Assembly: GCA_003280495.1 (NCBI GenBank)
Contig: QCET01000001.1
Coordinates: 1 to 64,000, forward strand
DNA length: 64,000 nt
DNA from: Pelagibacteraceae bacterium AG-359-E06
Lineage (GTDB): Bacteria > Pseudomonadota > Alphaproteobacteria > Pelagibacterales > Pelagibacteraceae
Direction: 5' to 3'
Of this stretch, positions 1 through 64,000 are shown in pieces. Numbering within the stretch: the first letter of the stretch is position 1; every line of letters begins with the position of its first letter. A model generated the notes under the pieces. That model was not told the DNA's origin and made no database searches. It saw only the letters and a program-made list of their open reading frames with translations. The position numbers were made by a program, and so were the translations under genes.

Positions 1-848
1 ACATCAATTAATTTATTTTTAAAAATGGAGAAAGTTTTGCCATCATACTCTTTTATAATTTCTTTAACGTCTTTATCCTGCAAACTTGCATAAATTGAAA
101 TTAAATTTTTTGCTTCAAAACGCTTTGAATTTTCATATAATATATTTAATTTTATTGGTTCGTTGTCAGTTTTGGCTTTTCTAATTTTTTGTGAAATTTG
201 ATCATTACTATCTTTGAGATTGATTCTAGATGAGTCTGAAGGATCTGATTTGCTCATTTTTTTTGTACCATCTCTAAGACTCATTATCCTAGAAACGTTT
301 TTAGGTATAATAGGCTCTGGGAGTTTAAAGAAATCTTTAACTTTAAAATCGTTATTAAATTTTTGCGCAATGTCTCTACAAAGTTCTAAATGCTGTTTTT
401 GATCTTCTCCTACTGGTACATGAGTTGCATTATAGATTAGTATATCAGCAGTCATTAGAACTGGATAAGTATATAATCCAACGCTTGCTTTCTCTTTATT
501 TTCACCAGCTTTTTCTTTAAACTGTGTCATCCTATTTAACCAACCTAACCTTGCTACACAATTTAGAATCCATGCCAATTCTAAGTGCGCTGGAACTCTT
601 GATTGTCTAAAAATTATATTTTTTTCATTATCTAAGCCTGACGCTAAAAATGCAGCAGTTGTTTCATATATATGATTTTTAATTTCTGTTTGATTATAAT
701 TAGTTGTTATGGCGTGGTAGTCAGCTAACATGTATAAACAATCAAATTTATTTTGTAAGCTAACAAAATTTTTTATTGCCCCCAAATAGTTACCTAGGTG
801 TAAATTTCCAGTTGGCTGAATCCCTGATAAAATTCTATTTTTTTCCAT
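1..848 (-). CDS. trpS: Tryptophanyl-tRNA synthetase (3' part missing, runs off left edge)
   Basis: Charges tRNA-Trp in the cytoplasm (class I aminoacyl-tRNA synthetase). The start at 848 gives [20 protein letters not shown], with the GNLHLGN version of the HIGH motif near residue 14. Further on, the KMSKS signature is followed by DPSDSS, as in bacterial TrpS. About 282 codons are present. The family is usually 330-345 residues, so the C-terminal end lies beyond base 1. The start lies 5 bp after the murJ stop on the same strand, so the two are probably co-transcribed. No internal stop is seen in the reading frame up to the edge. Confidence 0.95.
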
Positions 849-853
849 AATAT

Positions 854-2380
854 CTAAATACTTTTTATTCTAAAATCGCGTATGCTGAAAGACCTAAACA
901 ATAATGAAAGAGCAAAATAAACTACAATAGATGATGAAATAATAAATATTAAATAAAAAAGTTTATAAATACCAGCAGTTTCAAAGTTATAGGAGAAATA
1001 AAAAAATTGGAAATAAAGTATTGATGCCATAATTAAAGTACATACAAAAATTTTTGAAAGTCTCTCAATAAATATTTTGTCAAACTCGTAAAAATTGTCT
1101 TTTTTTAAAAAAAATTTATATATGAATATTGAAATCCAACAAGAAATAGTAGTTCCAAAAGCAATTGATATAAATCCTATTTTGTTAAAAAATAATATAC
1201 TTATAAAAATATTTAAAATAACCGTTATTATTGAAACATGGAAAGGAAATTTTGTATTCCCTCTTGCAAAATAAAAATTGGAGTATAATTTTAATAAAGA
1301 GAAAGCTGGTAAACCATATCCAAAAACTTCTAGCGCCCTAGAGGTTTGCTTAATACTTTCATTATCAAAGGATCCATATCCAAATAAACAAGAAATGATT
1401 TGCTCTGAACCAATTATTAGTCCAGCGGCGGCGGGTGCTGAAAGAAAAAGTGAAAGTTCTACTGATCTATTTTGTAAAAATTTTACAATCTTGTCTGATT
1501 TGCTTTTTAAGCTTTTTGATAAAACCGGTAATATAACCGTACCTACAGCAATACCCGTAAGTGCTAATGGAAGTTGGTAAACTCTATCAGCATAATACAA
1601 ATAAGAAACTGCACTAGATTGAAATGATGCAATAATAGTACCTACTAAAATATTTATCTGCATAATTCCAGAAGAAAATATACTAGGCAATATCCTTTTA
1701 AAAAAATCTTTTATATTTTTTAAATATATAAAATTAAAACCTAATTTAGGGAGAAAGTATTTTCTTGTACAAAATACTAAAATCAAGAACTGAACAATAC
1801 CAGCAAAAAAAACAGCTAATGACATATTTTGTACAAATGATTTGTCATAAGCACTTGATATAAAAATAGAGATTATAAAAAAAATATTTAATATAATAGG
1901 AGCTGCAGCGGAGGCAGCAAATTTATTATTTGAATTTAGTATAGCTGATAAAAAAGATGAGAGTGAGACAAATAGTAAAAAGGGAAATGTAATTCTACTT
2001 AATGTCTTTGCCACTTCAAATTTATTAGGATCCTCTACGAAACCGGGAGAAATAATAAACATTACTCCACCCATGAAAATTTCACACAAGAATACAAATC
2101 CTAAAAGTATTATTAACAAAAAATTGAATATTGAGTTTGCAAACAAATATGACTGTTTTTTATTTTTAAATTTTGTATACATTGGAATAAATGCTGAATT
2201 AAAAGAACCCTCTGCAAAAAGACGCCTAAAAGTGTTTGGAAGTCTGAATGCTACAAAAAAAGCATCTGCTAGATAAGATGTACCAATAAAAATAGCTATC
2301 AAAATGTCTCTAATATAACCAAGAATTCTACTTATTATGGTTAGACCGCCAAATGACCCTACAGATTTTAAAATATTCAT
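854..2380 (-). CDS. murJ: Lipid II flippase MurJ (MviN)
   Basis: Inner-membrane MOP-superfamily transporter that flips lipid II, the undecaprenyl-linked peptidoglycan precursor, to the periplasmic face. The 508 residues match the family length and are made of about 14 hydrophobic segments. The N-terminus has the conserved RILGYIRD motif (residues 18-25) and the RRLFAEGSF loop (about 52-60), whose arginines belong to the central cavity in characterised MurJ. It is the upstream gene of a murJ-trpS pair and is divergent from maeB across 72 bp. The start ATG at 2380 directly precedes the usual MNxxKSxGxxGGLT beginning. Confidence 0.96.
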
Positions 2381-2452
2381 TTAATTATTGTTTTACAGAA
2401 AAATTCCTCTAAATTAAAAGCTTATCTCTAAAGATTTAGGCAATTCTTTGAA

Positions 2453-4732
2453 ATGAACAAGAAAGATAATATAGAAAAATATAGCGATAAAGAAGCTTTG
2501 GATTTTCACACTGGGGGAAAACCAGGAAAGATAGAAATTATTTCGTCAAAAGACTTAGCAACACAAAGAGATTTGGCTTTAGCATATTCTCCAGGAGTAG
2601 CTGTACCATGTATAGAAATTTCTAAAAATGAGCAAAGTGCATACGACTACACGAGTAAAGGTAATTTAGTTGCTGTTATTAGTAATGGGAGTGCAATATT
2701 AGGTTTAGGAGACTTAGGTGCACTAGCCTCGAAACCAGTTATGGAAGGGAAATCAGTTTTATTTAAAAGATTTGCAGATATCGATTCAATAGATATTGAA
2801 ATAGATTCAAAAGACTCTAATGAGATTATAAATTGTATAAGTAAGATTTCAAAAACTTTCGGTGGTATTAATTTGGAGGATATTGCTGCACCGGACTGTT
2901 TCATAATAGAAGAAAAGCTTAAACAGTTGGTAGACATCCCAATTTTTCATGACGACCAACATGGAACTGCTATTATTACTACCGCTGGATTAATAAATGC
3001 ACTAGATATAGCCAAAAAAGATATTAAGAAAGTTAAGATTGTTGTTAATGGAGCTGGAGCATCAGCAATAGCTTGCACTGAGTTATTTAAAAATAGTGGA
3101 GTACCGAACGAAAATGTAATCATGCTTGACAGGAAAGGTGTTATCTACAGAGATAGGCCAGGCAAAATTGATCAATGGAAATCTAAACACGCGATAAATA
3201 CCAAACATCGGACATTAGAAGATGCAATTAAAAATGCTGATGTTTTTCTTGGATTATCCGCAAAAGACGTGTTGAAACCTGAAATGGTAAAATCGATGGC
3301 AAAAAATCCAATTATATTTGCATGCGCAAATCCTGATCCTGAAATAAAACCAGAGCTTGTTCATGAAATCAGAAATGACGCTATTGTAGCTACAGGCCGT
3401 TCAGATTACCCAAATCAAGTAAATAACTTGATCGGATTTCCATATATATTTAGAGGCGCACTTGATGTGAGAGCAAAAACAATTAATGAAGAGATGAAAG
3501 TAGCTGCTGCAAACGCAATTGCAAAATTAGCTCGCGAGGATGTGCCAGATGAGGTAGTGGTTGCTTATGGCGGAGAAAGACCGCAATACGGTAAAGATTA
3601 TATAATCCCATCGACTTTTGATCCGAGGCTTATAACCTCAATACCTATTGCCGTTGCAAAAGCTGCAATGAAAAGTGGTGTTGCACAAAAACCAATTAAG
3701 GATTTTTCAATTTATGAACAGCAATTGGCTGAGAGACTTGATCCATCTATGAATTTTATGAAAACGATTAACTCATTAATTAAAAGTAAGACAAAAAAAA
3801 TAGTGTTTGCCGAGGGTGAGGATCCAGAAAGTTTAAAAGCAGCTGTAGCTTTTAAAAATAGCGGGTTAGGTGAACCAATTTTGATTGCAAATGAGGAGAA
3901 GCTTAAAAATACATTTAAAAAGATTGGCTTAAACGAAAATTACAAAATTCAAGTTACAAATTCAACTGATAAAGATAAATCTAAAAAATATATTAATTAT
4001 CTCTACAAAAAATTACAAAGAAAAGGTGTTTTGGAAGCTGAGTGCAACAAACTTGTTAAAACAGACCGCGTGACATGGGGTTCGTGTATGGTTGCTTGCG
4101 GCGATGCCGATGGAATGGTAGCTGGTAATACAAGGCATTATGCTGCAACAGTAGATAAATTAATGCAATCTATAGGTTCGAGAGATGATGAAATTGTTTT
4201 TGGATTGTGTGTTTTTGTTAATAGAGGAAGAACAATCGTAATAGCTGACACAAATGTAATTGAATACCCAACATCTGAGGAGCTTGCATCAATTGCAAAA
4301 TCGTCCGCTAGAGTAGCAAAACTTCTTGGTTTAGATCCAAAAATTGCATTTTTATCACATTCAACTTTTGGGCAACCGGAAACTGATAGAACTAAACGGA
4401 TATCAAAAGCAGTCGAAATGTTAAAAGATGAGAAGGTAGATTTCCTATTTGATGGCGAGATGCAACCAGATGTAGCACTTAATAATAAATATAAAGGTAC
4501 TTATTCTTTTTCTAACATTGTAGGTAGTGCAAATGTTTTAGTAATGCCCTCAATACATGCTGCTGCAATTTCCATAAAAATGTTAAAAGAACTTTCACGC
4601 GGTAAAGTATTTGGACCATTATTAATTGGTCTAGCACAACCAATTGAAGTCGCTCCTCTACGATCTTCAAGCTCAGAAATATTAAATTTAGCTTCCATAG
4701 CGGCTTACTCCTCTGAGATTATTAAATATTAA
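2453..4732 (+). CDS. maeB: NADP-dependent malic enzyme with phosphotransacetylase-like domain
   Basis: Oxidatively decarboxylates malate to pyruvate. The 759-residue length and two-part build are those of the MaeB type. The malic N-terminal domain holds YSPGVAVPC (residues 45-53). The NAD(P) domain holds NGAGASAIA (199-207). From about residue 430 there is a phosphate acetyl/butyryl-transferase-like region, which in this family is regulatory (acetyl-CoA sensing) rather than catalytic. It stands alone, divergent from murJ and convergent with the BON lipoprotein, whose stop codon overlaps its own by 3 bp. No riboswitch-like element is visible in the 72-bp leader. Confidence 0.95.
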   Translation: MNKKDNIEKYSDKEALDFHTGGKPGKIEIISSKDLATQRDLALAYSPGVAVPCIEISKNEQSAYDYTSKGNLVAVISNGSAILGLGDLGALASKPVMEGKSVLFKRFADIDSIDIEIDSKDSNEIINCISKISKTFGGINLEDIAAPDCFIIEEKLKQLVDIPIFHDDQHGTAIITTAGLINALDIAKKDIKKVKIVVNGAGASAIACTELFKNSGVPNENVIMLDRKGVIYRDRPGKIDQWKSKHAINTKHRTLEDAIKNADVFLGLSAKDVLKPEMVKSMAKNPIIFACANPDPEIKPELVHEIRNDAIVATGRSDYPNQVNNLIGFPYIFRGALDVRAKTINEEMKVAAANAIAKLAREDVPDEVVVAYGGERPQYGKDYIIPSTFDPRLITSIPIAVAKAAMKSGVAQKPIKDFSIYEQQLAERLDPSMNFMKTINSLIKSKTKKIVFAEGEDPESLKAAVAFKNSGLGEPILIANEEKLKNTFKKIGLNENYKIQVTNSTDKDKSKKYINYLYKKLQRKGVLEAECNKLVKTDRVTWGSCMVACGDADGMVAGNTRHYAATVDKLMQSIGSRDDEIVFGLCVFVNRGRTIVIADTNVIEYPTSEELASIAKSSARVAKLLGLDPKIAFLSHSTFGQPETDRTKRISKAVEMLKDEKVDFLFDGEMQPDVALNNKYKGTYSFSNIVGSANVLVMPSIHAAAISIKMLKELSRGKVFGPLLIGLAQPIEVAPLRSSSSEILNLASIAAYSSEIIKY

Positions 4733-5337
4733 TTTTTTAATCTTTGATTATTAGTAAGATCAGAAACCAAGAAAATACTTGATACAACTTCTTCAACATC
4801 GTTTATCTGATTTGCTTCATTGATGACAAGCTTTCTTTCTTCCTCATTCCTTGCAATCCCAAAAATATAAATATTTTGATTAACTGTTGTAATCTGAAAA
4901 TTTCCTGATTTTATATTTTTGTCACTCACTAACGCAACTTTTAATTGCGATGTAATGAGTACATCTTTTGCCTTATCTTTCCAGGTCGTTTCATCTTTAA
5001 CTGTTATATTATTTTGGACAGACCTTACGCCATCTGTCTCCCACGCTAATTTAGTCATTAAAATTTTCTCATCTATAGAATTAACCTCTCCTTTAATAAA
5101 AAATCTTCCATCTAACGATTTACCTTTCACAGCTATAAAATATTTTTTATCTGTCTCAGTAATTTTGATTTTAAAAGATTTCTCTATAATATTATCATCA
5201 ACAATCGTCCCAAAAGTCCTTGGGTCTTCAGAAATTTGTACTCCTGTTTTAATAACTCCAACAGTTGCTGTACCTATTACAGGTACGCAACTGTAAAAAA
5301 CTAAAATTATTGGAATTATTCTTAGTAATTTATTCAT
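4729..5337 (-). CDS. BON-domain outer-membrane lipoprotein (DolP/YraP-like)
   Basis: A 202-residue lipoprotein: a hydrophobic N-terminus ends in a lipobox-like FYSC with the candidate lipidated Cys at 17. Two BON-type repeats follow, roughly residues 55-115 and 120-195. BON lipoproteins (DolP family) bind phospholipid and support outer-membrane integrity. The gene lies directly downstream of rsmI and overlaps it by 8 bp, matching the usual rsmI-(yraN)-dolP neighbourhood, but yraN is absent here. The exact role in this organism is inferred from family and context. Confidence 0.85.
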   Translation of the reverse strand: MNKLLRIIPIILVFYSCVPVIGTATVGVIKTGVQISEDPRTFGTIVDDNIIEKSFKIKITETDKKYFIAVKGKSLDGRFFIKGEVNSIDEKILMTKLAWETDGVRSVQNNITVKDETTWKDKAKDVLITSQLKVALVSDKNIKSGNFQITTVNQNIYIFGIARNEEERKLVINEANQINDVEEVVSSIFLVSDLTNNQRLKN

Positions 5338-6175
5338 TTAATAATTTAATTACCTTTGCGTATATACTCTTTTTACTCAAATTGTATTTGTTACCTAAAT
5401 ATTCAGATATATCTTTTGACTTCATTTTTCCAATCAATAATTTAATTTCTGCTACGATATCAACAGGGTTATCTTCTTTTTCTTTTTGTTCAGAAAAATT
5501 ATTGTCTATTAAAAGAGTTAATTCCCCTTTATTATTTTTTTCAACATACCTTTGAAGTTTATCTACTTTATCTCTTATATAAGTTTCATGAACCTTTGTT
5601 ATTTCCCTTGCTATAAAAAATTCCATAGCATAAAAATGCTTTATAATTATTTCTTGGTATTTTTTTAAATCCCTAGATGGAATAAAAAAAATTAAAACTC
5701 CGTTGATTTTTTTTAATTTAATTAAATATCTTTCTGCTTCAGCAAGTTTCTTTGGAAGGAATCCAGCAAAATGAAATTTTTCTTGGAAACCTGATACACT
5801 ATAGGCTGCAATAGGCGCAGAGACACCAGGTACTGGAAAAATATTTATTTTATTTTTATGTACCGCTGTAATTAAACTTTTTCCTGGATCAGAAACTGAC
5901 GGTGTTCCAGAGTCAGACACCAATGATATTATTTTACCCTTTTTTAAATCTTCAATAATTGTGTCTTTTGTTTTAGTCTCGTTAAACTTGTGATAACTAA
6001 CCAATTTTTTTGATATTTTAAAATAATTTAGAATTTTTAATGTATTTCTAGTATCTTCACACAGTATATAATCTGAATTAGAAATTGTATCTTTAGCTCT
6101 GGATGTTATATCGTTGAGATTGCCAATTGGTAGACTAACGATGTATAATCCACTCTTTAATATGTTTTTATTCAT
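5330..6175 (-). CDS. rsmI: 16S rRNA (cytidine-1402-2'-O)-methyltransferase RsmI
   Basis: SAM-dependent methyltransferase that 2'-O-methylates C1402 in the ribosomal P site. The tetrapyrrole-methylase-fold N-terminus has LPIGNLNDIT (about residues 15-24) and CEDTR, followed by SDSGTPSVSDPG, all RsmI hallmarks. At 281 residues it has the normal length and keeps the C-terminal helix-turn-helix-like tail. It is divergent from the LpoA-like gene with only 32 bp between the start codons, an arrangement common in proteobacteria. Confidence 0.96.
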   Translation of the reverse strand: MNKNILKSGLYIVSLPIGNLNDITSRAKDTISNSDYILCEDTRNTLKILNYFKISKKLVSYHKFNETKTKDTIIEDLKKGKIISLVSDSGTPSVSDPGKSLITAVHKNKINIFPVPGVSAPIAAYSVSGFQEKFHFAGFLPKKLAEAERYLIKLKKINGVLIFFIPSRDLKKYQEIIIKHFYAMEFFIAREITKVHETYIRDKVDKLQRYVEKNNKGELTLLIDNNFSEQKEKEDNPVDIVAEIKLLIGKMKSKDISEYLGNKYNLSKKSIYAKVIKLLNE

Positions 6176-6207
6176 TAATTTATTAATAGCTCAATTACGA
6201 TCATAGC

Positions 6208-7362
6208 ATGAAGGCAATTAAATATATCTTATTTTTTTACCTCGTGGTTTTTTTCACAGTTTCTGCTCATGCTAAAAAAGACAAGTTAAGAATCGCAGCA
6301 ATTTTACCCCTTACAGGCAAATATAGCGATATTGGAGTTAGAGTCATGAATACAATTCAGTTGACCATATTTGAGTTAGATAATTTAAATATTGAAATAT
6401 ATCCTTATGATACAAATAGTTCAAAAGGAGGCACTAAAGATGCCTATCTAAAAGCAAGAGAAAAAAATTTAAATATATTTATCGGACCAATAACTTCAGA
6501 GTCATTGGAAGAAATCAAAAATCTAAAAGATTTTCAAAATTCATTTTTCTTCTCATTTAGCAATAAAGAAACAAAAATACCCTCAAATGTTCTAAATTTC
6601 GGTGTAAATTTATCTTCAGAAATAAAAGCACTAGATGGCTTTCTAAAAAAAAGAAGTGATAAAATTGTTTATTTTGCTAAAGAAAACAATTTTTCAAAAC
6701 TTACATTGGAGCAGTTAAAGTCAAAGGTAAAGATTAAAAAAAAATACTTTTACAGGGATTTTAATGAAATTAAATTGAGATCACTACAAGCAACTAATTT
6801 TAATTACCGAAATAAAAAACATTTAGATCAAATCAAAAGGTTGAAGGCTACTGGAGACGAAGGTGACGCAAATTATGCAAAAGAGTTAGAGAAACACGAT
6901 ACTAGAGAGGGTGTTAATTACAGACGCGTATTTATACCGAATTATAACAATGAACTCATTGCATCAATTTCTTTTTTTGATTTTTACGATGTTAATTATA
7001 AAACTGTTCAATTCATTACATTAAATCAGTGGTTTAATAGAAATTTATTATTAGAACCATCATTGGAAAATATTATTTTTCCATCTATTAATCTCAATGC
7101 TTTTGACAAATTAAATAAAAAATATAAAAAAGTTTACGGTAATAACATTGAGAATATTGAAATTTTGGCATTTGATATTGTTCCTTTAATTGCATCGACG
7201 TGGTTTAATAAAAAAGAAGATTATTTAAGAATTGAGGATTTTCAAAAATCTACTTTTAAAGGTGAGATCGGAAAATTTAAAATTGAAAAAAATAAAGTAA
7301 ATCACGAATTACAACTTTACAAAATTAAAAAAGGTAAATTCATTAAAGTTAAGAAAACTTAA
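6208..7362 (+). CDS. LpoA-like periplasmic protein (type-1 periplasmic-binding fold)
   Basis: A 384-residue exported protein. A signal peptide ends near SAHA (about residue 22), and the mature start RIAAILPLTGKYSDIG is the classic opening of type-1 periplasmic binding proteins and the LpoA C-terminal domain. A GPITSES loop follows near residue 95. Divergent placement next to rsmI is the standard context of the penicillin-binding-protein activator LpoA in proteobacteria. This suggests a role in peptidoglycan synthesis rather than nutrient uptake. The N-terminal TPR domain of enterobacterial LpoA is missing, as in other alphaproteobacterial versions. No clear lipobox is seen. An amino-acid ABC-type binding protein is the alternative. 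Confidence 0.75.
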   Translation: MKAIKYILFFYLVVFFTVSAHAKKDKLRIAAILPLTGKYSDIGVRVMNTIQLTIFELDNLNIEIYPYDTNSSKGGTKDAYLKAREKNLNIFIGPITSESLEEIKNLKDFQNSFFFSFSNKETKIPSNVLNFGVNLSSEIKALDGFLKKRSDKIVYFAKENNFSKLTLEQLKSKVKIKKKYFYRDFNEIKLRSLQATNFNYRNKKHLDQIKRLKATGDEGDANYAKELEKHDTREGVNYRRVFIPNYNNELIASISFFDFYDVNYKTVQFITLNQWFNRNLLLEPSLENIIFPSINLNAFDKLNKKYKKVYGNNIENIEILAFDIVPLIASTWFNKKEDYLRIEDFQKSTFKGEIGKFKIEKNKVNHELQLYKIKKGKFIKVKKT

Positions 7363-7960
7363 AATATTTCTTAATTTTTTTAAAAGCTTTATATCTATGA
7401 GAGATTTTTTGCTTTTCTCTTTTTTTTAATTCACCAAAAGTTTTTTTTTGACCATAAGGAATGAATATAGGATCGTATCCGAAGCCATTTTTTCCCTTTG
7501 CTGGAAATACAATCCTTCCCTTAATTCTTCCAATAAACTCTCTCGAAGTTCCATCTGGAAGTGCTATAGATAAGCAACATACAAAATTTGCTTTTGAATT
7601 TAACTTATTTTTTTTTTTTAACTTTTTATAAACTTTTTGAATTGCCAAATTAAAATTTTTTTTTCTTCCTGCCCATCTAGCTGAATAAATACCTGGTTGA
7701 TTATTTAATTCTAATATTTCAATACCAGAGTCGTCAGAGATACATACGATGTTACTTGATTTAGCACCATAAAGAGATTTGATTTTTGCATTAGCCTGAA
7801 AGGTTTTTCCATTTTCAACAGGTTCTTTCATGTTAAAATCTTTCGGTTTAAAATAACGAATTTTTTGTGGCAATAACTCCTTAATCTCCTTAAATTTACC
7901 AGGATTATTTGTAGCTATTAAAATTTTCTTTGTCGATTTTAAAATTTTAAACTTATTCAC
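7349..7960 (-). CDS. rdgB: dITP/XTP pyrophosphatase RdgB (HAM1 family)
   Basis: House-cleaning enzyme that hydrolyses non-canonical purine triphosphates (ITP, dITP, XTP) to the monophosphates. IATNNPGKFKEI (about residues 15-26) is the substrate-binding N-terminal motif, DDSGIEI the catalytic region, and FGYDPIF is near the C-terminus. Its 203 residues are normal. It overlaps rph by 8 bp on the same strand, the common rph-rdgB pair. The usual third partner hemW is not here. The 3' end overlaps the convergent LpoA-like gene by 14 bp. Confidence 0.95.
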   Translation of the reverse strand: MNKFKILKSTKKILIATNNPGKFKEIKELLPQKIRYFKPKDFNMKEPVENGKTFQANAKIKSLYGAKSSNIVCISDDSGIEILELNNQPGIYSARWAGRKKNFNLAIQKVYKKLKKKNKLNSKANFVCCLSIALPDGTSREFIGRIKGRIVFPAKGKNGFGYDPIFIPYGQKKTFGELKKREKQKISHRYKAFKKIKKYFKFS

Positions 7961-8669
7961 TTAATATTTTTTTTTGATATTTTATTATTTCAGATATTAT
8001 GTCTTTTGCTTTAATCAACATTTCATTAAATTGTTTTTCACTGCATGCCTCTTTCTCTGATGTTAATTGTATTTCTATTAAATCTCGTGAACTATTAATT
8101 ACAAAATTTGCATCCACATCAGCTGTACTATCTTCTTCGTAATCTAAATCTATTAGGTGATCACCATTTACGTAACCGCTACTTATCGCTGCAATTTGAT
8201 TTTTTATTGGATTAGTATTAATTATTTTTTTACTTTGCATTATTTTAATACATTCTACTAATGCAATATATCCACCAGTTATAGATGCAGTCCTTGTTCC
8301 TCCATCTGCTTGGATCACATCGCAATCAATAGTTATCAAATTTTCTCCTAATATGCTTAGATCAACTGAAGATCTTAACGCCCTACCTATTAATCTTTGA
8401 ATTTCAGATGTTCGACCTGAAATTTTTCCAACGGACGCCTCTCGTCTCATTCTCTCGTTTGTTGATCTTGGTAACATGCCATACTCAGCAGTTATCCATC
8501 CTTTACCACTACCCTTCAACCACTTCGGTAGTTTACCTTCGAAAGACGCTGTACAAATAATTTGGGTATTACCTAACTTGATTAAACACGACCCGTCTGC
8601 ATTTTTAATGTTATTTTTAACAATTTCGAGGGGTCTTATCTCAAAATTTTTTCTATTTTTTCTTATCAT
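7953..8669 (-). CDS. rph: Ribonuclease PH
   Basis: Phosphorolytic 3'-5' exoribonuclease that trims tRNA 3' ends. The 238-residue protein carries the family features: an RPLEIVKN start, a MLPRSTNER segment, the phosphate-site GGTRTASITG and a C-terminal acidic DLDYEEDSTADVD stretch. It is the first gene of the rph-rdgB pair, divergent from grpE across 60 bp. No oddities are seen. Full length suggests an active enzyme, unlike the truncated rph of E. coli K-12. Confidence 0.96.
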   Translation of the reverse strand: MIRKNRKNFEIRPLEIVKNNIKNADGSCLIKLGNTQIICTASFEGKLPKWLKGSGKGWITAEYGMLPRSTNERMRREASVGKISGRTSEIQRLIGRALRSSVDLSILGENLITIDCDVIQADGGTRTASITGGYIALVECIKIMQSKKIINTNPIKNQIAAISSGYVNGDHLIDLDYEEDSTADVDANFVINSSRDLIEIQLTSEKEACSEKQFNEMLIKAKDIISEIIKYQKKILSE

Positions 8670-8729
8670 TTGAACTTGGATTTTTTTAAACCATCATTAT
8701 ATATCCTTTTAACAGATTAAAGATACATT

Positions 8730-9275
8730 ATGACTGACAAAAATGATGAAAAAAAGTCCTCTTCACCGAAGGATACTGAAATAAGCCCTAAAAACTTAGC
8801 TAACAACGATGATAATTCTAATGAAAAAAAAATAAAAGAACTTAACGATAAACTTTTGCGAGCTTTAGCTGAAAGCGAGAATTTAAGAAAAAATCATGAA
8901 AAAGAGAAAGAAGATATTATAAAGTTTGGGGCATCGACGTTTGCTCTACAAATTTTAGCACTTACTGATAATTTGCATCGAGCGTTTAATATTTTTAAAC
9001 AAAACGATAAATTCAAAACTACCGAATTTAAAGAGATTTTAGAGGGTGTGGAAATTATTGAAAAAGATTTAGAAAGCACTCTAAAACAAAATAACATAAA
9101 CTACATCAAATGCTTAGGACTAAAATTCGATCCTAATTTTCATCAGGCAGTTGGGCAGAAAGAGAGCGATAAAGAAGAGGGCACTATAATTGAAGAAGTC
9201 CAGAAAGGTTACACACTATACGAGAGATTATTGAGACCTTCTATGGTATATGTAGCTAAAAACCCTAAAAAATAA
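8730..9275 (+). CDS. grpE: GrpE nucleotide-exchange factor
   Basis: Co-chaperone that releases ADP from DnaK. The 181-residue protein has an acidic, low-complexity N-terminus (1-30), a long coiled coil (about 30-90) containing the RALAESENLRKN signature, and a C-terminal beta domain ending in the LLRPSMVYVAK motif. The usual upstream repressor gene hrcA is absent. grpE lies 84 bp before dnaK on the same strand, so heat-shock control is more likely by sigma-32 (a CTTG box sits at 8675, but its matching -10 is weak). Confidence 0.95.
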   Translation: MTDKNDEKKSSSPKDTEISPKNLANNDDNSNEKKIKELNDKLLRALAESENLRKNHEKEKEDIIKFGASTFALQILALTDNLHRAFNIFKQNDKFKTTEFKEILEGVEIIEKDLESTLKQNNINYIKCLGLKFDPNFHQAVGQKESDKEEGTIIEEVQKGYTLYERLLRPSMVYVAKNPKK

Positions 9276-9308
9276 GTATTTTTCAAATAAAAAATATTCA
9301 ATTAATAC

Positions 9309-9336
9309 CTTGTAAAACTCAATATAATTACCACAT
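9309..9336 (+). promoter_or_regulatory. Candidate sigma-32 heat-shock promoter of dnaK
   Basis: CTTG at 9309-9312, then 18 bases, then CCACAT at 9331-9336. This resembles the alphaproteobacterial sigma-32 pattern (CTTG, 17-18 spacer, C-Y-T-A-T-N-T). The same boxes with identical spacing occur in front of hslV, the other heat-shock operon in the window. An AAGGAG ribosome-binding site at 9348-9353 follows, 6 bases before the dnaK ATG. The assignment is by pattern, not by experiment. Confidence 0.5.
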
Positions 9337-9359
9337 CATACATTACTAAGGAGAATATT

Positions 9360-11285
9360 ATGACGAGAATTATAGGAATAGATTTAGGTACAACGAATTC
9401 ATGTGTCGCTGTAATGGATGGGAAAGAAGCCAAAGTTATTGAAAATGTAGAGGGAGCAAGAACTACCCCTTCAGTTGTAGCATTTACTGATAATGAAAAA
9501 CTTGTTGGGATGTCTGCTAAAAGACAAGCTGTAACTAATCCAGAAAATACTTTGTACGCCGTAAAAAGACTAATTGGTAGAAAATTTGATGGGGCAGCAG
9601 TTAAGAAAGATATTGATAGCCTTCCATATAAAATTATAAAATCAGAAAATGGAGACGCTTGGGTAGAGGCTAAAAATAATAAATACTCACCAAGCCAAAT
9701 TTCAGCATTTGTACTTCAAAAAATGAAAGAAACTGCAGAAAAATATTTAGGTTCTGAAGTAAAAAAAGCAGTTATAACAGTTCCTGCTTACTTTAATGAC
9801 TCACAAAGACAAGCAACGAGAGATGCAGGAAAAATTGCAGGATTAGAAGTAGAAAGAATTATTAATGAACCAACCGCGGCTGCATTAGCATATGGTCTAG
9901 ACAAAAAAAAAGCTAAAACAGTTGCTGTTTATGATTTAGGTGGTGGAACATTTGATATATCTATACTTGAGCTTGGAGATGGTGTGTTCGAAGTTAAATC
10001 CACTAACGGTGATACAGCTTTAGGAGGTGAAGATTTTGATACAAAGATAGTAGATTATCTTGCTGATGAATTTAAAAAAGACAATGCGATTGATTTGAAA
10101 CAGGATAAGTTAGCTCTACAAAGATTGAAGGAAGCTGCTGAAAAAGCAAAAATTGAATTATCATCTTCTGCACAAACTGAAATTAATCTACCTTTTATTA
10201 CTGCAGATAAGTCGGGGCCAAAACATTTAACTCTAAAGCTAACTAGAGCTAAATTAGAGTCAATTGTCTCTGAGTTAATTGAAAAAACCATAGGTCCTTG
10301 CAAAACAGCTTTGAAAGACGCTGGTATGTCGGCTGGAGAAATTGGCGAGGTGATTCTTGTTGGTGGAATGACAAGAATGCCAAAGATCGTAGAAACTGTT
10401 AAAAACTTCTTTGGAAAAGAACCTAGTAAAAGTGTTAATCCAGATGAAGTGGTAGCCATGGGTGCAGCAATTCAAGCAGGTGTATTACAAGGCGATGTTA
10501 AAGATGTGTTATTGCTAGATGTAACTCCTCTGTCACTTGGAATAGAAACATTAGGTGGAGTGGTTACAAAACTAATAGAAAAAAATACGACTATACCAAC
10601 AAAAAAAAGCCAAGTATTCTCTACGGCTGAAAATAATCAACCAGCCGTATCTATCAGGGTATTTCAAGGTGAAAGAGAAATGGCGGCTGATAACAAGCTA
10701 CTTGGTAATTTTGAATTAACTGGAATACCGCCAGCACCAAGAGGAGTCCCTCAAATTGAAGTAACGTTTGATATAGACGCAAATGGAATTGTAAGTGTTT
10801 CAGCAAAAGACAAAGGAACTGGAAAAGAACAAAAAATTCAAATTCAGGCTTCAGGTGGACTATCTGACGAAGAAATCGAAAAAATGGTCAAAGACGCTGA
10901 GGCAAATAAAGAAGCTGACAAAAAGAAAAGAGAAGAAGTCGATGCAAAAAATCAAGCAGATTCATTAGTAGCCTCTACTGAGCAAAGTTTAAAAGAGCAT
11001 GGAACTAAAATTAGCAAAGAAGAGAAGGCAACTATTGAGAAAGACATTCAGGCATTAAAAGATGCTATTAAATCAGACAAAGTCGAGGATATTAAATCTA
11101 AAACCCAAACTTTGGTTCAGTCTTCAATGAAGCTTGGTGAAGCAATTTATAAGGAACAACAGGCAAAAAGTGGTAAGGCTGGAGCTAAACCTGAAGGTCA
11201 AACGACATCTGGAAACAATAAAAAAGATGATGTTGTAGACGCTGAATATGAAGAAGTAAAAGACGATAAAAAAGATAGCGCGTAA
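9360..11285 (+). CDS. dnaK: Chaperone DnaK (Hsp70)
   Basis: ATP-dependent Hsp70 chaperone. At 641 residues it is full length: the ATPase domain begins [16 protein letters not shown], continues with the [11 protein letters not shown] phosphate loop (about residue 195) and GGMTRMP (about 340). The substrate-binding domain starts after [14 protein letters not shown], and a helical lid leads to the acidic C-terminus ending in [11 protein letters not shown]. It has one of the few good ribosome-binding sites of the window (AAGGAG), fitting high expression. dnaJ follows after 24 bp in the same operon. Confidence 0.98.
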
Positions 11286-11309
11286 ATTACTTAACGTTGA
11301 GGATCAAAA

Positions 11310-12449
11310 ATGGCTAAAGCCGATTATTATGAAACTTTAGGCGTTAGCAAAAGTGCTTCAAAAGACGAGATCAAATCAGCATACAGAAAATTAGCTATGA
11401 AATATCACCCTGATAGAAATCCAGGTGATAAAAGTGCTGAAATGAAGTTCAAAGAAGCTTCTGAGGCTTATCAAATCCTATCTGATCCACAAAAAAAAAG
11501 TAGTTATGATCAGTTTGGACATTCTGCTTTTCAAAATGCAGGAGGGGGTGGATTTAGTGATTTTGGTGGATTTGATTCCGATGCTTTTTCCGACATCTTT
11601 GATGACTTCTTTGGCGACTTTATGGGATCTAATAGAGGTCGTGGAAGAAAAGGATCGCGAGCTAACAGAGGATCAGATTTAAAAATAAATGTTCGTGTGA
11701 CCTTGGAGGAGGCTTACAGCGGAAAAAAATCAAGTTTTAATATAAGTTCTGCCGAGAAATGTGGTGAATGTTCAGGATCTGGAGCAGCTACAGGATCTAA
11801 GGCCATGTCATGTGGTACTTGCGATGGCTACGGTAAGGTAAGGTCAAGACAAGGCTTTTTTACAGTTCAACAAACCTGTCCAGATTGTAGAGGTGAAGGT
11901 GAAGTGATTAGCAAGCCCTGCAAAGATTGCAGAGGTGCAGGAATTGTGAAAACAAAAAAGACTTTATCTATCACTATACCTAAAGGTGTAGATGATGGAA
12001 CGAGGATTAGATTAGCTGGTAAAGGTGATGCTGGTTACAGAGGCGGAACTAATGGAGATCTGTATGTTTACATTAGTGTTGTAAAACACGATATTTTTCA
12101 GAGAGAAGAAGAAAATTTATATTTTGAACTTCCTATATCATTGGCTGATGCAAGTTTGGGAACTTCAATCGAAGTGCCAAGTATTGACGGGACAAAAGCA
12201 AATGTAAAAATACCAGCTGGTACACAATCAGGAAAACAGCTAAGATTAAAAAACAAAGGTATGCCAATGCTACGAAGCTCAGGTTTTGGAGATCTATATC
12301 TACAAATCAAAGTTGAAACTCCCATATCATTAAATAAAGAGCAAAAAGAATTACTTGAAAAATTTAGAAAATTGGAAGATTCTAAAAATAATCCTGAAAA
12401 TCAAAGTTTTTTCAAAAAAGCTAAAAAATTTTGGGAAAATATTAATTGA
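11310..12449 (+). CDS. dnaJ: Chaperone DnaJ (Hsp40)
   Basis: Stimulates DnaK ATP hydrolysis and delivers unfolded clients. The order of parts is complete: J domain with KYHPDRNPG (HPD about residues 33-35), a Gly/Phe-rich linker (about 72-105), and four zinc-binding CxxCxGxG-type repeats ([32 protein letters not shown], about 145-215). The C-terminal beta domains complete the 379 residues. The stop codon overlaps the dapB start by one base (TGATG), so dapB is probably translated by coupling. Confidence 0.98.
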
Positions 12450-13225
12450 TGAAAAAAATTAAAGTTAGTATCAGTGGCGGTCTAGGTCGAATGGGTTCCT
12501 TATTAGTAAAGAGAGTAAAAAGAGAAAATTCAATTAAATTAGTAAGTGTCACAGAACAAAGAAAAATAAAAAGGGGAAATTTAGTTTATGAAAGAAATTC
12601 AATAGAGTCCCTTAGAAATTCAGATGTCATTATAGATTTCACTAGACCTAAGTGTACTATGGAAATTCTAAAAATTGCTGTAAAGCTTAAAAAAAAAATT
12701 ATAATTGGCACAACAGGATTTTCTGCTACTCAAAATAAAATGATTGCAAGAGCTGCTAAAAAAACAGCAATTTTAAAATCTGGTAATATGAGCTTGGGAA
12801 TAAATATAATGAAATTTTTGAGTAAAATATTATCAAATAAAATCATCAAAAAATTTCAAATTGAAATCCACGATGAACATCACAGGCATAAAGTTGATTA
12901 TCCCTCTGGAACTGCTTTAATGTTAGGAGAGTCGATTTCTGAAGGAAGAAATTCGAATTTGAGAAAATTAAGAGGTAAAATATTCCTTAATAAAAAAGGA
13001 AAAGTAACTAGAAACAAGATAAACTTTTTTATTAGAAGAATAGGAAATGCTCGAGGAATACATTCGGTAATATTTAGAACACCCCAAGAAATTATTGAAA
13101 TTAAACATACTGCTAAAACTCGAGATATATTTGTCGACGGAGCTATAGATGCTGTTAAATGGATATCAAAAAAAAGAAGTGGTTTGTACAACATGTACGA
13201 TGTGCTAAAAATTCGTGATCAATAA
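12449..13225 (+). CDS. dapB: 4-hydroxy-tetrahydrodipicolinate reductase
   Basis: NAD(P)H-dependent step of the diaminopimelate/lysine pathway. The Rossmann motif reads GGLGRMG near residue 10. GTTGF and the catalytic HHRHKVDYPSGTA region (about 138-152) are present. The 258 residues are slightly shorter than E. coli DapB (273). I chose the ATG at 12449 over an upstream TTG at 12446 because ATG overlaps the dnaJ stop in the typical TGATG coupling. A dnaJ-dapB order is common in alphaproteobacteria. Lysine/arginine content is unusually high, as in several proteins here. Confidence 0.94.
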   Translation: MKKIKVSISGGLGRMGSLLVKRVKRENSIKLVSVTEQRKIKRGNLVYERNSIESLRNSDVIIDFTRPKCTMEILKIAVKLKKKIIIGTTGFSATQNKMIARAAKKTAILKSGNMSLGINIMKFLSKILSNKIIKKFQIEIHDEHHRHKVDYPSGTALMLGESISEGRNSNLRKLRGKIFLNKKGKVTRNKINFFIRRIGNARGIHSVIFRTPQEIIEIKHTAKTRDIFVDGAIDAVKWISKKRSGLYNMYDVLKIRDQ

Positions 13226-13880
13226 GTCTGAAAAAATTAAACGAGCAAAAGTAATACAAAAAATTTTAAATAAAATTTATCCTCAAACACCATCACCATT
13301 GGATCACAAGGATAATTTTACACTACTAATATCGGTACTCTTGTCAGCTCAATGCACAGATGTAAATGTAAATAATGTAACTAAAGATATTTATCCAATA
13401 TATAACAAGCCAGTACATTTTGTGAAACTTGGAAGGAAAAAAATTGAAAAATTAATTAAAAAAATTGGATTATTTAGAAATAAATCTAAAAGTGTTTATT
13501 TACTATCTAAAATACTTCTCGAGAAATATAATGGACGAGTTCCTAACACTTTTGAAAAGCTTGAAGAATTACCAGGTGTTGGGCATAAAACAGCTAGTGT
13601 AGTCATGTCTCAGGGTTTTGGATTTCCAGCATTTCCAGTAGATACACATATACATCGATTAGCGCAAAGATGGAGATTAACGAGTGGAAAAAATGTAGTT
13701 CAAACTGAGAATGATCTAAAAGAGTTATTCCCGAAAGGAAGCTGGAATAAATTACATTTGCAAATTATTTTTTATGGGAGAGAGTATTGTACTGCAAGAG
13801 GATGTAATGGCCTAATATGTAAAATTTGCAAATTAGTTAACGCTGACAGAAAAAAAGCCGTAAAATTTAAAAAAGCTTAA
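13215..13880 (+). CDS. nth: Endonuclease III (DNA glycosylase/AP lyase)
   Basis: Base-excision repair enzyme that removes oxidised pyrimidines. The helix-hairpin-helix ELPGVGHKTA (about residues 117-127) contains the catalytic Lys125, and PVDTH contains catalytic Asp143. Four C-terminal cysteines (192, 197, 202, 205) can hold the Fe-S cluster, but their spacing (C-x4-C-x4-C-x2-C) is not that of E. coli Nth (C-x6-C-x2-C-x5-C). The GTG start at 13215 overlaps dapB by 11 bp. It is followed by another DNA-damage gene, the SRAP protein. Confidence 0.93.
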   Translation: MINKSEKIKRAKVIQKILNKIYPQTPSPLDHKDNFTLLISVLLSAQCTDVNVNNVTKDIYPIYNKPVHFVKLGRKKIEKLIKKIGLFRNKSKSVYLLSKILLEKYNGRVPNTFEKLEELPGVGHKTASVVMSQGFGFPAFPVDTHIHRLAQRWRLTSGKNVVQTENDLKELFPKGSWNKLHLQIIFYGREYCTARGCNGLICKICKLVNADRKKAVKFKKA

Positions 13881-13931
13881 CTATAATTTTTGCTTTTTCA
13901 TTAAAAAATTGATTTAATAACAAAAGATATT

Positions 13932-14567
13932 ATGTGTGGTAGATACGTTATTAGAAAACCTGTTACTAGTACAAACAAAATAGTTCATAAAAATGAGGGT
14001 GTGGATGATAATGAAAATTTTAATGCCTATCCAACCTCACTTCTTCCAATAATAAAAGCGAATGAAAATGAAATAATATTAACAAATTTTATTTGGGGTT
14101 TGGTACCTAGCTGGTCTAAAAAAATGTCGGATTTTAAACCTTTAAATAATGCGCGATTAGAAACGGTTACAGAAAAAATAACTTTTAAAAATTTACTAAA
14201 TAAAAATAGATGTGTAATACCTGCCAGTGGATATTATGAATGGAAAAAAGATGAAAATAATAAAAAGACACCTCAATACATTTACAAAAAAGATAATACA
14301 AATCTTTATTTTGCAGGTCTATATCAAAAAAACGAAAATCTAGAGTTCACAATAATTACCCAGGAAGCATCAAGTGAGTTGAAAAATATTCATTCAAGAA
14401 TGCCTGTTGTGCTTGAAGAAAAAGATATATTAAAATATTTGAATATTAAAACTGATTTTTTGACCATGATAAATAACATTGAGCCGCCAAATCTTGGCTT
14501 TCACCCAGTATCAAAAGATGTAAATAATCCCGATAACAATAGAGAAAATTTAATAGATCAAATTTGA
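13932..14567 (+). CDS. SRAP-domain protein (YedK/HMCES family)
   Basis: Forms a protective covalent crosslink with abasic sites in single-stranded DNA. The protein starts MCGRY, where Cys2 becomes the N-terminal catalytic residue after Met removal. It carries the family motifs NNARLET (about 77), CVIPASGYYEW (about 95-105, with the active-site Glu) and HSRMPVVL (about 155). Its 211 residues are typical. Nth and SRAP act on the same kind of lesion, so the neighbourhood is functionally sensible. The stop overlaps the next start by one base. Confidence 0.93.
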   Translation: MCGRYVIRKPVTSTNKIVHKNEGVDDNENFNAYPTSLLPIIKANENEIILTNFIWGLVPSWSKKMSDFKPLNNARLETVTEKITFKNLLNKNRCVIPASGYYEWKKDENNKKTPQYIYKKDNTNLYFAGLYQKNENLEFTIITQEASSELKNIHSRMPVVLEEKDILKYLNIKTDFLTMINNIEPPNLGFHPVSKDVNNPDNNRENLIDQI

Positions 14568-15499
14568 TGCACAAAGTAGTCGGAATAGGAAATGCAATAA
14601 TAGATTTAATTTGTAAAGTCTCAGACGATTTTCTATTCCAAAATAAATTAGAAAAAAGCACAATGAAACTCATTTCAGACATTGAGCTAAAAAATATTTT
14701 AAGAAACCTAAAAATTGAGCAATCCATAGCTGGTGGTTCAGTTGCAAATTCAATAGTTGGTCTTTCTCACCTTAAAAATGATGTTGCATTTATTGGCAAA
14801 ATTAATGACGATACATTTGGTAAAATGTATGAAGAAAGTCTAATTTTAAAAGATGTGAATTATTATTATGAGAAAAAAAGAGGGGAATTTCCAACTGGGG
14901 TTTGTGTTGTATTAATAACTCCTGATGCAGAACGTACAATGTGTACACATCTTGGTATAGCGGGCAAAATTAATGAAAAAGATATAGATGAAAAAGCAAT
15001 TAAGAATTCTGAGATTACATTTTTAGAAGGTTATCTTTGGGATAAAGGTGATCCAAAAAAAGCATTTGATAAAGCCATTTCACTTTCAAATAAATCTGCA
15101 ATTTCATTATCAGATAAATTTTGTGTTGATAGACACAAAACTAATTTTTTGGAATTGGTTAAAAATAAACTAGATATAATATTTGCTAATGAACAAGAAA
15201 TTATGTCATTAATCGATGCAAAGTCTTTTGACGATGTCATAGAATTTGGTAAAAGTTTAAACAAAATCTTAGTAATAACCCGTGGTGAAAAGGGGAGTCT
15301 ATCAATTAATAATGGAAATTTGTATGAGTGTGATAGTAAAAAGAATATCAAAGTAAAAGATCTTACTGGTGCAGGAGATTTATTTGCAGCTGGCTATCTT
15401 CATGGTTTTATAAACAAGTGTGAAGAAAAATCGTGTCTAGAAAAAGGTAATGAATTGGCATCAATAATTATACAAAAAATTGGAGCTAGATTAATTTAA
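14567..15499 (+). CDS. PfkB-family carbohydrate/nucleoside kinase (adenosine-kinase-like)
   Basis: Ribokinase-fold kinase of 310 residues. GGSVANSIVG (about 50) is the substrate-binding signature, and LTGAGDLFAAGYLHG (about 267-281) contains the anion hole and catalytic Asp. Best resemblance is to the alphaproteobacterial adenosine-kinase-like PfkB group (VGIGNAIIDL opening), often annotated as adenosine kinase or sugar kinase. The substrate cannot be fixed from sequence alone. ATG at 14567 is chosen over a TTG three bases upstream because of the one-base overlap with the SRAP stop. Confidence 0.85.
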   Translation: MHKVVGIGNAIIDLICKVSDDFLFQNKLEKSTMKLISDIELKNILRNLKIEQSIAGGSVANSIVGLSHLKNDVAFIGKINDDTFGKMYEESLILKDVNYYYEKKRGEFPTGVCVVLITPDAERTMCTHLGIAGKINEKDIDEKAIKNSEITFLEGYLWDKGDPKKAFDKAISLSNKSAISLSDKFCVDRHKTNFLELVKNKLDIIFANEQEIMSLIDAKSFDDVIEFGKSLNKILVITRGEKGSLSINNGNLYECDSKKNIKVKDLTGAGDLFAAGYLHGFINKCEEKSCLEKGNELASIIIQKIGARLI

Positions 15500-15521
15500 T
15501 ATTTTGAATTAAAATCCAATA

Positions 15522-16535
15522 GTGTCCAAAAAGAAAAATAAACTAATTTTTTTAGGCGTTGGAAGCTTATCTGTAGTTGCTCTATTAATAATTTTCCTAA
15601 CTACAAATCAATCTCATTTCAAAGAAGGCGATAATGTTAATATTAATAAATTTCTTAAAATAGATAGTACAAAATATAAATTCAGTGATTACAGTAAAAT
15701 TATCGGGCAAAATGTAGTGCCTTGGGATAATAGAAAAGCTAGTCTACCTAAAGATATGACAGATGTTAAATCAATTAATGTCTTTTATAAAAAAAAACCT
15801 GCTAAAATTTTAGTATACAAAGTTAAAAATACAGATGATATTGTAATTCGTCTCACAGTCGGTGTTATTGGTAAAAAAAATCTAAATCTAAGATGTGATG
15901 AGTTTCTAGCAACTATGCCTTCAAATTTTTTTAAATCTGAAAATATAAAAAGAGACGCTCCTGATTTTAGTGTAATGAAAATGATTTTCTATACCTTCTC
16001 AAAAGATTTTAAAAATAGAAGAGTTACTGGCAGGTGTATATCTAGTAAAGGAAGAATGGATATTTCTGAGCAACCTGGCTATTCATTTATTAATATATCC
16101 AAAAAAAATGTTTCGTGGGCAAAGAGTGTTACTCCAAAAAAACTTATCACATGCAGATACACTAGGATGGAGGATAAGGGAAGATTTAAAAAAGAGTACA
16201 GCTTTTTAAAAAAAAGTAAAGGAGCTAAGTTTTTTGATGATGTAAAAGAGATTAAATTTTATATAGATGAGACATTAAAAAAACTTACATTTTATGAAAA
16301 TGATCTTTACGCCGGTAAAACCATTAGGTTCGATCAAAACTTTATAGAAGTTGAAAGAGTAAACAAAAAACAAAGATCAACAAGACTCTATAAGATTGAC
16401 AGAATTACGGGTGAAATAATTATGATTTACTCAGGTTCAAATAATGATGCAGGTAAATGGTATATAAATAATAATTTTAGATGGGTTTATAGTGGAAATT
16501 GCAATTCACTAAGCACAACTAAAAGAAAATTTTAA
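15522..16535 (+). CDS. Unknown membrane-anchored protein
   Basis: I do not recognise this 337-residue protein. It starts with GTG, has a basic N-terminus and one hydrophobic segment (about residues 8-27), and is then soluble and lysine-rich, so it is probably anchored in the inner membrane with a periplasmic body. Four cysteines (one about residue 127, three later) could form disulfides. No catalytic motif is visible. It lies 22 bp after the PfkB kinase and 85 bp before the sugar-phosphate cyclase on the same strand. The C-terminal third (DAGKWYINNNFRW) looks beta-rich. No function is proposed. Confidence 0.8.
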   Translation: MSKKKNKLIFLGVGSLSVVALLIIFLTTNQSHFKEGDNVNINKFLKIDSTKYKFSDYSKIIGQNVVPWDNRKASLPKDMTDVKSINVFYKKKPAKILVYKVKNTDDIVIRLTVGVIGKKNLNLRCDEFLATMPSNFFKSENIKRDAPDFSVMKMIFYTFSKDFKNRRVTGRCISSKGRMDISEQPGYSFINISKKNVSWAKSVTPKKLITCRYTRMEDKGRFKKEYSFLKKSKGAKFFDDVKEIKFYIDETLKKLTFYENDLYAGKTIRFDQNFIEVERVNKKQRSTRLYKIDRITGEIIMIYSGSNNDAGKWYINNNFRWVYSGNCNSLSTTKRKF

Positions 16536-16620
16536 TATTTTATATAATTTACACATATTTTGTTAAAACTAGGACAATCTATCTTTTGAAATAAGTTAAA
16601 TTTCTTTATAGAAAGCCATC

Positions 16621-18372
16621 GTGATTAAAATAGTTAATGAAATTAAGCAATTCGTAAAAGAATTTGACTATTCTTTATTGGATCCAAACCTAGAAGATAA
16701 GGGTCTTTACAAAGTAATTGAAAACTCGAATTTTTTAGATTTCCTGAAAACTATAACCGAGATTGATGTTTACTCACAAGATATTGCTGAAGAATTTAAA
16801 AATGAAGACGCTGTCACTGGATTATCAAGTATTAAAATTTTAAAATCAGCTCTAAATCACAAATCGTATTTTTTTCTACAAAATCTTTCAGATTTAATCT
16901 TTTCTTTTGATGAAGATAAAGGTGCTATTTGGAGTGATTTTGCTGAAAATGTTAAAGAGATTGATCTTGCTGATACAAAAGTTTTAGATTTAGGATTAAA
17001 ATCAAAAGCTAAATCAGATTATGCTGACCTAAGAGATATTTATGAAAAGAAAAACCCACATGCTCTTTATCCAACATCAAGTTACCGTGAAAGCTACGGA
17101 TACACTCTAAGTACAAAAAATTACCAGCACATTGAAGCTGTGATGGGTCTTAAAACATTTACAACTTTAAAAGTTCAACATAATACATTAGATCCAGATG
17201 TTCCTTTGCTGAGAGATATTTACAAGTCTTTAAAAAGGTGTGTATGTTTGGTTGATCAAAATGTTGAAGATAATTTTGGTGATAAAATTACAGACTATTT
17301 TGCTCACCATGGCATCAAATTGGAAAAACTTGTTTATAGAGCTATGGAGATTGATAAATCTTATGAAAATGTTGGAAAAATTTTAGGAGATTTCAAACAG
17401 CTTGGAGTTTCTAGAAATGAACCTGTTTTAATTATGGGTGGAGGTGTTTTAGCAGATATTGGGGGCTTTGCATGTGCATTGTACCACAGAAATACTCCTT
17501 ACGTTATGCTTGCAACATCAATTGTATCTGGAATCGATGCAGGTCCTTCTCCAAGAACATGTTGCGATGGGCATGGATATAAGAATCTTTTTGGTGCTTA
17601 TCATACTCCTATTCTATGTATCACCGATAAATCTTTTTTTAAAACTTTAGAACCAGGATGGTTAAGACACGGTGTGGCTGAAATTATTAAAATGGCTGTT
17701 GTAAAAGATATTGAATTATTTGAAGCTCTCGAAGAAATCGGAACGGACCTTTTAACATCAAAATTTGGTACCTCAAATTGTATTAAGGGAGATGAAATAG
17801 ATAAAGGGTCTGATAAAATTTTAGGCCTCGCATTGAAAAGCTATGTAGCATCAGAATATGATAATTTATATGAAACACATCAATGCAGACCGCATGCTTA
17901 TGGTCATACTTGGTCACCCGGATTTGAAATTAAAGCAGGACTATTACACGGTCATGCTGTATCTGTTGGAATGGGATTAGGAGCATATTTTAGTTACATA
18001 AATAAATGGATATCGTCTGACCAAATGCATAGAATTTTTAAATTAATTAGTAAATTTGAATTAAGTTTGTGGCACGACATATTACTTGATGATGAATGTG
18101 TATGGGGTTCTCAAGTTAAGATGGTTCAAAAAAGAGGTGGTAACTTGTCTGCTCCACTGCCCAAAGGTGAAATTGGAAAATGCGGATATTTAAATGAAAT
18201 GTCAAAACAAAATTTATTCAAATATATAAGAGAATATCAAGCCATCGTTGCCAAATATCCCAGACAAGGAAAAGGGATTGAGCCTTTATGCTCCGATGTT
18301 GGACTAGAGGATCCAGGAACAGTTTATAGAAATAACGAAGAGAAAGTTATAGAAAAAACCAATCTTAACTAA
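16621..18372 (+). CDS. Divergent sugar-phosphate cyclase (DHQ synthase/C7-cyclitol synthase superfamily) with N-terminal extension
   Basis: NAD-dependent, metal-dependent cyclase fold of the 3-dehydroquinate synthase superfamily, which also includes sedoheptulose-7-phosphate cyclases making C7 cyclitols. Visible are the NAD loop MGGGVLADIGG (272-282), D306, K321-N322, GVAEIIK (E354, K357) and metal-site histidines H429 and H443. By ungapped alignment to DHQ synthase the active-site Lys152 equivalent is Arg312, in an unusual GPSPRT motif (308-313). The Asn268 and His275 equivalents are Ala426 and Pro433. These changes argue against an ordinary AroB. Residues 1 to about 165 are an extension I cannot assign, making it 583 residues against the usual 350-420. 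The GTG start at 16621 is the first in frame. The stop overlaps the next gene's ATG by one base. Confidence 0.8.
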   Translation: MIKIVNEIKQFVKEFDYSLLDPNLEDKGLYKVIENSNFLDFLKTITEIDVYSQDIAEEFKNEDAVTGLSSIKILKSALNHKSYFFLQNLSDLIFSFDEDKGAIWSDFAENVKEIDLADTKVLDLGLKSKAKSDYADLRDIYEKKNPHALYPTSSYRESYGYTLSTKNYQHIEAVMGLKTFTTLKVQHNTLDPDVPLLRDIYKSLKRCVCLVDQNVEDNFGDKITDYFAHHGIKLEKLVYRAMEIDKSYENVGKILGDFKQLGVSRNEPVLIMGGGVLADIGGFACALYHRNTPYVMLATSIVSGIDAGPSPRTCCDGHGYKNLFGAYHTPILCITDKSFFKTLEPGWLRHGVAEIIKMAVVKDIELFEALEEIGTDLLTSKFGTSNCIKGDEIDKGSDKILGLALKSYVASEYDNLYETHQCRPHAYGHTWSPGFEIKAGLLHGHAVSVGMGLGAYFSYINKWISSDQMHRIFKLISKFELSLWHDILLDDECVWGSQVKMVQKRGGNLSAPLPKGEIGKCGYLNEMSKQNLFKYIREYQAIVAKYPRQGKGIEPLCSDVGLEDPGTVYRNNEEKVIEKTNLN

Positions 18373-19331
18373 TGTTAGAAATTGTCATCCCGTTATTCAA
18401 AGTTAATTGGATAACTAAAGCAGTTTTAGAAAGTTTAAATCTTCATTATAGCCCGAGAAAAATTCATATCATTTCTGTCAAAAAAGAGATTGAAACTATC
18501 GAAATGTTAGACTTGGATTTGCCTATTGAATGTCACAATGAAGATAATTTTTTTTTAAAAAAATATAATGTTACTAAAGAGAATCTATTACAAAATCTAA
18601 CTATAAAAAATGATTTGTATTCAAAAGGCTGGTTCTACCAGCAGTGCTTAAAGATTGGGGCCAACGATATTATTAAACTTCCTGATAAATTTATGGTGTG
18701 GGATGCAGATATGTTGCCAGTAAACCCTTGGCCAGTTTCTGATAACAAGTTTGCATTATTGCAAGACAATTCGGGTGGTAATCCAGAAATAGTTAAAAAA
18801 TGGGAAATATGGATAAAAGAAGTTTTAAACGTGGATCCAGTAATAAATTCTAAATCTACTTTTACCTGTCATCATATGATCTTAAATCAAGTTCATTTAG
18901 AGAGTTTTAAAAAACAAATACAAAAGCATTATAAATCAGATGAAAGCTGGCTTAAATTATTAATTAAATCATTTAATGATTATGAAACTTTTAGTGAATA
19001 TTGGGCTTATACATCTTGGGTAAATAAGAAAGCTAAAGATGATTTAAAATATTTTGAGTATGAAGATTACGGAGAAACTCATGAAAGATTCTTTGATGAT
19101 GGGACGGGATTATTTTCGTCTAAACTTAAAAAGCATTTAAAAATTAAAAACGATGAAGTTTTTTATCCATCTTATTCACAAGTCAAAGATTTTATTAAAA
19201 CAACTTATAAAGATAAATTACCTTCAACATTGTCATTTGAGATGAGTAAAAGACATTTAAACAAGAAAGTTGAAACCGTACATATAGAAGAAAAAAGATC
19301 TGTGTGGAATCCAAGATTTAATAAAATTTAA
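18372..19331 (+). CDS. Glycosyltransferase-like protein (DUF6492 type)
   Basis: A 319-residue cytoplasmic protein beginning LEIVIPLFKVNW, like the first strand of a GT-A fold. It carries GWFYQQCLKI (about residues 79-88), a DxD-like VWDADMLPV (about 103-111) expected to bind metal and nucleotide-sugar, and TCHHMI (about 157). This order resembles the uncharacterised DUF6492 glycosyltransferase-like family. Its ATG shares one base with the cyclase stop (TAATG), so the two are translated together. A sugar transfer onto the cyclase product is the simplest inference, but donor and acceptor are unknown. It is convergent with thiV, overlapping by 4 bp. Confidence 0.7.
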   Translation: MLEIVIPLFKVNWITKAVLESLNLHYSPRKIHIISVKKEIETIEMLDLDLPIECHNEDNFFLKKYNVTKENLLQNLTIKNDLYSKGWFYQQCLKIGANDIIKLPDKFMVWDADMLPVNPWPVSDNKFALLQDNSGGNPEIVKKWEIWIKEVLNVDPVINSKSTFTCHHMILNQVHLESFKKQIQKHYKSDESWLKLLIKSFNDYETFSEYWAYTSWVNKKAKDDLKYFEYEDYGETHERFFDDGTGLFSSKLKKHLKIKNDEVFYPSYSQVKDFIKTTYKDKLPSTLSFEMSKRHLNKKVETVHIEEKRSVWNPRFNKI

Positions 19332-20731
19332 TTTTTTCGAAGAAAAATTATAGGACTTAGAGACCCAATAATAAAAGACCAGAATAATAAATAATTTGAT
19401 ATGAAAGGAGGGAATATTTCTTTATTTAGCAACCCTCCAACTAAAATACTTTTTGAAAAATCTAGACTTGGAAAAAATAATAATCCAGAGATGACTCCTA
19501 ACAAGATTGAAAAATATACCTTCTTTGACTTAATTTTATTATTATAAAATCCGTAAAATATAGGAATTGCAGCGGAGCAACATAGAAGATCTGCCAATAA
19601 GAACAAATATAATATACTTAAACCTTTCGACGAAACATAAAGTGCAGAACCTGCTAAAATAATTCCAGATGTTAAATAAAGATAATTAATATTTTTAATT
19701 TTTATAAAACTTTGTGAGTGAATAATAAATAAACTTGAAATACTTGCAATTAAAGTATCGAGACTACTCAGTACCAAAGTTAGAGATAGTATAAGAATTA
19801 AAAGATTTAAGAAAATATATTCTTTGTTTACTAAGATGGAAAATATTATCGTGCTTGGATCTTTAACAGCACCTGTTACTGAGGCATAAATACCAATTAG
19901 ACCAAGAAGAAAGATTACACAGAAAACAATGAAGAAACTACCAATGAAACCTTTTTTTAAGTTATCAATATTTTTTGCAGCATACACTCTTTGCCAAATT
20001 CCTTGGTCAAATAAATTTGTTGCAAACACCGCTATAAAGAAAGTTAGACCGGCAGTAAAACCACTGTATTCAATATTTATCTTGGATGGAAATTTATCTA
20101 ATAATTCAAATGATAAAAAGTTAATTTCATTTATGAAAATATAAAATATCATTATTAAAAATATAATAATTATCCAAAACTGAAATTTATCCGTAATGAT
20201 TGATATTTTTAACCCGCCTTTTAGTGAGTAAATTAAAGTTGAGAAAATTATCAATCCAGCTGTAAGCCAAAGTGGTGTTCCTAATATTAGATTTGTTACC
20301 TTGGCTATGGCAGTAACCTCGGCACAAAAATATACATACAGGTAAAGTAACGTAAGTCCTAAAACCAGTTTACAGACTTTAACACTATAACGTTTTGATA
20401 TAACTTCGGTTAGACTTCTTGCATTTGGAAATAGTCTTCGAATTTTAACACCAACCTTTGTAAAATATAAAAAAACAAAACTTTGACCACATGCATATCC
20501 GATTACTGCTCCTAGACCTCCCCAAGTTGAAGCTTCTGCGGGCCCAATCAATATCCAAATACCAAAGCAAGAAGCAGTCAAACTAAAAGTTAGACTTAAG
20601 GAATTTACGTTCCTATCACTTAATAGAAATGAAGTTTGTGAGATACGTCCTCTCGATACATAGTATCCATAAGACATAAAACCTAAGCAGAATGTAAATA
20701 ATGAAAATGTTAAAAATATTTTTTCTGTCAT
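19328..20731 (-). CDS. thiV: Sodium:solute symporter, probable thiamin-precursor (HMP) transporter ThiV
   Basis: A 467-residue SSS-family symporter with about 12-13 membrane segments. Typical family pieces are TASCFGIWILIGPAEAS (about residues 52-68), KGGLKISIITDKFQFW (about 170) and LIASISSLFI (about 327). The start codon is 2 bases after a TPP riboswitch, so it is controlled by thiamin pyrophosphate. In SAR11 a symporter with this arrangement (ThiV) has been proposed to import the thiamin pyrimidine precursor HMP, which these bacteria cannot make. Substrate is inferred from that precedent. Without the riboswitch it would be called a generic SSS/proline-type symporter. Confidence 0.85.
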   Translation of the reverse strand: MTEKIFLTFSLFTFCLGFMSYGYYVSRGRISQTSFLLSDRNVNSLSLTFSLTASCFGIWILIGPAEASTWGGLGAVIGYACGQSFVFLYFTKVGVKIRRLFPNARSLTEVISKRYSVKVCKLVLGLTLLYLYVYFCAEVTAIAKVTNLILGTPLWLTAGLIIFSTLIYSLKGGLKISIITDKFQFWIIIIFLIMIFYIFINEINFLSFELLDKFPSKINIEYSGFTAGLTFFIAVFATNLFDQGIWQRVYAAKNIDNLKKGFIGSFFIVFCVIFLLGLIGIYASVTGAVKDPSTIIFSILVNKEYIFLNLLILILSLTLVLSSLDTLIASISSLFIIHSQSFIKIKNINYLYLTSGIILAGSALYVSSKGLSILYLFLLADLLCCSAAIPIFYGFYNNKIKSKKVYFSILLGVISGLLFFPSLDFSKSILVGGLLNKEIFPPFISNYLLFWSFIIGSLSPIIFLRKN

Positions 20732-20733
20732 AT

Positions 20734-20806
20734 GTTTTCTTCCTACGCCAGCATTATCTGGTTCAGGTTTAAAGGGTGCATCTCAGGCAAAACCGCCCCT
20801 GAAAAC
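20734..20806 (-). promoter_or_regulatory. TPP (thiamin pyrophosphate) riboswitch
   Basis: Read on the minus strand, the aptamer has the universally conserved pieces in order: CAGGGGCGG, CTGAGA (plus 20781-20786), ACCC, ACCTGA, CAGATAATGCTGGCGTAGG. The closing helix P1 pairs GTTTTC (20801-20806) with GAAAAC (20734-20739). The aptamer ends two bases before the thiV ATG and its 3' strand contains the AGGA ribosome-binding sequence. Ligand binding should therefore block ribosome access directly. No separate expression platform or terminator fits in the space. Confidence 0.95.
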
Positions 20807-20820
20807 TACGTTAACTTATA

Positions 20821-20940
20821 CTATTTTTTTAATCTTTTAAAGCTACCTTTGCCCTTTTTTGGTTTAACAATTCTTTTTTTGTATTTTGATGTCATTAAAT
20901 CAACAGCTATTGGATTCCCTTTTTTTGGTTTTTTTTTCAT
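20821..20940 (-). CDS. arfA: Alternative ribosome-rescue factor, ArfA-like (39 codons)
   Basis: A short gene of 39 residues, starting MKKKPKKGNPIAVDL and containing RIVKPKKGKGSF near the end. This matches the ArfA family core (NP-x(n)-R-V-x-K-x-KKGKGSY). ArfA recruits RF2 to free ribosomes stalled on mRNAs without a stop codon, with the basic tail lying in the empty mRNA channel. Its ATG overlaps the TGA of the upstream DUF4174 gene (ATGA), so it is translated by coupling. Only 14 bases separate its stop from the TPP riboswitch. The E. coli-type intrinsic terminator inside the coding region is not seen. Confidence 0.8.
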   Translation of the reverse strand: MKKKPKKGNPIAVDLMTSKYKKRIVKPKKGKGSFKRLKK

Positions 20941-21476
20941 GAGTTATTTGATTTATAATCTTTCATCCATTTGTTAAAAACTTTTATCGCTTCATTCATA
21001 TTTCTAGTTTTATTAGGATGGTTTTTAGCCCTGCCTAACATAGTAGAAATAACATTAATTTGATACTTAATTGGACGATTTTTGATAGCTTTAATTGTAC
21101 TGATTGCTTTCTCCTTATCTTTAAAACCTAGCCCTGGGGTCGTAGTTGACGGCTTGTAGTCTGAAAATAAAGATAAATTCAGAGGTTTGAGCTTTTTGTT
21201 ATTTACTTCTCCTCCCATCGGCATTTTGTCAACCATATTAAAGATTATTTTATGGTTAATATCTAAGAACTTTTTTTTTAATTTACCGTCAAAACCGATC
21301 AAGCTTAAAAACGGGCCGTTCCTATCAAGTTTAGTGATTAACTTAATAGATCTTTTGTGAAAATCTTTAATTTCCCTTTGATAAACTCCTTTAGTCTTTA
21401 GGTAGATTTTATTTTTATAATTTGGAGTATAAATAACTAATAAACGACACCTCCATTTATACTTATCTAACCTCAT
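20937..21476 (-). CDS. DUF4174-like protein with extra C-terminal domain
   Basis: A 179-residue protein without a signal peptide. Residues 1-95 resemble DUF4174 (LDKYKWRCRLLVIYTP at the start, DKMPMGGE near 84-91), a small thioredoxin-like family of unknown function. The C-terminal 70 residues (LGRAKNHPNKTRNMNEA) form a separate helical, basic region I cannot name. It is fourth in a tight minus-strand series: regulator, photolyase, DCC protein, this gene, arfA. The distance to the DCC stop is 6 bp. It may be a redox or stress accessory of the photolyase operon, but this is inference from position only. Confidence 0.65.
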   Translation of the reverse strand: MRLDKYKWRCRLLVIYTPNYKNKIYLKTKGVYQREIKDFHKRSIKLITKLDRNGPFLSLIGFDGKLKKKFLDINHKIIFNMVDKMPMGGEVNNKKLKPLNLSLFSDYKPSTTTPGLGFKDKEKAISTIKAIKNRPIKYQINVISTMLGRAKNHPNKTRNMNEAIKVFNKWMKDYKSNNS

Positions 21477-21482
21477 TAAAAT

Positions 21483-21833
21483 TTATTTTAATTGCTTTTT
21501 GTTTTTTAAATATAGAAAGAATGCAATTATCTCATACAAATAATGGAACATTACAAATAAAGGTTTAAATTTAAATATTTTTGATAGAAAATGATATTTA
21601 GGAATTTTTGACCAAACAATAATAAATGCTTTAGCTCCACCTACTACCTCCCCCTCATGAATTACATGAAGCCTTCTCAATAGTTCACTTTTTGATTTTG
21701 ACGTTATAGCCTCTGCATCTTGATTATTTGATATATCGACCCAGTCAATTGTTTCGTCAGCATGTTTTTTATAATGATTGATCTCAGCCCTACAAATATT
21801 GCATGAATTATTAAAAAAAACTTTAGTTTGCAT
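21483..21833 (-). CDS. DCC-family thiol-disulfide oxidoreductase-like protein (DUF393)
   Basis: A 116-residue thioredoxin-like protein. The N-terminal FFNNSCNIC motif puts a CxxC at residues 11-14, in the place of the DxxCxxC that names the DCC family. HVIHEGEVVGGAKAF (about 56-70) is the second family signature. The C-terminus is hydrophobic (FVMFHYLYEIIAFFLYL). DCC proteins are often neighbours of cryptochrome/photolyase genes, and here the start overlaps the photolyase stop by 11 bp. Biochemical role is unknown. Confidence 0.85.
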   Translation of the reverse strand: MQTKVFFNNSCNICRAEINHYKKHADETIDWVDISNNQDAEAITSKSKSELLRRLHVIHEGEVVGGAKAFIIVWSKIPKYHFLSKIFKFKPLFVMFHYLYEIIAFFLYLKNKKQLK

Positions 21834-23313
21834 CTGTATTTTCTGTAATAAATTTATTTGCGGCCGTAAATATCAATTTTTTTCTTTCCGGTTTCATCTT
21901 TTCCAAAATTCTAGCCATCATAGATAATCTTGGATTTTTTAAGAAAAATTTTTTATTTTTTTCAATGAATCTCCAATATAAACCGTCCATTATGTTGCAC
22001 CAGTCGCCTTTTTTAAAATGCATCATTTTTAAAAAATATGCAGATCCACATATATATGGTTTAGTAGCAAAAGTGCCTCCATCACTAAAGAGCCCCATAC
22101 CATAAACGTTTGGAGACATAACCCAATCTGATGAGTCCATAAACATTTCCATGAACCAGTTAAAAACTTTTTTTGGGTGTATTTCGCATAAGTTCATAAT
22201 ATTTGATAAAATCATCAAACGTTCAATATGGTGCGACCATGCATATTTATTTGCATTATTAATTGCATAATCAAGAGGCGGCAGACCTGTTTCTCCAGTA
22301 TACCAACTTTTTTTCATTTTTCTTTTATGATTAAAAAAATTGGTTTTCTGAAAATGATCATCATAATTCTGATATATCCCTCTCATAAATTCTCTCCAAC
22401 CGATTAATTGACGGATATAACCTTCTAAAGAATTTAGCCTTTTAGTTTTTCCAGATTTTGAAATTTCATCTAAAATTTCTTGAGGTGTCAAAAGACCGAT
22501 ATTTATAAATGGACTTAATGCACTGTGAAAAAGGATATTATCTCTCTCATCGACTGAGTCCTCGTAATCACCAAATAAATTAAGTTTAAAGTTTATAAAA
22601 TTTCTTAATGTTGATCTAGCGTCTTTTCTCTCTGTTCCTATCCAAAAATCTTTAACGTCTCCAGGATGTGTTTTAAATTCTTTATCTATAATTTTTTTAA
22701 TTTTTTCTGTATGTGGTGATTGTGAGTATTTAATCTGCTTAGGTAACTTAATATTTTTTGGTAATTTTTTTCTATTGTCTTCATCGAAACTCCATTTACC
22801 TCCTTTTGGATTTCCATTTTTATCGACCAATATTCCTAGCTTTACTCTCTGCTCTTTGTAAAAGGTGGCCATAAATGGTTTTTTTACTTTTTTTAGATGT
22901 TTTGAAAAGTCTTCTCTAGATGTTAAAAACATTGGTGTTTTTAAAATATTTACCGTTACATTCGCTTTTTTTAAAGTAGATAAAATTTTTTTTTCAAAGT
23001 CTTTATCCTCAATTTCAAATATAGAAACTTGGTCAATTTTTTTTTTATTAATTTCTTTTATTAATTTTTTTTCATATGGAATTTTAAAATTTTTATCTTC
23101 AATTTTTTCATAAATCACTTTCAGTTTATTTTTTTTTAATTCATCTAAATAAGATCTCATAGCAGACAGAAAAAAAACTATCTTCTGCTTATGATGTTTT
23201 TGAAATGTACATAATCCATAATCCTCTGCGATAAAGAAAGTATGATCTTGGTATTTTTTTAAAAATTTTGGGTCAAATAATTGATTACCAAGAATTACAA
23301 AAAGTTTATTCAT
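21823..23313 (-). CDS. Cryptochrome/photolyase family protein, FeS-BCP (PhrB-type) relative
   Basis: A 496-residue flavoprotein of the bacterial (6-4) photolyase/FeS-BCP group (COG3046): LFVILGNQLF at the N-terminus, FSDGGTFATKPYICGSAYF and DGLYWRFI in the FAD domain. Predicted role is light-driven DNA repair or light sensing. Of the four cysteines that bind 4Fe-4S in Agrobacterium PhrB, only equivalents of two appear (C375 and C439). The loop carrying the CxxC is shortened to about 13 residues. A functional cluster is therefore unlikely. It overlaps the regulator upstream (8 bp) and the DCC gene downstream (11 bp). Confidence 0.88.
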   Translation of the reverse strand: MNKLFVILGNQLFDPKFLKKYQDHTFFIAEDYGLCTFQKHHKQKIVFFLSAMRSYLDELKKNKLKVIYEKIEDKNFKIPYEKKLIKEINKKKIDQVSIFEIEDKDFEKKILSTLKKANVTVNILKTPMFLTSREDFSKHLKKVKKPFMATFYKEQRVKLGILVDKNGNPKGGKWSFDEDNRKKLPKNIKLPKQIKYSQSPHTEKIKKIIDKEFKTHPGDVKDFWIGTERKDARSTLRNFINFKLNLFGDYEDSVDERDNILFHSALSPFINIGLLTPQEILDEISKSGKTKRLNSLEGYIRQLIGWREFMRGIYQNYDDHFQKTNFFNHKRKMKKSWYTGETGLPPLDYAINNANKYAWSHHIERLMILSNIMNLCEIHPKKVFNWFMEMFMDSSDWVMSPNVYGMGLFSDGGTFATKPYICGSAYFLKMMHFKKGDWCNIMDGLYWRFIEKNKKFFLKNPRLSMMARILEKMKPERKKLIFTAANKFITENTDAN

Positions 23314-23947
23314 TCTTTAGGTAATATTTACTATTTTCCAAATAAATTAAATGCTTATCGTTGAATTTTTTATGGATTTTTTGTCTCAATCTATACAAAT
23401 GTGTCTCGTACGTATGCGCATCAATATTTACACCTTGGGATACTTCTTTTTTAGAGGAGCCATCTTCTTTACCAGATAAGTAAAGTAAAATTTCAATTTC
23501 TTTTTCTGTCAATTTGATATTTTTATTACTTTTGATTAGCAATTTTGCGTTCTTATCAATAACGTAACTTCCAATTTTAATCTGCGACTGAAAAAGAAAT
23601 TTATATTTCATAATGGACAACTTAATTATTTTTTCCATATCAGGATAATTGATCGGCAGCTGAAAAAAATTGCTCATTACATTGTTTTTTTTCAATAGCT
23701 TTAATTGATCATTACTTTTTGAAAAAAAGATTTTTGGATACCTAATTTTTTTTAATTCTTTAATGTTTAATCTCTCAATATTATCAACAAAAAATAAAAA
23801 AATATAAATATCAATTAAAGGTGACTTGAGTATTTCCTTTACCTGTTTAAAAGAACTTAAATTTTGTAAATTATACTCGATTTTTTGCTCTTTTAAGCAT
23901 TGAAAAAAAACTGGAGATCCAACAGTAACTATTGAGTAATTCTGCAT
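23306..23947 (-). CDS. OmpR-type winged-helix regulator with degenerate receiver
   Basis: A 213-residue protein with a receiver-like N-terminal domain (1-115) and a PhoB/OmpR winged helix (about 125-210; KLTEKEIEILLYL and TYETHLYRLRQKI recognition region). The phospho-acceptor Asp is missing: the expected strand reads IDIYIFLFFVDN with hydrophobics in its place. Control by phosphorylation is therefore unlikely. It begins the minus-strand photolyase operon and overlaps the photolyase start by 8 bp. It may autoregulate this operon. No matching kinase is in the window. Confidence 0.8.
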   Translation of the reverse strand: MQNYSIVTVGSPVFFQCLKEQKIEYNLQNLSSFKQVKEILKSPLIDIYIFLFFVDNIERLNIKELKKIRYPKIFFSKSNDQLKLLKKNNVMSNFFQLPINYPDMEKIIKLSIMKYKFLFQSQIKIGSYVIDKNAKLLIKSNKNIKLTEKEIEILLYLSGKEDGSSKKEVSQGVNIDAHTYETHLYRLRQKIHKKFNDKHLIYLENSKYYLKNE

Positions 23948-23967
23948 ATCATGAAAATATTAATTAA

Positions 23968-24453
23968 ATGATTTTAGTAAATAGTAAAGGTTGGCTTATT
24001 CACAATAAAAAACACTACAAATGTGCTTTAGGCAAAAAAGGTATTACTAAAAATAAACGTGAGGGTGATATGTGTACTCCTCATGGTACTTTTGGCCTTG
24101 GTCCAGTATTTTACAGAAGCGATAGAGTTCAAATAAAAACGAAATTAAAAAAAATAGAAATCAAAAAAGGTATGGCTTGGTGTGATAATCCGAAAAGTAA
24201 ATATTATAATAAGCTTATTTATACTAAAAGGTCTAAAGAAACGTTAATGAGAAAAGATCATCTTTACGACATTGTCGTGTTTGTAAAATACAATTCTACT
24301 CGAGTAAAAAAGAACAAGGGCAGTGCAATATTTATTCACGTCGCAAGAAAAAACTATAGCCCTACAAAAGGTTGTGTAGCTCTTAATGTTAAAAATTTGA
24401 AAAATTTATTGAACAAAATTAATTTAAAAACAAAGATAAAGATTACTTTCTAG
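23968..24453 (+). CDS. L,D-transpeptidase-fold (YkuD) protein
   Basis: A 161-residue YkuD-domain protein. The catalytic motif is IHVARKNYSPTKGCVAL, with His124 and Cys136. YkuD enzymes make 3-3 crosslinks in peptidoglycan or attach lipoproteins to it. There is no visible signal peptide, as in many alphaproteobacterial short YkuD proteins, so export is uncertain. It is divergent from the winged-helix regulator with 20 bp between start codons, and convergent with yggS (11 bp overlap). Confidence 0.88.
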   Translation: MILVNSKGWLIHNKKHYKCALGKKGITKNKREGDMCTPHGTFGLGPVFYRSDRVQIKTKLKKIEIKKGMAWCDNPKSKYYNKLIYTKRSKETLMRKDHLYDIVVFVKYNSTRVKKNKGSAIFIHVARKNYSPTKGCVALNVKNLKNLLNKINLKTKIKITF

Positions 24454-25078
24454 CTCCAAATATCTTACTACCAACTCTTATATAGTCTGCATTATATTTG
24501 CATGCTTTTACATAATCAGCTGTCATACCCATGCTTAGCATTGATAAGTTATTTTCATCAGCCAAAGATTTTAAGTTTTTAAAATGATTTTCTGGATCCT
24601 GATCGAAAGGAGGGATACACATTAAACCAACTACATCTAATTGACCGTCAATAAATTTTAAAAGATCTAATAAATTATTACTATCAATACCAGACTTCTG
24701 AATTTCGCCTCCTGTATTGATTTGAATAAAGTATTTTCTTTTAAGATTTAATTTTTTTTCAGATTTAATGAGTGCTGTAACAAGTTTTTCAGAATCTAAA
24801 GAATGAATATAATCAAATAATTTAACCGCATCATCAGCTTTGTTCCTTTGAAGAGAACCAATTAGATGTAACTCAATATCCAAAATATCTTGTTTTATTT
24901 TTGTCCATTTTTTTTGTGCCTCCTGAACTTTATTTTCACCAAATATTCTATGTCCGAATTCTATTAAAGGTCTAATATGATCTATTGAAAAAGTCTTAGA
25001 TACAGCTACAATTTTAGGATTATAACCTAAAGATGATAATTCGTCTTTTATATTTTTAAAATTTTGTATTATGTTCAT
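24443..25078 (-). CDS. yggS: PLP-binding homeostasis protein YggS/PLPBP
   Basis: Monomeric alanine-racemase-fold protein that buffers pyridoxal phosphate. The PLP Lys is in VAVSKTFS (Lys28). GENKVQEAQKKW (about residues 48-59), LHLIGSLQRNK (about 73-83) and the C-terminal SMGMTADY and RVGSKIFG are standard. The 211 residues are slightly below the usual 220-235. Its start codon is only 3 bases from that of the divergent thiE-like gene, so its promoter must lie inside that gene. Confidence 0.95.
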   Translation of the reverse strand: MNIIQNFKNIKDELSSLGYNPKIVAVSKTFSIDHIRPLIEFGHRIFGENKVQEAQKKWTKIKQDILDIELHLIGSLQRNKADDAVKLFDYIHSLDSEKLVTALIKSEKKLNLKRKYFIQINTGGEIQKSGIDSNNLLDLLKFIDGQLDVVGLMCIPPFDQDPENHFKNLKSLADENNLSMLSMGMTADYVKACKYNADYIRVGSKIFGARK

Positions 25079-25081
25079 ACT

Positions 25082-25666
25082 ATGATTAATATATTTTTTT
25101 ATATTAGGGATTTAAATGAAATTCAAAAATTAAATCTCCAAAAGCTCAAAAATATTTCAATAATATATAGAAATTACGAAAGAAAATCTTACGAAAAGAA
25201 TGCTTTTGAAATACAGAAAATCTGTAAAATGAAAGGTTTTAAATTCTTTATTGCAAATAATTACAAGTTTGCCATTAAAATAGGAGCAAATGGAATTTAT
25301 ATTCCAAGTTTTAATAAAAAAATGTACACAATCTCAAATTCAAAAATTGATATCATTGGCTCAGCTCATAGTTCCATTGAGATAAACCAAAAGATTGAGC
25401 AAGGATGTAAGAAAATATTTTTATCACCTATATTCCAAACAAAAGAATATAAAAAATCTAAAATATTGGATGTTCATAAATTCAATAATTTAAGAAGACT
25501 TTATGAAAATAAAGCTGAAATTTTCGCTTTAGGTGGGATAAATGAAAAAAAATTTAAATATATAATATCTCATAACATTAAGGGTATAGGATCTATCGGT
25601 ATACTTGAAAAAAAAATAAATAGTCGCTTCTTAAATGTACTAAATTTAATTGCGCGTAAACCTTAA
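25082..25666 (+). CDS. Thiamine-phosphate synthase-like protein (ThiE/TenI family)
   Basis: A TIM-barrel protein of 194 residues from the ATG at 25082 (a TTG at 25064 is possible but would overlap the start of yggS). Visible family elements are a GANGIYIPS strand, SAHSS (in place of the usual GxSxH), a SPIF loop near residue 113 and FALGGINEKKF (about 149). ThiE joins the pyrimidine and thiazole halves of thiamin. The family also contains TenI. The sequence is divergent, and the residues for the pyrimidine-PP are only partly recognisable, so enzyme activity is uncertain. Presence beside a ThiV importer in the same window fits a salvage pathway. Confidence 0.75.
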   Translation: MINIFFYIRDLNEIQKLNLQKLKNISIIYRNYERKSYEKNAFEIQKICKMKGFKFFIANNYKFAIKIGANGIYIPSFNKKMYTISNSKIDIIGSAHSSIEINQKIEQGCKKIFLSPIFQTKEYKKSKILDVHKFNNLRRLYENKAEIFALGGINEKKFKYIISHNIKGIGSIGILEKKINSRFLNVLNLIARKP

Positions 25667-25686
25667 AGTAAGTAAATTAAATTCTT

Positions 25687-28248
25687 ATGAATATTGAAAA
25701 ATTTAACCATTTAGTAATAGATAAAAAATGGCATAAAATTTGGGATCAAAAAAAAACATTCAAAGCCACTAAAAATAAAAACAAAAAGAAATATTATTGT
25801 CTTGAAATGTTCCCATATCCATCTGGCAAAATACATATGGGCCACGTGAGAAACTATACTCTTGGAGATGTTATCGCTAATTACAAGAGGCTTAAAGGTT
25901 TCAATGTATTGCACCCTATGGGCTGGGATTCTTTCGGAATGCCTGCTGAGAATGCAGCTATTCAAAATAATTTGCATCCAAGTGATTGGACAAACCAGAA
26001 TATTAAAACTATGAAAAATCAGCTTAAATCACTAGGTTTTTCTATAGACTGGGAAAGAGAAATATCAACTTGCGATGAAAAATACTACAAACACCAGCAA
26101 AGATATTTTATCGATTTATTTAATAAAGGCTTAGTTTATAAAAAAGAAAGTTTAGTAAATTGGGATCCAATTGATAATACTGTTTTAGCTAATGAACAGG
26201 TCATCGATGGTAAAGGCTGGAGGTCTGGGGCAGATGTTGTCCAGAAAGAGCTTTCTCAATGGTTTTTCAAAATTACCAATTTTTCTGATGATCTTGATAC
26301 TTCATTAAGTGAATTAAAAAGCTGGCCTGAAAAAGTCAAATTAATGCAAAAAAATTGGATTGGTAAATCAACAGGTTGTGAAATTATATTTAAAATAAAA
26401 GGTAGTAAATCAAAAAATCAATTAAAAGTTTTTACAACTAGGCCAGATACAATATTCGGCGCATCGTTTATAGCCATTGCTGTCGATCATCCTTTATGTA
26501 AAGAAATTTCTAAAGATGAAGCGTTTCAAAAATTTAAAGACGATTGCTATAAAACTGGGAATACCGAAGAGAGTTTAGCTAAGACAGAAAAAATTGGTTA
26601 TAAAACAAGTTTTGAAGCAAAGCATCCATTTATTAAAGATAAAAAAATTCCTGTTTATGTAGCTAATTTCGTACTTATGGAATATGGAACTGGGGCAATT
26701 TTTGGCTGTCCTGGACATGACCAAAGAGACTTAGACTTTGCTAATAAGTATAATTTGGCAGTAATTCCAGTAATTTTACCTAAAGATAAGACCGAAAAAG
26801 AATTTAAAGTAAGTGACGAGGCATATGTAGGTGATGGTCAGATTATTAATTCAGATTTCTTAAATGGTTTAAAAATTGAAGAAGGGAAAATTGAAGTGAT
26901 TAGAAGACTTGAGAAAATGGAACAAGGACGTGGTCAGACAATATTTAGGCTTAGAGATTGGGGAATATCAAGGCAAAGATACTGGGGCTGCCCTATTCCA
27001 ATTTTATATAGAGAAGACGGTAAAATTTTAACGGTTCCTGATAGCGAGCTACCAATTAAGCTTCCAAAAGATATAGATTTAACTAAACCGGGAAATCCTC
27101 TTGAGAATCATCCTACTTGGAAGTTTACAAAATGTCCTGAAACAGGAATGAAAGCAATCAGAGAAACTGACACTTTGGATACTTTTGTAGACTCATCTTG
27201 GTATTTTCTGAGATTTTGTTCACATGATAACAAAAATACTGGTTATGATTTAGACGATGTAAAATACTGGATGCCAGTCGATCAATACATCGGTGGTGTA
27301 GAGCATGCAATACTTCATTTGTTGTATTCCCGTTTTTTTTCAAGAGCTATTAGTCTTGGATCAGATTATGAAATTAAGGAACCATTCCAAGGTTTATTTA
27401 CTCAAGGTATGGTTTGTCACAAAACTTATAAAAATAAAAAAGGTGATTGGATTTTTCCGGAAGATGTCATGTTAGAAAAAGGCAGGACTTTAAATAAGAA
27501 TAGTGGTGAGGAGGTATTTGAAGGGCCATCAGAGTCAATGTCAAAATCTAAGAAAAATGTTATTGATCCGGAGACTGTAATAAAACTTTACGGAGCAGAT
27601 TCGGTAAGATGGTTTATGCTATCAGATAGTCCACCTGAAAGAGATATTCAATGGAGCGATGAAGGTATCAGTGGATCATATAAATTTATACAAAAAATAT
27701 GGAATATCTCTGAAACAATAAATAATTTAGATCCTAAAACGAAAATGGATGATGAAACAAAAAATATTTTGGACAAATCTATAAATAAGCTAATTAAAGA
27801 TGTTACATTAGCAATTGAAAGTTTTCACTTTAATGTAGCGGTTGCTAAATTTTACGAATTTATAAATATTTTAAGCAAAGTACTTCATGACAAAAACGAA
27901 GATAAAATTTACTTGCAAAAATTATTTGCAAAATTTTTAATTTTAATATCTCCTTTTACTCCTCATATTGCTTCTGAAAGTCTTGAAAAAATCAATACTG
28001 GTTCAATAGCACACGATCAAAAATGGCCTGAACATGATGAGAAACTCATTAAAGAAGATAAAATTAATATAGTTATACAAATAAATGGTAAAAAAAGAGC
28101 CATAATAGAAGTTAATACTAATGAAAAAGAGGAAAAAATAATTAAAGAATGCCTACAAATAACTAATGTTAAAAAATTTATAGATGATAAAGTAGTATTA
28201 AAAAAAATTTATATCAAAAACAAATTAGTAAATTTAGTTGTAAAATGA
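25687..28248 (+). CDS. leuS: Leucyl-tRNA synthetase
   Basis: Class I synthetase, 853 residues, full length. HIGH motif is [14 protein letters not shown] (about residues 42-55). The CP1 editing domain contains [12 protein letters not shown] (about 247-258). The KMSKS loop is SMSKSKKN (about 617-624), and the C-terminal anticodon and KRAIIEVN domains are present. It begins 20 bp after the thiE-like gene. Its stop overlaps the lptE ATG by 4 bp, giving the alphaproteobacterial leuS-lptE-holA series. Confidence 0.97.
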
Positions 28249-28706
28249 TAAAAAAAACTGCTCTTTTTTTCTTATTCTTGGTTCTTAGTTCTTGTGGTTA
28301 CCAGTCACTTGTAAAAGAAAGCGGAAATGAGATATTTTTTAACGAAATATCATATTCAGGGGACAATAATTTAAACTTTATTATAAAATCAAAAATTAAT
28401 CTCAAAGAAAGGCTATCTTCTGATTATAAAATTTCTATAAGAACATCTAGCAACATTTCAGCCTTAAACAAGAAATCATCTGGAGAAATAGAGTCAAAAG
28501 ATATTTATCTTAGTTCTGATATTGAAATATTTAAAGCAAAAAAATCAATTTATACAAAGGATTTTAAGGCAAAAAAGGTTGTAAAGATTGGAGATAGCTT
28601 ATCAGATAACTTAAATACTATAGAAAGTGCAAAGAATAATCTAGTGAGCGAGATTGCAAATAAAATAAAATTAGACATTCAATTTTTTAGTATAAGAAAC
28701 AAGTGA
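28245..28706 (+). CDS. lptE: LPS-assembly lipoprotein LptE
   Basis: Plug protein of the LptD/LptE outer-membrane complex that inserts lipopolysaccharide. A signal peptide with lipobox LSSCGYQSL gives lipidated Cys17, and the CGYxxL beginning is the LptE hallmark. The 153 residues are a little short but usual for alphaproteobacteria. It sits between leuS and holA with 4-bp overlaps on both sides (ATGA and GTGA). Confidence 0.9.
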
Positions 28707-29692
28707 TTATTAAAAGTTCCGAAATTAAGAAAAATATCTTCAAATATAAATGTTTCATTCTACACGGTGAAAATTTATCACTCAAAAAAGAGATAGAAGA
28801 TGAATTACTAATTGACTATAAAAAAAATGGTTATTCAACGAAAATATACCGCGAAGAAGAATTAAAAAAAAATCCAGATATTATAAATTTTATTTTTAGT
28901 GAAAATCTGTTTAATGAGAAAGAAGTTTTTGTAATTAAAGATATAAGCGATAAAATCACAAATTTTATAAACGAAGATAGCCTAAAAAGTTTTAGTAAGA
29001 ATTTAATTTTAACATCAAAATATCTTAAAAAAGGATCTAAAATTAGGAGTTTTTTTGAAAACTCAAAATCTTGTGCTGCTGCAGCTTGCTATGAAGATGA
29101 CGATACTCAAATACAAAGTTTGCTAAAAACAAAACTTTACGAAATTGGGATAAAGATTAATTACGATACGATACAAAAACTTGTGATGGACAAAAATCTA
29201 AATAGGAATGACATAAATGAAGCAATTAAAAAATTGTCTATAATAAAAAACGATACAAATATAATTGGGGATGATATTTTGTTTGATATATTTAATGCAA
29301 CAAATACATATGATAATTTTGAAATTGCAAATATCATAATCTCAGGAAATTCTAAAAAACTTAATAAGGCTTTAAACGATATATATAGTGCATCTGGGTA
29401 CTATAACGAACTTATTCCAGCAATTCGATTTAAAGTTAAAAAATTAATCGAAATTCTAGATTATAGCGGAGATGAGACAGATATTAGTAAAATAATAAAC
29501 AATTTTAAACCACCAATATTTTGGAAAGAAAAAAACGAAATAACAATGCAGTTAAAAAAATGGAAAAAATCAGAATTAGTGAAACTATTAAAAGAAATTT
29601 ACAATGTAGAACTTAAATGCAAAGAGCACTACAACATATCAAATATAATTTTTAATAAATTTCTTTTAGATACTTGTTCTAAAAATGTATAA
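28703..29692 (+). CDS. holA: DNA polymerase III delta subunit
   Basis: Clamp-loader subunit that opens the beta sliding clamp. A 329-residue protein with a diverged AAA+ fold. The N-terminal FILHGENLSLKKE and the ENLFNEKEVFVIKD region are typical. GTG start (28703) overlaps the lptE stop as GTGA. Identification leans on the conserved lptE-holA order and length because delta subunits diverge quickly. Its stop abuts that of convergent parB with no gap. Confidence 0.9.
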   Translation: MIIKSSEIKKNIFKYKCFILHGENLSLKKEIEDELLIDYKKNGYSTKIYREEELKKNPDIINFIFSENLFNEKEVFVIKDISDKITNFINEDSLKSFSKNLILTSKYLKKGSKIRSFFENSKSCAAAACYEDDDTQIQSLLKTKLYEIGIKINYDTIQKLVMDKNLNRNDINEAIKKLSIIKNDTNIIGDDILFDIFNATNTYDNFEIANIIISGNSKKLNKALNDIYSASGYYNELIPAIRFKVKKLIEILDYSGDETDISKIINNFKPPIFWKEKNEITMQLKKWKKSELVKLLKEIYNVELKCKEHYNISNIIFNKFLLDTCSKNV

Positions 29693-30547
29693 TTAAAAAT
29701 TCGATTTTATAATTTTAACCAATCTCTCTAACTGATCCAAACTTTTATATTTAAATGATATTATACCTGTATTGTTTTTAGAATTATTAATATTTACTGA
29801 CATGCCAGTTTTTAACGAAATTTTATCTTGAAGGTCTAAAATATTTGTATCTTTTGGTTTTTTTTTAGAAATTTTTTTACTTTTAGCAGATTTAACTAAA
29901 TTTTCAGTCTGGCGAACGGTAAGATTTTTTTTTATAATAGCACTAGCTAATTTAACATTATTTTCCGCATCTATTAAACTTCTTGCGTGTCCTGCTGTTA
30001 AAGAACCTGATATAACTAAATCTTTAATCTTTTGCGGCAGCTTTTTAAGTCGAATTGTATTAGTAATATAAACTCTACTTTTACCTATCATCTCTGATAG
30101 CCTTTCTTGAGTGTAGCCAAATTTTTCAATTAATAAATCAAAACCATTAGCTTCTTCAATGGCATTTAAATCTTCACGCTGTACGTTTTCTAAAAGAGCA
30201 AATTCGGCTGTCAAACCATCATCTGCTTGCAAAATAACTGTGGGTACCTCGTGTACACGAGCTAACTGCGCTGCACGCCAACGTCTTTCACCAGCGATAA
30301 TTTCAAACTTACCATCTTTATCCTTTCTAACAGCAATGGGCTGAATTATACCTCTTGCTCTTATGGATGATGCTAGATCATCAAGTTTTTCCTGGTCAAA
30401 TTTTTTTCTAGGTTGGAACTGATTTGGTTTTAACAAATGAATTGGTGTTAAATTTGTATTAAACTTATCAAATTTCTTTATGTCTACGACATCGTTGTTA
30501 TCTCCTAATAGTGCGGACAGACCTTTTCCTAATCCTTTATTTTTCAT
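29693..30547 (-). CDS. parB: Chromosome-partitioning protein ParB
   Basis: CTP-dependent DNA clamp that loads at parS and spreads to organise the origin region. 284 residues: N-terminal GLGKGLSALLGD (binds ParA), LLKPNQFQPRKKF, the arginine patch box GERRWRAAQLA (about residues 86-96), and a helix-turn-helix around IGKSRVYITNTIRLKKL. The C-terminal dimerisation domain is short. It is 1 bp after parA in the same operon. A perfect parS lies 1.4 kb upstream inside rsmG. Confidence 0.97.
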   Translation of the reverse strand: MKNKGLGKGLSALLGDNNDVVDIKKFDKFNTNLTPIHLLKPNQFQPRKKFDQEKLDDLASSIRARGIIQPIAVRKDKDGKFEIIAGERRWRAAQLARVHEVPTVILQADDGLTAEFALLENVQREDLNAIEEANGFDLLIEKFGYTQERLSEMIGKSRVYITNTIRLKKLPQKIKDLVISGSLTAGHARSLIDAENNVKLASAIIKKNLTVRQTENLVKSAKSKKISKKKPKDTNILDLQDKISLKTGMSVNINNSKNNTGIISFKYKSLDQLERLVKIIKSNF

Positions 30548-30548
30548 G

Positions 30549-31343
30549 TTATGCTGCGAATGTATTATTCTGTTTTTCTTGTTCTAAAATTTCGTTAGCA
30601 AGTCTCTCGTAAGCTTTTGTTCCACTGCAATTCTTATCATAAGTAATAACTGGTAATCCATGTGATGGCGCCTCTGATATTCTAATATTTCTAGGTATAA
30701 CGGTTTTGTAAACCTCGTTTGGAAAATACTTTCTAGCCTCTTTTTCAACCTCGTAACAAAGTTTATTTCGTTTATCAAACATGGTTAAAACTATTCCTTG
30801 TATAGATAAAGCAGTATTTAAGTTTTGTTTTATTCGATTTATAGTTTTAACTAATTGTGACAAACCTTCTAATGCAAAAAATTCAGATTGCAAAGGTACT
30901 AACACTGTATCAGACCCTACCAAGGCCATTATTGTTAAAAGACTTAATGATGGTGGACAATCTACCAATATATAATCATACTGATTTGACTGAGCTAAAG
31001 GTCTAAGTACATCATTAAGAAAAAATGCTCGTTTTCCATCCTCAGCTACTTCCGTTTCAAAACCGGATAAATCAACATTAGAAGGTATTACATCTAAGTT
31101 TTTAATTGAAGATTTGTAAATATAAGGATTCAAAATTGTGTCTTTGGAAATCATTAATTCATAAATAGTTTTGTTTCTTTCCTTGACCTCAATTCCTAGG
31201 CCTGTTGATGCGTTTCCTTGAGGATCTAAATCAACCACTAATATTTTTAATTCAGTATTTGCGAATGCACATCCTAAATTAATTGCGGTCGTAGTTTTTC
31301 CGACCCCTCCTTTTTGATTAATAACAGAAATAATTTTAGTCAT
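30549..31343 (-). CDS. parA: Chromosome-partitioning ATPase ParA (Soj)
   Basis: Deviant Walker-A ATPase that moves ParB-bound origins. INQKGGVGKTTTAINLG (about residues 7-23) is the ParA P-loop with the signature lysine. VDLDPQGNASTGLG and VDCPPSLSLLT follow. 264 residues. It overlaps the rsmG stop by 4 bp in the operon mnmG-rsmG-parA-parB, the conserved origin-proximal block of alphaproteobacteria. Confidence 0.97.
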   Translation of the reverse strand: MTKIISVINQKGGVGKTTTAINLGCAFANTELKILVVDLDPQGNASTGLGIEVKERNKTIYELMISKDTILNPYIYKSSIKNLDVIPSNVDLSGFETEVAEDGKRAFFLNDVLRPLAQSNQYDYILVDCPPSLSLLTIMALVGSDTVLVPLQSEFFALEGLSQLVKTINRIKQNLNTALSIQGIVLTMFDKRNKLCYEVEKEARKYFPNEVYKTVIPRNIRISEAPSHGLPVITYDKNCSGTKAYERLANEILEQEKQNNTFAA

Positions 31344-31963
31344 GCGCTAATCCTTTTCACACTATTTATTACGAAAACTTTCGAGGCTTTATTTGTAATA
31401 CTATCGTGTAACTCACAATTTATTTCCCAATATTTCTTTGCATCCAAAATTTCATTTTTATATTTTTCACCCTTCAACAAAATCAGTTTTTTAAATTTAA
31501 TGTTGCTTTTATGTAAAATATTTAAAAACGTTCCTAATGGCTTAAAAGCTCTTGCTGTAACTACACTGTAATTTTTATTGCGAACCATACTAACATCAGC
31601 ATTATGTATTTTGATATCAAGATCAAGCAATCTTATTGCTTCTTTAAGAAATTTGCACTTTTTTGGGCTCTTTTCCAATAAATTCACATGAAAATCGAGT
31701 TTTTTATCCACTTTTATTAAATCTAAAATAATGCCAGGTAAACCAGCACCAGTTCCAATATCTAATATATTTTCATCTTGATTGCTTATGTACTCGATAA
31801 TTTGAGCTGAGTCCTCATAATGTCTAATATATGCCTCTCGTTCGGTACTCTTAGAAATTAGAGACATTTTCTGATTATTATTCATCAAGCATTGATGGTA
31901 TTGGTACAATTTTCGAGATGTTTCACGTGAAACAAAGCTGTCTAGGTATTTTGAGCGAATCAT
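31340..31963 (-). CDS. rsmG: 16S rRNA (guanine-527-N7)-methyltransferase RsmG (GidB)
   Basis: SAM-dependent methylation of G527 in 16S rRNA. The N-terminus FVSRETSRKLYQ is family-typical, and the bases coding for it form the parS site. The SAM loop is LDIGTGAGLPGI (about residues 66-77), and VTARAFKPL is near 135. 207 residues. It directly follows mnmG with no intervening base and overlaps parA by 4. Confidence 0.96.
   Translation of the reverse strand: MIRSKYLDSFVSRETSRKLYQYHQCLMNNNQKMSLISKSTEREAYIRHYEDSAQIIEYISNQDENILDIGTGAGLPGIILDLIKVDKKLDFHVNLLEKSPKKCKFLKEAIRLLDLDIKIHNADVSMVRNKNYSVVTARAFKPLGTFLNILHKSNIKFKKLILLKGEKYKNEILDAKKYWEINCELHDSITNKASKVFVINSVKRISA
31919..31934. other. parS centromere-like site
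   Basis: The 16-base perfect palindrome TGTTTCACGTGAAACA is identical to the universal bacterial parS consensus. It lies in the 5' coding part of rsmG, where it encodes FVSRET. ParA and ParB genes are immediately downstream. This is the only copy I found by eye. It is about 24 kb from the candidate origin at 56.2 kb, within the distance expected for parS. Confidence 0.95.
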
Positions 31964-33823
31964 TTAAGCAGTGTGCTTAAATTTATATCTTTTAATATAA
32001 GTCAACAACAGGGTTATAGCTGCTGGGGTAATTCCTTCTATCCTTATAGCTTGACCTAATGTTGTGGGTTTAATTGATTTAAGCTTAGATTTTATCTCAT
32101 TAGATAGCCCGCTAATATCATCATAAACAAAATTGTCCGGTATTTTAATATTTTCGTCACTTCTGAAAGACTTGATGTCTGCTTCCTGCTTCTTGAAATA
32201 CCCAGAATAATGATATTCTGTCTCTATCGCCTCCACAGCTGCTTTTGAGTAATTTTTAAGCTCATAAATAGATCTTAACGATTGTAAATTTATGTTTTTA
32301 TATTTTAAAATATCTAAACCATTGCGTCTGACACCATCTTTAGAAATTTTAATATTATGTTTAGCAAATTCATTAGGACTAAAAGCTTTAGATGACAATT
32401 TATTCTTTAAAGAGTTTATTTCACACAATTTTTGTTTAAACTTGTTACTTCTTGACTCACTTAATATTTCAATTTGTTTCGCTAACGGTGACAATCTTAA
32501 ATCAGCATTGTCTGATCTTAACGTCAATCTATACTCAGCTCTCGAGGTAAACATACGATAAGGTTCACATACGCCTTTCGTAATAAGATCATCAATTAGT
32601 ACACCGATGTAAGCTTGAGAACGGTCTAATGTAAAAGAATTTTTTCCCTTAGAAGTTAGTCCAGCATTAATACCAGCAATAAGACCTTGTGCAGCTGCTT
32701 CCTCATAACCTGTGGTTCCGTTTATTTGCCCAGCAAGATATAGTGAGTTAATTTTCTTTAACTCTAGAGTTTTTTTTAACTCTCGTGGATCTACATAGTC
32801 ATATTCAATAGCGTAACCTGGTCGAAGCATTTTAACATCAGATAAACCATTGATTTTATTGAGAATCTCAGCTTGCACGTCTTCCGGCAGAGATGTAGAA
32901 ATTCCATTAGGGTATATCGTGTTATCATCCAGCCCTTCAGGTTCTAAAAAAATTTGGTGCCTTGATTTATCTTTAAATTTAACAATTTTGTCTTCTATTG
33001 ATGGACAATATCTCGGGCCTACGCTTTTAATGTTACCGGAGTACATCGCTGACTTTTTTAAATTCTTTGTAATGATATTGTGCACGTCATCATTTGTATA
33101 AGTAATGAAACAAGAAACTTGGTTAGCATTTGCATGGACTGTATCCGTACTGAAAAAATATGGTTCAATATCAGCTTTCTGTTCCTCTAAATTTGAAAAA
33201 TCAATTGTCCTCGCATCAAGCCTAGGTGGAGTACCAGTTTTAAGTCTCGAAATTTTTAAATCATAATTTTTCAGTTGTTCACTCAAACCTTTGGTTGGCT
33301 CCTCCCCGTGCCTTCCGCCTGGTTTCATCTCTTTACCAATATGCATAACTCCATTTAGGAATGTGCCTGTGGTTAAGACAATCTTTTTTGCTCTTAACTC
33401 TTTACCTGATTTTAAAATGACACCCTCAATACTGTTTTTGCTAAAAATAAATCTTTCAACCGGGTCATAAATTATGCATAAATTAGGCTGATTTTTTAAA
33501 GCTTTTAGCATGTATTGCTTATAAAGCTTTCTGTCAGATTGCGTTCTTGGACCTCTTACTGCCGGTCCTCTGCTACGATTTAGAAGTCTAAATTGAATAC
33601 CGGAAGCATCCGCGACTTTAGGCATAACACCATCAAACGCATCGATTTCTCTAACTAGATGTCCTTTGCCTAATCCTCCGATTGCAGGATTACAGGACAT
33701 TTCACCGATAGAATTTTCATTTGTAGTAACTAAAGCTGTTTGAGCTTGCAAACGCGCAGAAGCAGCAGCAGCCTCACAGCCTGCATGACCACCACCAATA
33801 ACTACAACATCAAAATTTAACAT
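31964..33823 (-). CDS. mnmG: tRNA U34 carboxymethylaminomethyl-modifying enzyme MnmG (GidA)
   Basis: FAD-dependent partner of MnmE in making cmnm5U at the wobble position. 619 residues, with [18 protein letters not shown] (residues 6-23) as the dinucleotide loop, [20 protein letters not shown] and the [12 protein letters not shown] motif. The C-terminal helical domain is complete. In most alphaproteobacteria mnmE lies just upstream. Here a surface-protein gene on the opposite strand separates them. Confidence 0.97.
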
Positions 33824-33943
33824 AAATGGAATGTAATACTCTTTTGTAATAAAGCAATAAGCTTGAAATAATAAGCCTTTTTTAAGGTATTATAGTATCT
33901 TAAGATTTACATAATTTGGGGTATTCTATAAAAAAACGATAAA

Positions 33944-35683
33944 ATGAACATCTTGAGATATTTTATATTTTTGCTTTATCTAATTATTGCAATTCGGGTT
34001 AATGCTGCTGACGTAGAAATTTCAGGTACTCAAGCGACTAGAGAGGACCTCCAAGACAGTTCTACTCTAACTATCAGTGGTACACTTGATGGCGATCTAA
34101 ACAATATTGTTCGAGGATATATTGCTGCTGGAAATGAAATTGATAATGCTACGGTGGTTGTAGAGTCTGGTGGAGTTATTCAAGGTAAAAGCAACGCTAT
34201 AATGGGGAGAGAGACAAGTGGTTTGACTGTAACTAACTCCGGAACCATTGAAGCGACTTCATCTAAAGCAATTCAACTACAAGACTCTCAAAATGCTACT
34301 ATTACAAATAAATCTGGAGGTTTAATATTTGCCGATACAAATGCAATTGTACAACAATCTGTTGGGACTGAGGATGCTACTGGTGCATCAATTACTAATG
34401 CAGGCACAATTTATAGTGTGGAGAATAGAGCTATATATTTTTATGATGGAGCAACAGATGCAACTTTTACAAATGAGTCTGGTGGAATTATTTACAACAC
34501 ATCAACATTTGCAACAGTACAAATAGATACAAATTCAACATTAGTTAACAGCGGGACTATAGATAATAGAAACAGCCCCTCCAATGCAGGTATAGCAATA
34601 GTAGGTAACAACAACACTATTACACTTAAAGATAAAAGTATTCTAGTTGGAAAAATTGATGGTGGATCTACTACTGGCAACACTTTGAAATTTCAACACG
34701 GTGTAGGTCAAGGTTACTACTATGAAACTGAAGGAAGTTTTACATTACAAGATCTTGATGGTAACCAAGTCGTGAAAGGATCTGCTGGATCGGTCGGTCA
34801 AGGTGGTAATGAAACATTAGACGAAATTTTAAGTTACAAATCTCTAAACATAAGAAATTTTTTTATTAAACATAAAGAAAAGAAAAAATTAAATACTAAC
34901 AACGCTTGGGGAGAAACCTACACTACTTTATTAAACAGGAATGGACATGCCGCAAATTTAGCATTGGAGTATGATTTATACAATTTGGGTGTTAATCTTA
35001 TTTCTCCACTTACAAATTCAGATTTTATAATTGCCTTTGAAACCGGTATTCAAGAATTTGAAAAGGATCACAAAATTACATACCAAAATATTTCATCAGG
35101 AGTTTACCTACCAAATAATAAAAATTTATTTAATTTGGATACATTTATTGTAGGTGGCATTACCCTAAAAGATAGTGAAAGAACAATTTTGACAAACACC
35201 ACAACATCAGGAAAACTAGATATAGACAGTAATTACCAGACATATGAATTACATTCTGGTATAACTAAGACTAATTCTAATCTTATCCCTGATGTTGGTT
35301 TAGCTGGAAGTTTTTCAATCACTCCAAGTTATGACGAAAGTAAATATTATTCATGGAGGAACAGAAAAGTAGGAAATGTATCCATTTTTTTTTCTGATAA
35401 ATACAAATTCATAAATAACAATAATAACTACCTTAATTTAGGTTGGACTTTAGACTTAAGAAGCTTAATAGGAGATAAATCTCAAATTTACTCTGTGAAT
35501 GGCACTAGCGCTACATATAAACAAGATAATGCATTAAGAAAAGAAATATCACTTGTTGCAAATCTCGATTATGAGAAAAAAATTAATAACAATGGCAAAT
35601 TTGCATTTGGTTTGGTTGCGAAGAGCACAAGTCAAGACGTAAAAAGTCTAAGCGGTAATTTAAGTTTTGAATTAAAGTTTTAA
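33944..35683 (+). CDS. Autotransporter-like surface protein
   Basis: A 579-residue exported protein. A signal peptide ends near VNAADV (about residue 22). Residues 25-300 are a Thr/Ser/Asn/Gly-rich passenger with repeated TNSGTI, TNKSGG, TNAGTI, TNESGG and VNSGTI turns spaced about 22-40 residues apart, as in a right-handed beta-helix. The last 270 residues look like an outer-membrane beta-barrel of the autotransporter type and end in LSFELKF, the expected C-terminal Phe. Ligand or function of the passenger is unknown. The gene lies alone, against the strand of mnmG and mnmE, and probably entered between them. Confidence 0.82.
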   Translation: MNILRYFIFLLYLIIAIRVNAADVEISGTQATREDLQDSSTLTISGTLDGDLNNIVRGYIAAGNEIDNATVVVESGGVIQGKSNAIMGRETSGLTVTNSGTIEATSSKAIQLQDSQNATITNKSGGLIFADTNAIVQQSVGTEDATGASITNAGTIYSVENRAIYFYDGATDATFTNESGGIIYNTSTFATVQIDTNSTLVNSGTIDNRNSPSNAGIAIVGNNNTITLKDKSILVGKIDGGSTTGNTLKFQHGVGQGYYYETEGSFTLQDLDGNQVVKGSAGSVGQGGNETLDEILSYKSLNIRNFFIKHKEKKKLNTNNAWGETYTTLLNRNGHAANLALEYDLYNLGVNLISPLTNSDFIIAFETGIQEFEKDHKITYQNISSGVYLPNNKNLFNLDTFIVGGITLKDSERTILTNTTTSGKLDIDSNYQTYELHSGITKTNSNLIPDVGLAGSFSITPSYDESKYYSWRNRKVGNVSIFFSDKYKFINNNNNYLNLGWTLDLRSLIGDKSQIYSVNGTSATYKQDNALRKEISLVANLDYEKKINNNGKFAFGLVAKSTSQDVKSLSGNLSFELKF

Positions 35684-35700
35684 TTATTATTAAAATTAAT

Positions 35701-35805
35701 TTAAAGTATAGATAGCACTACCAAAACAATTAATATAACCACAACTGCACAAGGTAAAACTCTCTTAATATATATCTCTTTAATTTTATTTAAATTTGTT
35801 CCCAT
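35701..35805 (-). CDS. Possible 34-residue single-pass membrane peptide
   Basis: A short open frame begins MGTNLNKIKEIYIKR, followed by a continuous hydrophobic helix of about 18 residues (VVVILIVLVVLSIL at its end). It starts 16 bp downstream of the mnmE stop on the same strand, so it could be the last gene of that transcript. There is no good ribosome-binding site. The layout (basic cytoplasmic head, one helix) is that of small membrane proteins, but a chance frame is possible at this length. Confidence 0.35.
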   Translation of the reverse strand: MGTNLNKIKEIYIKRVLPCAVVVILIVLVVLSIL

Positions 35806-35821
35806 TTTTAATAATAGATAG

Positions 35822-37159
35822 CTATTTTCCTATACAAAAATCCTGAAAAATCTTACCCAAAATCTCTTCAACTCCTATAAATCCTACAATGTGACCTAGA
35901 TTGTTTGAAGCTAATCGTAAATCTTCAGCCGACTTTTCTGGATCCTTTATTGTATCAACTTTTAAAAAACCGTGAAGGCTTTGTGAACAGTTTTTTAATA
36001 AATCACGATGTCTTGCTCTTGATATTAAAGTTGTTGACTGAACTATATTTAATCCAGCTACTACTTTTTTTAATACTTTATTAAGCTTATCAATCCCGTC
36101 ATTATTTTTTATAGAAATTTCAATACAATCTTTTATTTTAAATGATTTTAGGGCTTTCATAATTGGTTTGGCATTGTAGTTCTTCTTATCTTTTTTATTT
36201 ATTACAACGAGCGTTTTTGAGCTTATAAGTGATTTAATATTTTCCGGTATTTTATTTTGAGAGCCATCTAACATTACAACATCCAAGTTAGACTCTTTAC
36301 TTGCAGATAATGCTAACTCGACACCTGTTTTTTCCACCTTATTTTTTGCTTTTCGAATTCCAGCAGTGTCCGTTAATATAACTGGATAATTATTTATTTG
36401 ATATTTGATTTCTATAATGTCTCTGGTAGTTCCCTTCATGCTTGAAACGATTGCAGCTTGACGTTTGATTAACATATTTAAGAAACTAGATTTTCCTACG
36501 TTTGGTGGACCGATAATTGCAATTTTATACCCATCCCTTATTACTTCTCCCATACTATCATCCAGCATCACGTCTATCTCTTTTAATATATTTTTAATTT
36601 TTGAATTATTATTTTTCAGTATATCGATTGGCAAATCCTCATCAGTAAAATCTATGGAAGCTTCGATCTTACTTAAAACATCTAAAATTGTCTCTCTCCA
36701 TTCCATAAATTTTGGTGAACTATTTTTTAGTCTTAAAGCTTGAACTCTTTGTGCTTCAGTTTCTGCATGCAATAAATCAGCTATACACTCAGCTTCATAT
36801 AAATTTATTTTATTGTTTTGTAATGCAGTTTTCGTGAACTCCCCCGGTTCTGCTAATCTACAATCACTTCTTAGATCTAGTTCATCCATAAGTTTTTCAA
36901 CAACTGCTTTACTTCCGTGTGTATGCATTTCAACAACATGGTCTCCCGTGTAACTTTGCTCTTCTGGATACCAAATCATTATACCTTCATCTATTAAATC
37001 TCCATTTTGATCATAAAATTTTTTTAAGAGAGCTGTTCTGGGTTCATCTATTACACCTCTTGAAATTTGATTAGCAATTTGTAAAGCATTTTTACCTGAT
37101 AGACGTACTACTGCTATACCGGAAATTCCTGGCGGTGTTGATAATGCATAAAAATTCAT
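35822..37159 (-). CDS. mnmE: tRNA modification GTPase MnmE (TrmE)
   Basis: Works with MnmG on wobble uridine. The N-terminal folate-binding domain starts STPPGISGIAVVRLSG (about residues 7-22). The G domain carries GPPNVGKSS (about 217-225), DTAGIR and NKKD. The C-terminus ends FCIGK, the conserved (C/V)-I-G-K tail whose Cys is needed for catalysis. 445 residues. It is divergent from the MGMT gene with 18 bp between start codons. Confidence 0.97.
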   Translation of the reverse strand: MNFYALSTPPGISGIAVVRLSGKNALQIANQISRGVIDEPRTALLKKFYDQNGDLIDEGIMIWYPEEQSYTGDHVVEMHTHGSKAVVEKLMDELDLRSDCRLAEPGEFTKTALQNNKINLYEAECIADLLHAETEAQRVQALRLKNSSPKFMEWRETILDVLSKIEASIDFTDEDLPIDILKNNNSKIKNILKEIDVMLDDSMGEVIRDGYKIAIIGPPNVGKSSFLNMLIKRQAAIVSSMKGTTRDIIEIKYQINNYPVILTDTAGIRKAKNKVEKTGVELALSASKESNLDVVMLDGSQNKIPENIKSLISSKTLVVINKKDKKNYNAKPIMKALKSFKIKDCIEISIKNNDGIDKLNKVLKKVVAGLNIVQSTTLISRARHRDLLKNCSQSLHGFLKVDTIKDPEKSAEDLRLASNNLGHIVGFIGVEEILGKIFQDFCIGK

Positions 37160-37177
37160 GATAGGGTTATAACAAAA

Positions 37178-37450
37178 ATGAAATTAAAAGGAACAACTCT
37201 ACAAATAAAAGTCTGGAAATACCTAAAAACCATACCTAGGGGTCAAATAAGAACCTATAAACAAGTTGCGATTGCTATAAAAAAACCAAAAGCAATTAGA
37301 GCTGTAGCAAATGCAGTTGGTAAAAATCCATATCCTATTGTAATACCCTGCCACAGAGTAATCAGATCTGATGGAAAACTAGGTGGCTACTCTGGGCCAG
37401 GAGGATTAAAACTAAAAAAGAAATTACTTAAGAAGGAATTAAAAGTTTAG
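37178..37450 (+). CDS. Single-domain methylated-DNA alkyltransferase (MGMT C-terminal domain)
   Basis: A 90-residue protein consisting only of the DNA-binding/active-site domain of O6-alkylguanine-DNA alkyltransferase. The acceptor Cys58 is retained in IVIPCHRVI, and the RAVANAVGKNP helix and GGYSGPGG loop are present. It is thus an MGMT and not an ATL protein, in which the Cys is replaced. The missing N-terminal domain is common in marine alphaproteobacteria. It is convergent with the UbiH-like gene (12-bp overlap). Confidence 0.88.
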   Translation: MKLKGTTLQIKVWKYLKTIPRGQIRTYKQVAIAIKKPKAIRAVANAVGKNPYPIVIPCHRVIRSDGKLGGYSGPGGLKLKKKLLKKELKV

Positions 37451-38518
37451 TCCCTTATCTGCTACTTTGATTAATTCTCTTTTTAATTCAGGCAAAGTAT
37501 CCAGTCCATTAAAAAATTTTTTTCTTCCTCTTGAAAAATTTTTGTTTTTAAATTTAAAAGACCGTCTTATTAAATCTATTGATGATGCAAAAACAAAATT
37601 ATTAAGTTTACACTTTTTATCAAATTCTTTTAATATCGAGTAATCATTCAATTTATAACCATATTTAATTTTACTTTTATAAATTTTTGTTAAATTATTT
37701 ATATCTCTAACGGTCATATTCCAGCCTTGTCCAGCGATTGGATGTATTCGGTGAGCAATATCTCCAACATAAATTTCATTGTTTTTAAATGTGGAATTTA
37801 AAAATTGAAATTTTAAATCATAACTTTCAACGTCTGAAAACACTTTTATATTTTTAATAAATTGGAAATTTTTACTTAAATACTTTTCTAAAACGTTTTT
37901 ATCATCTAACGTTTTGATTAATTCTGACTTTTCATTAATTGAAAAGACGACAGATGTTGTATTTGAATTTAACGGAAGAAATGCTATTGGGCCTTCCTCC
38001 AAAAATATTTGTCTTGCACAAAAATTTAAAGTTTTAGAATGACTGATTAAGAAAGTGAAAGCTTTTTCGTGATAATTCCATTTTAATTTTTTATTTGGAG
38101 ATGAAACAGTATTAAGTGTTAGTGAACTGTCTTGTGGTTTTGTTTTTGAAATTTTTATTTCTTTATTGAGTGATTGATCTAAAATTTTATCCAAATCACT
38201 CTTCAGAATTATATGGGATAAAGGTTGTTTTTCTGTCTTATTATAAAAAATAACATCTTCTCTACCACTATACTTATTTTCGTATAACTTAATCGCGTGA
38301 ACAGGATTAGCCTTTTTTATTACCTGAATACCGTTTTGTTCCAAGATATTAGCCGTATTGTTGCTTATGGATATAGTTGCATGGCTCACTGGTTTATTTT
38401 TTCTTTCATTTACGATTAAAACTGGCTCTATTTTTAGATTTTTAAACATAATAGCGGCCAGTTTTGCAGTAATTCCGTCTCCTATAATTGCAATCTTACC
38501 AAAAAAGTTGTTTTTCAT
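37439..38518 (-). CDS. FAD-dependent hydroxylase, UbiH/UbiF/Coq6 family
   Basis: Flavin monooxygenase of ubiquinone ring hydroxylation, 359 residues against the usual 390-410. The FAD N-terminus is altered (IAIIGDGITAKLAA in place of a GxGxxG opening), but the C-terminal GDIAHRIHPIAGQGWN (about residues 276-291) is the textbook GD-x(n)-H-P-x-x-G-x-G-N motif. The ring position attacked cannot be decided. Alphaproteobacteria often use one broad-specificity enzyme (UbiL/UbiM types). Divergent from ftsK by 62 bp. Confidence 0.82.
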   Translation of the reverse strand: MKNNFFGKIAIIGDGITAKLAAIMFKNLKIEPVLIVNERKNKPVSHATISISNNTANILEQNGIQVIKKANPVHAIKLYENKYSGREDVIFYNKTEKQPLSHIILKSDLDKILDQSLNKEIKISKTKPQDSSLTLNTVSSPNKKLKWNYHEKAFTFLISHSKTLNFCARQIFLEEGPIAFLPLNSNTTSVVFSINEKSELIKTLDDKNVLEKYLSKNFQFIKNIKVFSDVESYDLKFQFLNSTFKNNEIYVGDIAHRIHPIAGQGWNMTVRDINNLTKIYKSKIKYGYKLNDYSILKEFDKKCKLNNFVFASSIDLIRRSFKFKNKNFSRGRKKFFNGLDTLPELKRELIKVADKGLNF

Positions 38519-38580
38519 TTTTTATCAATTGTACAAAAAATGTTAAAAAGTAATAGATAATGATTCGTTAAAATTTAAAT

Positions 38581-40710
38581 ATGATGAACAAATTACTTAG
38601 TTTTTTGAAACTGCGACTGATTGAAACCATAGGAATAATAACAATTCTATGTTCATTCATATATATTTTTACCTTAGCAAATTATTCTGCTGATAATTCG
38701 CTGTTAATATTTACGAACCAAAACATAAATATACTGTTCTCAAACTACCTGTATTCACTTTCGGATTTCTTACTTCAAGCATTCGGAATAACTTCATTTT
38801 TAATATTTGGAAACTTATTTTTTTGGGGATTGTTATTGATTTTTAAAAAAAAGATTACAAATTTTAGTTTTAAAATTTTTTTTGTTACATTGTATCTAAT
38901 ATTTGGATCATTATTTTTTAAGTTATTTGGTGACAGTAGTTTTTGGTTGCCAGATAATGGATATGGTGGCTTTTTAGGAAAATATTTAATGAGTCTGATA
39001 CCAATAGAGCTTTATCAATTCAAAACTGAAATTTCGTATACCTGTTTAGCAATAGGAATTTCTTTTTTCTTTCTCAGCCTTGGGTTAACATTTATGAACT
39101 GGATGAACTTAATTAAAACTTTTTCTAGTATAATTATTAGTTTTGTTTCTAGAATTTTTAAGAAAAGGAAAAAGGAGTCCCCTGATATTGTTGAAGACCT
39201 TGGTCTTTCTGAGGAGGTTCCATCTATAAACAAAAGTTTTAAACCAAACACATCAGAGGCTCAAGCTAGCTTGAATCTTAATGATAGTTTTGACGAACAA
39301 ACAGACTTTACAAAATTTGAGTACAAACTACCTTTAAAATCTTTCTTAAATGAACCAGAAGAAAATAAAATTCAGAAAGAACTTACAGAAACATATGAGA
39401 AGCAATCAAAATTTTTAGAAGAAACATTACTAGATTTCGGTATTATGGGGAAAATAAAAAGAGTAAGCCCTGGACCCGTAGTAACGCTTTATGAACTTGA
39501 ACCTGCCGCAGGTATAAAAACTTCAAAAATTATTAATTTATCCGATGATATTGCAAGAAGCACAAGTTCTATATCTACTAGAATAGCGACTGTTCCTGGA
39601 AAAAATACAATTGGTATTGAAATACCCAATAAATTTATTGAGCCAGTTAATTATAAAGAAATAATCAATAGCAAAGAATTTAATAACAAAGAGATCAGAC
39701 TTCCAATAACCTTGGGCAAAAGTATATCTGGTTACCCAATTATTGGGGACTTAGCTTCAATGCCGCATTTATTAATAGCGGGTACGACTGGATCGGGAAA
39801 ATCAGTTTGTATTAACACCTTAATATTATCAATTTTATATAAGCATAAACCAGAAGATTGTAAGTTAATTTTAATTGATCCAAAAATGCTTGAGCTATCA
39901 GTTTACCAGGGGATACCTCACTTGTTGTCACCAGTGATTACGGAACCAAAAAAAGCTAAGTCAGCTTTAAAATGGACAGTAAATGAGATGGAAAATAGAT
40001 ACCGACAAATGACTGAAGAAGGTGTGAGAAATATATCTAGTTATAATGATAAAGCCAGAAAAGAAGGAAAGAAAGTAATGCCTTATATTGTTGTAGTAGT
40101 TGATGAAATGGCAGACCTGATGCTTTCATCTGGTAAAGAAATCGAGAGTTACATTCAAAGATTAGCTCAAATGGCAAGAGCAGCAGGTGTTCATATAATC
40201 ATGGCAACGCAAAGACCAAGTGTAGATGTCATTACCGGAACAATAAAAGCAAATTTCCCCACAAGAATTTCTTTTCAAGTTACTTCAAAAATAGATAGTA
40301 GAACTATTTTAGGCGAACAAGGAGCTGAGCTTTTACTCGGGAAAGGAGACATGCTATTTATGTCCTCCGCAAGTAGAACTATAAGAATTCACGGTCCTTT
40401 CGTTTCAGATAGAGAAATTGAGAAAATTTCGACATTTTTAAGATCTCAAGGGTCACCAGAGTACATTGATGATATTACTAAAATGCAAACTGATGAAAAA
40501 GAAGATAGCAATGCAGCTTCAAAAGAAAAAGATGAGTTATTCAGCCAAGCAGTTAGTTTGATTAAATCAGAAGGCAAAGCTTCAACAAGTTTTTTACAAA
40601 GAAAATTGCAAATAGGTTATAATAGAGCTGCTAGAATTATAGATCAGATGGAAGAAGCAAAGATAATAAGCCCAGCTAACCATACAGGCAAGCGTGAAAT
40701 ATATACTTAA
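38581..40710 (+). CDS. ftsK: DNA translocase FtsK
   Basis: Division-linked pump that clears chromosome dimers from the septum. 709 residues. Four hydrophobic segments in the first 190 residues anchor it. A short linker follows. The motor has Walker A GTTGSGKS (about 401-408) and Walker B VVVVDEMADLM (about 502-512). The C-terminal gamma winged helix (SLIKSEGKASTSFLQRKL to HTGKREI) would read KOPS sequences. ATG at 38581 and at 38584 are equally possible. Its stop overlaps the lolA ATG. Confidence 0.96.
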   Translation: MMNKLLSFLKLRLIETIGIITILCSFIYIFTLANYSADNSLLIFTNQNINILFSNYLYSLSDFLLQAFGITSFLIFGNLFFWGLLLIFKKKITNFSFKIFFVTLYLIFGSLFFKLFGDSSFWLPDNGYGGFLGKYLMSLIPIELYQFKTEISYTCLAIGISFFFLSLGLTFMNWMNLIKTFSSIIISFVSRIFKKRKKESPDIVEDLGLSEEVPSINKSFKPNTSEAQASLNLNDSFDEQTDFTKFEYKLPLKSFLNEPEENKIQKELTETYEKQSKFLEETLLDFGIMGKIKRVSPGPVVTLYELEPAAGIKTSKIINLSDDIARSTSSISTRIATVPGKNTIGIEIPNKFIEPVNYKEIINSKEFNNKEIRLPITLGKSISGYPIIGDLASMPHLLIAGTTGSGKSVCINTLILSILYKHKPEDCKLILIDPKMLELSVYQGIPHLLSPVITEPKKAKSALKWTVNEMENRYRQMTEEGVRNISSYNDKARKEGKKVMPYIVVVVDEMADLMLSSGKEIESYIQRLAQMARAAGVHIIMATQRPSVDVITGTIKANFPTRISFQVTSKIDSRTILGEQGAELLLGKGDMLFMSSASRTIRIHGPFVSDREIEKISTFLRSQGSPEYIDDITKMQTDEKEDSNAASKEKDELFSQAVSLIKSEGKASTSFLQRKLQIGYNRAARIIDQMEEAKIISPANHTGKREIYT

Positions 40711-41267
40711 TGAAAAAATATTTAAGTATCTTTTTTTTCATTTTATTTTTTACAACAACATCACACAGTAAAATTATAGACAACATTGCAAAAAATCTAA
40801 TGGAGACTGAAAATATTAGTTTTATATTTTCTCAAAAAACTGGTGAAATAGTTGAGGAGGGTACTTGTATTATTGTTTTTCCAAAAAAAATGAAATGCAC
40901 CTATATTAGTGATGATGGAAAAGAGTTTTACGTGAAAAATAATGATGCCGCGATCATCAAACATAAATACAAAATTAAATACAATTACCGAATAACTAAT
41001 ACACCGTTCAACGTAATTTTGGATAAAAATCTTTTGCTTGATAAGATTTACCAAGTAAATAATGTAACAGTTGTTGGTGATGATATTATTGCGCAAATTT
41101 CACTACCTAACGGCAATGACTTAAAAGTTATATTTGATCAAAACTCTAAAAACTTAAAAGGTTGGGAAACAACTAGTATGGACCAAAAAAAAGTTGTTTT
41201 TAGAATAAATGAAGTTAAAAGAAACTTAATAATTAACGAGTCTTTTAATATTCCAGACTATAATTAA
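40710..41267 (+). CDS. lolA: Outer-membrane lipoprotein carrier LolA
   Basis: Periplasmic chaperone that carries lipoproteins from LolCDE to the outer membrane. 185 residues with a signal peptide ending SHSKI (about 20). F-x-Q-K (FIFSQKTGEIVEEG, about 38-51) and FPKKMKCTY are the family's first strands. ftsK-lolA is a conserved alphaproteobacterial pair, here with a one-base overlap (TAATG). It is convergent with the GNAT gene (4-bp overlap). Confidence 0.88.
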   Translation: MKKYLSIFFFILFFTTTSHSKIIDNIAKNLMETENISFIFSQKTGEIVEEGTCIIVFPKKMKCTYISDDGKEFYVKNNDAAIIKHKYKIKYNYRITNTPFNVILDKNLLLDKIYQVNNVTVVGDDIIAQISLPNGNDLKVIFDQNSKNLKGWETTSMDQKKVVFRINEVKRNLIINESFNIPDYN

Positions 41268-41770
41268 ACTACTTTTATATTTTCTTTTTTAAAAATATTC
41301 ATACCTCTAGCAATATAATTTCTAAGCGCATTAGGATGATCTAGCGTACAAGTATGAACCCAAACTCTTTTAGGATTATGACTCCAAGCATTTTTAAGAG
41401 CATGAGATAACAAATATCCTCCCAGCTTTTTCCCAAAAAATTTTTTAAAAATACCAAAATATGTCAATTCAACTTCACCTTTGTCAGAATGATTTAAATA
41501 CTCATAATAACCTGCAGGTTCATCACCAACATAGGCGGTATAAAATTTTAATTTTTCACTACTTAAATAATTTTTCCACTGTTCAACAGACCAAAATAAT
41601 CGGTCTTTCCAATGAAAATCTTCGCCGATCTTTTGATATAAAAATTTACAGAATGCAGGATCTTCTTTGCCAATTTCTTCTACCTTTAAATTAAAAATGC
41701 CACACTCTACAGGCATAAGATCATTTTTAGATTGCATTTCTAGAAAATATCTTTGGACGTTCTCTGGCAT
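41264..41770 (-). CDS. GNAT-family N-acetyltransferase
   Basis: A 168-residue acetyltransferase. The acetyl-CoA region is ELTYFGIFKKFFGKKLGGYLL (about residues 100-120), in which a K-x-x-G-G-x-L replaces the canonical Q/R-x-x-G-x-G/A. TAYVGDEPAGYYEY precedes it and a C-terminal NYIARGM segment follows. The acceptor is unknown. It is the last gene of the his operon transcript, one base overlapping the HIT gene, which may be incidental. Confidence 0.8.
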   Translation of the reverse strand: MPENVQRYFLEMQSKNDLMPVECGIFNLKVEEIGKEDPAFCKFLYQKIGEDFHWKDRLFWSVEQWKNYLSSEKLKFYTAYVGDEPAGYYEYLNHSDKGEVELTYFGIFKKFFGKKLGGYLLSHALKNAWSHNPKRVWVHTCTLDHPNALRNYIARGMNIFKKENIKVV

Positions 41771-42147
41771 TAATTTTTTCTCAAACCTCGTAGTCCCAAA
41801 GCTTCTCCTCCCATCACATGCAGATGAAAATGAGGAACCTCTTGCGAACCATCTGATCCTGTATTTGCTAAAGCTCTAAATCCTTTTCCACCTTTGCTTT
41901 CAGAAACACCGGTTATTTTGAAAACTTCGCTTACCGCTTTCGTAAAGCCTATTATTTCTTCTTCAGATGCATTAGTACAAAAATCATCAATGTCTTTATA
42001 AGCTCCTTTTGGAATCACGAGTACATGTATCTTGGCTTGAGGACTAATATCATTAAATGCCAAGCTATGTTCGTTCTCAAATACTTTATCACAAGGTATT
42101 TCACCTCTAAGTATCTTTGCAAAAATATTATCTTTGTCGTAACTCAT
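41770..42147 (-). CDS. HIT-family nucleotide hydrolase (HinT-like)
   Basis: Purine-nucleoside phosphoramidase-type histidine-triad protein. The 125 residues contain PHFHLHVMGG with His106, His108 and His110. IFAKILRGEIPCDKVFE is the usual beginning. It overlaps the hisE start region by 4 bp. hisE-hinT adjacency is common in alphaproteobacteria, so the gene belongs to the his operon by position and not by pathway. Confidence 0.93.
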   Translation of the reverse strand: MSYDKDNIFAKILRGEIPCDKVFENEHSLAFNDISPQAKIHVLVIPKGAYKDIDDFCTNASEEEIIGFTKAVSEVFKITGVSESKGGKGFRALANTGSDGSQEVPHFHLHVMGGEALGLRGLRKN

Positions 42148-42416
42148 TTTTGTCTTTTTTTTAATTCCTCCATGACATCCTCGATTTTTATACCATTTGA
42201 CTCCAATAAAACCATCAAGTGATAAATAACATCTGCAGCCTCATGTATTTTATTACTATCCTCCTCAACAGCTTCTATTAACTCTCCAATTTCCTCTTTT
42301 ACTTTGCTAATACAAAGTTTTTTATCGTCAAAGAGTTTTTTTGTATATGAGGCTAGTTCAGGTTTTTCACTTCTCTCACGTATTGTTTTAATTAATTCTT
42401 CTAAAGTTTTGAGCAT
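42144..42416 (-). CDS. hisE: Phosphoribosyl-ATP pyrophosphatase HisE
   Basis: Second step of histidine synthesis. 90 residues of the all-helical MazG-like fold. The metal-binding acidic clusters EEIGELIEA (about 40-48) and HEAADVIYHLMV (about 58-69) are visible. It is a stand-alone HisE, not fused to HisI, and hisI is not in the window. Separated from hisF by one base. Confidence 0.93.
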   Translation of the reverse strand: MLKTLEELIKTIRERSEKPELASYTKKLFDDKKLCISKVKEEIGELIEAVEEDSNKIHEAADVIYHLMVLLESNGIKIEDVMEELKKRQK

Positions 42417-42417
42417 T

Positions 42418-43176
42418 CTATACTCTTACAGAAACATTTTTAGACTTCAAATATTCTTTTGCCTCTTTAATTGAAAATGTACCAAAATGAAAAATAGAGG
42501 CTGCTAAAACTGCACTTGCTCCACCTTTAACAATACCATCTTTAAGGTGGTCTAAGGTTCCAACCCCACCTGATGCTATAACAGGAATATTTATAGCTTT
42601 TGTAATTTTACTTGTGAGTTGAATGTCATACCCTGACTGAGTACCGTCTTTATCCATAGACGTTAGAAGAATTTCCCCAGCTCCATTGCTTTCTGAAATT
42701 TTGGCGTATTCAATTGCATCAATATCAGTTCGTTCTCTTCCGCCGTGGGTATACACGCTCCACTTATTCTCATCAGTTTTTTTTGCATCAATTGCTACAA
42801 CAATACATTGGGATCCAAATCTTTTTGCAGCCTCTTTTATTAAATTGTGATTTTGAACAGCTGCAGTATTGATAGATACTTTGTCTGCTCCACAATTTAG
42901 AAGTTTATTTATATCCTCAATGCTTCTAACACCGCCTCCCACGGTTAAAGGTACAAAGCAATTCTTAGATGTTTTTTTTACAACTTCGTAAATCGTTTCT
43001 CTGTTTTCATTTGAGGCAGTAATATCTAAAAAACAGATTTCGTCAGCTCCACTATCACTGTAAACTTTAGCCTGCTCAACTGGATCTCCAGCATCTTTAA
43101 GCTCAATGAAGTTTATACCTTTAACAACTCTCCCATTTTTTACGTCAAGACAAGGTATAATTCTATTTTTAAGCAT
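42418..43176 (-). CDS. hisF: Imidazole glycerol phosphate synthase cyclase subunit HisF
   Basis: TIM-barrel subunit that closes the imidazole ring and releases [25 protein letters not shown] carries catalytic Asp11. [11 protein letters not shown] and [12 protein letters not shown] (with the second Asp) are conserved. 252 residues. Overlaps hisA by 8 bp. Works with HisH encoded two genes upstream. Confidence 0.97.
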
Positions 43177-43894
43177 TTAGCTCCTTTGCTAATTCATCAA
43201 GTTTAATATCACCATCATAAATAGCCTTTCCGACAATTATTCCTTCAATTTTCTTGTTTTTAAATGCTTTTGTTTTTTTAATATCATCGATTGAGGAAAC
43301 ACCACCTGAAATTACAATAGGGGAATTAGAAACTTCTGTAATCTTTAAAATTTCATCAAAGTTAGGACTAGTTTTCATTCCATCTTTATTTATGTCTGTG
43401 CAAATTATACGACTAATACCAAAATCATTTACTTCTTTAAGATAATCTAAAGTTTTAATATTCAAATTTTCGGTCCATCCAGAAACTGATAGTTTTCCGT
43501 TTTTTGCATCTAATCCTAAAGCAATTTGGTTATTAAATTGGCCACAAGCCTCTTTTAAGAACTTTTTGTTTTTAATTGCAGCGCTACCTAATATTACTTT
43601 TTCAATTCCTACATCTATATATTCTTTGATGCTATCTATTGATCTAATACCGCCACCAACTTCTATATTAAAATCAAACTTATTCGCTATATCCTTAATA
43701 AGATCTATATTGACTGTTTTGCCAGAAAGTGCACCGTCCAGATCAACAATATGTAAATTTTTAAAACCATGATCATAATATTTCTTGGCTTGTTCAATTG
43801 GTGATGAACTGTATACAGTTTTTTCATCAAACTTACCTTTAATAAGCCTCACACATTTTTTATCTTTTATGTCTATCGCAGGAAAAATTTTCAT
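43169..43894 (-). CDS. hisA: ProFAR isomerase HisA
   Basis: Amadori isomerase of histidine synthesis, 241 residues, TIM barrel. [18 protein letters not shown] carries catalytic Asp8. CTDINKDGM (about 130) and [11 protein letters not shown] are the phosphate-binding parts. It directly abuts hisH (no gap) and overlaps hisF, giving the normal H-A-F order. Confidence 0.96.
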
Positions 43895-44521
43895 CTATAA
43901 ATTTATAAAATTTTTAATAATTTGTAATCCTAATTTATCACTTTTTTCAGGGTGAAATTGTGTACCAAATAAATTTTCTTTCTCAATTGAACAAACAACT
44001 CTAGTCGAATAATCAACTGTTGCTGATATTACCGATTTATCTTCAGGTATAAATTCGTAACTATGTACAAAATACATATGAGACTTATTTTCTATACCAT
44101 TATAAATTTTGCTATTTTTCATAAACTCTATCTCATTCCAGCCAATATGTGGAAGTTTATATTTCCCATTCTTATTATCAATTTTAGAAACTTTACCTGG
44201 TATCCAACCAAGTCCTTTTGTTTCAGCTTCTTCATAACCAACGTCTGCAAACATTTGTAATCCTACACAAATACCTAGGAGAGGTTTTTTATTAACTAAC
44301 GCGAAATCTTTTAAAGTATCGACAAGACCACTAATACTATTTAAAGCATCAACACAACTTTTAAATGACCCTTGGCCTGGTAAAACTATTTTATCACTAG
44401 ATTTAATTTGATTTAGATCTTCTGTAACGTTAATATTAATATTGTTTTGTGCCACAGCTTGAAATGAATTTATTACAGAACTAATATTGCCAGACTTATA
44501 ATCGACAATAGTTACATTCAT
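43895..44521 (-). CDS. hisH: Imidazole glycerol phosphate synthase glutaminase subunit HisH
   Basis: Class I glutamine amidotransferase that supplies ammonia to HisF. The nucleophile elbow LGICVGLQMFAD (about residues 82-93) holds the catalytic Cys. The C-terminal FGTQFHPEKS holds His and Glu. 208 residues. Six bases after hisB. Confidence 0.96.
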   Translation of the reverse strand: MNVTIVDYKSGNISSVINSFQAVAQNNININVTEDLNQIKSSDKIVLPGQGSFKSCVDALNSISGLVDTLKDFALVNKKPLLGICVGLQMFADVGYEEAETKGLGWIPGKVSKIDNKNGKYKLPHIGWNEIEFMKNSKIYNGIENKSHMYFVHSYEFIPEDKSVISATVDYSTRVVCSIEKENLFGTQFHPEKSDKLGLQIIKNFINL

Positions 44522-44527
44522 TTAAAT

Positions 44528-45115
44528 TTACAAAGCACCTTTTGTTGATGGTATTTTATCTTTCATTCTACTATCTATTTCAACAGCCGACTTTAAAGAT
44601 TTAGCTAATCCTTTAAAGCAAGACTCAATAATATGGTGACTATTATCACCATAAAGATTTTCAACGTGTAATGTTGTGCCAGAGCTTTGGGCAAAAGCGT
44701 GGAACCACTCTTTAAATAATTCCGTATCCATCTCACCAAGTTTTTCAACTTTTAATTTTACATTCCAAACCAAATAAGGTCTGTTTGAAATATCTAGTGA
44801 TACCCTGCTTAAAGTTTCATCCATTGGAACCGTTTCGCTTGCGTATCTTTTAATTCCTTTTTTTTCTCCAAGTGCTTTTTTAATAGCTTCACCAATCGCA
44901 ATGCCGGTATCCTCAGTTGTGTGATGCAAATCAATATGAAGATCGCCTGTTGCTTGGATTTTAAGATCTATAAGGGAGTGCTTGGATACTTGCTCAAGCA
45001 TGTGGTCTAAAAAACCTACACCAGTTTTAATATCATACTCTCCGGTACCGTCTAAATTGACGTCTACAGTTATAGAGGTTTCTTTTGTTTTTCTGACGAT
45101 GTTTGCGGTCCTCAT
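44528..45115 (-). CDS. hisB: Imidazoleglycerol-phosphate dehydratase HisB
   Basis: Manganese enzyme of histidine synthesis. 195 residues from the ATG at 45115 ([15 protein letters not shown]). The open frame continues upstream to 45364, but that part is the antisense of hslV and has no family similarity. [12 protein letters not shown] (about 40-51) and [14 protein letters not shown] (about 66-79) are the metal sites, with the second HH-x-x-E motif [10 protein letters not shown] near the end. Monofunctional, without a HisN-type phosphatase domain. First gene of the his operon, divergent from hslV by 85 bp. Confidence 0.96.
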
Positions 45116-45156
45116 AAATAACGTTGTTTTTACAATAATCCGTTTAAAATTAATAC

Positions 45157-45184
45157 CTTGAAGATTTGTAATTAATAACCACAT
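45157..45184 (+). promoter_or_regulatory. Candidate sigma-32 heat-shock promoter of hslVU
   Basis: CTTG at 45157-45160, an 18-base spacer and CCACAT at 45179-45184, the same two boxes and spacing as found before dnaK (9309-9336). The start codon of hslV is 16 bases downstream, so the leader would be very short. This is a pattern match supported by the two occurrences before the two heat-shock operons. Confidence 0.5.
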
Positions 45185-45200
45185 ACCATCTATAAGTAAA

Positions 45201-45752
45201 ATGAAGCAAAATATGGACAACAATAATTGGCATGGAACAACAATCGTTCTTATACGAAAAGGGAAGGATGTAGTTGTAGCAGGAGATGGACAAGTAAGTA
45301 TTGGAAACACAGTCATCAAGAAAACAGCCAAAAAAGTCAGAAGAATTGAAAAAAGAGGAGTCATCGCTGGTTTCGCAGGATCAACGGCCGACGCCTTTAC
45401 ATTATTTGAGAGATTAGAAGCAAAATTAGAAAAGCACGGGGGTCAATTAACTCGAGCTGCTGTTGAGTTAGCTAAAGATTGGAGATCGGATAAATATCTT
45501 AGAAGATTAGAGGCATTAATGGCAGTTGCTGATAAAGAAAAAAGTTTCATAATTAGTGGCAATGGAGATGTGTTGGAACCTGAACATGGAATTATAGCAA
45601 TTGGAAGCGGTGGGAATTATGCACTAGCAGCTGCTAGAGCAATGATAGATGACAAAAGTAAAAATGCTGAAGAAGTAGCAAAAAAATCTGTAGAAATTGC
45701 AGCTGATATATGTGTATTCACAAATAACAATATTACAGTAGAAAAATTATAA
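45201..45752 (+). CDS. hslV: ATP-dependent protease peptidase subunit HslV
   Basis: Proteasome-like threonine peptidase of the HslUV complex. The short propeptide ends WHG, and the catalytic Thr is residue 13 in [24 protein letters not shown] follows. An internal ATG at 45213 would give a shorter propeptide and is an equally possible start. Ends with the one-base overlap TAATG to hslU. Probably heat-induced, from the promoter motif in front. Confidence 0.97.
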
Positions 45753-47071
45753 TGGAAGTAGAGCACAAGATAGTTTCATTCTCTCCAAGAGAAATTGTTT
45801 CGGAACTCGATAGATTTGTAATTGGTCAAGCTGAGGCTAAAAGAGCTGTGGCTATAGCTTTGAGGAATAGATGGCGAAGACAAGAGCTACCTGATGATAT
45901 GAGAGAAGAAGTGCTTCCAAAAAATATATTAATGGTTGGTCCAACAGGTGTTGGTAAAACTGAAATATCAAGAAGACTTTCAAAATTAGCACAAGCGCCA
46001 TTTATAAAAGTAGAAGCCACAAAATTTACAGAAGTTGGCTATGTTGGAAAAGACGTAGAGCAAATTATTAGAGATCTTATTGAGATTGCAATATCGCTGG
46101 TCAAAGAGAAAAAAAGGAAAGAAGTGAAAGCAAAGGCACAAGTTTCTGCAGAAGAAAGAGTTTTAGACGCTCTTGTTGGTAAAAATGCGAGTGTAGCAAC
46201 TAGAGAAAGTTTTAGAAAAAGATTAAGAGCTGGAGATTTAGATAAAAATACTATCGAACTTTCAGTTCAAGATAATCCTCAAATGCCTTCGTTTGAAATT
46301 CCAGGCATGCAAGGAGGTGTAGGCATGGTCAGTATTGGGGATATATTTGGTAAGGGTTTAGGTGGTAAGAAAAAAAAGAAAAAAATGACAGTCAACGAGT
46401 CTTTTGAATATTTAATACAAGAGGAGTCCGACAAACTTATTGATCAAGATCAGATATTAAAAGAAGCAAAATTTGCAGCAGAAAATAATGGAATAGTTTT
46501 TTTAGATGAGATAGATAAAGTTTCTGCACGAAGTGATAGGACTGGAGCTGATGTTTCTAGAGAGGGTGTACAAAGAGATCTATTACCTTTAATTGAAGGA
46601 ACAACCGTCAATACAAAACATGGTCCGATTAAAACTGATCATATTTTGTTTATTGCTTCAGGTGCTTTCCAACTGGCCAAGCCGTCTGATCTTTTACCTG
46701 AATTACAGGGTAGATTGCCGATAAGAGTAGAATTAAAAGCGCTAAGTAAAGAAGATTTTGTTAAGATTTTAAAAGAGCCTGATAACAGTTTAATAAAACA
46801 ATATAAAGCATTAATGAAAACTGAGAAAGTGAATCTTAAATTTACTGAAGATGGTATTGAAGCTTTAGCAGATATTTCAACGCACATTAACTCAACAATA
46901 GAAAATATTGGCGCAAGAAGATTACATACAATTCTTGAAAAAGTTTTAGATGAGATAAGTTTCACTGCTCCAGATAAAGCTGGCGAAGAAATCGTGGTGG
47001 ATAAGAAATATATCGAGAAACATTTAGGGGATATTACAAAAGATAAAGACTTGTCTAAATTCATTCTCTAA
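45752..47071 (+). CDS. hslU: ATP-dependent unfoldase HslU
   Basis: AAA+ ring that unfolds substrates for HslV. 439 residues: Walker [16 protein letters not shown] (about 62-76), the GYVGKDVEQ pore loop (about 91-99), an I domain (about 110-230) with KKKKKK in the middle, Walker [10 protein letters not shown] and the C-terminal sensor region ending LSKFIL. The end is convergent with the sugar-phosphorylase gene, overlapping by 4 bp. Confidence 0.97.
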
Positions 47072-48831
47072 TTGTTTGAAATCCATAGAGTTTCAAAAGG
47101 CTTTAATCTAATACTGTTTTTGCAATTAATTTTTGTTTTAGGGTTGATCAAATCTCTCCAAGTTTCATTTTTAATTAAATTTAATCTATTAAGATTAAAT
47201 TCAACACTCTCTGAAGTTATATTTGTAACTGAGAATATACTTTGTCTTTTATCCTTGCTTTGTCTCCACAAACCATAGATTTTTTTTCCGAGATCTAAAG
47301 TATATTGCGTAGCATTTGGGTGGAAGGCTTCTTGATTTTTTCTTATTTTAAGTAATCTCATTATCTCACTAAATACAATGCTTTCTTTTGAGTTTTTTTT
47401 TCCAAGTTTTTTTTGTAGATTGAAAAGGTCCCACTTATGTCTATTTAAATCACGATTTTTTTTAGAAATCTTAAACTTAGATATGTCATTTGAGGTTCCA
47501 AATAGTGAATTAAAATAAATACCAGGTATCCCTTCTAGGGAAAACATAATGGCATGTGCCGCTAAAAATCTTTTTATTTTATAATTTCCTTTTTTGTCAT
47601 AATCAGTCCTGCTCAAAAGATCAAATAACGTAATGTTAGCTTCATAGATTTTTTTTCCTTTGCCTTGAATTTTCCTGTATGAAAATTTACCATTGTTCTT
47701 CTTAATTCTTGAAAACATTTTATTCGATTGAAGTTCATTAAGAATCCCTTCGATTGGTCTCATGCCGATACCGTCATGCGATGCTAAAAAATTTAAATAA
47801 GTGTTTCCATTTCTTGCAGGTGGCATCGATTTGCTCCAATTCGACATTTGAGAACTGTCTTCAAATAATAATGTGTAAGCAACTAGGGGAGGCAAAGAAA
47901 AGTTATAAATCCAGTGAGCTTCGTCATTGTTTCCAAAGTAGCTCAAATTTTGTTTTCCTGGAAGGTTAGTCTCTGTAACAATCCAAGATCTAGTATTTAA
48001 TCTCTCCAAGATTAATCTAAAAAGTTTTATAATTTGATGCGTTTGAGGTAGGTTTACGCACTCTGTGTTAGTTTCTTTCCAAAGGTATCCAACTGCATCC
48101 AATCTAAAAATTGAAATTCCTTTACTTATGAAAGTCATCATAATTTTTACAAAGTCTATTAAGACATCTGGATTTTTAAAATTAAGGTCAACTTGATCTG
48201 GACTAAAAGTACACCAAAGTTTTTTTTGACTGTCATACATTTTAAATTTTTGCAGTAAAGGATGTTCTCTTGGTCTTATAACTTTCTTAGTATTAAATTT
48301 TCTATCAACAGAAAAGAAATAGTCTTTTCCTGGATCTTTATTCTTAAGAAAATTCCTAAACCATACACCTTTCGATGAGGCATGATTTATAACTATATCG
48401 GCCATTATATTTGCATCCTTTGACAATCTTTTAATATGATCCCAGTTACCGAACCTTTTATCGATCACGTTGTGATCTTTGACTGCGAAACCACTATCGC
48501 TACTCGATGGAAAAAAGGGGAGAAAATGAATACAGTTAAAATTCTGTTTAAGCCTTTTTTTAAAAAAACTATTGAATATATCTAATGTATTTTTTTCTCC
48601 TTTTATCTTAAGATTGTCCGCATAGCATATTAATAAAATAGTTTTTTCTGAACAAATATCTTCTTTCTTACTTAACTTAATATTTTGATTAAAGTCTTTA
48701 ATAAGTTCGTTAATTTTTCTTGTATAGTAATAAGTATTAATTTCTGGATCTACTGATTTATATATTTGGATTATTTTTGATTGAATATCATCCTTAATCA
48801 ACTGAGATACTTTACTTGAATTTTTCATCAT
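47068..48831 (-). CDS. GH13_18 sugar phosphorylase, probable glucosylglycerate phosphorylase
   Basis: Sucrose-phosphorylase-family enzyme, 587 residues. Catalytic residues by motif: nucleophile Asp245 in [13 protein letters not shown], acid/base Glu288 in VTETNLP, and Asp353 in [29 protein letters not shown] (about 104-120) is the subfamily hallmark. Length exceeds that of true sucrose phosphorylases (about 500) and fits glucosylglycerate phosphorylases, which cleave glucosylglycerate with phosphate to glucose-1-phosphate and glycerate. The neighbour gpgS favours this substrate. Its start overlaps the gpgS stop by 20 bp. Sucrose or glucosylglycerol remain alternatives. Confidence 0.82.
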
Positions 48832-50032
48832 CTGCTCTCACGGCCTCTTTAAGATTTGATAAAGTTGAAGGTAATGCACTACTTACTCGACTCCAAGTTG
48901 GTATGAAGGGTGTTTCCATCGGATTTTCAAAAAAACTTTCACCCGCTTTCATGATATTATAGGCAAAAAGTTCAACAGCTTTTTCTTCTGAATGTCTATC
49001 GAAAGACAAGCCATTCATAACTGCATCGCTTTTGTAAATATCAATCATATCTAAAGCAGATCTGTAGTAAGTTGCTTTAATTGATCTGAATGTTTCCAAA
49101 CTGAATGAGTTTCCCTGAGTTGCTAATTTTCTTATTAATGTTTTAATAATATCAATAGACATTCTTGACAATCCCTTGCTATCGTCCTCTGTTGATAAAT
49201 CTTGGTGTTTGTGGTCATAGGCATCCGCTAAATCAATTTGACATATTAAATTAGATGAGAAATTTCTTTGCATTTCTGATAAGATTCCTATTTCCATTCC
49301 CCAATCAGTAGGAATTCTTAATTCCCTTAGTAAATCTTTTTTAAGAGAAAACTCTCCAGCAAGTGGATATTTAAAAGATTTCATAAATTCCAAATACTCA
49401 TTTTTTCCGATTGTTTTTTCCATTGCTACTAATAGAGGGTAAACCAATAATCTTGATGCCCTGCCATTTAATTTGCCTTTAGCATAACGTGGATAATATC
49501 CTTTGCAGAATTCATAATTAAAATTTGGATTGGCAACTGGATAAAATAACTTAGCCAATAACCTTCTCTCATAAGTAATGATATCGCAATCGTGGAGCGC
49601 TATTGCATCTGCTTCACCTCTGGCGAGAGCCATGCCTACGCAATACCAAACATTTCTTCCTTTCCCCATTTCTTTAGGAGCCAATCCTTTGACTTTAAGT
49701 TCATTGTCAATTTTCTTTAAATTCGGTCCGTCGTTCCACAATATTGAAAAAGGCAACTTTAATTTTTTAAAAAAACTCCAAGCTTTTTTAGCTTGGCTTT
49801 CGGTTGCTTTGTCCAAACCAATTATAATATGGTTAATATAATCAGTTTTATTAATTTCATCTAATATTTTTGGTAATGCTTTTCCTTCTAACTCTGAAAA
49901 TAAACACGGCAAAATTAATTCCATGTTAGTTTTTTTTGATATTGTAGACAGCTCTTTTTCTAATTCTTCTGTTTCTCTAATTTTGAAATCATGTAAATTT
50001 GCAACTATTCCATCTTGTGAAAAATCTGTCAT
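48812..50032 (-). CDS. gpgS: Glucosyl-3-phosphoglycerate synthase GpgS
   Basis: GT81-type retaining glycosyltransferase joining glucose from a nucleotide sugar to 3-phosphoglycerate, the first step to the compatible solute glucosylglycerate. 406 residues. GKGRNVWYCVGMALARG (123-139) and the metal motif ALHDCDIITYERR (DxD as Asp148-Asp150) are family signatures, as is DWGMEIGIL later on. The next gene upstream is the phosphatase (17-bp gap), and the one downstream is the phosphorylase. Confidence 0.92.
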   Translation of the reverse strand: MTDFSQDGIVANLHDFKIRETEELEKELSTISKKTNMELILPCLFSELEGKALPKILDEINKTDYINHIIIGLDKATESQAKKAWSFFKKLKLPFSILWNDGPNLKKIDNELKVKGLAPKEMGKGRNVWYCVGMALARGEADAIALHDCDIITYERRLLAKLFYPVANPNFNYEFCKGYYPRYAKGKLNGRASRLLVYPLLVAMEKTIGKNEYLEFMKSFKYPLAGEFSLKKDLLRELRIPTDWGMEIGILSEMQRNFSSNLICQIDLADAYDHKHQDLSTEDDSKGLSRMSIDIIKTLIRKLATQGNSFSLETFRSIKATYYRSALDMIDIYKSDAVMNGLSFDRHSEEKAVELFAYNIMKAGESFFENPMETPFIPTWSRVSSALPSTLSNLKEAVRADDEKFK

Positions 50033-50049
50033 ATTTTAATTTTAAAGAA

Positions 50050-50850
50050 TTAATGTATTTTTTCCAGAACCATTTTGACTACTTCCATCCATCCAATTGG
50101 AGCTTCTTTAGTTGATATTGTGTATTTATCTCTATTTAATAGATTTTGATTATTTTTATTTTTTATAAGACATGGAAAATCAACATAATCTAACATTTCT
50201 AAGTCATTTGGACTATCTCCAATTCCAATTGTAATGACATCTTTAAAATCTTGAAAATTGCTAAGTACATTTAAGGTTTTTTTAACAGCAATTGATTTAT
50301 TAACATTATCTCCAATTGAAAAAACTCTTCCACCTTGATTAATTGCGAGACCCAACTTCTTACAAGCAATATTTAATTGTTCAATTGCCTCTTTTCCTCC
50401 ATTAAAATTAATTAGGAAAGTATAATTTCTATTCATAGAAGCTTCGAGTTTTTTTTTATTTAAACCTAAAATTTTAGTTTGTTTTTCAATATCCATTTCA
50501 GATAACAAACTGCAATATGATAATAATTTAGTATTAATATTTTCTACGAAAATTTTTTGAATTTCAGCTAAAGGTCTCGCAAGAATAATTTTTTTTGAAA
50601 TATCTGGTTTTAAAATATCTAGATTATGTATAGAAGATCCATTTTCTGAAATATATGGTATGTTATAATTTAACTCATTAATAAATTGTTGTATCTCCAG
50701 TTCTGTTTTGCTTGAGGTTGGGATCAGTTTTATTCCACTATTCAAACACTTTAAAAGAAAATTTTTAATTTCGTCAAATTTAAAGGTTTCATTATTTAAT
50801 AAAGATCCATCTAAATCTGTAAATATAAAAACTTTTTTTTTTTGACTCAT
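50050..50850 (-). CDS. HAD phosphatase, mannosyl/glucosyl-3-phosphoglycerate phosphatase family
   Basis: Removes the phosphate from glucosyl-3-phosphoglycerate to give glucosylglycerate. 266 residues of the Cof-type HAD MPGP (YedP) family. The nucleophile motif is FTDLDGSLL with Asp12 and Asp14. SSKTELEIQQF is motif 2 and IGDSPNDLEML motif 4. The gene directly precedes gpgS, which sets the substrate as the glucosyl compound. Mannosyl activity cannot be excluded. Overlaps the smr gene by 4 bp, so it shares its transcript. Confidence 0.87.
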   Translation of the reverse strand: MSQKKKVFIFTDLDGSLLNNETFKFDEIKNFLLKCLNSGIKLIPTSSKTELEIQQFINELNYNIPYISENGSSIHNLDILKPDISKKIILARPLAEIQKIFVENINTKLLSYCSLLSEMDIEKQTKILGLNKKKLEASMNRNYTFLINFNGGKEAIEQLNIACKKLGLAINQGGRVFSIGDNVNKSIAVKKTLNVLSNFQDFKDVITIGIGDSPNDLEMLDYVDFPCLIKNKNNQNLLNRDKYTISTKEAPIGWMEVVKMVLEKIH

Positions 50851-51278
50851 TTTTTTAAAAAAACAATTATGGCTCCATCACCTCCATATTTTTGTGGTGC
50901 TTCATTTATGCTAACGATTTTATCCCTATATTCATTTTTAATAAACTCTGGGATAGCATATTTAAGAAGTCTTAAATCTTTTGATGCGTAAGGATCTGCT
51001 TCATAATTAGAGTGTAAACCTTTCCCAGTGATAAATAAAATTTTGCGCTTTTTTGTATTAATCGCTAAATCAATGGACTCTGATACTTTTTCAAATGCAT
51101 CCTTAACTTTAAAACCGTGTAAATCAATTTTTATATCAAAAAAAAAATTATTATTAACGATAAGCTTTTGATCTTTCAAATCTTTATCTTCTACAGATTT
51201 AATGTTTTTGATAAAATCTTGCCAATCTTTTTGATCTTGTTTAGTGATTTTAGTGCTTGGTTTCTTTTTCGTCACCAT
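50847..51278 (-). CDS. Smr/MutS2-domain protein
   Basis: A 143-residue protein with a C-terminal Smr domain: KIDLHGFKVKDAFEKV (about residues 51-66), FITGKGLHS (about 83-91) and GGDGAIIVFLKK at the end. Smr domains are nucleases in several known cases. The alphaproteobacterial stand-alone form is uncharacterised. ATG at 51278 is preferred over a GTG one codon earlier. It overlaps the Tim44-like gene by 29 bp. Confidence 0.9.
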   Translation of the reverse strand: MVTKKKPSTKITKQDQKDWQDFIKNIKSVEDKDLKDQKLIVNNNFFFDIKIDLHGFKVKDAFEKVSESIDLAINTKKRKILFITGKGLHSNYEADPYASKDLRLLKYAIPEFIKNEYRDKIVSINEAPQKYGGDGAIIVFLKK

Positions 51279-51861
51279 CACTTGAAAGTTCTGTTAAATA
51301 CCAAGTTGGATTTTTATCTTTTAAATCTTTTTCGAATATCCAAACGTCTGTAACAGTCTTAATCTTTTCAGGATCGCCTTCTATTACCATACCAGAATTG
51401 TTTTTTAGACAGTTAACAATTTCACTAGTAAACTTTGTTTTTATTTTATAATGTGAGTCTTCTTTGTCTATCTTAGCAATTTTTGTTTCTTTGATACCAA
51501 TAAAAGTTAACTCAGAGGTAATTTGTTTTGTCTTTCTTTCATCTATAATTTTAGAAAATTCACTATAAAGATTTTCTGTAAGGAGAGGTTTTAAGGAATT
51601 TTTATCACCTTTTGCAAAAGCTCCAATGATCATTTCATATGCAGCTTCAGCACCTTTTATAAAATCTTTTTTATCAAAAGTTTCTTTGTCTTTTTTTAAA
51701 TTAGTTGGGTTAATTGAAAAACTTTCTTTATTTTCATTAAACCTAGGCTTTATCGGAATATCGTCTGCACCTTTGCCAAGAACGTTTCTTAAACGTAAAA
51801 AAATGAAACCAGCTAACATTGCTAGAAGAATTATGTCGATATATCCAAAATTTTCAGTCAT
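51250..51861 (-). CDS. Tim44/TimA-domain membrane-associated protein
   Basis: A 203-residue protein with one N-terminal hydrophobic helix (about 7-24, IDIILLAMLAGFIFLRLRNVLG) and a C-terminal Tim44-like fold (about 75-195; GAEAAYEMIIGAFAKGD). The bacterial TimA relative is thought to help inner-membrane protein handling. Its place next to secB and fxsA is the alphaproteobacterial norm. It heads the transcript that includes smr and the glucosylglycerate genes, divergent from fxsA by 51 bp. Confidence 0.9.
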   Translation of the reverse strand: MTENFGYIDIILLAMLAGFIFLRLRNVLGKGADDIPIKPRFNENKESFSINPTNLKKDKETFDKKDFIKGAEAAYEMIIGAFAKGDKNSLKPLLTENLYSEFSKIIDERKTKQITSELTFIGIKETKIAKIDKEDSHYKIKTKFTSEIVNCLKNNSGMVIEGDPEKIKTVTDVWIFEKDLKDKNPTWYLTELSSDGDEKETKH

Positions 51862-51912
51862 TACTTGTAATTATAAAAAAAATAATTATCTCTTGATAAT
51901 AGATTAAACACA

Positions 51913-52326
51913 ATGCAATTTACACTACTATTTTTAATATTTGTTCCATTAATAGAGATCTACTTTATGATTAAAATAGGTGCTTTTATTGGAGCTTTCA
52001 ATACCATAATGGCGACGCTTTTAACCGCAGGTATAGGGTTATATTTTGTGAAACAACAAGGTTTAGCAACTGTTTACTCCGCTTTAAATTCAATTGGACG
52101 AAACAATTCACCTATATTTGAAATTCTAGGTGCCTTCTGCTTAGTAATTGCAGCTATATGCTTGATCATCCCTGGATTTATAACGGATGTTCTCGGCGCT
52201 TTGCTTGTAATACCAATAACTAGAAAAATTTTTTTAAGATTTTTTGTTAAAAAGAATTCCAACAATCAAAACGACAAAAGTAAAGTTATAGATATTAATC
52301 CTGAGGATATTGATGAACGAAAATAA
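51913..52326 (+). CDS. fxsA: FxsA-family inner-membrane protein
   Basis: A 137-residue membrane protein with two to three helices. The beginning LLFLIFVPLIEIYFMIKIG and the central ILGAFCLVIAAICLIIPGFITD are typical FxsA features. The name comes from suppression of phage exclusion in E. coli. The cellular function is unknown. Its 3' end overlaps secB by 14 bp. Confidence 0.9.
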   Translation: MQFTLLFLIFVPLIEIYFMIKIGAFIGAFNTIMATLLTAGIGLYFVKQQGLATVYSALNSIGRNNSPIFEILGAFCLVIAAICLIIPGFITDVLGALLVIPITRKIFLRFFVKKNSNNQNDKSKVIDINPEDIDERK

Positions 52327-52750
52327 CAATAACAAATACGAAGTAATTGCAAGATATATAAAAGACGTTTCTTTTGAAATTCCAACACCAGAAGCTTTCG
52401 TAGATGCAGCTAAAAATCTTGGAACATATATTACAAAAATAGATTTTAAGAGTAACCCTTATAAAGGTAATTTAGTCGAATTAAATTGCAAACTTATAAT
52501 AGAAGCACCGGAGAACATAAAAAACAAAATAAGATCAGAAATTGTTATGGCGATTGTTTTTAAAATAATAGATACTAAACTAACACCTGACGAAATAAAA
52601 AAAATCGTTTTGGTAACAATACCCTCTGAAAACTTCGATTTTATTAAGAGTGTAGTGACCGATTTATTTCAAAAATCAGGATTTAAAAACTTTAATTTCA
52701 ACAAAGAAATTAATTTCGAGGCTTTATATAACCAACAAAAAACTAACTAA
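52313..52750 (+). CDS. secB: Protein-export chaperone SecB
   Basis: Holds secretory preproteins unfolded for SecA. 145 residues from the ATG at 52313 (a TTG three bases earlier is less likely). RYIKDVSFEIPTPEAF (about residues 12-27) is the family N-terminus. The conserved C-terminal zinc-independent tail is short. The normal alphaproteobacterial neighbourhood (tim44, fxsA, secB, dnaQ) supports it. Convergent with dnaQ, 8-bp overlap. Divergent from E. coli SecB in sequence. Confidence 0.88.
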   Translation: MNENNNNKYEVIARYIKDVSFEIPTPEAFVDAAKNLGTYITKIDFKSNPYKGNLVELNCKLIIEAPENIKNKIRSEIVMAIVFKIIDTKLTPDEIKKIVLVTIPSENFDFIKSVVTDLFQKSGFKNFNFNKEINFEALYNQQKTN

Positions 52751-53414
52751 GAATAAAAGACTTTGGGATATTCTTTTTCAAAAAGCTTTTATGTTCTTTT
52801 ACTTCTTCCTCTGAAATTTCTACAATAATTCCTTTTCTGTTTTTTAGATCTATTAGATCGTTGTTTGATGTATTTGTATCCTTAATTGATAAATCAAATG
52901 TTGGTTCTTTTTTATCAAGTAAATCAATGTATACTTTTGTTAATAAGTCACAATCAAGGAGTGCAGAGTGTTTCTCTCTTCTGGAATTATCAATTTTAAA
53001 TCTTTTGCATAAAGCATCTAAACTATTTTGTAGACCTGGAAATTTATCTCTTGCTATAAATAAAGTATCAACCACTCTTTCCTTGCCTAGCACTCCTAAA
53101 TCTGCATCTTTTAATTCTTTATTTAAAAATGCTAAATCAAAATCAGCATTATGTATTACCAATTTTGAGTCTTTGATAAAATCCAAAAATTCTTTAGCAA
53201 CCTCTTTAAACTTAGGCTTGTCGTTTAGAAACTCACTTGTAATACCATGTGTTTGATAAGCTCCTTCTGTAATTTTCATTTCTGGGTTTATAAACGTATG
53301 AAACTTTTTACCTGTGGGAGTGTGATTATCAAGTTCAATACACGCAATTTCAATAATCTTATCTGTGGAAGGAGTAAGACCTGTAGTCTCGGTATCAAGT
53401 ATAATTTCAATCAT
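52743..53414 (-). CDS. dnaQ: DNA polymerase III epsilon subunit (proofreading exonuclease)
   Basis: DEDDh 3'-5' exonuclease. Exo I is ILDTETTGL (about residues 5-13), Exo II is IHNADFDLAFLN (about 92-103) and Exo III is EKHSALLDCDLL (about 146-157). 223 residues, with the short C-terminal clamp/polymerase-binding tail. Overlaps coaE by 4 bp in the dnaQ-coaE-aroE-maf-ppsR operon, which reads away from the candidate origin. Confidence 0.95.
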   Translation of the reverse strand: MIEIILDTETTGLTPSTDKIIEIACIELDNHTPTGKKFHTFINPEMKITEGAYQTHGITSEFLNDKPKFKEVAKEFLDFIKDSKLVIHNADFDLAFLNKELKDADLGVLGKERVVDTLFIARDKFPGLQNSLDALCKRFKIDNSRREKHSALLDCDLLTKVYIDLLDKKEPTFDLSIKDTNTSNNDLIDLKNRKGIIVEISEEEVKEHKSFLKKNIPKSFILS

Positions 53415-53983
53415 ATTATAATTTCTCTAATAATCTCTTTAACTTTTTTTTTAGCATTTTTTTTATTAAAATCATTTTTTATTATTAAATCTGAACGCAT
53501 TTTTTTAATATCTGTGGATAGCTGAATACTTTGTAATATTGAAATTAATCTAGAGTCATAATTTTTTCTTTTTTTTAAATGCGTTTGAATTTTACTCTTT
53601 TTAGCATCCACATAAATAAGGACATCGTTTGGTAAATTTATTTTATTTTCTAAATATAGAGGAATATCTAAAACTACAGCTTTTTGTTTATTATTTTTTT
53701 TTAAAAACAATTTCATCTTAGATCTTACAGCCGGATGTACAATTTTAATTATCTTTATTAAGTTTTTTCTGTCTGATTTTATCGCTTTTGATAGTTGTAC
53801 TTTATCTATTGGAAATTGCTTAATATATCTTGGCAAAGATTTATTTAATTTTCTAAAAATTGATTTATCATTTTTATACAAAAACGATACTTGTTCATCT
53901 GCATTAAAAATTGGAAAACCAAATAATCTTGACACGTAAGATTTGCCACTACCAATTTCTCCAAGCATAGCTAGCCTAATCAT
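53411..53983 (-). CDS. coaE: Dephospho-CoA kinase
   Basis: Last step of coenzyme A synthesis. The P-loop is GEIGSGKSYVSRLFG (about residues 8-22), followed by DADEQV-like NADEQVSFLY and DIPLYLENK (about 99-107). 190 residues. Overlaps aroE by 8 bp and dnaQ by 4 bp. Nothing unusual apart from a very lysine-rich C-terminus. Confidence 0.93.
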   Translation of the reverse strand: MIRLAMLGEIGSGKSYVSRLFGFPIFNADEQVSFLYKNDKSIFRKLNKSLPRYIKQFPIDKVQLSKAIKSDRKNLIKIIKIVHPAVRSKMKLFLKKNNKQKAVVLDIPLYLENKINLPNDVLIYVDAKKSKIQTHLKKRKNYDSRLISILQSIQLSTDIKKMRSDLIIKNDFNKKNAKKKVKEIIREIII

Positions 53984-54758
53984 TGATCAATCCTATTACC
54001 TTTTGGTCTATTTTTGGTAATACTCCGTGCCAGATTTCGAAGGATTTTTGTGCTTGATAAATAAACATCATTTTACCATCAATAATTTTATTGTTTTTTT
54101 CTGCGTTTATTAAAAATTTTGTTTTTGGTTTATATATTATATCGTAGAAAACTTTCCCCTTAACATCATTAAAATTTATTCCTATTTCCTCGTTATTTAA
54201 TCCAAGGCTTGTGCAGTTTACTACAAGATCAAAATTAATCCTTTCTCCCCAGTCTCTCACTTCAATATCATCAAATATTTGCTTAATGCTCAAAGCTTTA
54301 TCTTTGGCTCTGTTCATTAGGGTGATTTTAGGTACACCTAAATTTTTAAGTGCGAGAATTACAGAGGTTGATACGCCTCCTGCGCCTAAAACCAAGGCTT
54401 GTTTATTTTTTGCATCGAAACCTTCGTCAATCAAAGGTGTCTCAAAACCAAAAATATCAGTATTATCCCCGTAAATTTTTTTTTGGTTCATGTAAATAGT
54501 ATTAACAGACTGAGTTATTTTCGCGTTCTTCGTTAGTTCATCAAGATAAGGAATAACCAATCTCTTAAATGGTATCGTAACATTCATTCCAAAAATGTTA
54601 CCCTTTTTGATCTCAAGAATATTCTTTTCTAACTCTTCTTTTTCTAAGAACTTTTTGTCATAAATAGCTTTGACTTTTTCCTGTTGTATCCAATAATTAT
54701 GTAGCTTTGGAGACAAAGAGTGACTAATAGGATTCCCGATGACAAGCAGTTTTTTCAT
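53976..54758 (-). CDS. aroE: Shikimate dehydrogenase
   Basis: NADP-dependent reduction of 3-dehydroshikimate. NPISHSLSPKLHNYW (about residues 9-23) and MNVTIPFKR (about 58-66, with catalytic Lys) bind shikimate. LGAGGVSTSVILAL (about 124-137) is the NADP loop. 260 residues. Overlaps maf by 4 bp. The presence of a true shikimate pathway in this genome means the cyclase at 16621 need not be its AroB. Confidence 0.95.
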   Translation of the reverse strand: MKKLLVIGNPISHSLSPKLHNYWIQQEKVKAIYDKKFLEKEELEKNILEIKKGNIFGMNVTIPFKRLVIPYLDELTKNAKITQSVNTIYMNQKKIYGDNTDIFGFETPLIDEGFDAKNKQALVLGAGGVSTSVILALKNLGVPKITLMNRAKDKALSIKQIFDDIEVRDWGERINFDLVVNCTSLGLNNEEIGINFNDVKGKVFYDIIYKPKTKFLINAEKNNKIIDGKMMFIYQAQKSFEIWHGVLPKIDQKVIGLIND

Positions 54759-55342
54759 TTTAATTGCTCTAAATATTTATTAATTTGCTTAATAGGTAAA
54801 CCCATTATCGAATTCATATCTCCATTAATTTCAGCGAACAATTCAAGCCCACCGGCCTCTATCTGATAAACTCCGTATTTTTTCATTATCCCTAAGTCTA
54901 ATCTACTTAAATAATCATTAAGTTCTTTGTCAGACAAATTTTTCATCACAAGCTTACAAGACTCATGAAAATGAGAAATCATGCTTCCACCCTTACAAAT
55001 ACAAGCCGCAGTATGAAGATAATGTGTCTTATTATTTAGTTTTGATAATATAATTTTAGCTTCCTCTTTGGATTTTGGTTTGCTTATATTTTTTCCATCT
55101 AAATCTAACAGCGAGTCTGCGCCTATAATAATATCTTGAGGATATTTATTACTAATTTTTGAAGCTTTAAGTTCTGCTAAACTTTTAGCAATTTGAAGGC
55201 ACGTTGCATTTTTAGCTTCCATTGAAATTTTAATTTCCTCTTCATCTATTCTCGAAGGTTCTTGCTTAACCTGATATCCATTTTCTTCTAGAATTTTTTT
55301 TCTTATTCCACTTTGGGAAGCTAAGATCACGTTTTTTATCAT
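54755..55342 (-). CDS. maf: Maf-family nucleotide pyrophosphatase
   Basis: House-cleaning pyrophosphatase for modified or canonical dTTP/UTP. LASQSGIRKKILEENG (about residues 7-22) is the family opening (S-x-x-R), with IIGADSLLDLDG in the middle and the acidic cluster near EEAKIIL. 195 residues. One base overlaps the ppsR stop region. Position between ppsR and aroE is conserved in alphaproteobacteria. Confidence 0.94.
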   Translation of the reverse strand: MIKNVILASQSGIRKKILEENGYQVKQEPSRIDEEEIKISMEAKNATCLQIAKSLAELKASKISNKYPQDIIIGADSLLDLDGKNISKPKSKEEAKIILSKLNNKTHYLHTAACICKGGSMISHFHESCKLVMKNLSDKELNDYLSRLDLGIMKKYGVYQIEAGGLELFAEINGDMNSIMGLPIKQINKYLEQLK

Positions 55343-56154
55343 TATTTTTTTGTAATCTCGTAAATTTTAATTATTGATGCGGCTGTTTCTTCAACAGATT
55401 TACGCGTAACATCTATTATTGGAATTTGTCGTGATTTAAACATTTTTTTTGACTCTTTGATTTCGTTATCTATCGTAGGCTGATCAGTATAAGTGGAGGA
55501 TTTTTTGTCATTTAGAATATTAATTCTTGTTTTTCTTATATCAGTTAAACGCCCTGTCTCTATTGTAAAACCTATTTTAACGGCTTTACTATTAAAAACT
55601 GTTTCTGGAAGTTCTTGATGTATAACTAGCGGAATATTTGAAACCTTATAACCCCTTTCTCCTAAATAAATAGAAGTAGGTGTTTTACTCGTTCTACTTA
55701 CGCCGAGGATAATAATATCTGCGTTAACAGCGGTATCGAGTTTTTGCCCGTCATCGTGCGCTAGTGTAAATTGCATTGCTTCTATTTTTTTGTAATATTC
55801 TTTATTAAGAGCATGTTGCCCACTTGGAACATGTGATGCCTTGGTTTTAAAAATTTTTTCGAAATCAGGGATAATATGATCAAGAATACCAAAGCATGGT
55901 ATTGATTTTGACTTGCACTCACTAATTATGTGATTTGTGGTCTGCTTTTCAACCAAAGTATAAAGAATTATTGGATTTTCCACTTCTTTGCATTTTTCCA
56001 TTAATTGAGCTGTCTGTGCACTAGTCCTCATGAATGCAAAATGGTGAATTTTGTAATTAAACTTTGGAAACTGAGCTTTTATAGCCAGAAAGATTCTATC
56101 CAGCGTTTCTCCTGTTGAGTCAGATACTAAAAAAAAATTATATAACTTGTTCAT
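55342..56154 (-). CDS. ppsR: PEP synthase regulatory protein family (DUF299, bifunctional kinase/pyrophosphorylase)
   Basis: Adds or removes phosphate on pyruvate phosphate dikinase or PEP synthase, using ADP. The P-loop GVSRTSKTPTSIYLGERGYK (about residues 151-170) is the DUF299 signature, and FFLVSDSTGETLDRI begins the protein. 270 residues. First gene of the operon running to dnaQ. hemE lies on the other side of the 269-bp gap. ppsR beside hemE marks the replication origin in Caulobacter and Rickettsia. Confidence 0.94.
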   Translation of the reverse strand: MNKLYNFFLVSDSTGETLDRIFLAIKAQFPKFNYKIHHFAFMRTSAQTAQLMEKCKEVENPIILYTLVEKQTTNHIISECKSKSIPCFGILDHIIPDFEKIFKTKASHVPSGQHALNKEYYKKIEAMQFTLAHDDGQKLDTAVNADIIILGVSRTSKTPTSIYLGERGYKVSNIPLVIHQELPETVFNSKAVKIGFTIETGRLTDIRKTRINILNDKKSSTYTDQPTIDNEIKESKKMFKSRQIPIIDVTRKSVEETAASIIKIYEITKK

Positions 56155-56423
56155 AAAGTTGTTGATTGATTTATATAACTCAAATTTATCCCTAGGCTAT
56201 CAAAATTAATATGGTTTTATAAATATTTCTCAAATTTTATCCATTATTTTACTAAAAGTATAAAAGTTATTAATAGTTACTGAATATGGTTATTATTTGT
56301 TTAAAATAGTTATAAATTCACCATTTTGGATGTTAATAGTTTTGTATATAGTGTTTATTAAAAGTTAGTCACACAATTAACCATGCCTAATAATACTAAT
56401 ACTTTAATACATATATATTTAAT
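56155..56423. other. Candidate chromosomal replication origin (oriC)
   Basis: The longest gene-free stretch of the window, about 80% AT, between divergent ppsR and hemE, the place of oriC in Caulobacter and Rickettsia. It holds DnaA-box-like sequences TTATCCCTA (56186-56194) and TTATCCATT (56237-56245), each with two mismatches to TTATCCACA. Both sit in a repeat CTCAAATTT(T)ATCC at 56179-56191 and 56229-56242, exactly 50 bp apart. TTAATAGTT occurs twice (about 56270 and 56333). Very AT-rich runs near hemE could be the unwinding element. Gene directions diverge from it. Confidence 0.7.
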
Positions 56424-57437
56424 ATGAGTAATTTAATTTTAGATAAATTCGATAAAAACAAAATCAACGAAGACGCAGTACCTATTTGGTTAATGAGGCA
56501 AGCAGGAAGGTATTTACCAGAATATAAAAAAATTAGATCTAAAAATAAAGATTTCATAAATTTTTGTTTAAATGTCAAAGATTCAAGCGAAGTAACATTA
56601 CAACCAATAGAAAGATTTAATTTTGATGCAGCAATAATATTTTCAGATATACTTTTAGTTAATTATGCAGCTGGTCAAGATGTAAAATTTAAAGAAAATT
56701 TTGGACCAGTATTAAAAAAACTAGACAACAAAGCTTTTCTAGCAATCGAAAAAAATATTTTTATTGATAAACTTTCTAATTGTTACAAAGCAATAAGAAA
56801 TGTACGTAATCTATTACACAAAGACAAAACACTTATTGGATTTGCAGGGTCTCCTTGGACATTACTGGTATACGCTCTAAATTTAAAATCTCCAAAAAAT
56901 GAATTTAATATGGATTGTAAAGAAGATGTAATATTAGAATTATTAAATAAGTTTATAAATCTTGTAAGTTGGCATTGCATCGAGCAAATAAAAAATGGAG
57001 CAGATGTGATACAGTTGTTTGATAGCTGGGCGGGTATTATTAAAAGAGAGAATCTTAGTCTTTTTTGTGAAAATCCGAACAAGAAAATAATTGAAAACAT
57101 AAAAAGAGTATATCCCTGTGTTCCCGTTATATGTTTTCCACGAAATATTAAGGATAACATAAATTCATTTGTGGCTAACGTTAAGCCAGATGGAATAAGC
57201 ATAGATTTTAATACAAATATTGAAAAACTAGATATAGACTCTAACGTTGTCTGCCAAGGAGGCATGAGACCAGACCTTTTAACCGCGGACAATGAAAGTG
57301 AAATAATTAATGAGGCAAAAAAATATTTAGATTTCTTTAAAAATAAAAGATATATCTTTAATCTAGGTCACGGAGTACTACCACATACTAAAATTAAAAA
57401 TGTGGAAAAATTAGTTAATTTTGTTAAAAATTATTAA
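56424..57437 (+). CDS. hemE: Uroporphyrinogen decarboxylase
   Basis: Decarboxylates uroporphyrinogen III to coproporphyrinogen III. WLMRQAGRYLPEYKKIR (about residues 23-39) is the active-site signature, IIFSDILLV (about 72) includes catalytic Asp, and GFAGSPWTLLVY is near 139. 337 residues. First of the hemE-hemH-hemJ-rho series reading away from the candidate origin, 3 bp before hemH. Confidence 0.96.
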   Translation: MSNLILDKFDKNKINEDAVPIWLMRQAGRYLPEYKKIRSKNKDFINFCLNVKDSSEVTLQPIERFNFDAAIIFSDILLVNYAAGQDVKFKENFGPVLKKLDNKAFLAIEKNIFIDKLSNCYKAIRNVRNLLHKDKTLIGFAGSPWTLLVYALNLKSPKNEFNMDCKEDVILELLNKFINLVSWHCIEQIKNGADVIQLFDSWAGIIKRENLSLFCENPNKKIIENIKRVYPCVPVICFPRNIKDNINSFVANVKPDGISIDFNTNIEKLDIDSNVVCQGGMRPDLLTADNESEIINEAKKYLDFFKNKRYIFNLGHGVLPHTKIKNVEKLVNFVKNY

Positions 57438-57440
57438 TTA

Positions 57441-58439
57441 ATGGAAAATGATAATCATCCAAAAGTAAATTTTGGAAAAAACGGTGTTTTGCTAGTTAAT
57501 CTAGGCACTCCAGACTCAACGTCATGGTGGGATATTAGAAAATACTTGAGAGAGTTTCTTTCAGATAAAAGGGTTATTGAAGTCAATCCAATACTTTGGC
57601 AAATAATTTTGAATCTTTTTATTCTAAACTTTAGACCGTCTAAAACTGCAAAAGCTTACAAAGAGATTTGGATGACTGATATAAATGAGTCCCCATTGAG
57701 ATATTACACAAAGCAGCAAACTCAAAAATTAAAAAAAAAATTTAACAATCAAAATATAATAATCGATTATGCGATGAGATATGGAAATCCGAGTATAAAA
57801 TCTAGACTTCAAAAGCTTCAATCCGAAGGCTGTGAAAATATTATACTTTTTCCACTTTATCCTCAGTATGCAGCAGCTACGACAGCTACAGTGTGCGATG
57901 AGGTTTATAGATGTTTGATTAAAATGAGATGGCAACCAAGTCTGCAAGTTATTCCACATTATGAATCTAATGAAGATTATATTAATGGACTAGTTAATAG
58001 TATAAAAAAAAAATTATCCGAAATCTCTTGGAAGCCAGATTTAATCGTGGCTTCATATCATGGTATTCCACAAAAATATTTTGATAAAGGAGATCCTTAT
58101 CATTGTTATTGTCAAAAAACATCTAGACTAATTAAAGAAAAATTTAATGAGATACCAATTGAGACAACGTTCCAATCAAGATTTGGTCCAGAGAAATGGC
58201 TGCAACCATATACTGATAAAACTTTAGAAAAGCTTCCAACAGAAGGAAAAAAAAATATTTTAATGATTTGTCCTGGTTTCTCCTCAGATTGTGTTGAAAC
58301 CCTAGAAGAAATTGCCATCCAAGGAAAAGAAACTTTTATTGAAAGCGGAGGTAAGAATTTTGATTTAATAAGTTGTTTGAATGATAATGACGACCATATT
58401 AAAATGATGGAAAATATAATTAAAACCTATATTCATTAG
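57441..58439 (+). CDS. hemH: Ferrochelatase
   Basis: Inserts Fe2+ into protoporphyrin IX. VLLVNLGTPDSTS (about residues 12-24) starts the domain. SYHGIPQKYFDKGDPYHCYC (about 203-222) has the metal-site His and two cysteines. CPGFSSDCVETLEE (about 276-289) contains the second active-site Glu. 332 residues. Follows hemE directly, with hemJ next. Confidence 0.96.
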   Translation: MENDNHPKVNFGKNGVLLVNLGTPDSTSWWDIRKYLREFLSDKRVIEVNPILWQIILNLFILNFRPSKTAKAYKEIWMTDINESPLRYYTKQQTQKLKKKFNNQNIIIDYAMRYGNPSIKSRLQKLQSEGCENIILFPLYPQYAAATTATVCDEVYRCLIKMRWQPSLQVIPHYESNEDYINGLVNSIKKKLSEISWKPDLIVASYHGIPQKYFDKGDPYHCYCQKTSRLIKEKFNEIPIETTFQSRFGPEKWLQPYTDKTLEKLPTEGKKNILMICPGFSSDCVETLEEIAIQGKETFIESGGKNFDLISCLNDNDDHIKMMENIIKTYIH

Positions 58440-58441
58440 TT

Positions 58442-58870
58442 ATGTATTTAACCTTAAAAGCTTTACATTTAATAGCAGTTGTCTCCTGGATGGTCGGACT
58501 TCTTTATCTGCCGAGAATATTTGTTTACCATGCCGATGTAAAACTTGAAAGTGACACCTATGAAATTTTTTCATTAATGGAGTTGAGATTAATGAAATAT
58601 ATTATGAATCCTGCAATGATAGCCACTTGGATTTTTGGTATTTGGTTGGTATATTTGGCGGGCCATGAAATTGCTATGCAACTGTGGATGCAAATAAAAT
58701 TAATTCTAGTTATTTTACTATCAGGCTTCCATGGTTTTTTATCTAAGTGTAGAAAAAACTTTCAAAACAAGCTAAACCTTAGAACTGCAAAATTCTACAG
58801 AATAATAAATGAAATCCCTACCGTAATGCTAATCATCATTGTTTTTCTTGTTATTTTTATGCCTAATTAA
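58442..58870 (+). CDS. hemJ: Protoporphyrinogen IX oxidase HemJ
   Basis: Haem-synthesis membrane enzyme that replaces HemG/HemY in most alphaproteobacteria. 142 residues with four membrane helices. The conserved His near residue 9 is in LKALHLIAVVSWMVGLLYLPRIFVYH, and a conserved Lys follows WMQIKL (about 80). Two bases after hemH, so the three haem genes are one operon. It oxidises protoporphyrinogen before HemH adds iron. Confidence 0.92.
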   Translation: MYLTLKALHLIAVVSWMVGLLYLPRIFVYHADVKLESDTYEIFSLMELRLMKYIMNPAMIATWIFGIWLVYLAGHEIAMQLWMQIKLILVILLSGFHGFLSKCRKNFQNKLNLRTAKFYRIINEIPTVMLIIIVFLVIFMPN

Positions 58871-58928
58871 TATTGATAAATTTTAAAAAAAATACTATAA
58901 TTTAATCTTCTAACAAATTTCCCTACAT

Positions 58929-60200
58929 ATGAATCTTCAAGAACTAAAAGACAAAACACCAGCAGATCTAATTTCTGAAGCTGAGAAGCTTGGCGTTGAA
59001 AATCCTAGTACAATGCGTAAACAAGAAATATTATTTGCAATTCTTAAAAAATTTGCGGAAAAAAATGAACAAATCACTGCTTCTGGAGTATTAGAAACAT
59101 TGCAAGATGGTTTTGGATTCCTTAGAGCCATGGAGTCAAACTATTTACCAGGTGCCGATGATATTTATGTAAGTCCAAGCCAGATTAGAAGGTTTGGATT
59201 AAGAAAAGGGGATACAGTAGAGGGAGAGATAAGGGCTCCGAAAGATCAAGAAAGATATTTTGCTTTGTTAAAAGTTAACAAAATTAATTTTGAGGATCCT
59301 GAAAAGACAAGAAATAAAATTAACTTTGATAACTTAACCCCCCTATATCCTGAAGATAAAATTAAATTAGAAGTAGAAAAAAACAAGGCTGAAAAAAAAC
59401 CTGATGTTACCGCAAGACTAATAGACTTAGTTTCACCGATTGGAAAAGGACAAAGGTCGTTAATTGTATCACCACCTAGATCTGGTAAAACAGTTATACT
59501 ACAAAATATTGCTCATTCTATAACTGCAAATCATCCAGAAGTATATTTGATAGTTCTTCTGATTGATGAGAGGCCAGAGGAAGTTACCGACATGCAAAGA
59601 TCCGTTAAAGGAGAGGTAGTTAGCTCTACATTTGATGAGCCAGCAATGCGTCACGTTCAAGTCGCTGAAATGGTTATTGAAAAGGCTAAAAGACTAGCAG
59701 AGCATAAAAAAGATGTTGTAATACTTTTGGATTCTATAACTCGTTTGGGAAGGGCTTATAATGCAGTTGTACCTAGTTCAGGAAAAGTTTTGACCGGAGG
59801 TGTGGATGCTAACGCGTTGCAAAGACCTAAAAGATTTTTTGGTGCTGCACGAAATATAGAAGAGGGCGGTTCTTTAACAATTATTTCAACGGCCTTAATA
59901 GAAACAGGATCAAGAATGGATGAAGTAATATTTGAGGAATTTAAGGGTACTGGTAACTCAGAGGTAATCTTAGACAGAAAAGTTGCAGACAAAAGAACAT
60001 TTCCTGCAATCGATATTACTAAATCTGGCACTAGAAAAGAAGAGTTGTTATTTAAAAAAGAAGAACTTCAAAAAATGAATGTTTTAAGGAGAATTATAAA
60101 TCCAATGGGCACGATGGACGCTATAGAATTTTTGATATCTAAATTAAGAGAAACAAAGAATAATAACGAATTTTTCGACTCAATGAATAAAGGCTCTTAA
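58929..60200 (+). CDS. rho: Transcription termination factor Rho
   Basis: Hexameric RNA helicase for factor-dependent termination. 423 residues. N-terminal helical [14 protein letters not shown], the cold-shock-like RNA-binding domain (LQDGFGFLR, about 56-64), P-loop SPPRSGKTV (about 181-189), Walker [16 protein letters not shown] (about 261-275) and the R-loop [20 protein letters not shown]. hemJ-rho is the usual alphaproteobacterial order, but mnmE, which often follows rho, is 21 kb away here. Confidence 0.98.
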
Positions 60201-60854
60201 TTAATGGATAATTCTCTCATCACTTGTTGCTTGACCAAGTAAGTAAAAGTTAATTATTTGATTTAAGACCTTGTTTCTATCATCGAGCGTGTCGGTTTCT
60301 AACAGTCTTTGTTTTTCACTCACAGTAAATGGACATATCATTGATAATGAATTTACAAGCTGGTCAGGTGACACTTTTTCAACGACTTTCCAGTCCGTAG
60401 AAAGTTGATTAAGTTTAAAAAATTTTTTGGTTTTATCTATTAATTCATTCACATCTACTTTTTTTAAGTCCTCCCTAGTTATCTCTTTCTTGAGGTCCAA
60501 GTAATTAACTTTAAATTCGCGATATAAACAATCATTATTAATCTCATCGATTATTTTAAATCTAGATACCCCTTTTAAATTTATAAGATATCTTCCATCA
60601 GGGGTTTTATAATGGCTTTCTATGTATCCGACACACCCTATGTTAAATAGTGATATTTTATTTTCTTCTTCTTCTATTTGTTTGGCTTGTATCATTCCTA
60701 TTAGACCTTGTTTTTTTATAGCATGCTCTACCATTTGTTTATATCTTGGTTCAAAAATATTTAAGGGAAGCACTGTCTTAGGAAAAAATATTGTACTAGA
60801 AAGAGGGAAGACAGGTATTTCCTCTGGCATCTCGTTAATATTCAATTTTTTCAT
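60201..60854 (-). CDS. Lon N-terminal-domain protein (LON substrate-binding, COG2802)
   Basis: A 217-residue stand-alone version of the Lon protease N-domain, with no ATPase or protease. IPVFPLSSTIFFPKTVLPLNIFEPRYKQM (about residues 13-41) is the strong signature. The C-terminal half is helical. Such proteins are widespread in alphaproteobacteria and of unknown function, perhaps binding unfolded proteins. Convergent with rho (stop codons adjacent). Confidence 0.9.
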   Translation of the reverse strand: MKKLNINEMPEEIPVFPLSSTIFFPKTVLPLNIFEPRYKQMVEHAIKKQGLIGMIQAKQIEEEENKISLFNIGCVGYIESHYKTPDGRYLINLKGVSRFKIIDEINNDCLYREFKVNYLDLKKEITREDLKKVDVNELIDKTKKFFKLNQLSTDWKVVEKVSPDQLVNSLSMICPFTVSEKQRLLETDTLDDRNKVLNQIINFYLLGQATSDERIIH

Positions 60855-60908
60855 AAAATTAGATATTATACTAATTTGTTTTGTTGCAAAACCTAAGATT
60901 AAATGATG

Positions 60909-60937
60909 TTGAAAAAAATTAAAAAAAGGATTAGTAT
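60909..60937 (+). promoter_or_regulatory. Possible sigma-70 promoter of the 65-codon gene
   Basis: TTGAAA at 60909-60914, 17 bases, then TAGTAT at 60932-60937 (four of six matches to TATAAT). Transcription would start near 60944 and leave a leader of about 70 bases containing a short hairpin CCGAT-CTAC-ATCGG (about 60968-60981) before the ribosome-binding site. Weak on its own. The strong ribosome-binding site and terminator around the gene support a separate transcript. Confidence 0.3.
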
Positions 60938-61014
60938 TAACTTACCATCCACATGGATACAAAGTGGCCGATCTACATCGGTTAAAAGTAGGTTAAAACA
61001 TAACGGAGGAAAAT

Positions 61015-61212
61015 ATGATGCAAAGAATGCACCAAATCCTCGACAGTTTTAGCCGAAAAGTATCAAAGGCTAAACGTGCGAGGACATTAAATCAGTCTGT
61101 TAAACCAGTTCAAGTTAATGGAAATGGTACAAACGGATATTTGATTAAGTCAGGAAAAAATAAAGGAAAGATTCTTGGCTATAATAAGGTTCAGCCTAGG
61201 AACCCATTTTAA
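61015..61212 (+). CDS. Small basic protein of unknown function, own transcript
   Basis: A 65-residue protein rich in Lys, Arg, Asn and Gly (FSRKVSKAKRARTLNQS; SGKNKGKILGYN). No domain is recognised. Its charge suggests binding to nucleic acid or ribosomes. Translation should be strong: GGAGG at 61005-61009 lies 5 bases before ATG 61015, the best ribosome-binding site in the window, and a second ATG follows at once (61018). A leader of more than 70 bases and a GC-rich terminator at 61224 make it a separate, probably highly expressed unit. Its base composition is less AT-rich than its neighbours. Confidence 0.8.
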   Translation: MMQRMHQILDSFSRKVSKAKRARTLNQSVKPVQVNGNGTNGYLIKSGKNKGKILGYNKVQPRNPF

Positions 61213-61223
61213 ATTTACCATGT

Positions 61224-61254
61224 GGGCAGCGCATAACGCGCTGCCCAAATTTTT
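61224..61254 (+). terminator. Rho-independent terminator of the small basic gene
   Basis: Perfect 9-bp stem GGGCAGCGC (61224-61232) and GCGCTGCCC (61238-61246) with loop ATAAC, followed by AAATTTTTA. It is by far the strongest hairpin noticed in the window and stands 12 bases after the stop codon at 61212. It may also stop antisense reading into the PQQ-type dehydrogenase gene, whose stop is at 61253. Confidence 0.9.
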
Positions 61255-62314
61255 ATCTTTTACTCATAAGCCACAAAGCACCAGGGCCGTTACTTAATAA
61301 ATAAATTTTACCACTACTATCAATTTTAAAGTCACGGATTCTGCCAATATCACCTTTAAAAATTATTTTTTCTTTCCCTATAATGCTATTTTTAAAATTA
61401 ATTTTTCTTAGTGATTGATCTTTAAGTGATCCTATTAAAATATGATTGTTTAGATTTTTAAATTCATTGCCCTTGTATATTTGTGTTCCACTTACAGCAA
61501 TTGAAGGGACCCAAGTTTTAAGAGGTTTAGTAAAACCAGGCTTCCATGCACTGCCATCTCCAATTTTTGTAAAATCGTAATTTGTTCCACCCCATGCGAT
61601 AATTTTCCAACCGTAATTCTCCCCAATTTTTACCTCGCCAAAAAAATCACCACCCCTGGGACCGTGATTAGAAATGTATATTTTGTTATCATACGGAGAT
61701 AAAGTCATGCCTTGGGGATTTCGTATCCCAATTTGGTATATTTCAGGTAACCATTCCTTTTCTTTATTAAATTTAGGGTTTGATTTAGGAGGTGATCCAT
61801 CGAGATTTATTCTTATGATACTTCCTGGGTGTTTGGATGCATCTTGAGCTATCATTCCTTTGCCTCTCTCACCTATAGAAGCAAATAGCATGTTATTTCT
61901 TATAACCATTCTACAGCCAAAATGATATCCACTATCTATTGGCGGCTCTGCTCTAAATATATTTTTAAATTTTATTTTATTAGACTCTAAATAACCTGTT
62001 GCAATAGAAGTGCTTGTTCCTCCAATTCTTTTTTCTGTATAACAAATATATAATTTTTTATTATTATTAATTATATCTAGTAATCCCCCTTGCCCAATTT
62101 CTAAAAAATTTAAGTTATGACTAATTTCTCTTTTTGATTTTTCAGATAACCCTAAGTAAAAAATTTTCCCACCTTGTTCTGTTACAATCAAATCAGAATT
62201 AAAAAATGTAAGCCCCCAAGGCTTCGATAAATCATAAAGTTTTCTCAGCTTAAATTCTTCTGCATTGCAGTTAAGAGCTAGAAAAAAGCAAATTATTGTT
62301 AATATTTTATTCAT
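61253..62314 (-). CDS. PQQ-type soluble sugar/aldose dehydrogenase-like protein (YliI family)
   Basis: Periplasmic six-bladed propeller of 353 residues, with a signal peptide ending LNCNAEEF (about residue 17). The GSDH/YliI family pattern is visible: LSKPWGLTFFNSDLIVTEQGGKI at the start, GIRNPQGMTLSP (about 196-207), NHGPRGGDFFGE and ENYGWKIIAWG. Family members oxidise aldoses using PQQ, though many marine forms have unknown substrates. The next gene on the other side is tRNA-Gly, 56 bp away and divergent. Confidence 0.86.
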   Translation of the reverse strand: MNKILTIICFFLALNCNAEEFKLRKLYDLSKPWGLTFFNSDLIVTEQGGKIFYLGLSEKSKREISHNLNFLEIGQGGLLDIINNNKKLYICYTEKRIGGTSTSIATGYLESNKIKFKNIFRAEPPIDSGYHFGCRMVIRNNMLFASIGERGKGMIAQDASKHPGSIIRINLDGSPPKSNPKFNKEKEWLPEIYQIGIRNPQGMTLSPYDNKIYISNHGPRGGDFFGEVKIGENYGWKIIAWGGTNYDFTKIGDGSAWKPGFTKPLKTWVPSIAVSGTQIYKGNEFKNLNNHILIGSLKDQSLRKINFKNSIIGKEKIIFKGDIGRIRDFKIDSSGKIYLLSNGPGALWLMSKR

Positions 62315-62332
62315 TTTGATGTTATAAAATAT

Positions 62333-62361
62333 TTGAATTTAGAAAACTATACATCTATAAT
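62333..62361 (+). promoter_or_regulatory. Sigma-70 promoter of tRNA-Gly
   Basis: TTGAAT (62333-62338), a 17-base spacer and a perfect TATAAT (62356-62361). The tRNA starts ten bases after the -10 box, so transcription begins at or just before the mature 5' end. This is the closest match to the general bacterial promoter consensus that I found in the window. Confidence 0.75.
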
Positions 62362-62370
62362 TAGAATTAA

Positions 62371-62445
62371 GCGGGTGTAGCTCAGTGGTAGAGCGAAACG
62401 TTGCCAACGTTTAGGTCGTGGGTTCAATTCCCTTCACCCGCTCCA
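62371..62445 (+). tRNA. tRNA-Gly (anticodon GCC)
   Basis: Acceptor stem GCGGGTG pairs with CACCCGC (ending at 62441), the discriminator is T and CCA is encoded (62443-62445). The D-loop is AGCTCAGTGGTAGAGC. The anticodon loop TTGCCAA carries GCC. The T arm GTGGGTTCAATTCCCTTC is normal with a 7-base TTCAATT loop. Length 75 with CCA. It reads GGC/GGU codons. Confidence 0.97.
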
Positions 62446-62502
62446 AAATGCGACAATCTAAGGGTATTTTAATATTAAAAATTGTGTATTTTTCTAAATA
62501 TT

Positions 62503-62787
62503 ATGAAACTAAAGATTTTGTTAATTATATCTTGTCTATTTTTAATAAGCTGCGAAAGCGCAAGGTACGAATATATTGATAAAAAAACCAGAATTAAAAT
62601 AGTAGAAGACAAAGGCGTAGTAGTGAAAAAAAGTTTTCAAGTTTATGTATCTGATATGTCAAAGAATATAGACGACTGGTATGATGCAAAAAAACAAGAC
62701 GGTAAGTATGTCGTTTCTAAAAAGGGATTACAGCAAATTGAGTTGGATGCACAAACTGATAGCGGTGGATCTGACGGAGGATATTAA
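62503..62787 (+). CDS. Small lipoprotein of unknown function
   Basis: A 94-residue protein from ATG 62503 (MKLKILLIISCLFLISC). A longer frame from TTG 62484 would spoil the signal peptide. The lipobox LISC puts the lipid on Cys17. Behind it, about 75 polar residues include KTRIKIVEDKGVVVKKSF and end in a Gly/Ser-rich tail GGSDGGY. No family is recognised. It is directly followed by the pterin dehydratase gene (no gap), but a link in function is not obvious. Confidence 0.75.
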   Translation: MKLKILLIISCLFLISCESARYEYIDKKTRIKIVEDKGVVVKKSFQVYVSDMSKNIDDWYDAKKQDGKYVVSKKGLQQIELDAQTDSGGSDGGY

Positions 62788-63126
62788 ATGAGCGAATTAG
62801 CAAAAAAAAAATGTATTCCATGTAGTGGTGATATTCCTGCTTTAAAAGACGATGAAATCTCAGAATTGAAAAAGGAACTTAAGAACTGGGAAATAAAAAA
62901 AACGATAGACGGATATAACTGTTTAAACAAAAATATAAAGTTTGATAATTTTTTGGAAAGTTTAAACTTTATCAATAAAGTTTCTAAAGTTGCTGAGGAA
63001 GAAAATCATCATCCTGACCTTAAATTTGGCTGGGGATATGCTGATATCACAATCTTTACACATGCTATAAAAGGTTTGACAGAAGGTGATTTTGTTTTAG
63101 CTGCTAAGATTGACGTAATAAATTAG
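62788..63126 (+). CDS. phhB: Pterin-4a-carbinolamine dehydratase
   Basis: Recycles the pterin cofactor after aromatic amino-acid hydroxylation. 112 residues with the active motif EEENHHPDLKFGWGYAD (about residues 71-87), where the two His and Asp bind the substrate. The N-terminal CIPCSGDIPALKDDEI is typical of bacterial PCD. No phenylalanine hydroxylase is in this window, so the partner is unknown. It starts immediately after the lipoprotein stop and is convergent with purH (4-bp overlap). Confidence 0.93.
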   Translation: MSELAKKKCIPCSGDIPALKDDEISELKKELKNWEIKKTIDGYNCLNKNIKFDNFLESLNFINKVSKVAEEENHHPDLKFGWGYADITIFTHAIKGLTEGDFVLAAKIDVIN

Positions 63127-64000
63127 TGTTTAAAATTTCTACGGTTAGAAAACACCATTGAGACATTTCTTTTATTTGCCTCTTCGATAACTTCTTCATC
63201 TCTGATTGACCCTCCAGGCTGGATAATAGAAGTAACTCCTAAATCGATCAATTTTTTTATACCATCCGCAAATGGAAAAAAGGCGTCAGAGGCAGCAACA
63301 CTACCAGCTACATCTTTTGTTGATGTAAATTCTAAAGAGTTATCTACTGCAATCTTACAAGATGCTACTCTACTAGTTTGTCCAGCTCCAATTCCAATTG
63401 TCTTATTATTTTTAGCTATAACTATTGCATTTGACTTTACATGTTTACAAACTCTTTCAGCAAATAATAAATCCTCAAATTCTTTATCACTCGGCTTTTT
63501 ATTTGTAACAATTTTTAAATCATCTTTATTAAGGGAAAATTCATTATTATCTTGCGATAAAAGAACACCTCCCAAAATTTTATAATCTAAATTGCCTTTA
63601 ATTTTAGTACTAGAAGTTTTAATAACTCTTAAATTTTTCTTATTAGATAATATAGAAATCGCACCTTTAGAAACATCTGGAGCTAATATTACTTCATAAA
63701 ATGTTTTAACTAACTCAGATGCAAGATTTTCTTCAATTTTAAAGTTAAACGCTACAACACCCCCGAAAGCACTTTTTGGATCAGCGTTAAATGCATTCAA
63801 ATAACTCTTAAGTCCGTCATTTTCGTAGGAACAACCGCATGGGTTATTATGTTTTATTATTGCCGTTGCAAAACCATTTTTAAATTCAGAAATTAGTTCA
63901 AAGGCATTAAATGCATCTAGGTAATTATTATAGCTCATTTCTTTTCCCATTAGTTGATCAAAATTCGAGAAATTATTATTTATAACAGAGTATAGAGCGC
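63123..64000 (-). CDS. purH: AICAR transformylase/IMP cyclohydrolase PurH (5' part missing, runs off right edge)
   Basis: Last two steps of purine synthesis. The C-terminal part is present: ALYSVINN at the edge, then LMGKEMSYNNYLDAFNA, KHNNPCGC (residues of the transformylase core), DPKSAFGGVVAFN, GAGQTSRV and FFPFADGIKKLIDLGVTSIIQPGGSIRDEE near the end. About 292 of the usual 510-530 residues are in the window. The frame is open to base 64000. The IMP cyclohydrolase N-terminal domain lies outside. Confidence 0.95.
   Translation of the reverse strand, partial: ALYSVINNNFSNFDQLMGKEMSYNNYLDAFNAFELISEFKNGFATAIIKHNNPCGCSYENDGLKSYLNAFNADPKSAFGGVVAFNFKIEENLASELVKTFYEVILAPDVSKGAISILSNKKNLRVIKTSSTKIKGNLDYKILGGVLLSQDNNEFSLNKDDLKIVTNKKPSDKEFEDLLFAERVCKHVKSNAIVIAKNNKTIGIGAGQTSRVASCKIAVDNSLEFTSTKDVAGSVAASDAFFPFADGIKKLIDLGVTSIIQPGGSIRDEEVIEEANKRNVSMVFSNRRNFKH

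Follow-up and report, generated by a model that had tools for sequence, protein, structure and literature searches.

A variant MysA-type cyclase gene overlapping a putative glycosyltransferase gene in SAR11: a candidate cassette for a glycosylated cyclitol

We report a pair of overlapping genes from the SAR11 member Pelagibacteraceae bacterium AG-359-E06, a small candidate pathway whose product would be a glycosylated cyclitol not described before. The pair lies in a window of 64,000 nucleotides, which is the whole stretch of DNA that was analysed (contig QCET01000001.1, positions 1 to 64,000). As judged from its sequence, the first gene product is a sugar-phosphate cyclase that branches off the mycosporine (DDGS) family, and the second is a putative GT-A glycosyltransferase. 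The reading that we favour is that of a self-contained two-enzyme cassette leading from sedoheptulose-7-phosphate to a glycosylated deoxygadusol-type cyclitol, and we believe and doubt it in about equal measure.

In the proposed pathway, the cyclase would use NAD and a metal ion to turn sedoheptulose-7-phosphate into a demethyl-4-deoxygadusol-type ring, and the partner would then move a sugar from a nucleotide sugar onto a ring hydroxyl. Glycosylation would stand in for the MysB methylation and the MysC amino-acid ligation of the mycosporine pathway, and the pathway would yield a glycosylated cyclitol, small and soluble in water, that could serve as a UV-B screen, an antioxidant or a compatible solute. 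We infer the substrate, the ring product and the glycosyl transfer to the ring from family membership and synteny. A glycosylated cyclitol is a reasonable product of the cassette; its physiological role, the replacement of a methyl group by a sugar and the sufficiency of two genes are speculative. Osmolyte and antioxidant functions of MAAs have been reported from a desert cyanobacterium (PMC13131328), so that a solute role for the product would be equally possible.

The cyclase gene (16621..18372, + strand) has a GTG start and encodes 583 amino acids, and the partner gene (18372..19331, + strand) encodes 319. They are joined by the stop/start overlap TAATG (18370..18374, + strand), and both reading frames stand in the sequence as originally described. 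Cyclase and partner genes also overlap in AG-470-E16, by 4 bases, and a locus of Pelagibacteraceae AG-894-A09 has the same gene order, at 91-99% identity. Both genes recur in different phyla, and in SAR11 purifying selection acts on them (dN/dS about 0.01-0.13); on this comparative evidence, the cassette is more than a pair of chance ORFs. Synonymous divergence between the window and genome G326 (L115:8636-10387) is ~1.4 in the cyclase against 0.27 in the adjacent partner, which suggests recombination with a breakpoint inside the cassette. Just upstream, at 15522-16535, lies the gene for a 337-aa protein without a Pfam match, which was found in the same genus only, at 74-98% identity. A photolyase-related (DPRP) gene is located near the pair (21823-23313, - strand), and another (L033:7962-9482, + strand) is located directly upstream of the mys cluster of Rhodospirillaceae SP154. 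A UV regulon was considered on account of these two genes and given no weight, such a gene being absent near the pair in AG-470-E16 and in cyanobacteria.

Pfam recognised DHQ_synthase (residues 240-345) and DHQS_C (residues 351-486) in the cyclase. Its nearest solved relatives by sequence were the DDGS of A. variabilis (5tpr, 3e-64) and the EEVS ValA (4p53, 2e-47), and the predicted structure had its best PDB matches among DDGS, EEVS and DHQ synthases, DDGS being the closest. In a tree of 48 rows built on the catalytic part, a clade of long cyclases (~585 aa; support 100/99) and a clade of ~450-aa MysA variants (100/99) formed a union (100/100), which joined canonical DDGS (100/99) and not ValA EEVS or EboD. 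A constraint that united the 450-aa clade and canonical DDGS and left the long form outside was rejected (p 9e-6). By this phylogeny, the window cyclase is a member of the long clade, which is sister to the 450-aa variant, and the two together are sister to canonical DDGS. A C7-cyclitol-type cyclase had been predicted, and both the junction with DDGS and the Ala426/Pro433 state described below agree with this.

The genomic settings of these lineages were surveyed with a 15-row cyclase profile in 292 cyanobacterial genomes (the phylum to which Xenococcus PCC 7305 belongs). Matches fell into three tiers: above 1000 bits came the long form (6 genomes), at 444-488 bits the 450-aa form (8 genomes) and at 285-323 bits canonical DDGS. 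A single EEVS-like outlier scored 203 bits. Each of the eight 450-aa genes has homologues of mysB, mysC and mysD in its cluster (L156-L163), and the canonical DDGS genes examined lie beside mysC, mostly with mysB as well. Cyanobacteria hence hold two MysA lineages, the 450-aa GPSPRT form and the canonical form, besides the long form. At L171:7545-10892 (G556), the neighbours of a gene for a cyclase with EEVS-like Asp and His encode a methyltransferase and MysC; this may be a mycosporine cluster that starts with an EEVS.

The original prediction pointed the right way but put the cyclase at too great a distance from the mycosporine pathway: the long form itself occurs inside the mysB-C-D clusters of two proteobacteria. 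In Rhodospirillaceae SP154 (L033/L056), a photolyase-like gene is followed by the genes for the long cyclase, an O-methyltransferase, an ATP-grasp MysC-like protein, a D-Ala-D-Ala-ligase-like MysD and HAD; in a Polaromonas MAG (L055), mysB, mysC and mysD come before the long cyclase and HAD. Furthermore, Hyella LEGE 07179, Myxosarcina, Hyellaceae CSU_1_1 and Pleurocapsa CCALA 161 carry mysB and mysC together without mysA, and besides the long cyclase these four cyanobacteria have only an AroB-level cyclase match, leaving the long cyclase as the only candidate MysA there. From its presence in mysB-C-D clusters and its position as sole non-AroB cyclase in mysA-less genomes, we infer that the long cyclase can serve as MysA, and probably does so in Pleurocapsales. 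A published survey found that most mys clusters of Pleurocapsales have no mysA, and did not settle what the homologues of mysA do (PMC8472315); the long cyclase, encoded away from mysB and mysC in Pleurocapsales genomes, is a concrete candidate for the missing gene.

Homologues of the long cyclase were found in SAR11, cyanobacteria and two other proteobacteria (MAGs). Within a sample of 247 genomes of the SAR11 family, the long cyclase was present in 9 and the partner in the same 9, the genes being always adjacent, in several genomic places and with differing neighbourhoods. The partner was also found in 4 of the 292 cyanobacterial genomes, each time adjoining the long cyclase. The pair is thus conserved in other marine genomes and in cyanobacteria, and its absence from relatives, named beforehand as a point against it, was not what we found. 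Because the linkage to the cyclase persists across phyla, a partner that is a mere bystander was ruled out.

The distribution of the partner was then compared with that of MysB and MysC. MysC was found nowhere in the source genome (842 kb, an assembly 79.6% complete), in which the only O-methyltransferase match was generic and low-scoring; a lack of mycosporine partners near the pair had been noted at first reading. Thirty of the 34 cyanobacterial genomes with a cyclase over threshold have MysC, and the four without it are the four with the partner. A genome scan of 19 loci recorded the partner in 14, and 12 of those genomes were without MysC; the five loci with no recorded partner all belong to genomes with MysC, one locus ending at a contig edge. 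MysC was found neither in two further SAR11 genomes nor in 10 of the 12 partner-bearing cyanobacteria of the scan set. MysB-level matches (>350 bits) occurred only in MysC-bearing genomes, the other genomes giving generic methyltransferases below 160 bits. The chance figure for this exclusion is 2e-5 without correction for phylogeny, and with correction the exclusion is not significant (three contrasts, none against, p 0.25); the genomes that lack MysC are for the most part MAGs or single-cell assemblies, and possibly incomplete. Nor is the exclusion strict, as Hyella carries the partner together with MysBC, and Cyanothece SIO2G6 has the pair, a second cyclase of the 450-aa form and a partial MysC. 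A third gene beside the pair in Cyanothece SIO2G6 (L050) was considered as MysD and rejected, being an ordinary D-Ala-D-Ala ligase by Pfam. In the MysBC-bearing Myxosarcina, a broken partner remnant (L121:9768-10020) lies directly behind the intact cyclase.

These distributions bear on an ordinary mycosporine pathway, in which the window cyclase would be MysA, the other genes would lie elsewhere or be lost from the assembly, and the partner would be a late decorator or a bystander. Such a pathway would agree with the two proteobacterial clusters, with the probable MysA role in Pleurocapsales and with the gene content of Hyella, and glycosylated mycosporines are known, the GT4-type MysG being active (PMC11378024). 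It is nonetheless unlikely in view of the absence of MysC from the source genome, the two other SAR11 genomes, 10 of the 12 scan-set cyanobacteria and all four partner-bearing genomes of the 292-genome sample, the accompanying lack of a MysB-level methyltransferase, and the linkage of the partner to the cyclase across phyla.

An active-site table was drawn from the 48-row alignment. The window cyclase keeps D306, K321, N322, E354, K357, H429 and H443, in agreement with the conserved residues and metal-site histidines first read from it. In the GPSPRT motif (residues 308-313; 17542..17559, + strand), Arg312 replaces the Lys of the superfamily; the motif is invariant in 15 homologues of the cyclase. 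Every long and 450-aa row has Arg, AroB, EEVS, EboD and canonical DDGS having Lys throughout, and the Arg is therefore a trait of the variant MysA lineage and not of one gene. The segment HAYGHTWSP (residues 425-433; 17893..17919, + strand) contains the DDGS-like Ala426, the metal-ligand His429 and Pro433. Ala426 and Pro433 occupy the positions of the AroB Asn and His (268 and 275 in AnDHQS), residues that all AroB rows have. At position 426, the long form, canonical DDGS and the 450-aa form have Ala (the last with a single Gly and a single Ser as exceptions), and EEVS and EboD have Asp; at position 433, the C7-type rows have Pro apart from three deep SAR11 members with Ala. The DDGS structure 5tpr has Ala/Pro and the EEVS structure 4p53 has Asp/Pro; Ala therefore marks the DDGS-like state, and Pro occurs across the C7 enzymes in the table. 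The Arg, Ala and Pro of the original prediction were thus correctly identified; they are not peculiar to this protein, as the Arg is shared by the 450-aa clade and the Ala/Pro by DDGS.

Position 504, the second DDGS/EEVS fingerprint site, is occupied in the alignment by Lys in the variant lineage (long and 450-aa forms), by Thr in canonical DDGS and by His in EEVS. The window cyclase has neither the Asp nor the His of the EEVS fingerprint (Ala426, Lys504); it has the Ala of the DDGS fingerprint at 426, and Lys in place of its Thr at 504. Since residue 504 is neither Thr nor His, and residue 312 is Arg, the product may differ from demethyl-4-deoxygadusol. In the deep SAR11 cyclases of L116, L117 and L118 (G439, G523 and G417), the otherwise invariant HTWSP reads HGLSA, with Gly replacing Thr430 and Ala replacing Pro433; their product could have changed further. 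A ring other than the deoxygadusol type is the reading that Arg312 and Lys504, unlike EEVS and DDGS alike, and the variation of the deep SAR11 members at 430/433 would favour. It is improbable, however, as Ala426 is the DDGS state and not the EEVS Asp, the tree places the cyclase with DDGS and not with ValA, and the clade occurs in MAA clusters, which call for a deoxygadusol-type ring.

DUF6492 (Pfam) was matched by 12 of 13 partner homologues, at best with 8e-12; the window protein itself gave no match at E 1. A sequence search of the partner against the PDB gave no match, even with a profile, and the literature library searched gave no paper on DUF6492. Foldseek matches of the predicted structure (pLDDT 83.5) included the mouse xylosyltransferase XXYLT1, LgtC, glycogenin and the exopolysaccharide phosphotransferase CpsY, with E values from 8e-7 to 1e-5. 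TM-scores to GT8 enzymes were only 0.38-0.45, and those to Stealth phosphotransferases were nearly as high. D111 and D113 of the DxD motif (D111-A-D113; 18702..18710, + strand), a putative metal/nucleotide-sugar site, are invariant in the 13-row alignment of partner homologues. The DxD glycosyltransferase-like partner of the original prediction is accordingly retained as a putative GT-A glycosyltransferase, with a predicted fold that resembles GT8 and carries the DxD motif. The Stealth-type proteins CpsY and GNPTAB among the fold matches would also suit a partner that adds either a sugar phosphate or a sugar to a polymer of the cell surface, with the cyclitol as a building block of an envelope glycan. 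This is very unlikely, given that no other surface-glycan genes accompany the pair and that its neighbourhoods vary between SAR11 lineages and cyanobacteria.

The roughly 165 extra N-terminal residues of the cyclase, originally left without assignment, matched no Pfam family at a meaningful score (residues 1-165). Residues 1-149 (16621..17067, + strand) are predicted to form an all-helical domain of ~150 residues, with a block pLDDT mostly of 74-93 (fair to high). In the full-length model (pTM 0.43) the catalytic part is poorly predicted; the model matched DDGS, EEVS and DHQ synthases best in the PDB, and no fold match was obtained for the N-terminal domain. A profile of this domain, searched against the collected ORFs, matched long-clade cyclases only. 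As the domain also occurs in long-clade cyclases that have no partner gene, docking of the partner is not enough to explain it.

That the cyclase is a divergent AroB (3-dehydroquinate synthase) is almost certainly wrong, for although automatic models label it a DHQ synthase, it scores 138.9 bits with the TIGR aroB model (cut-off 305), matches AroB structures at 2e-24 and weaker, is distant from AroB in the tree (separated at 100/100), resists grouping with AroB (AU p 0.0008), has the AroB Asn and His substituted, and shares its genome with a separate canonical aroB on contig 7. The prediction had excluded AroB as well; a place inside AroB and the position of sole DHQ synthase of the genome, which were to count against it, were both checked by sequence, and neither was found. 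A phage or viral origin was also rejected, the viral contigs searched having no relative and the phage records having AroB-level matches only and no partner.

Few bacteria of the sunlit ocean are as abundant as SAR11, and the literature library searched gave no paper tying them to gadusol or mycosporine synthesis. If the pathway capped by glycosylation is true, SAR11 would make a sunscreen-type compound. The broader claim, that SAR11 and cyanobacteria share a two-enzyme pathway in which the ring is capped by glycosylation and not by methylation, yielding new UV-screening or antioxidant cyclitol glycosides without amino acids, is tentative and, in our estimation, somewhat unlikely.

Compared with known systems, the window cyclase is closest to DDGS/MysA (Ava_3858, PDB 5tpr), with which it shares the superfamily branch, Ala426, Pro433 and the NAD and metal residues, and its relatives fill the mysA slot of mys clusters. 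It differs in having Arg312 for Lys, Lys504 for Thr, the N-terminal helical domain of ~150 residues and a GT-A protein as its pair, in a genome where neither MysB nor MysC was found. The short variant MysA (~450 aa) of cyanobacterial mysA-B-C clusters with mysD, its sister clade, has the same GPSPRT Arg and Lys504; it is, however, without the N-terminal domain, has other loop residues and was never paired with a GT-A protein in the sample. EEVS (ValA, 4p53) is likewise of the sedoheptulose-7-phosphate cyclase family and has Pro433, but carries Asp at Ala426, His at Lys504 and Lys at Arg312, and falls outside the clade of DDGS and its variants. Among MAA glycosyltransferases, MysG belongs to GT4 and MysJ is beta-1,6-N-acetylglucosaminyltransferase-like (PMC11378024); the role proposed for the partner resembles theirs in placing a sugar onto a mycosporine-type compound, whereas the partner is DUF6492-like, has a predicted GT-A fold and adjoins the cyclase without MysB/C. 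The ebo cluster (PMC5133447) also holds a sugar-phosphate cyclase, EboD, in a small conserved cluster and with a product that is not known, but the EboD clade differs (Lys, Asp) and its partners are a UbiA-type prenyltransferase, a TIM barrel and a phosphodiesterase-like protein. Set against these systems, what is known is the DDGS/MysA family, and what is new, as far as gene content and phylogeny indicate, is a branch of MysA with a new partner.
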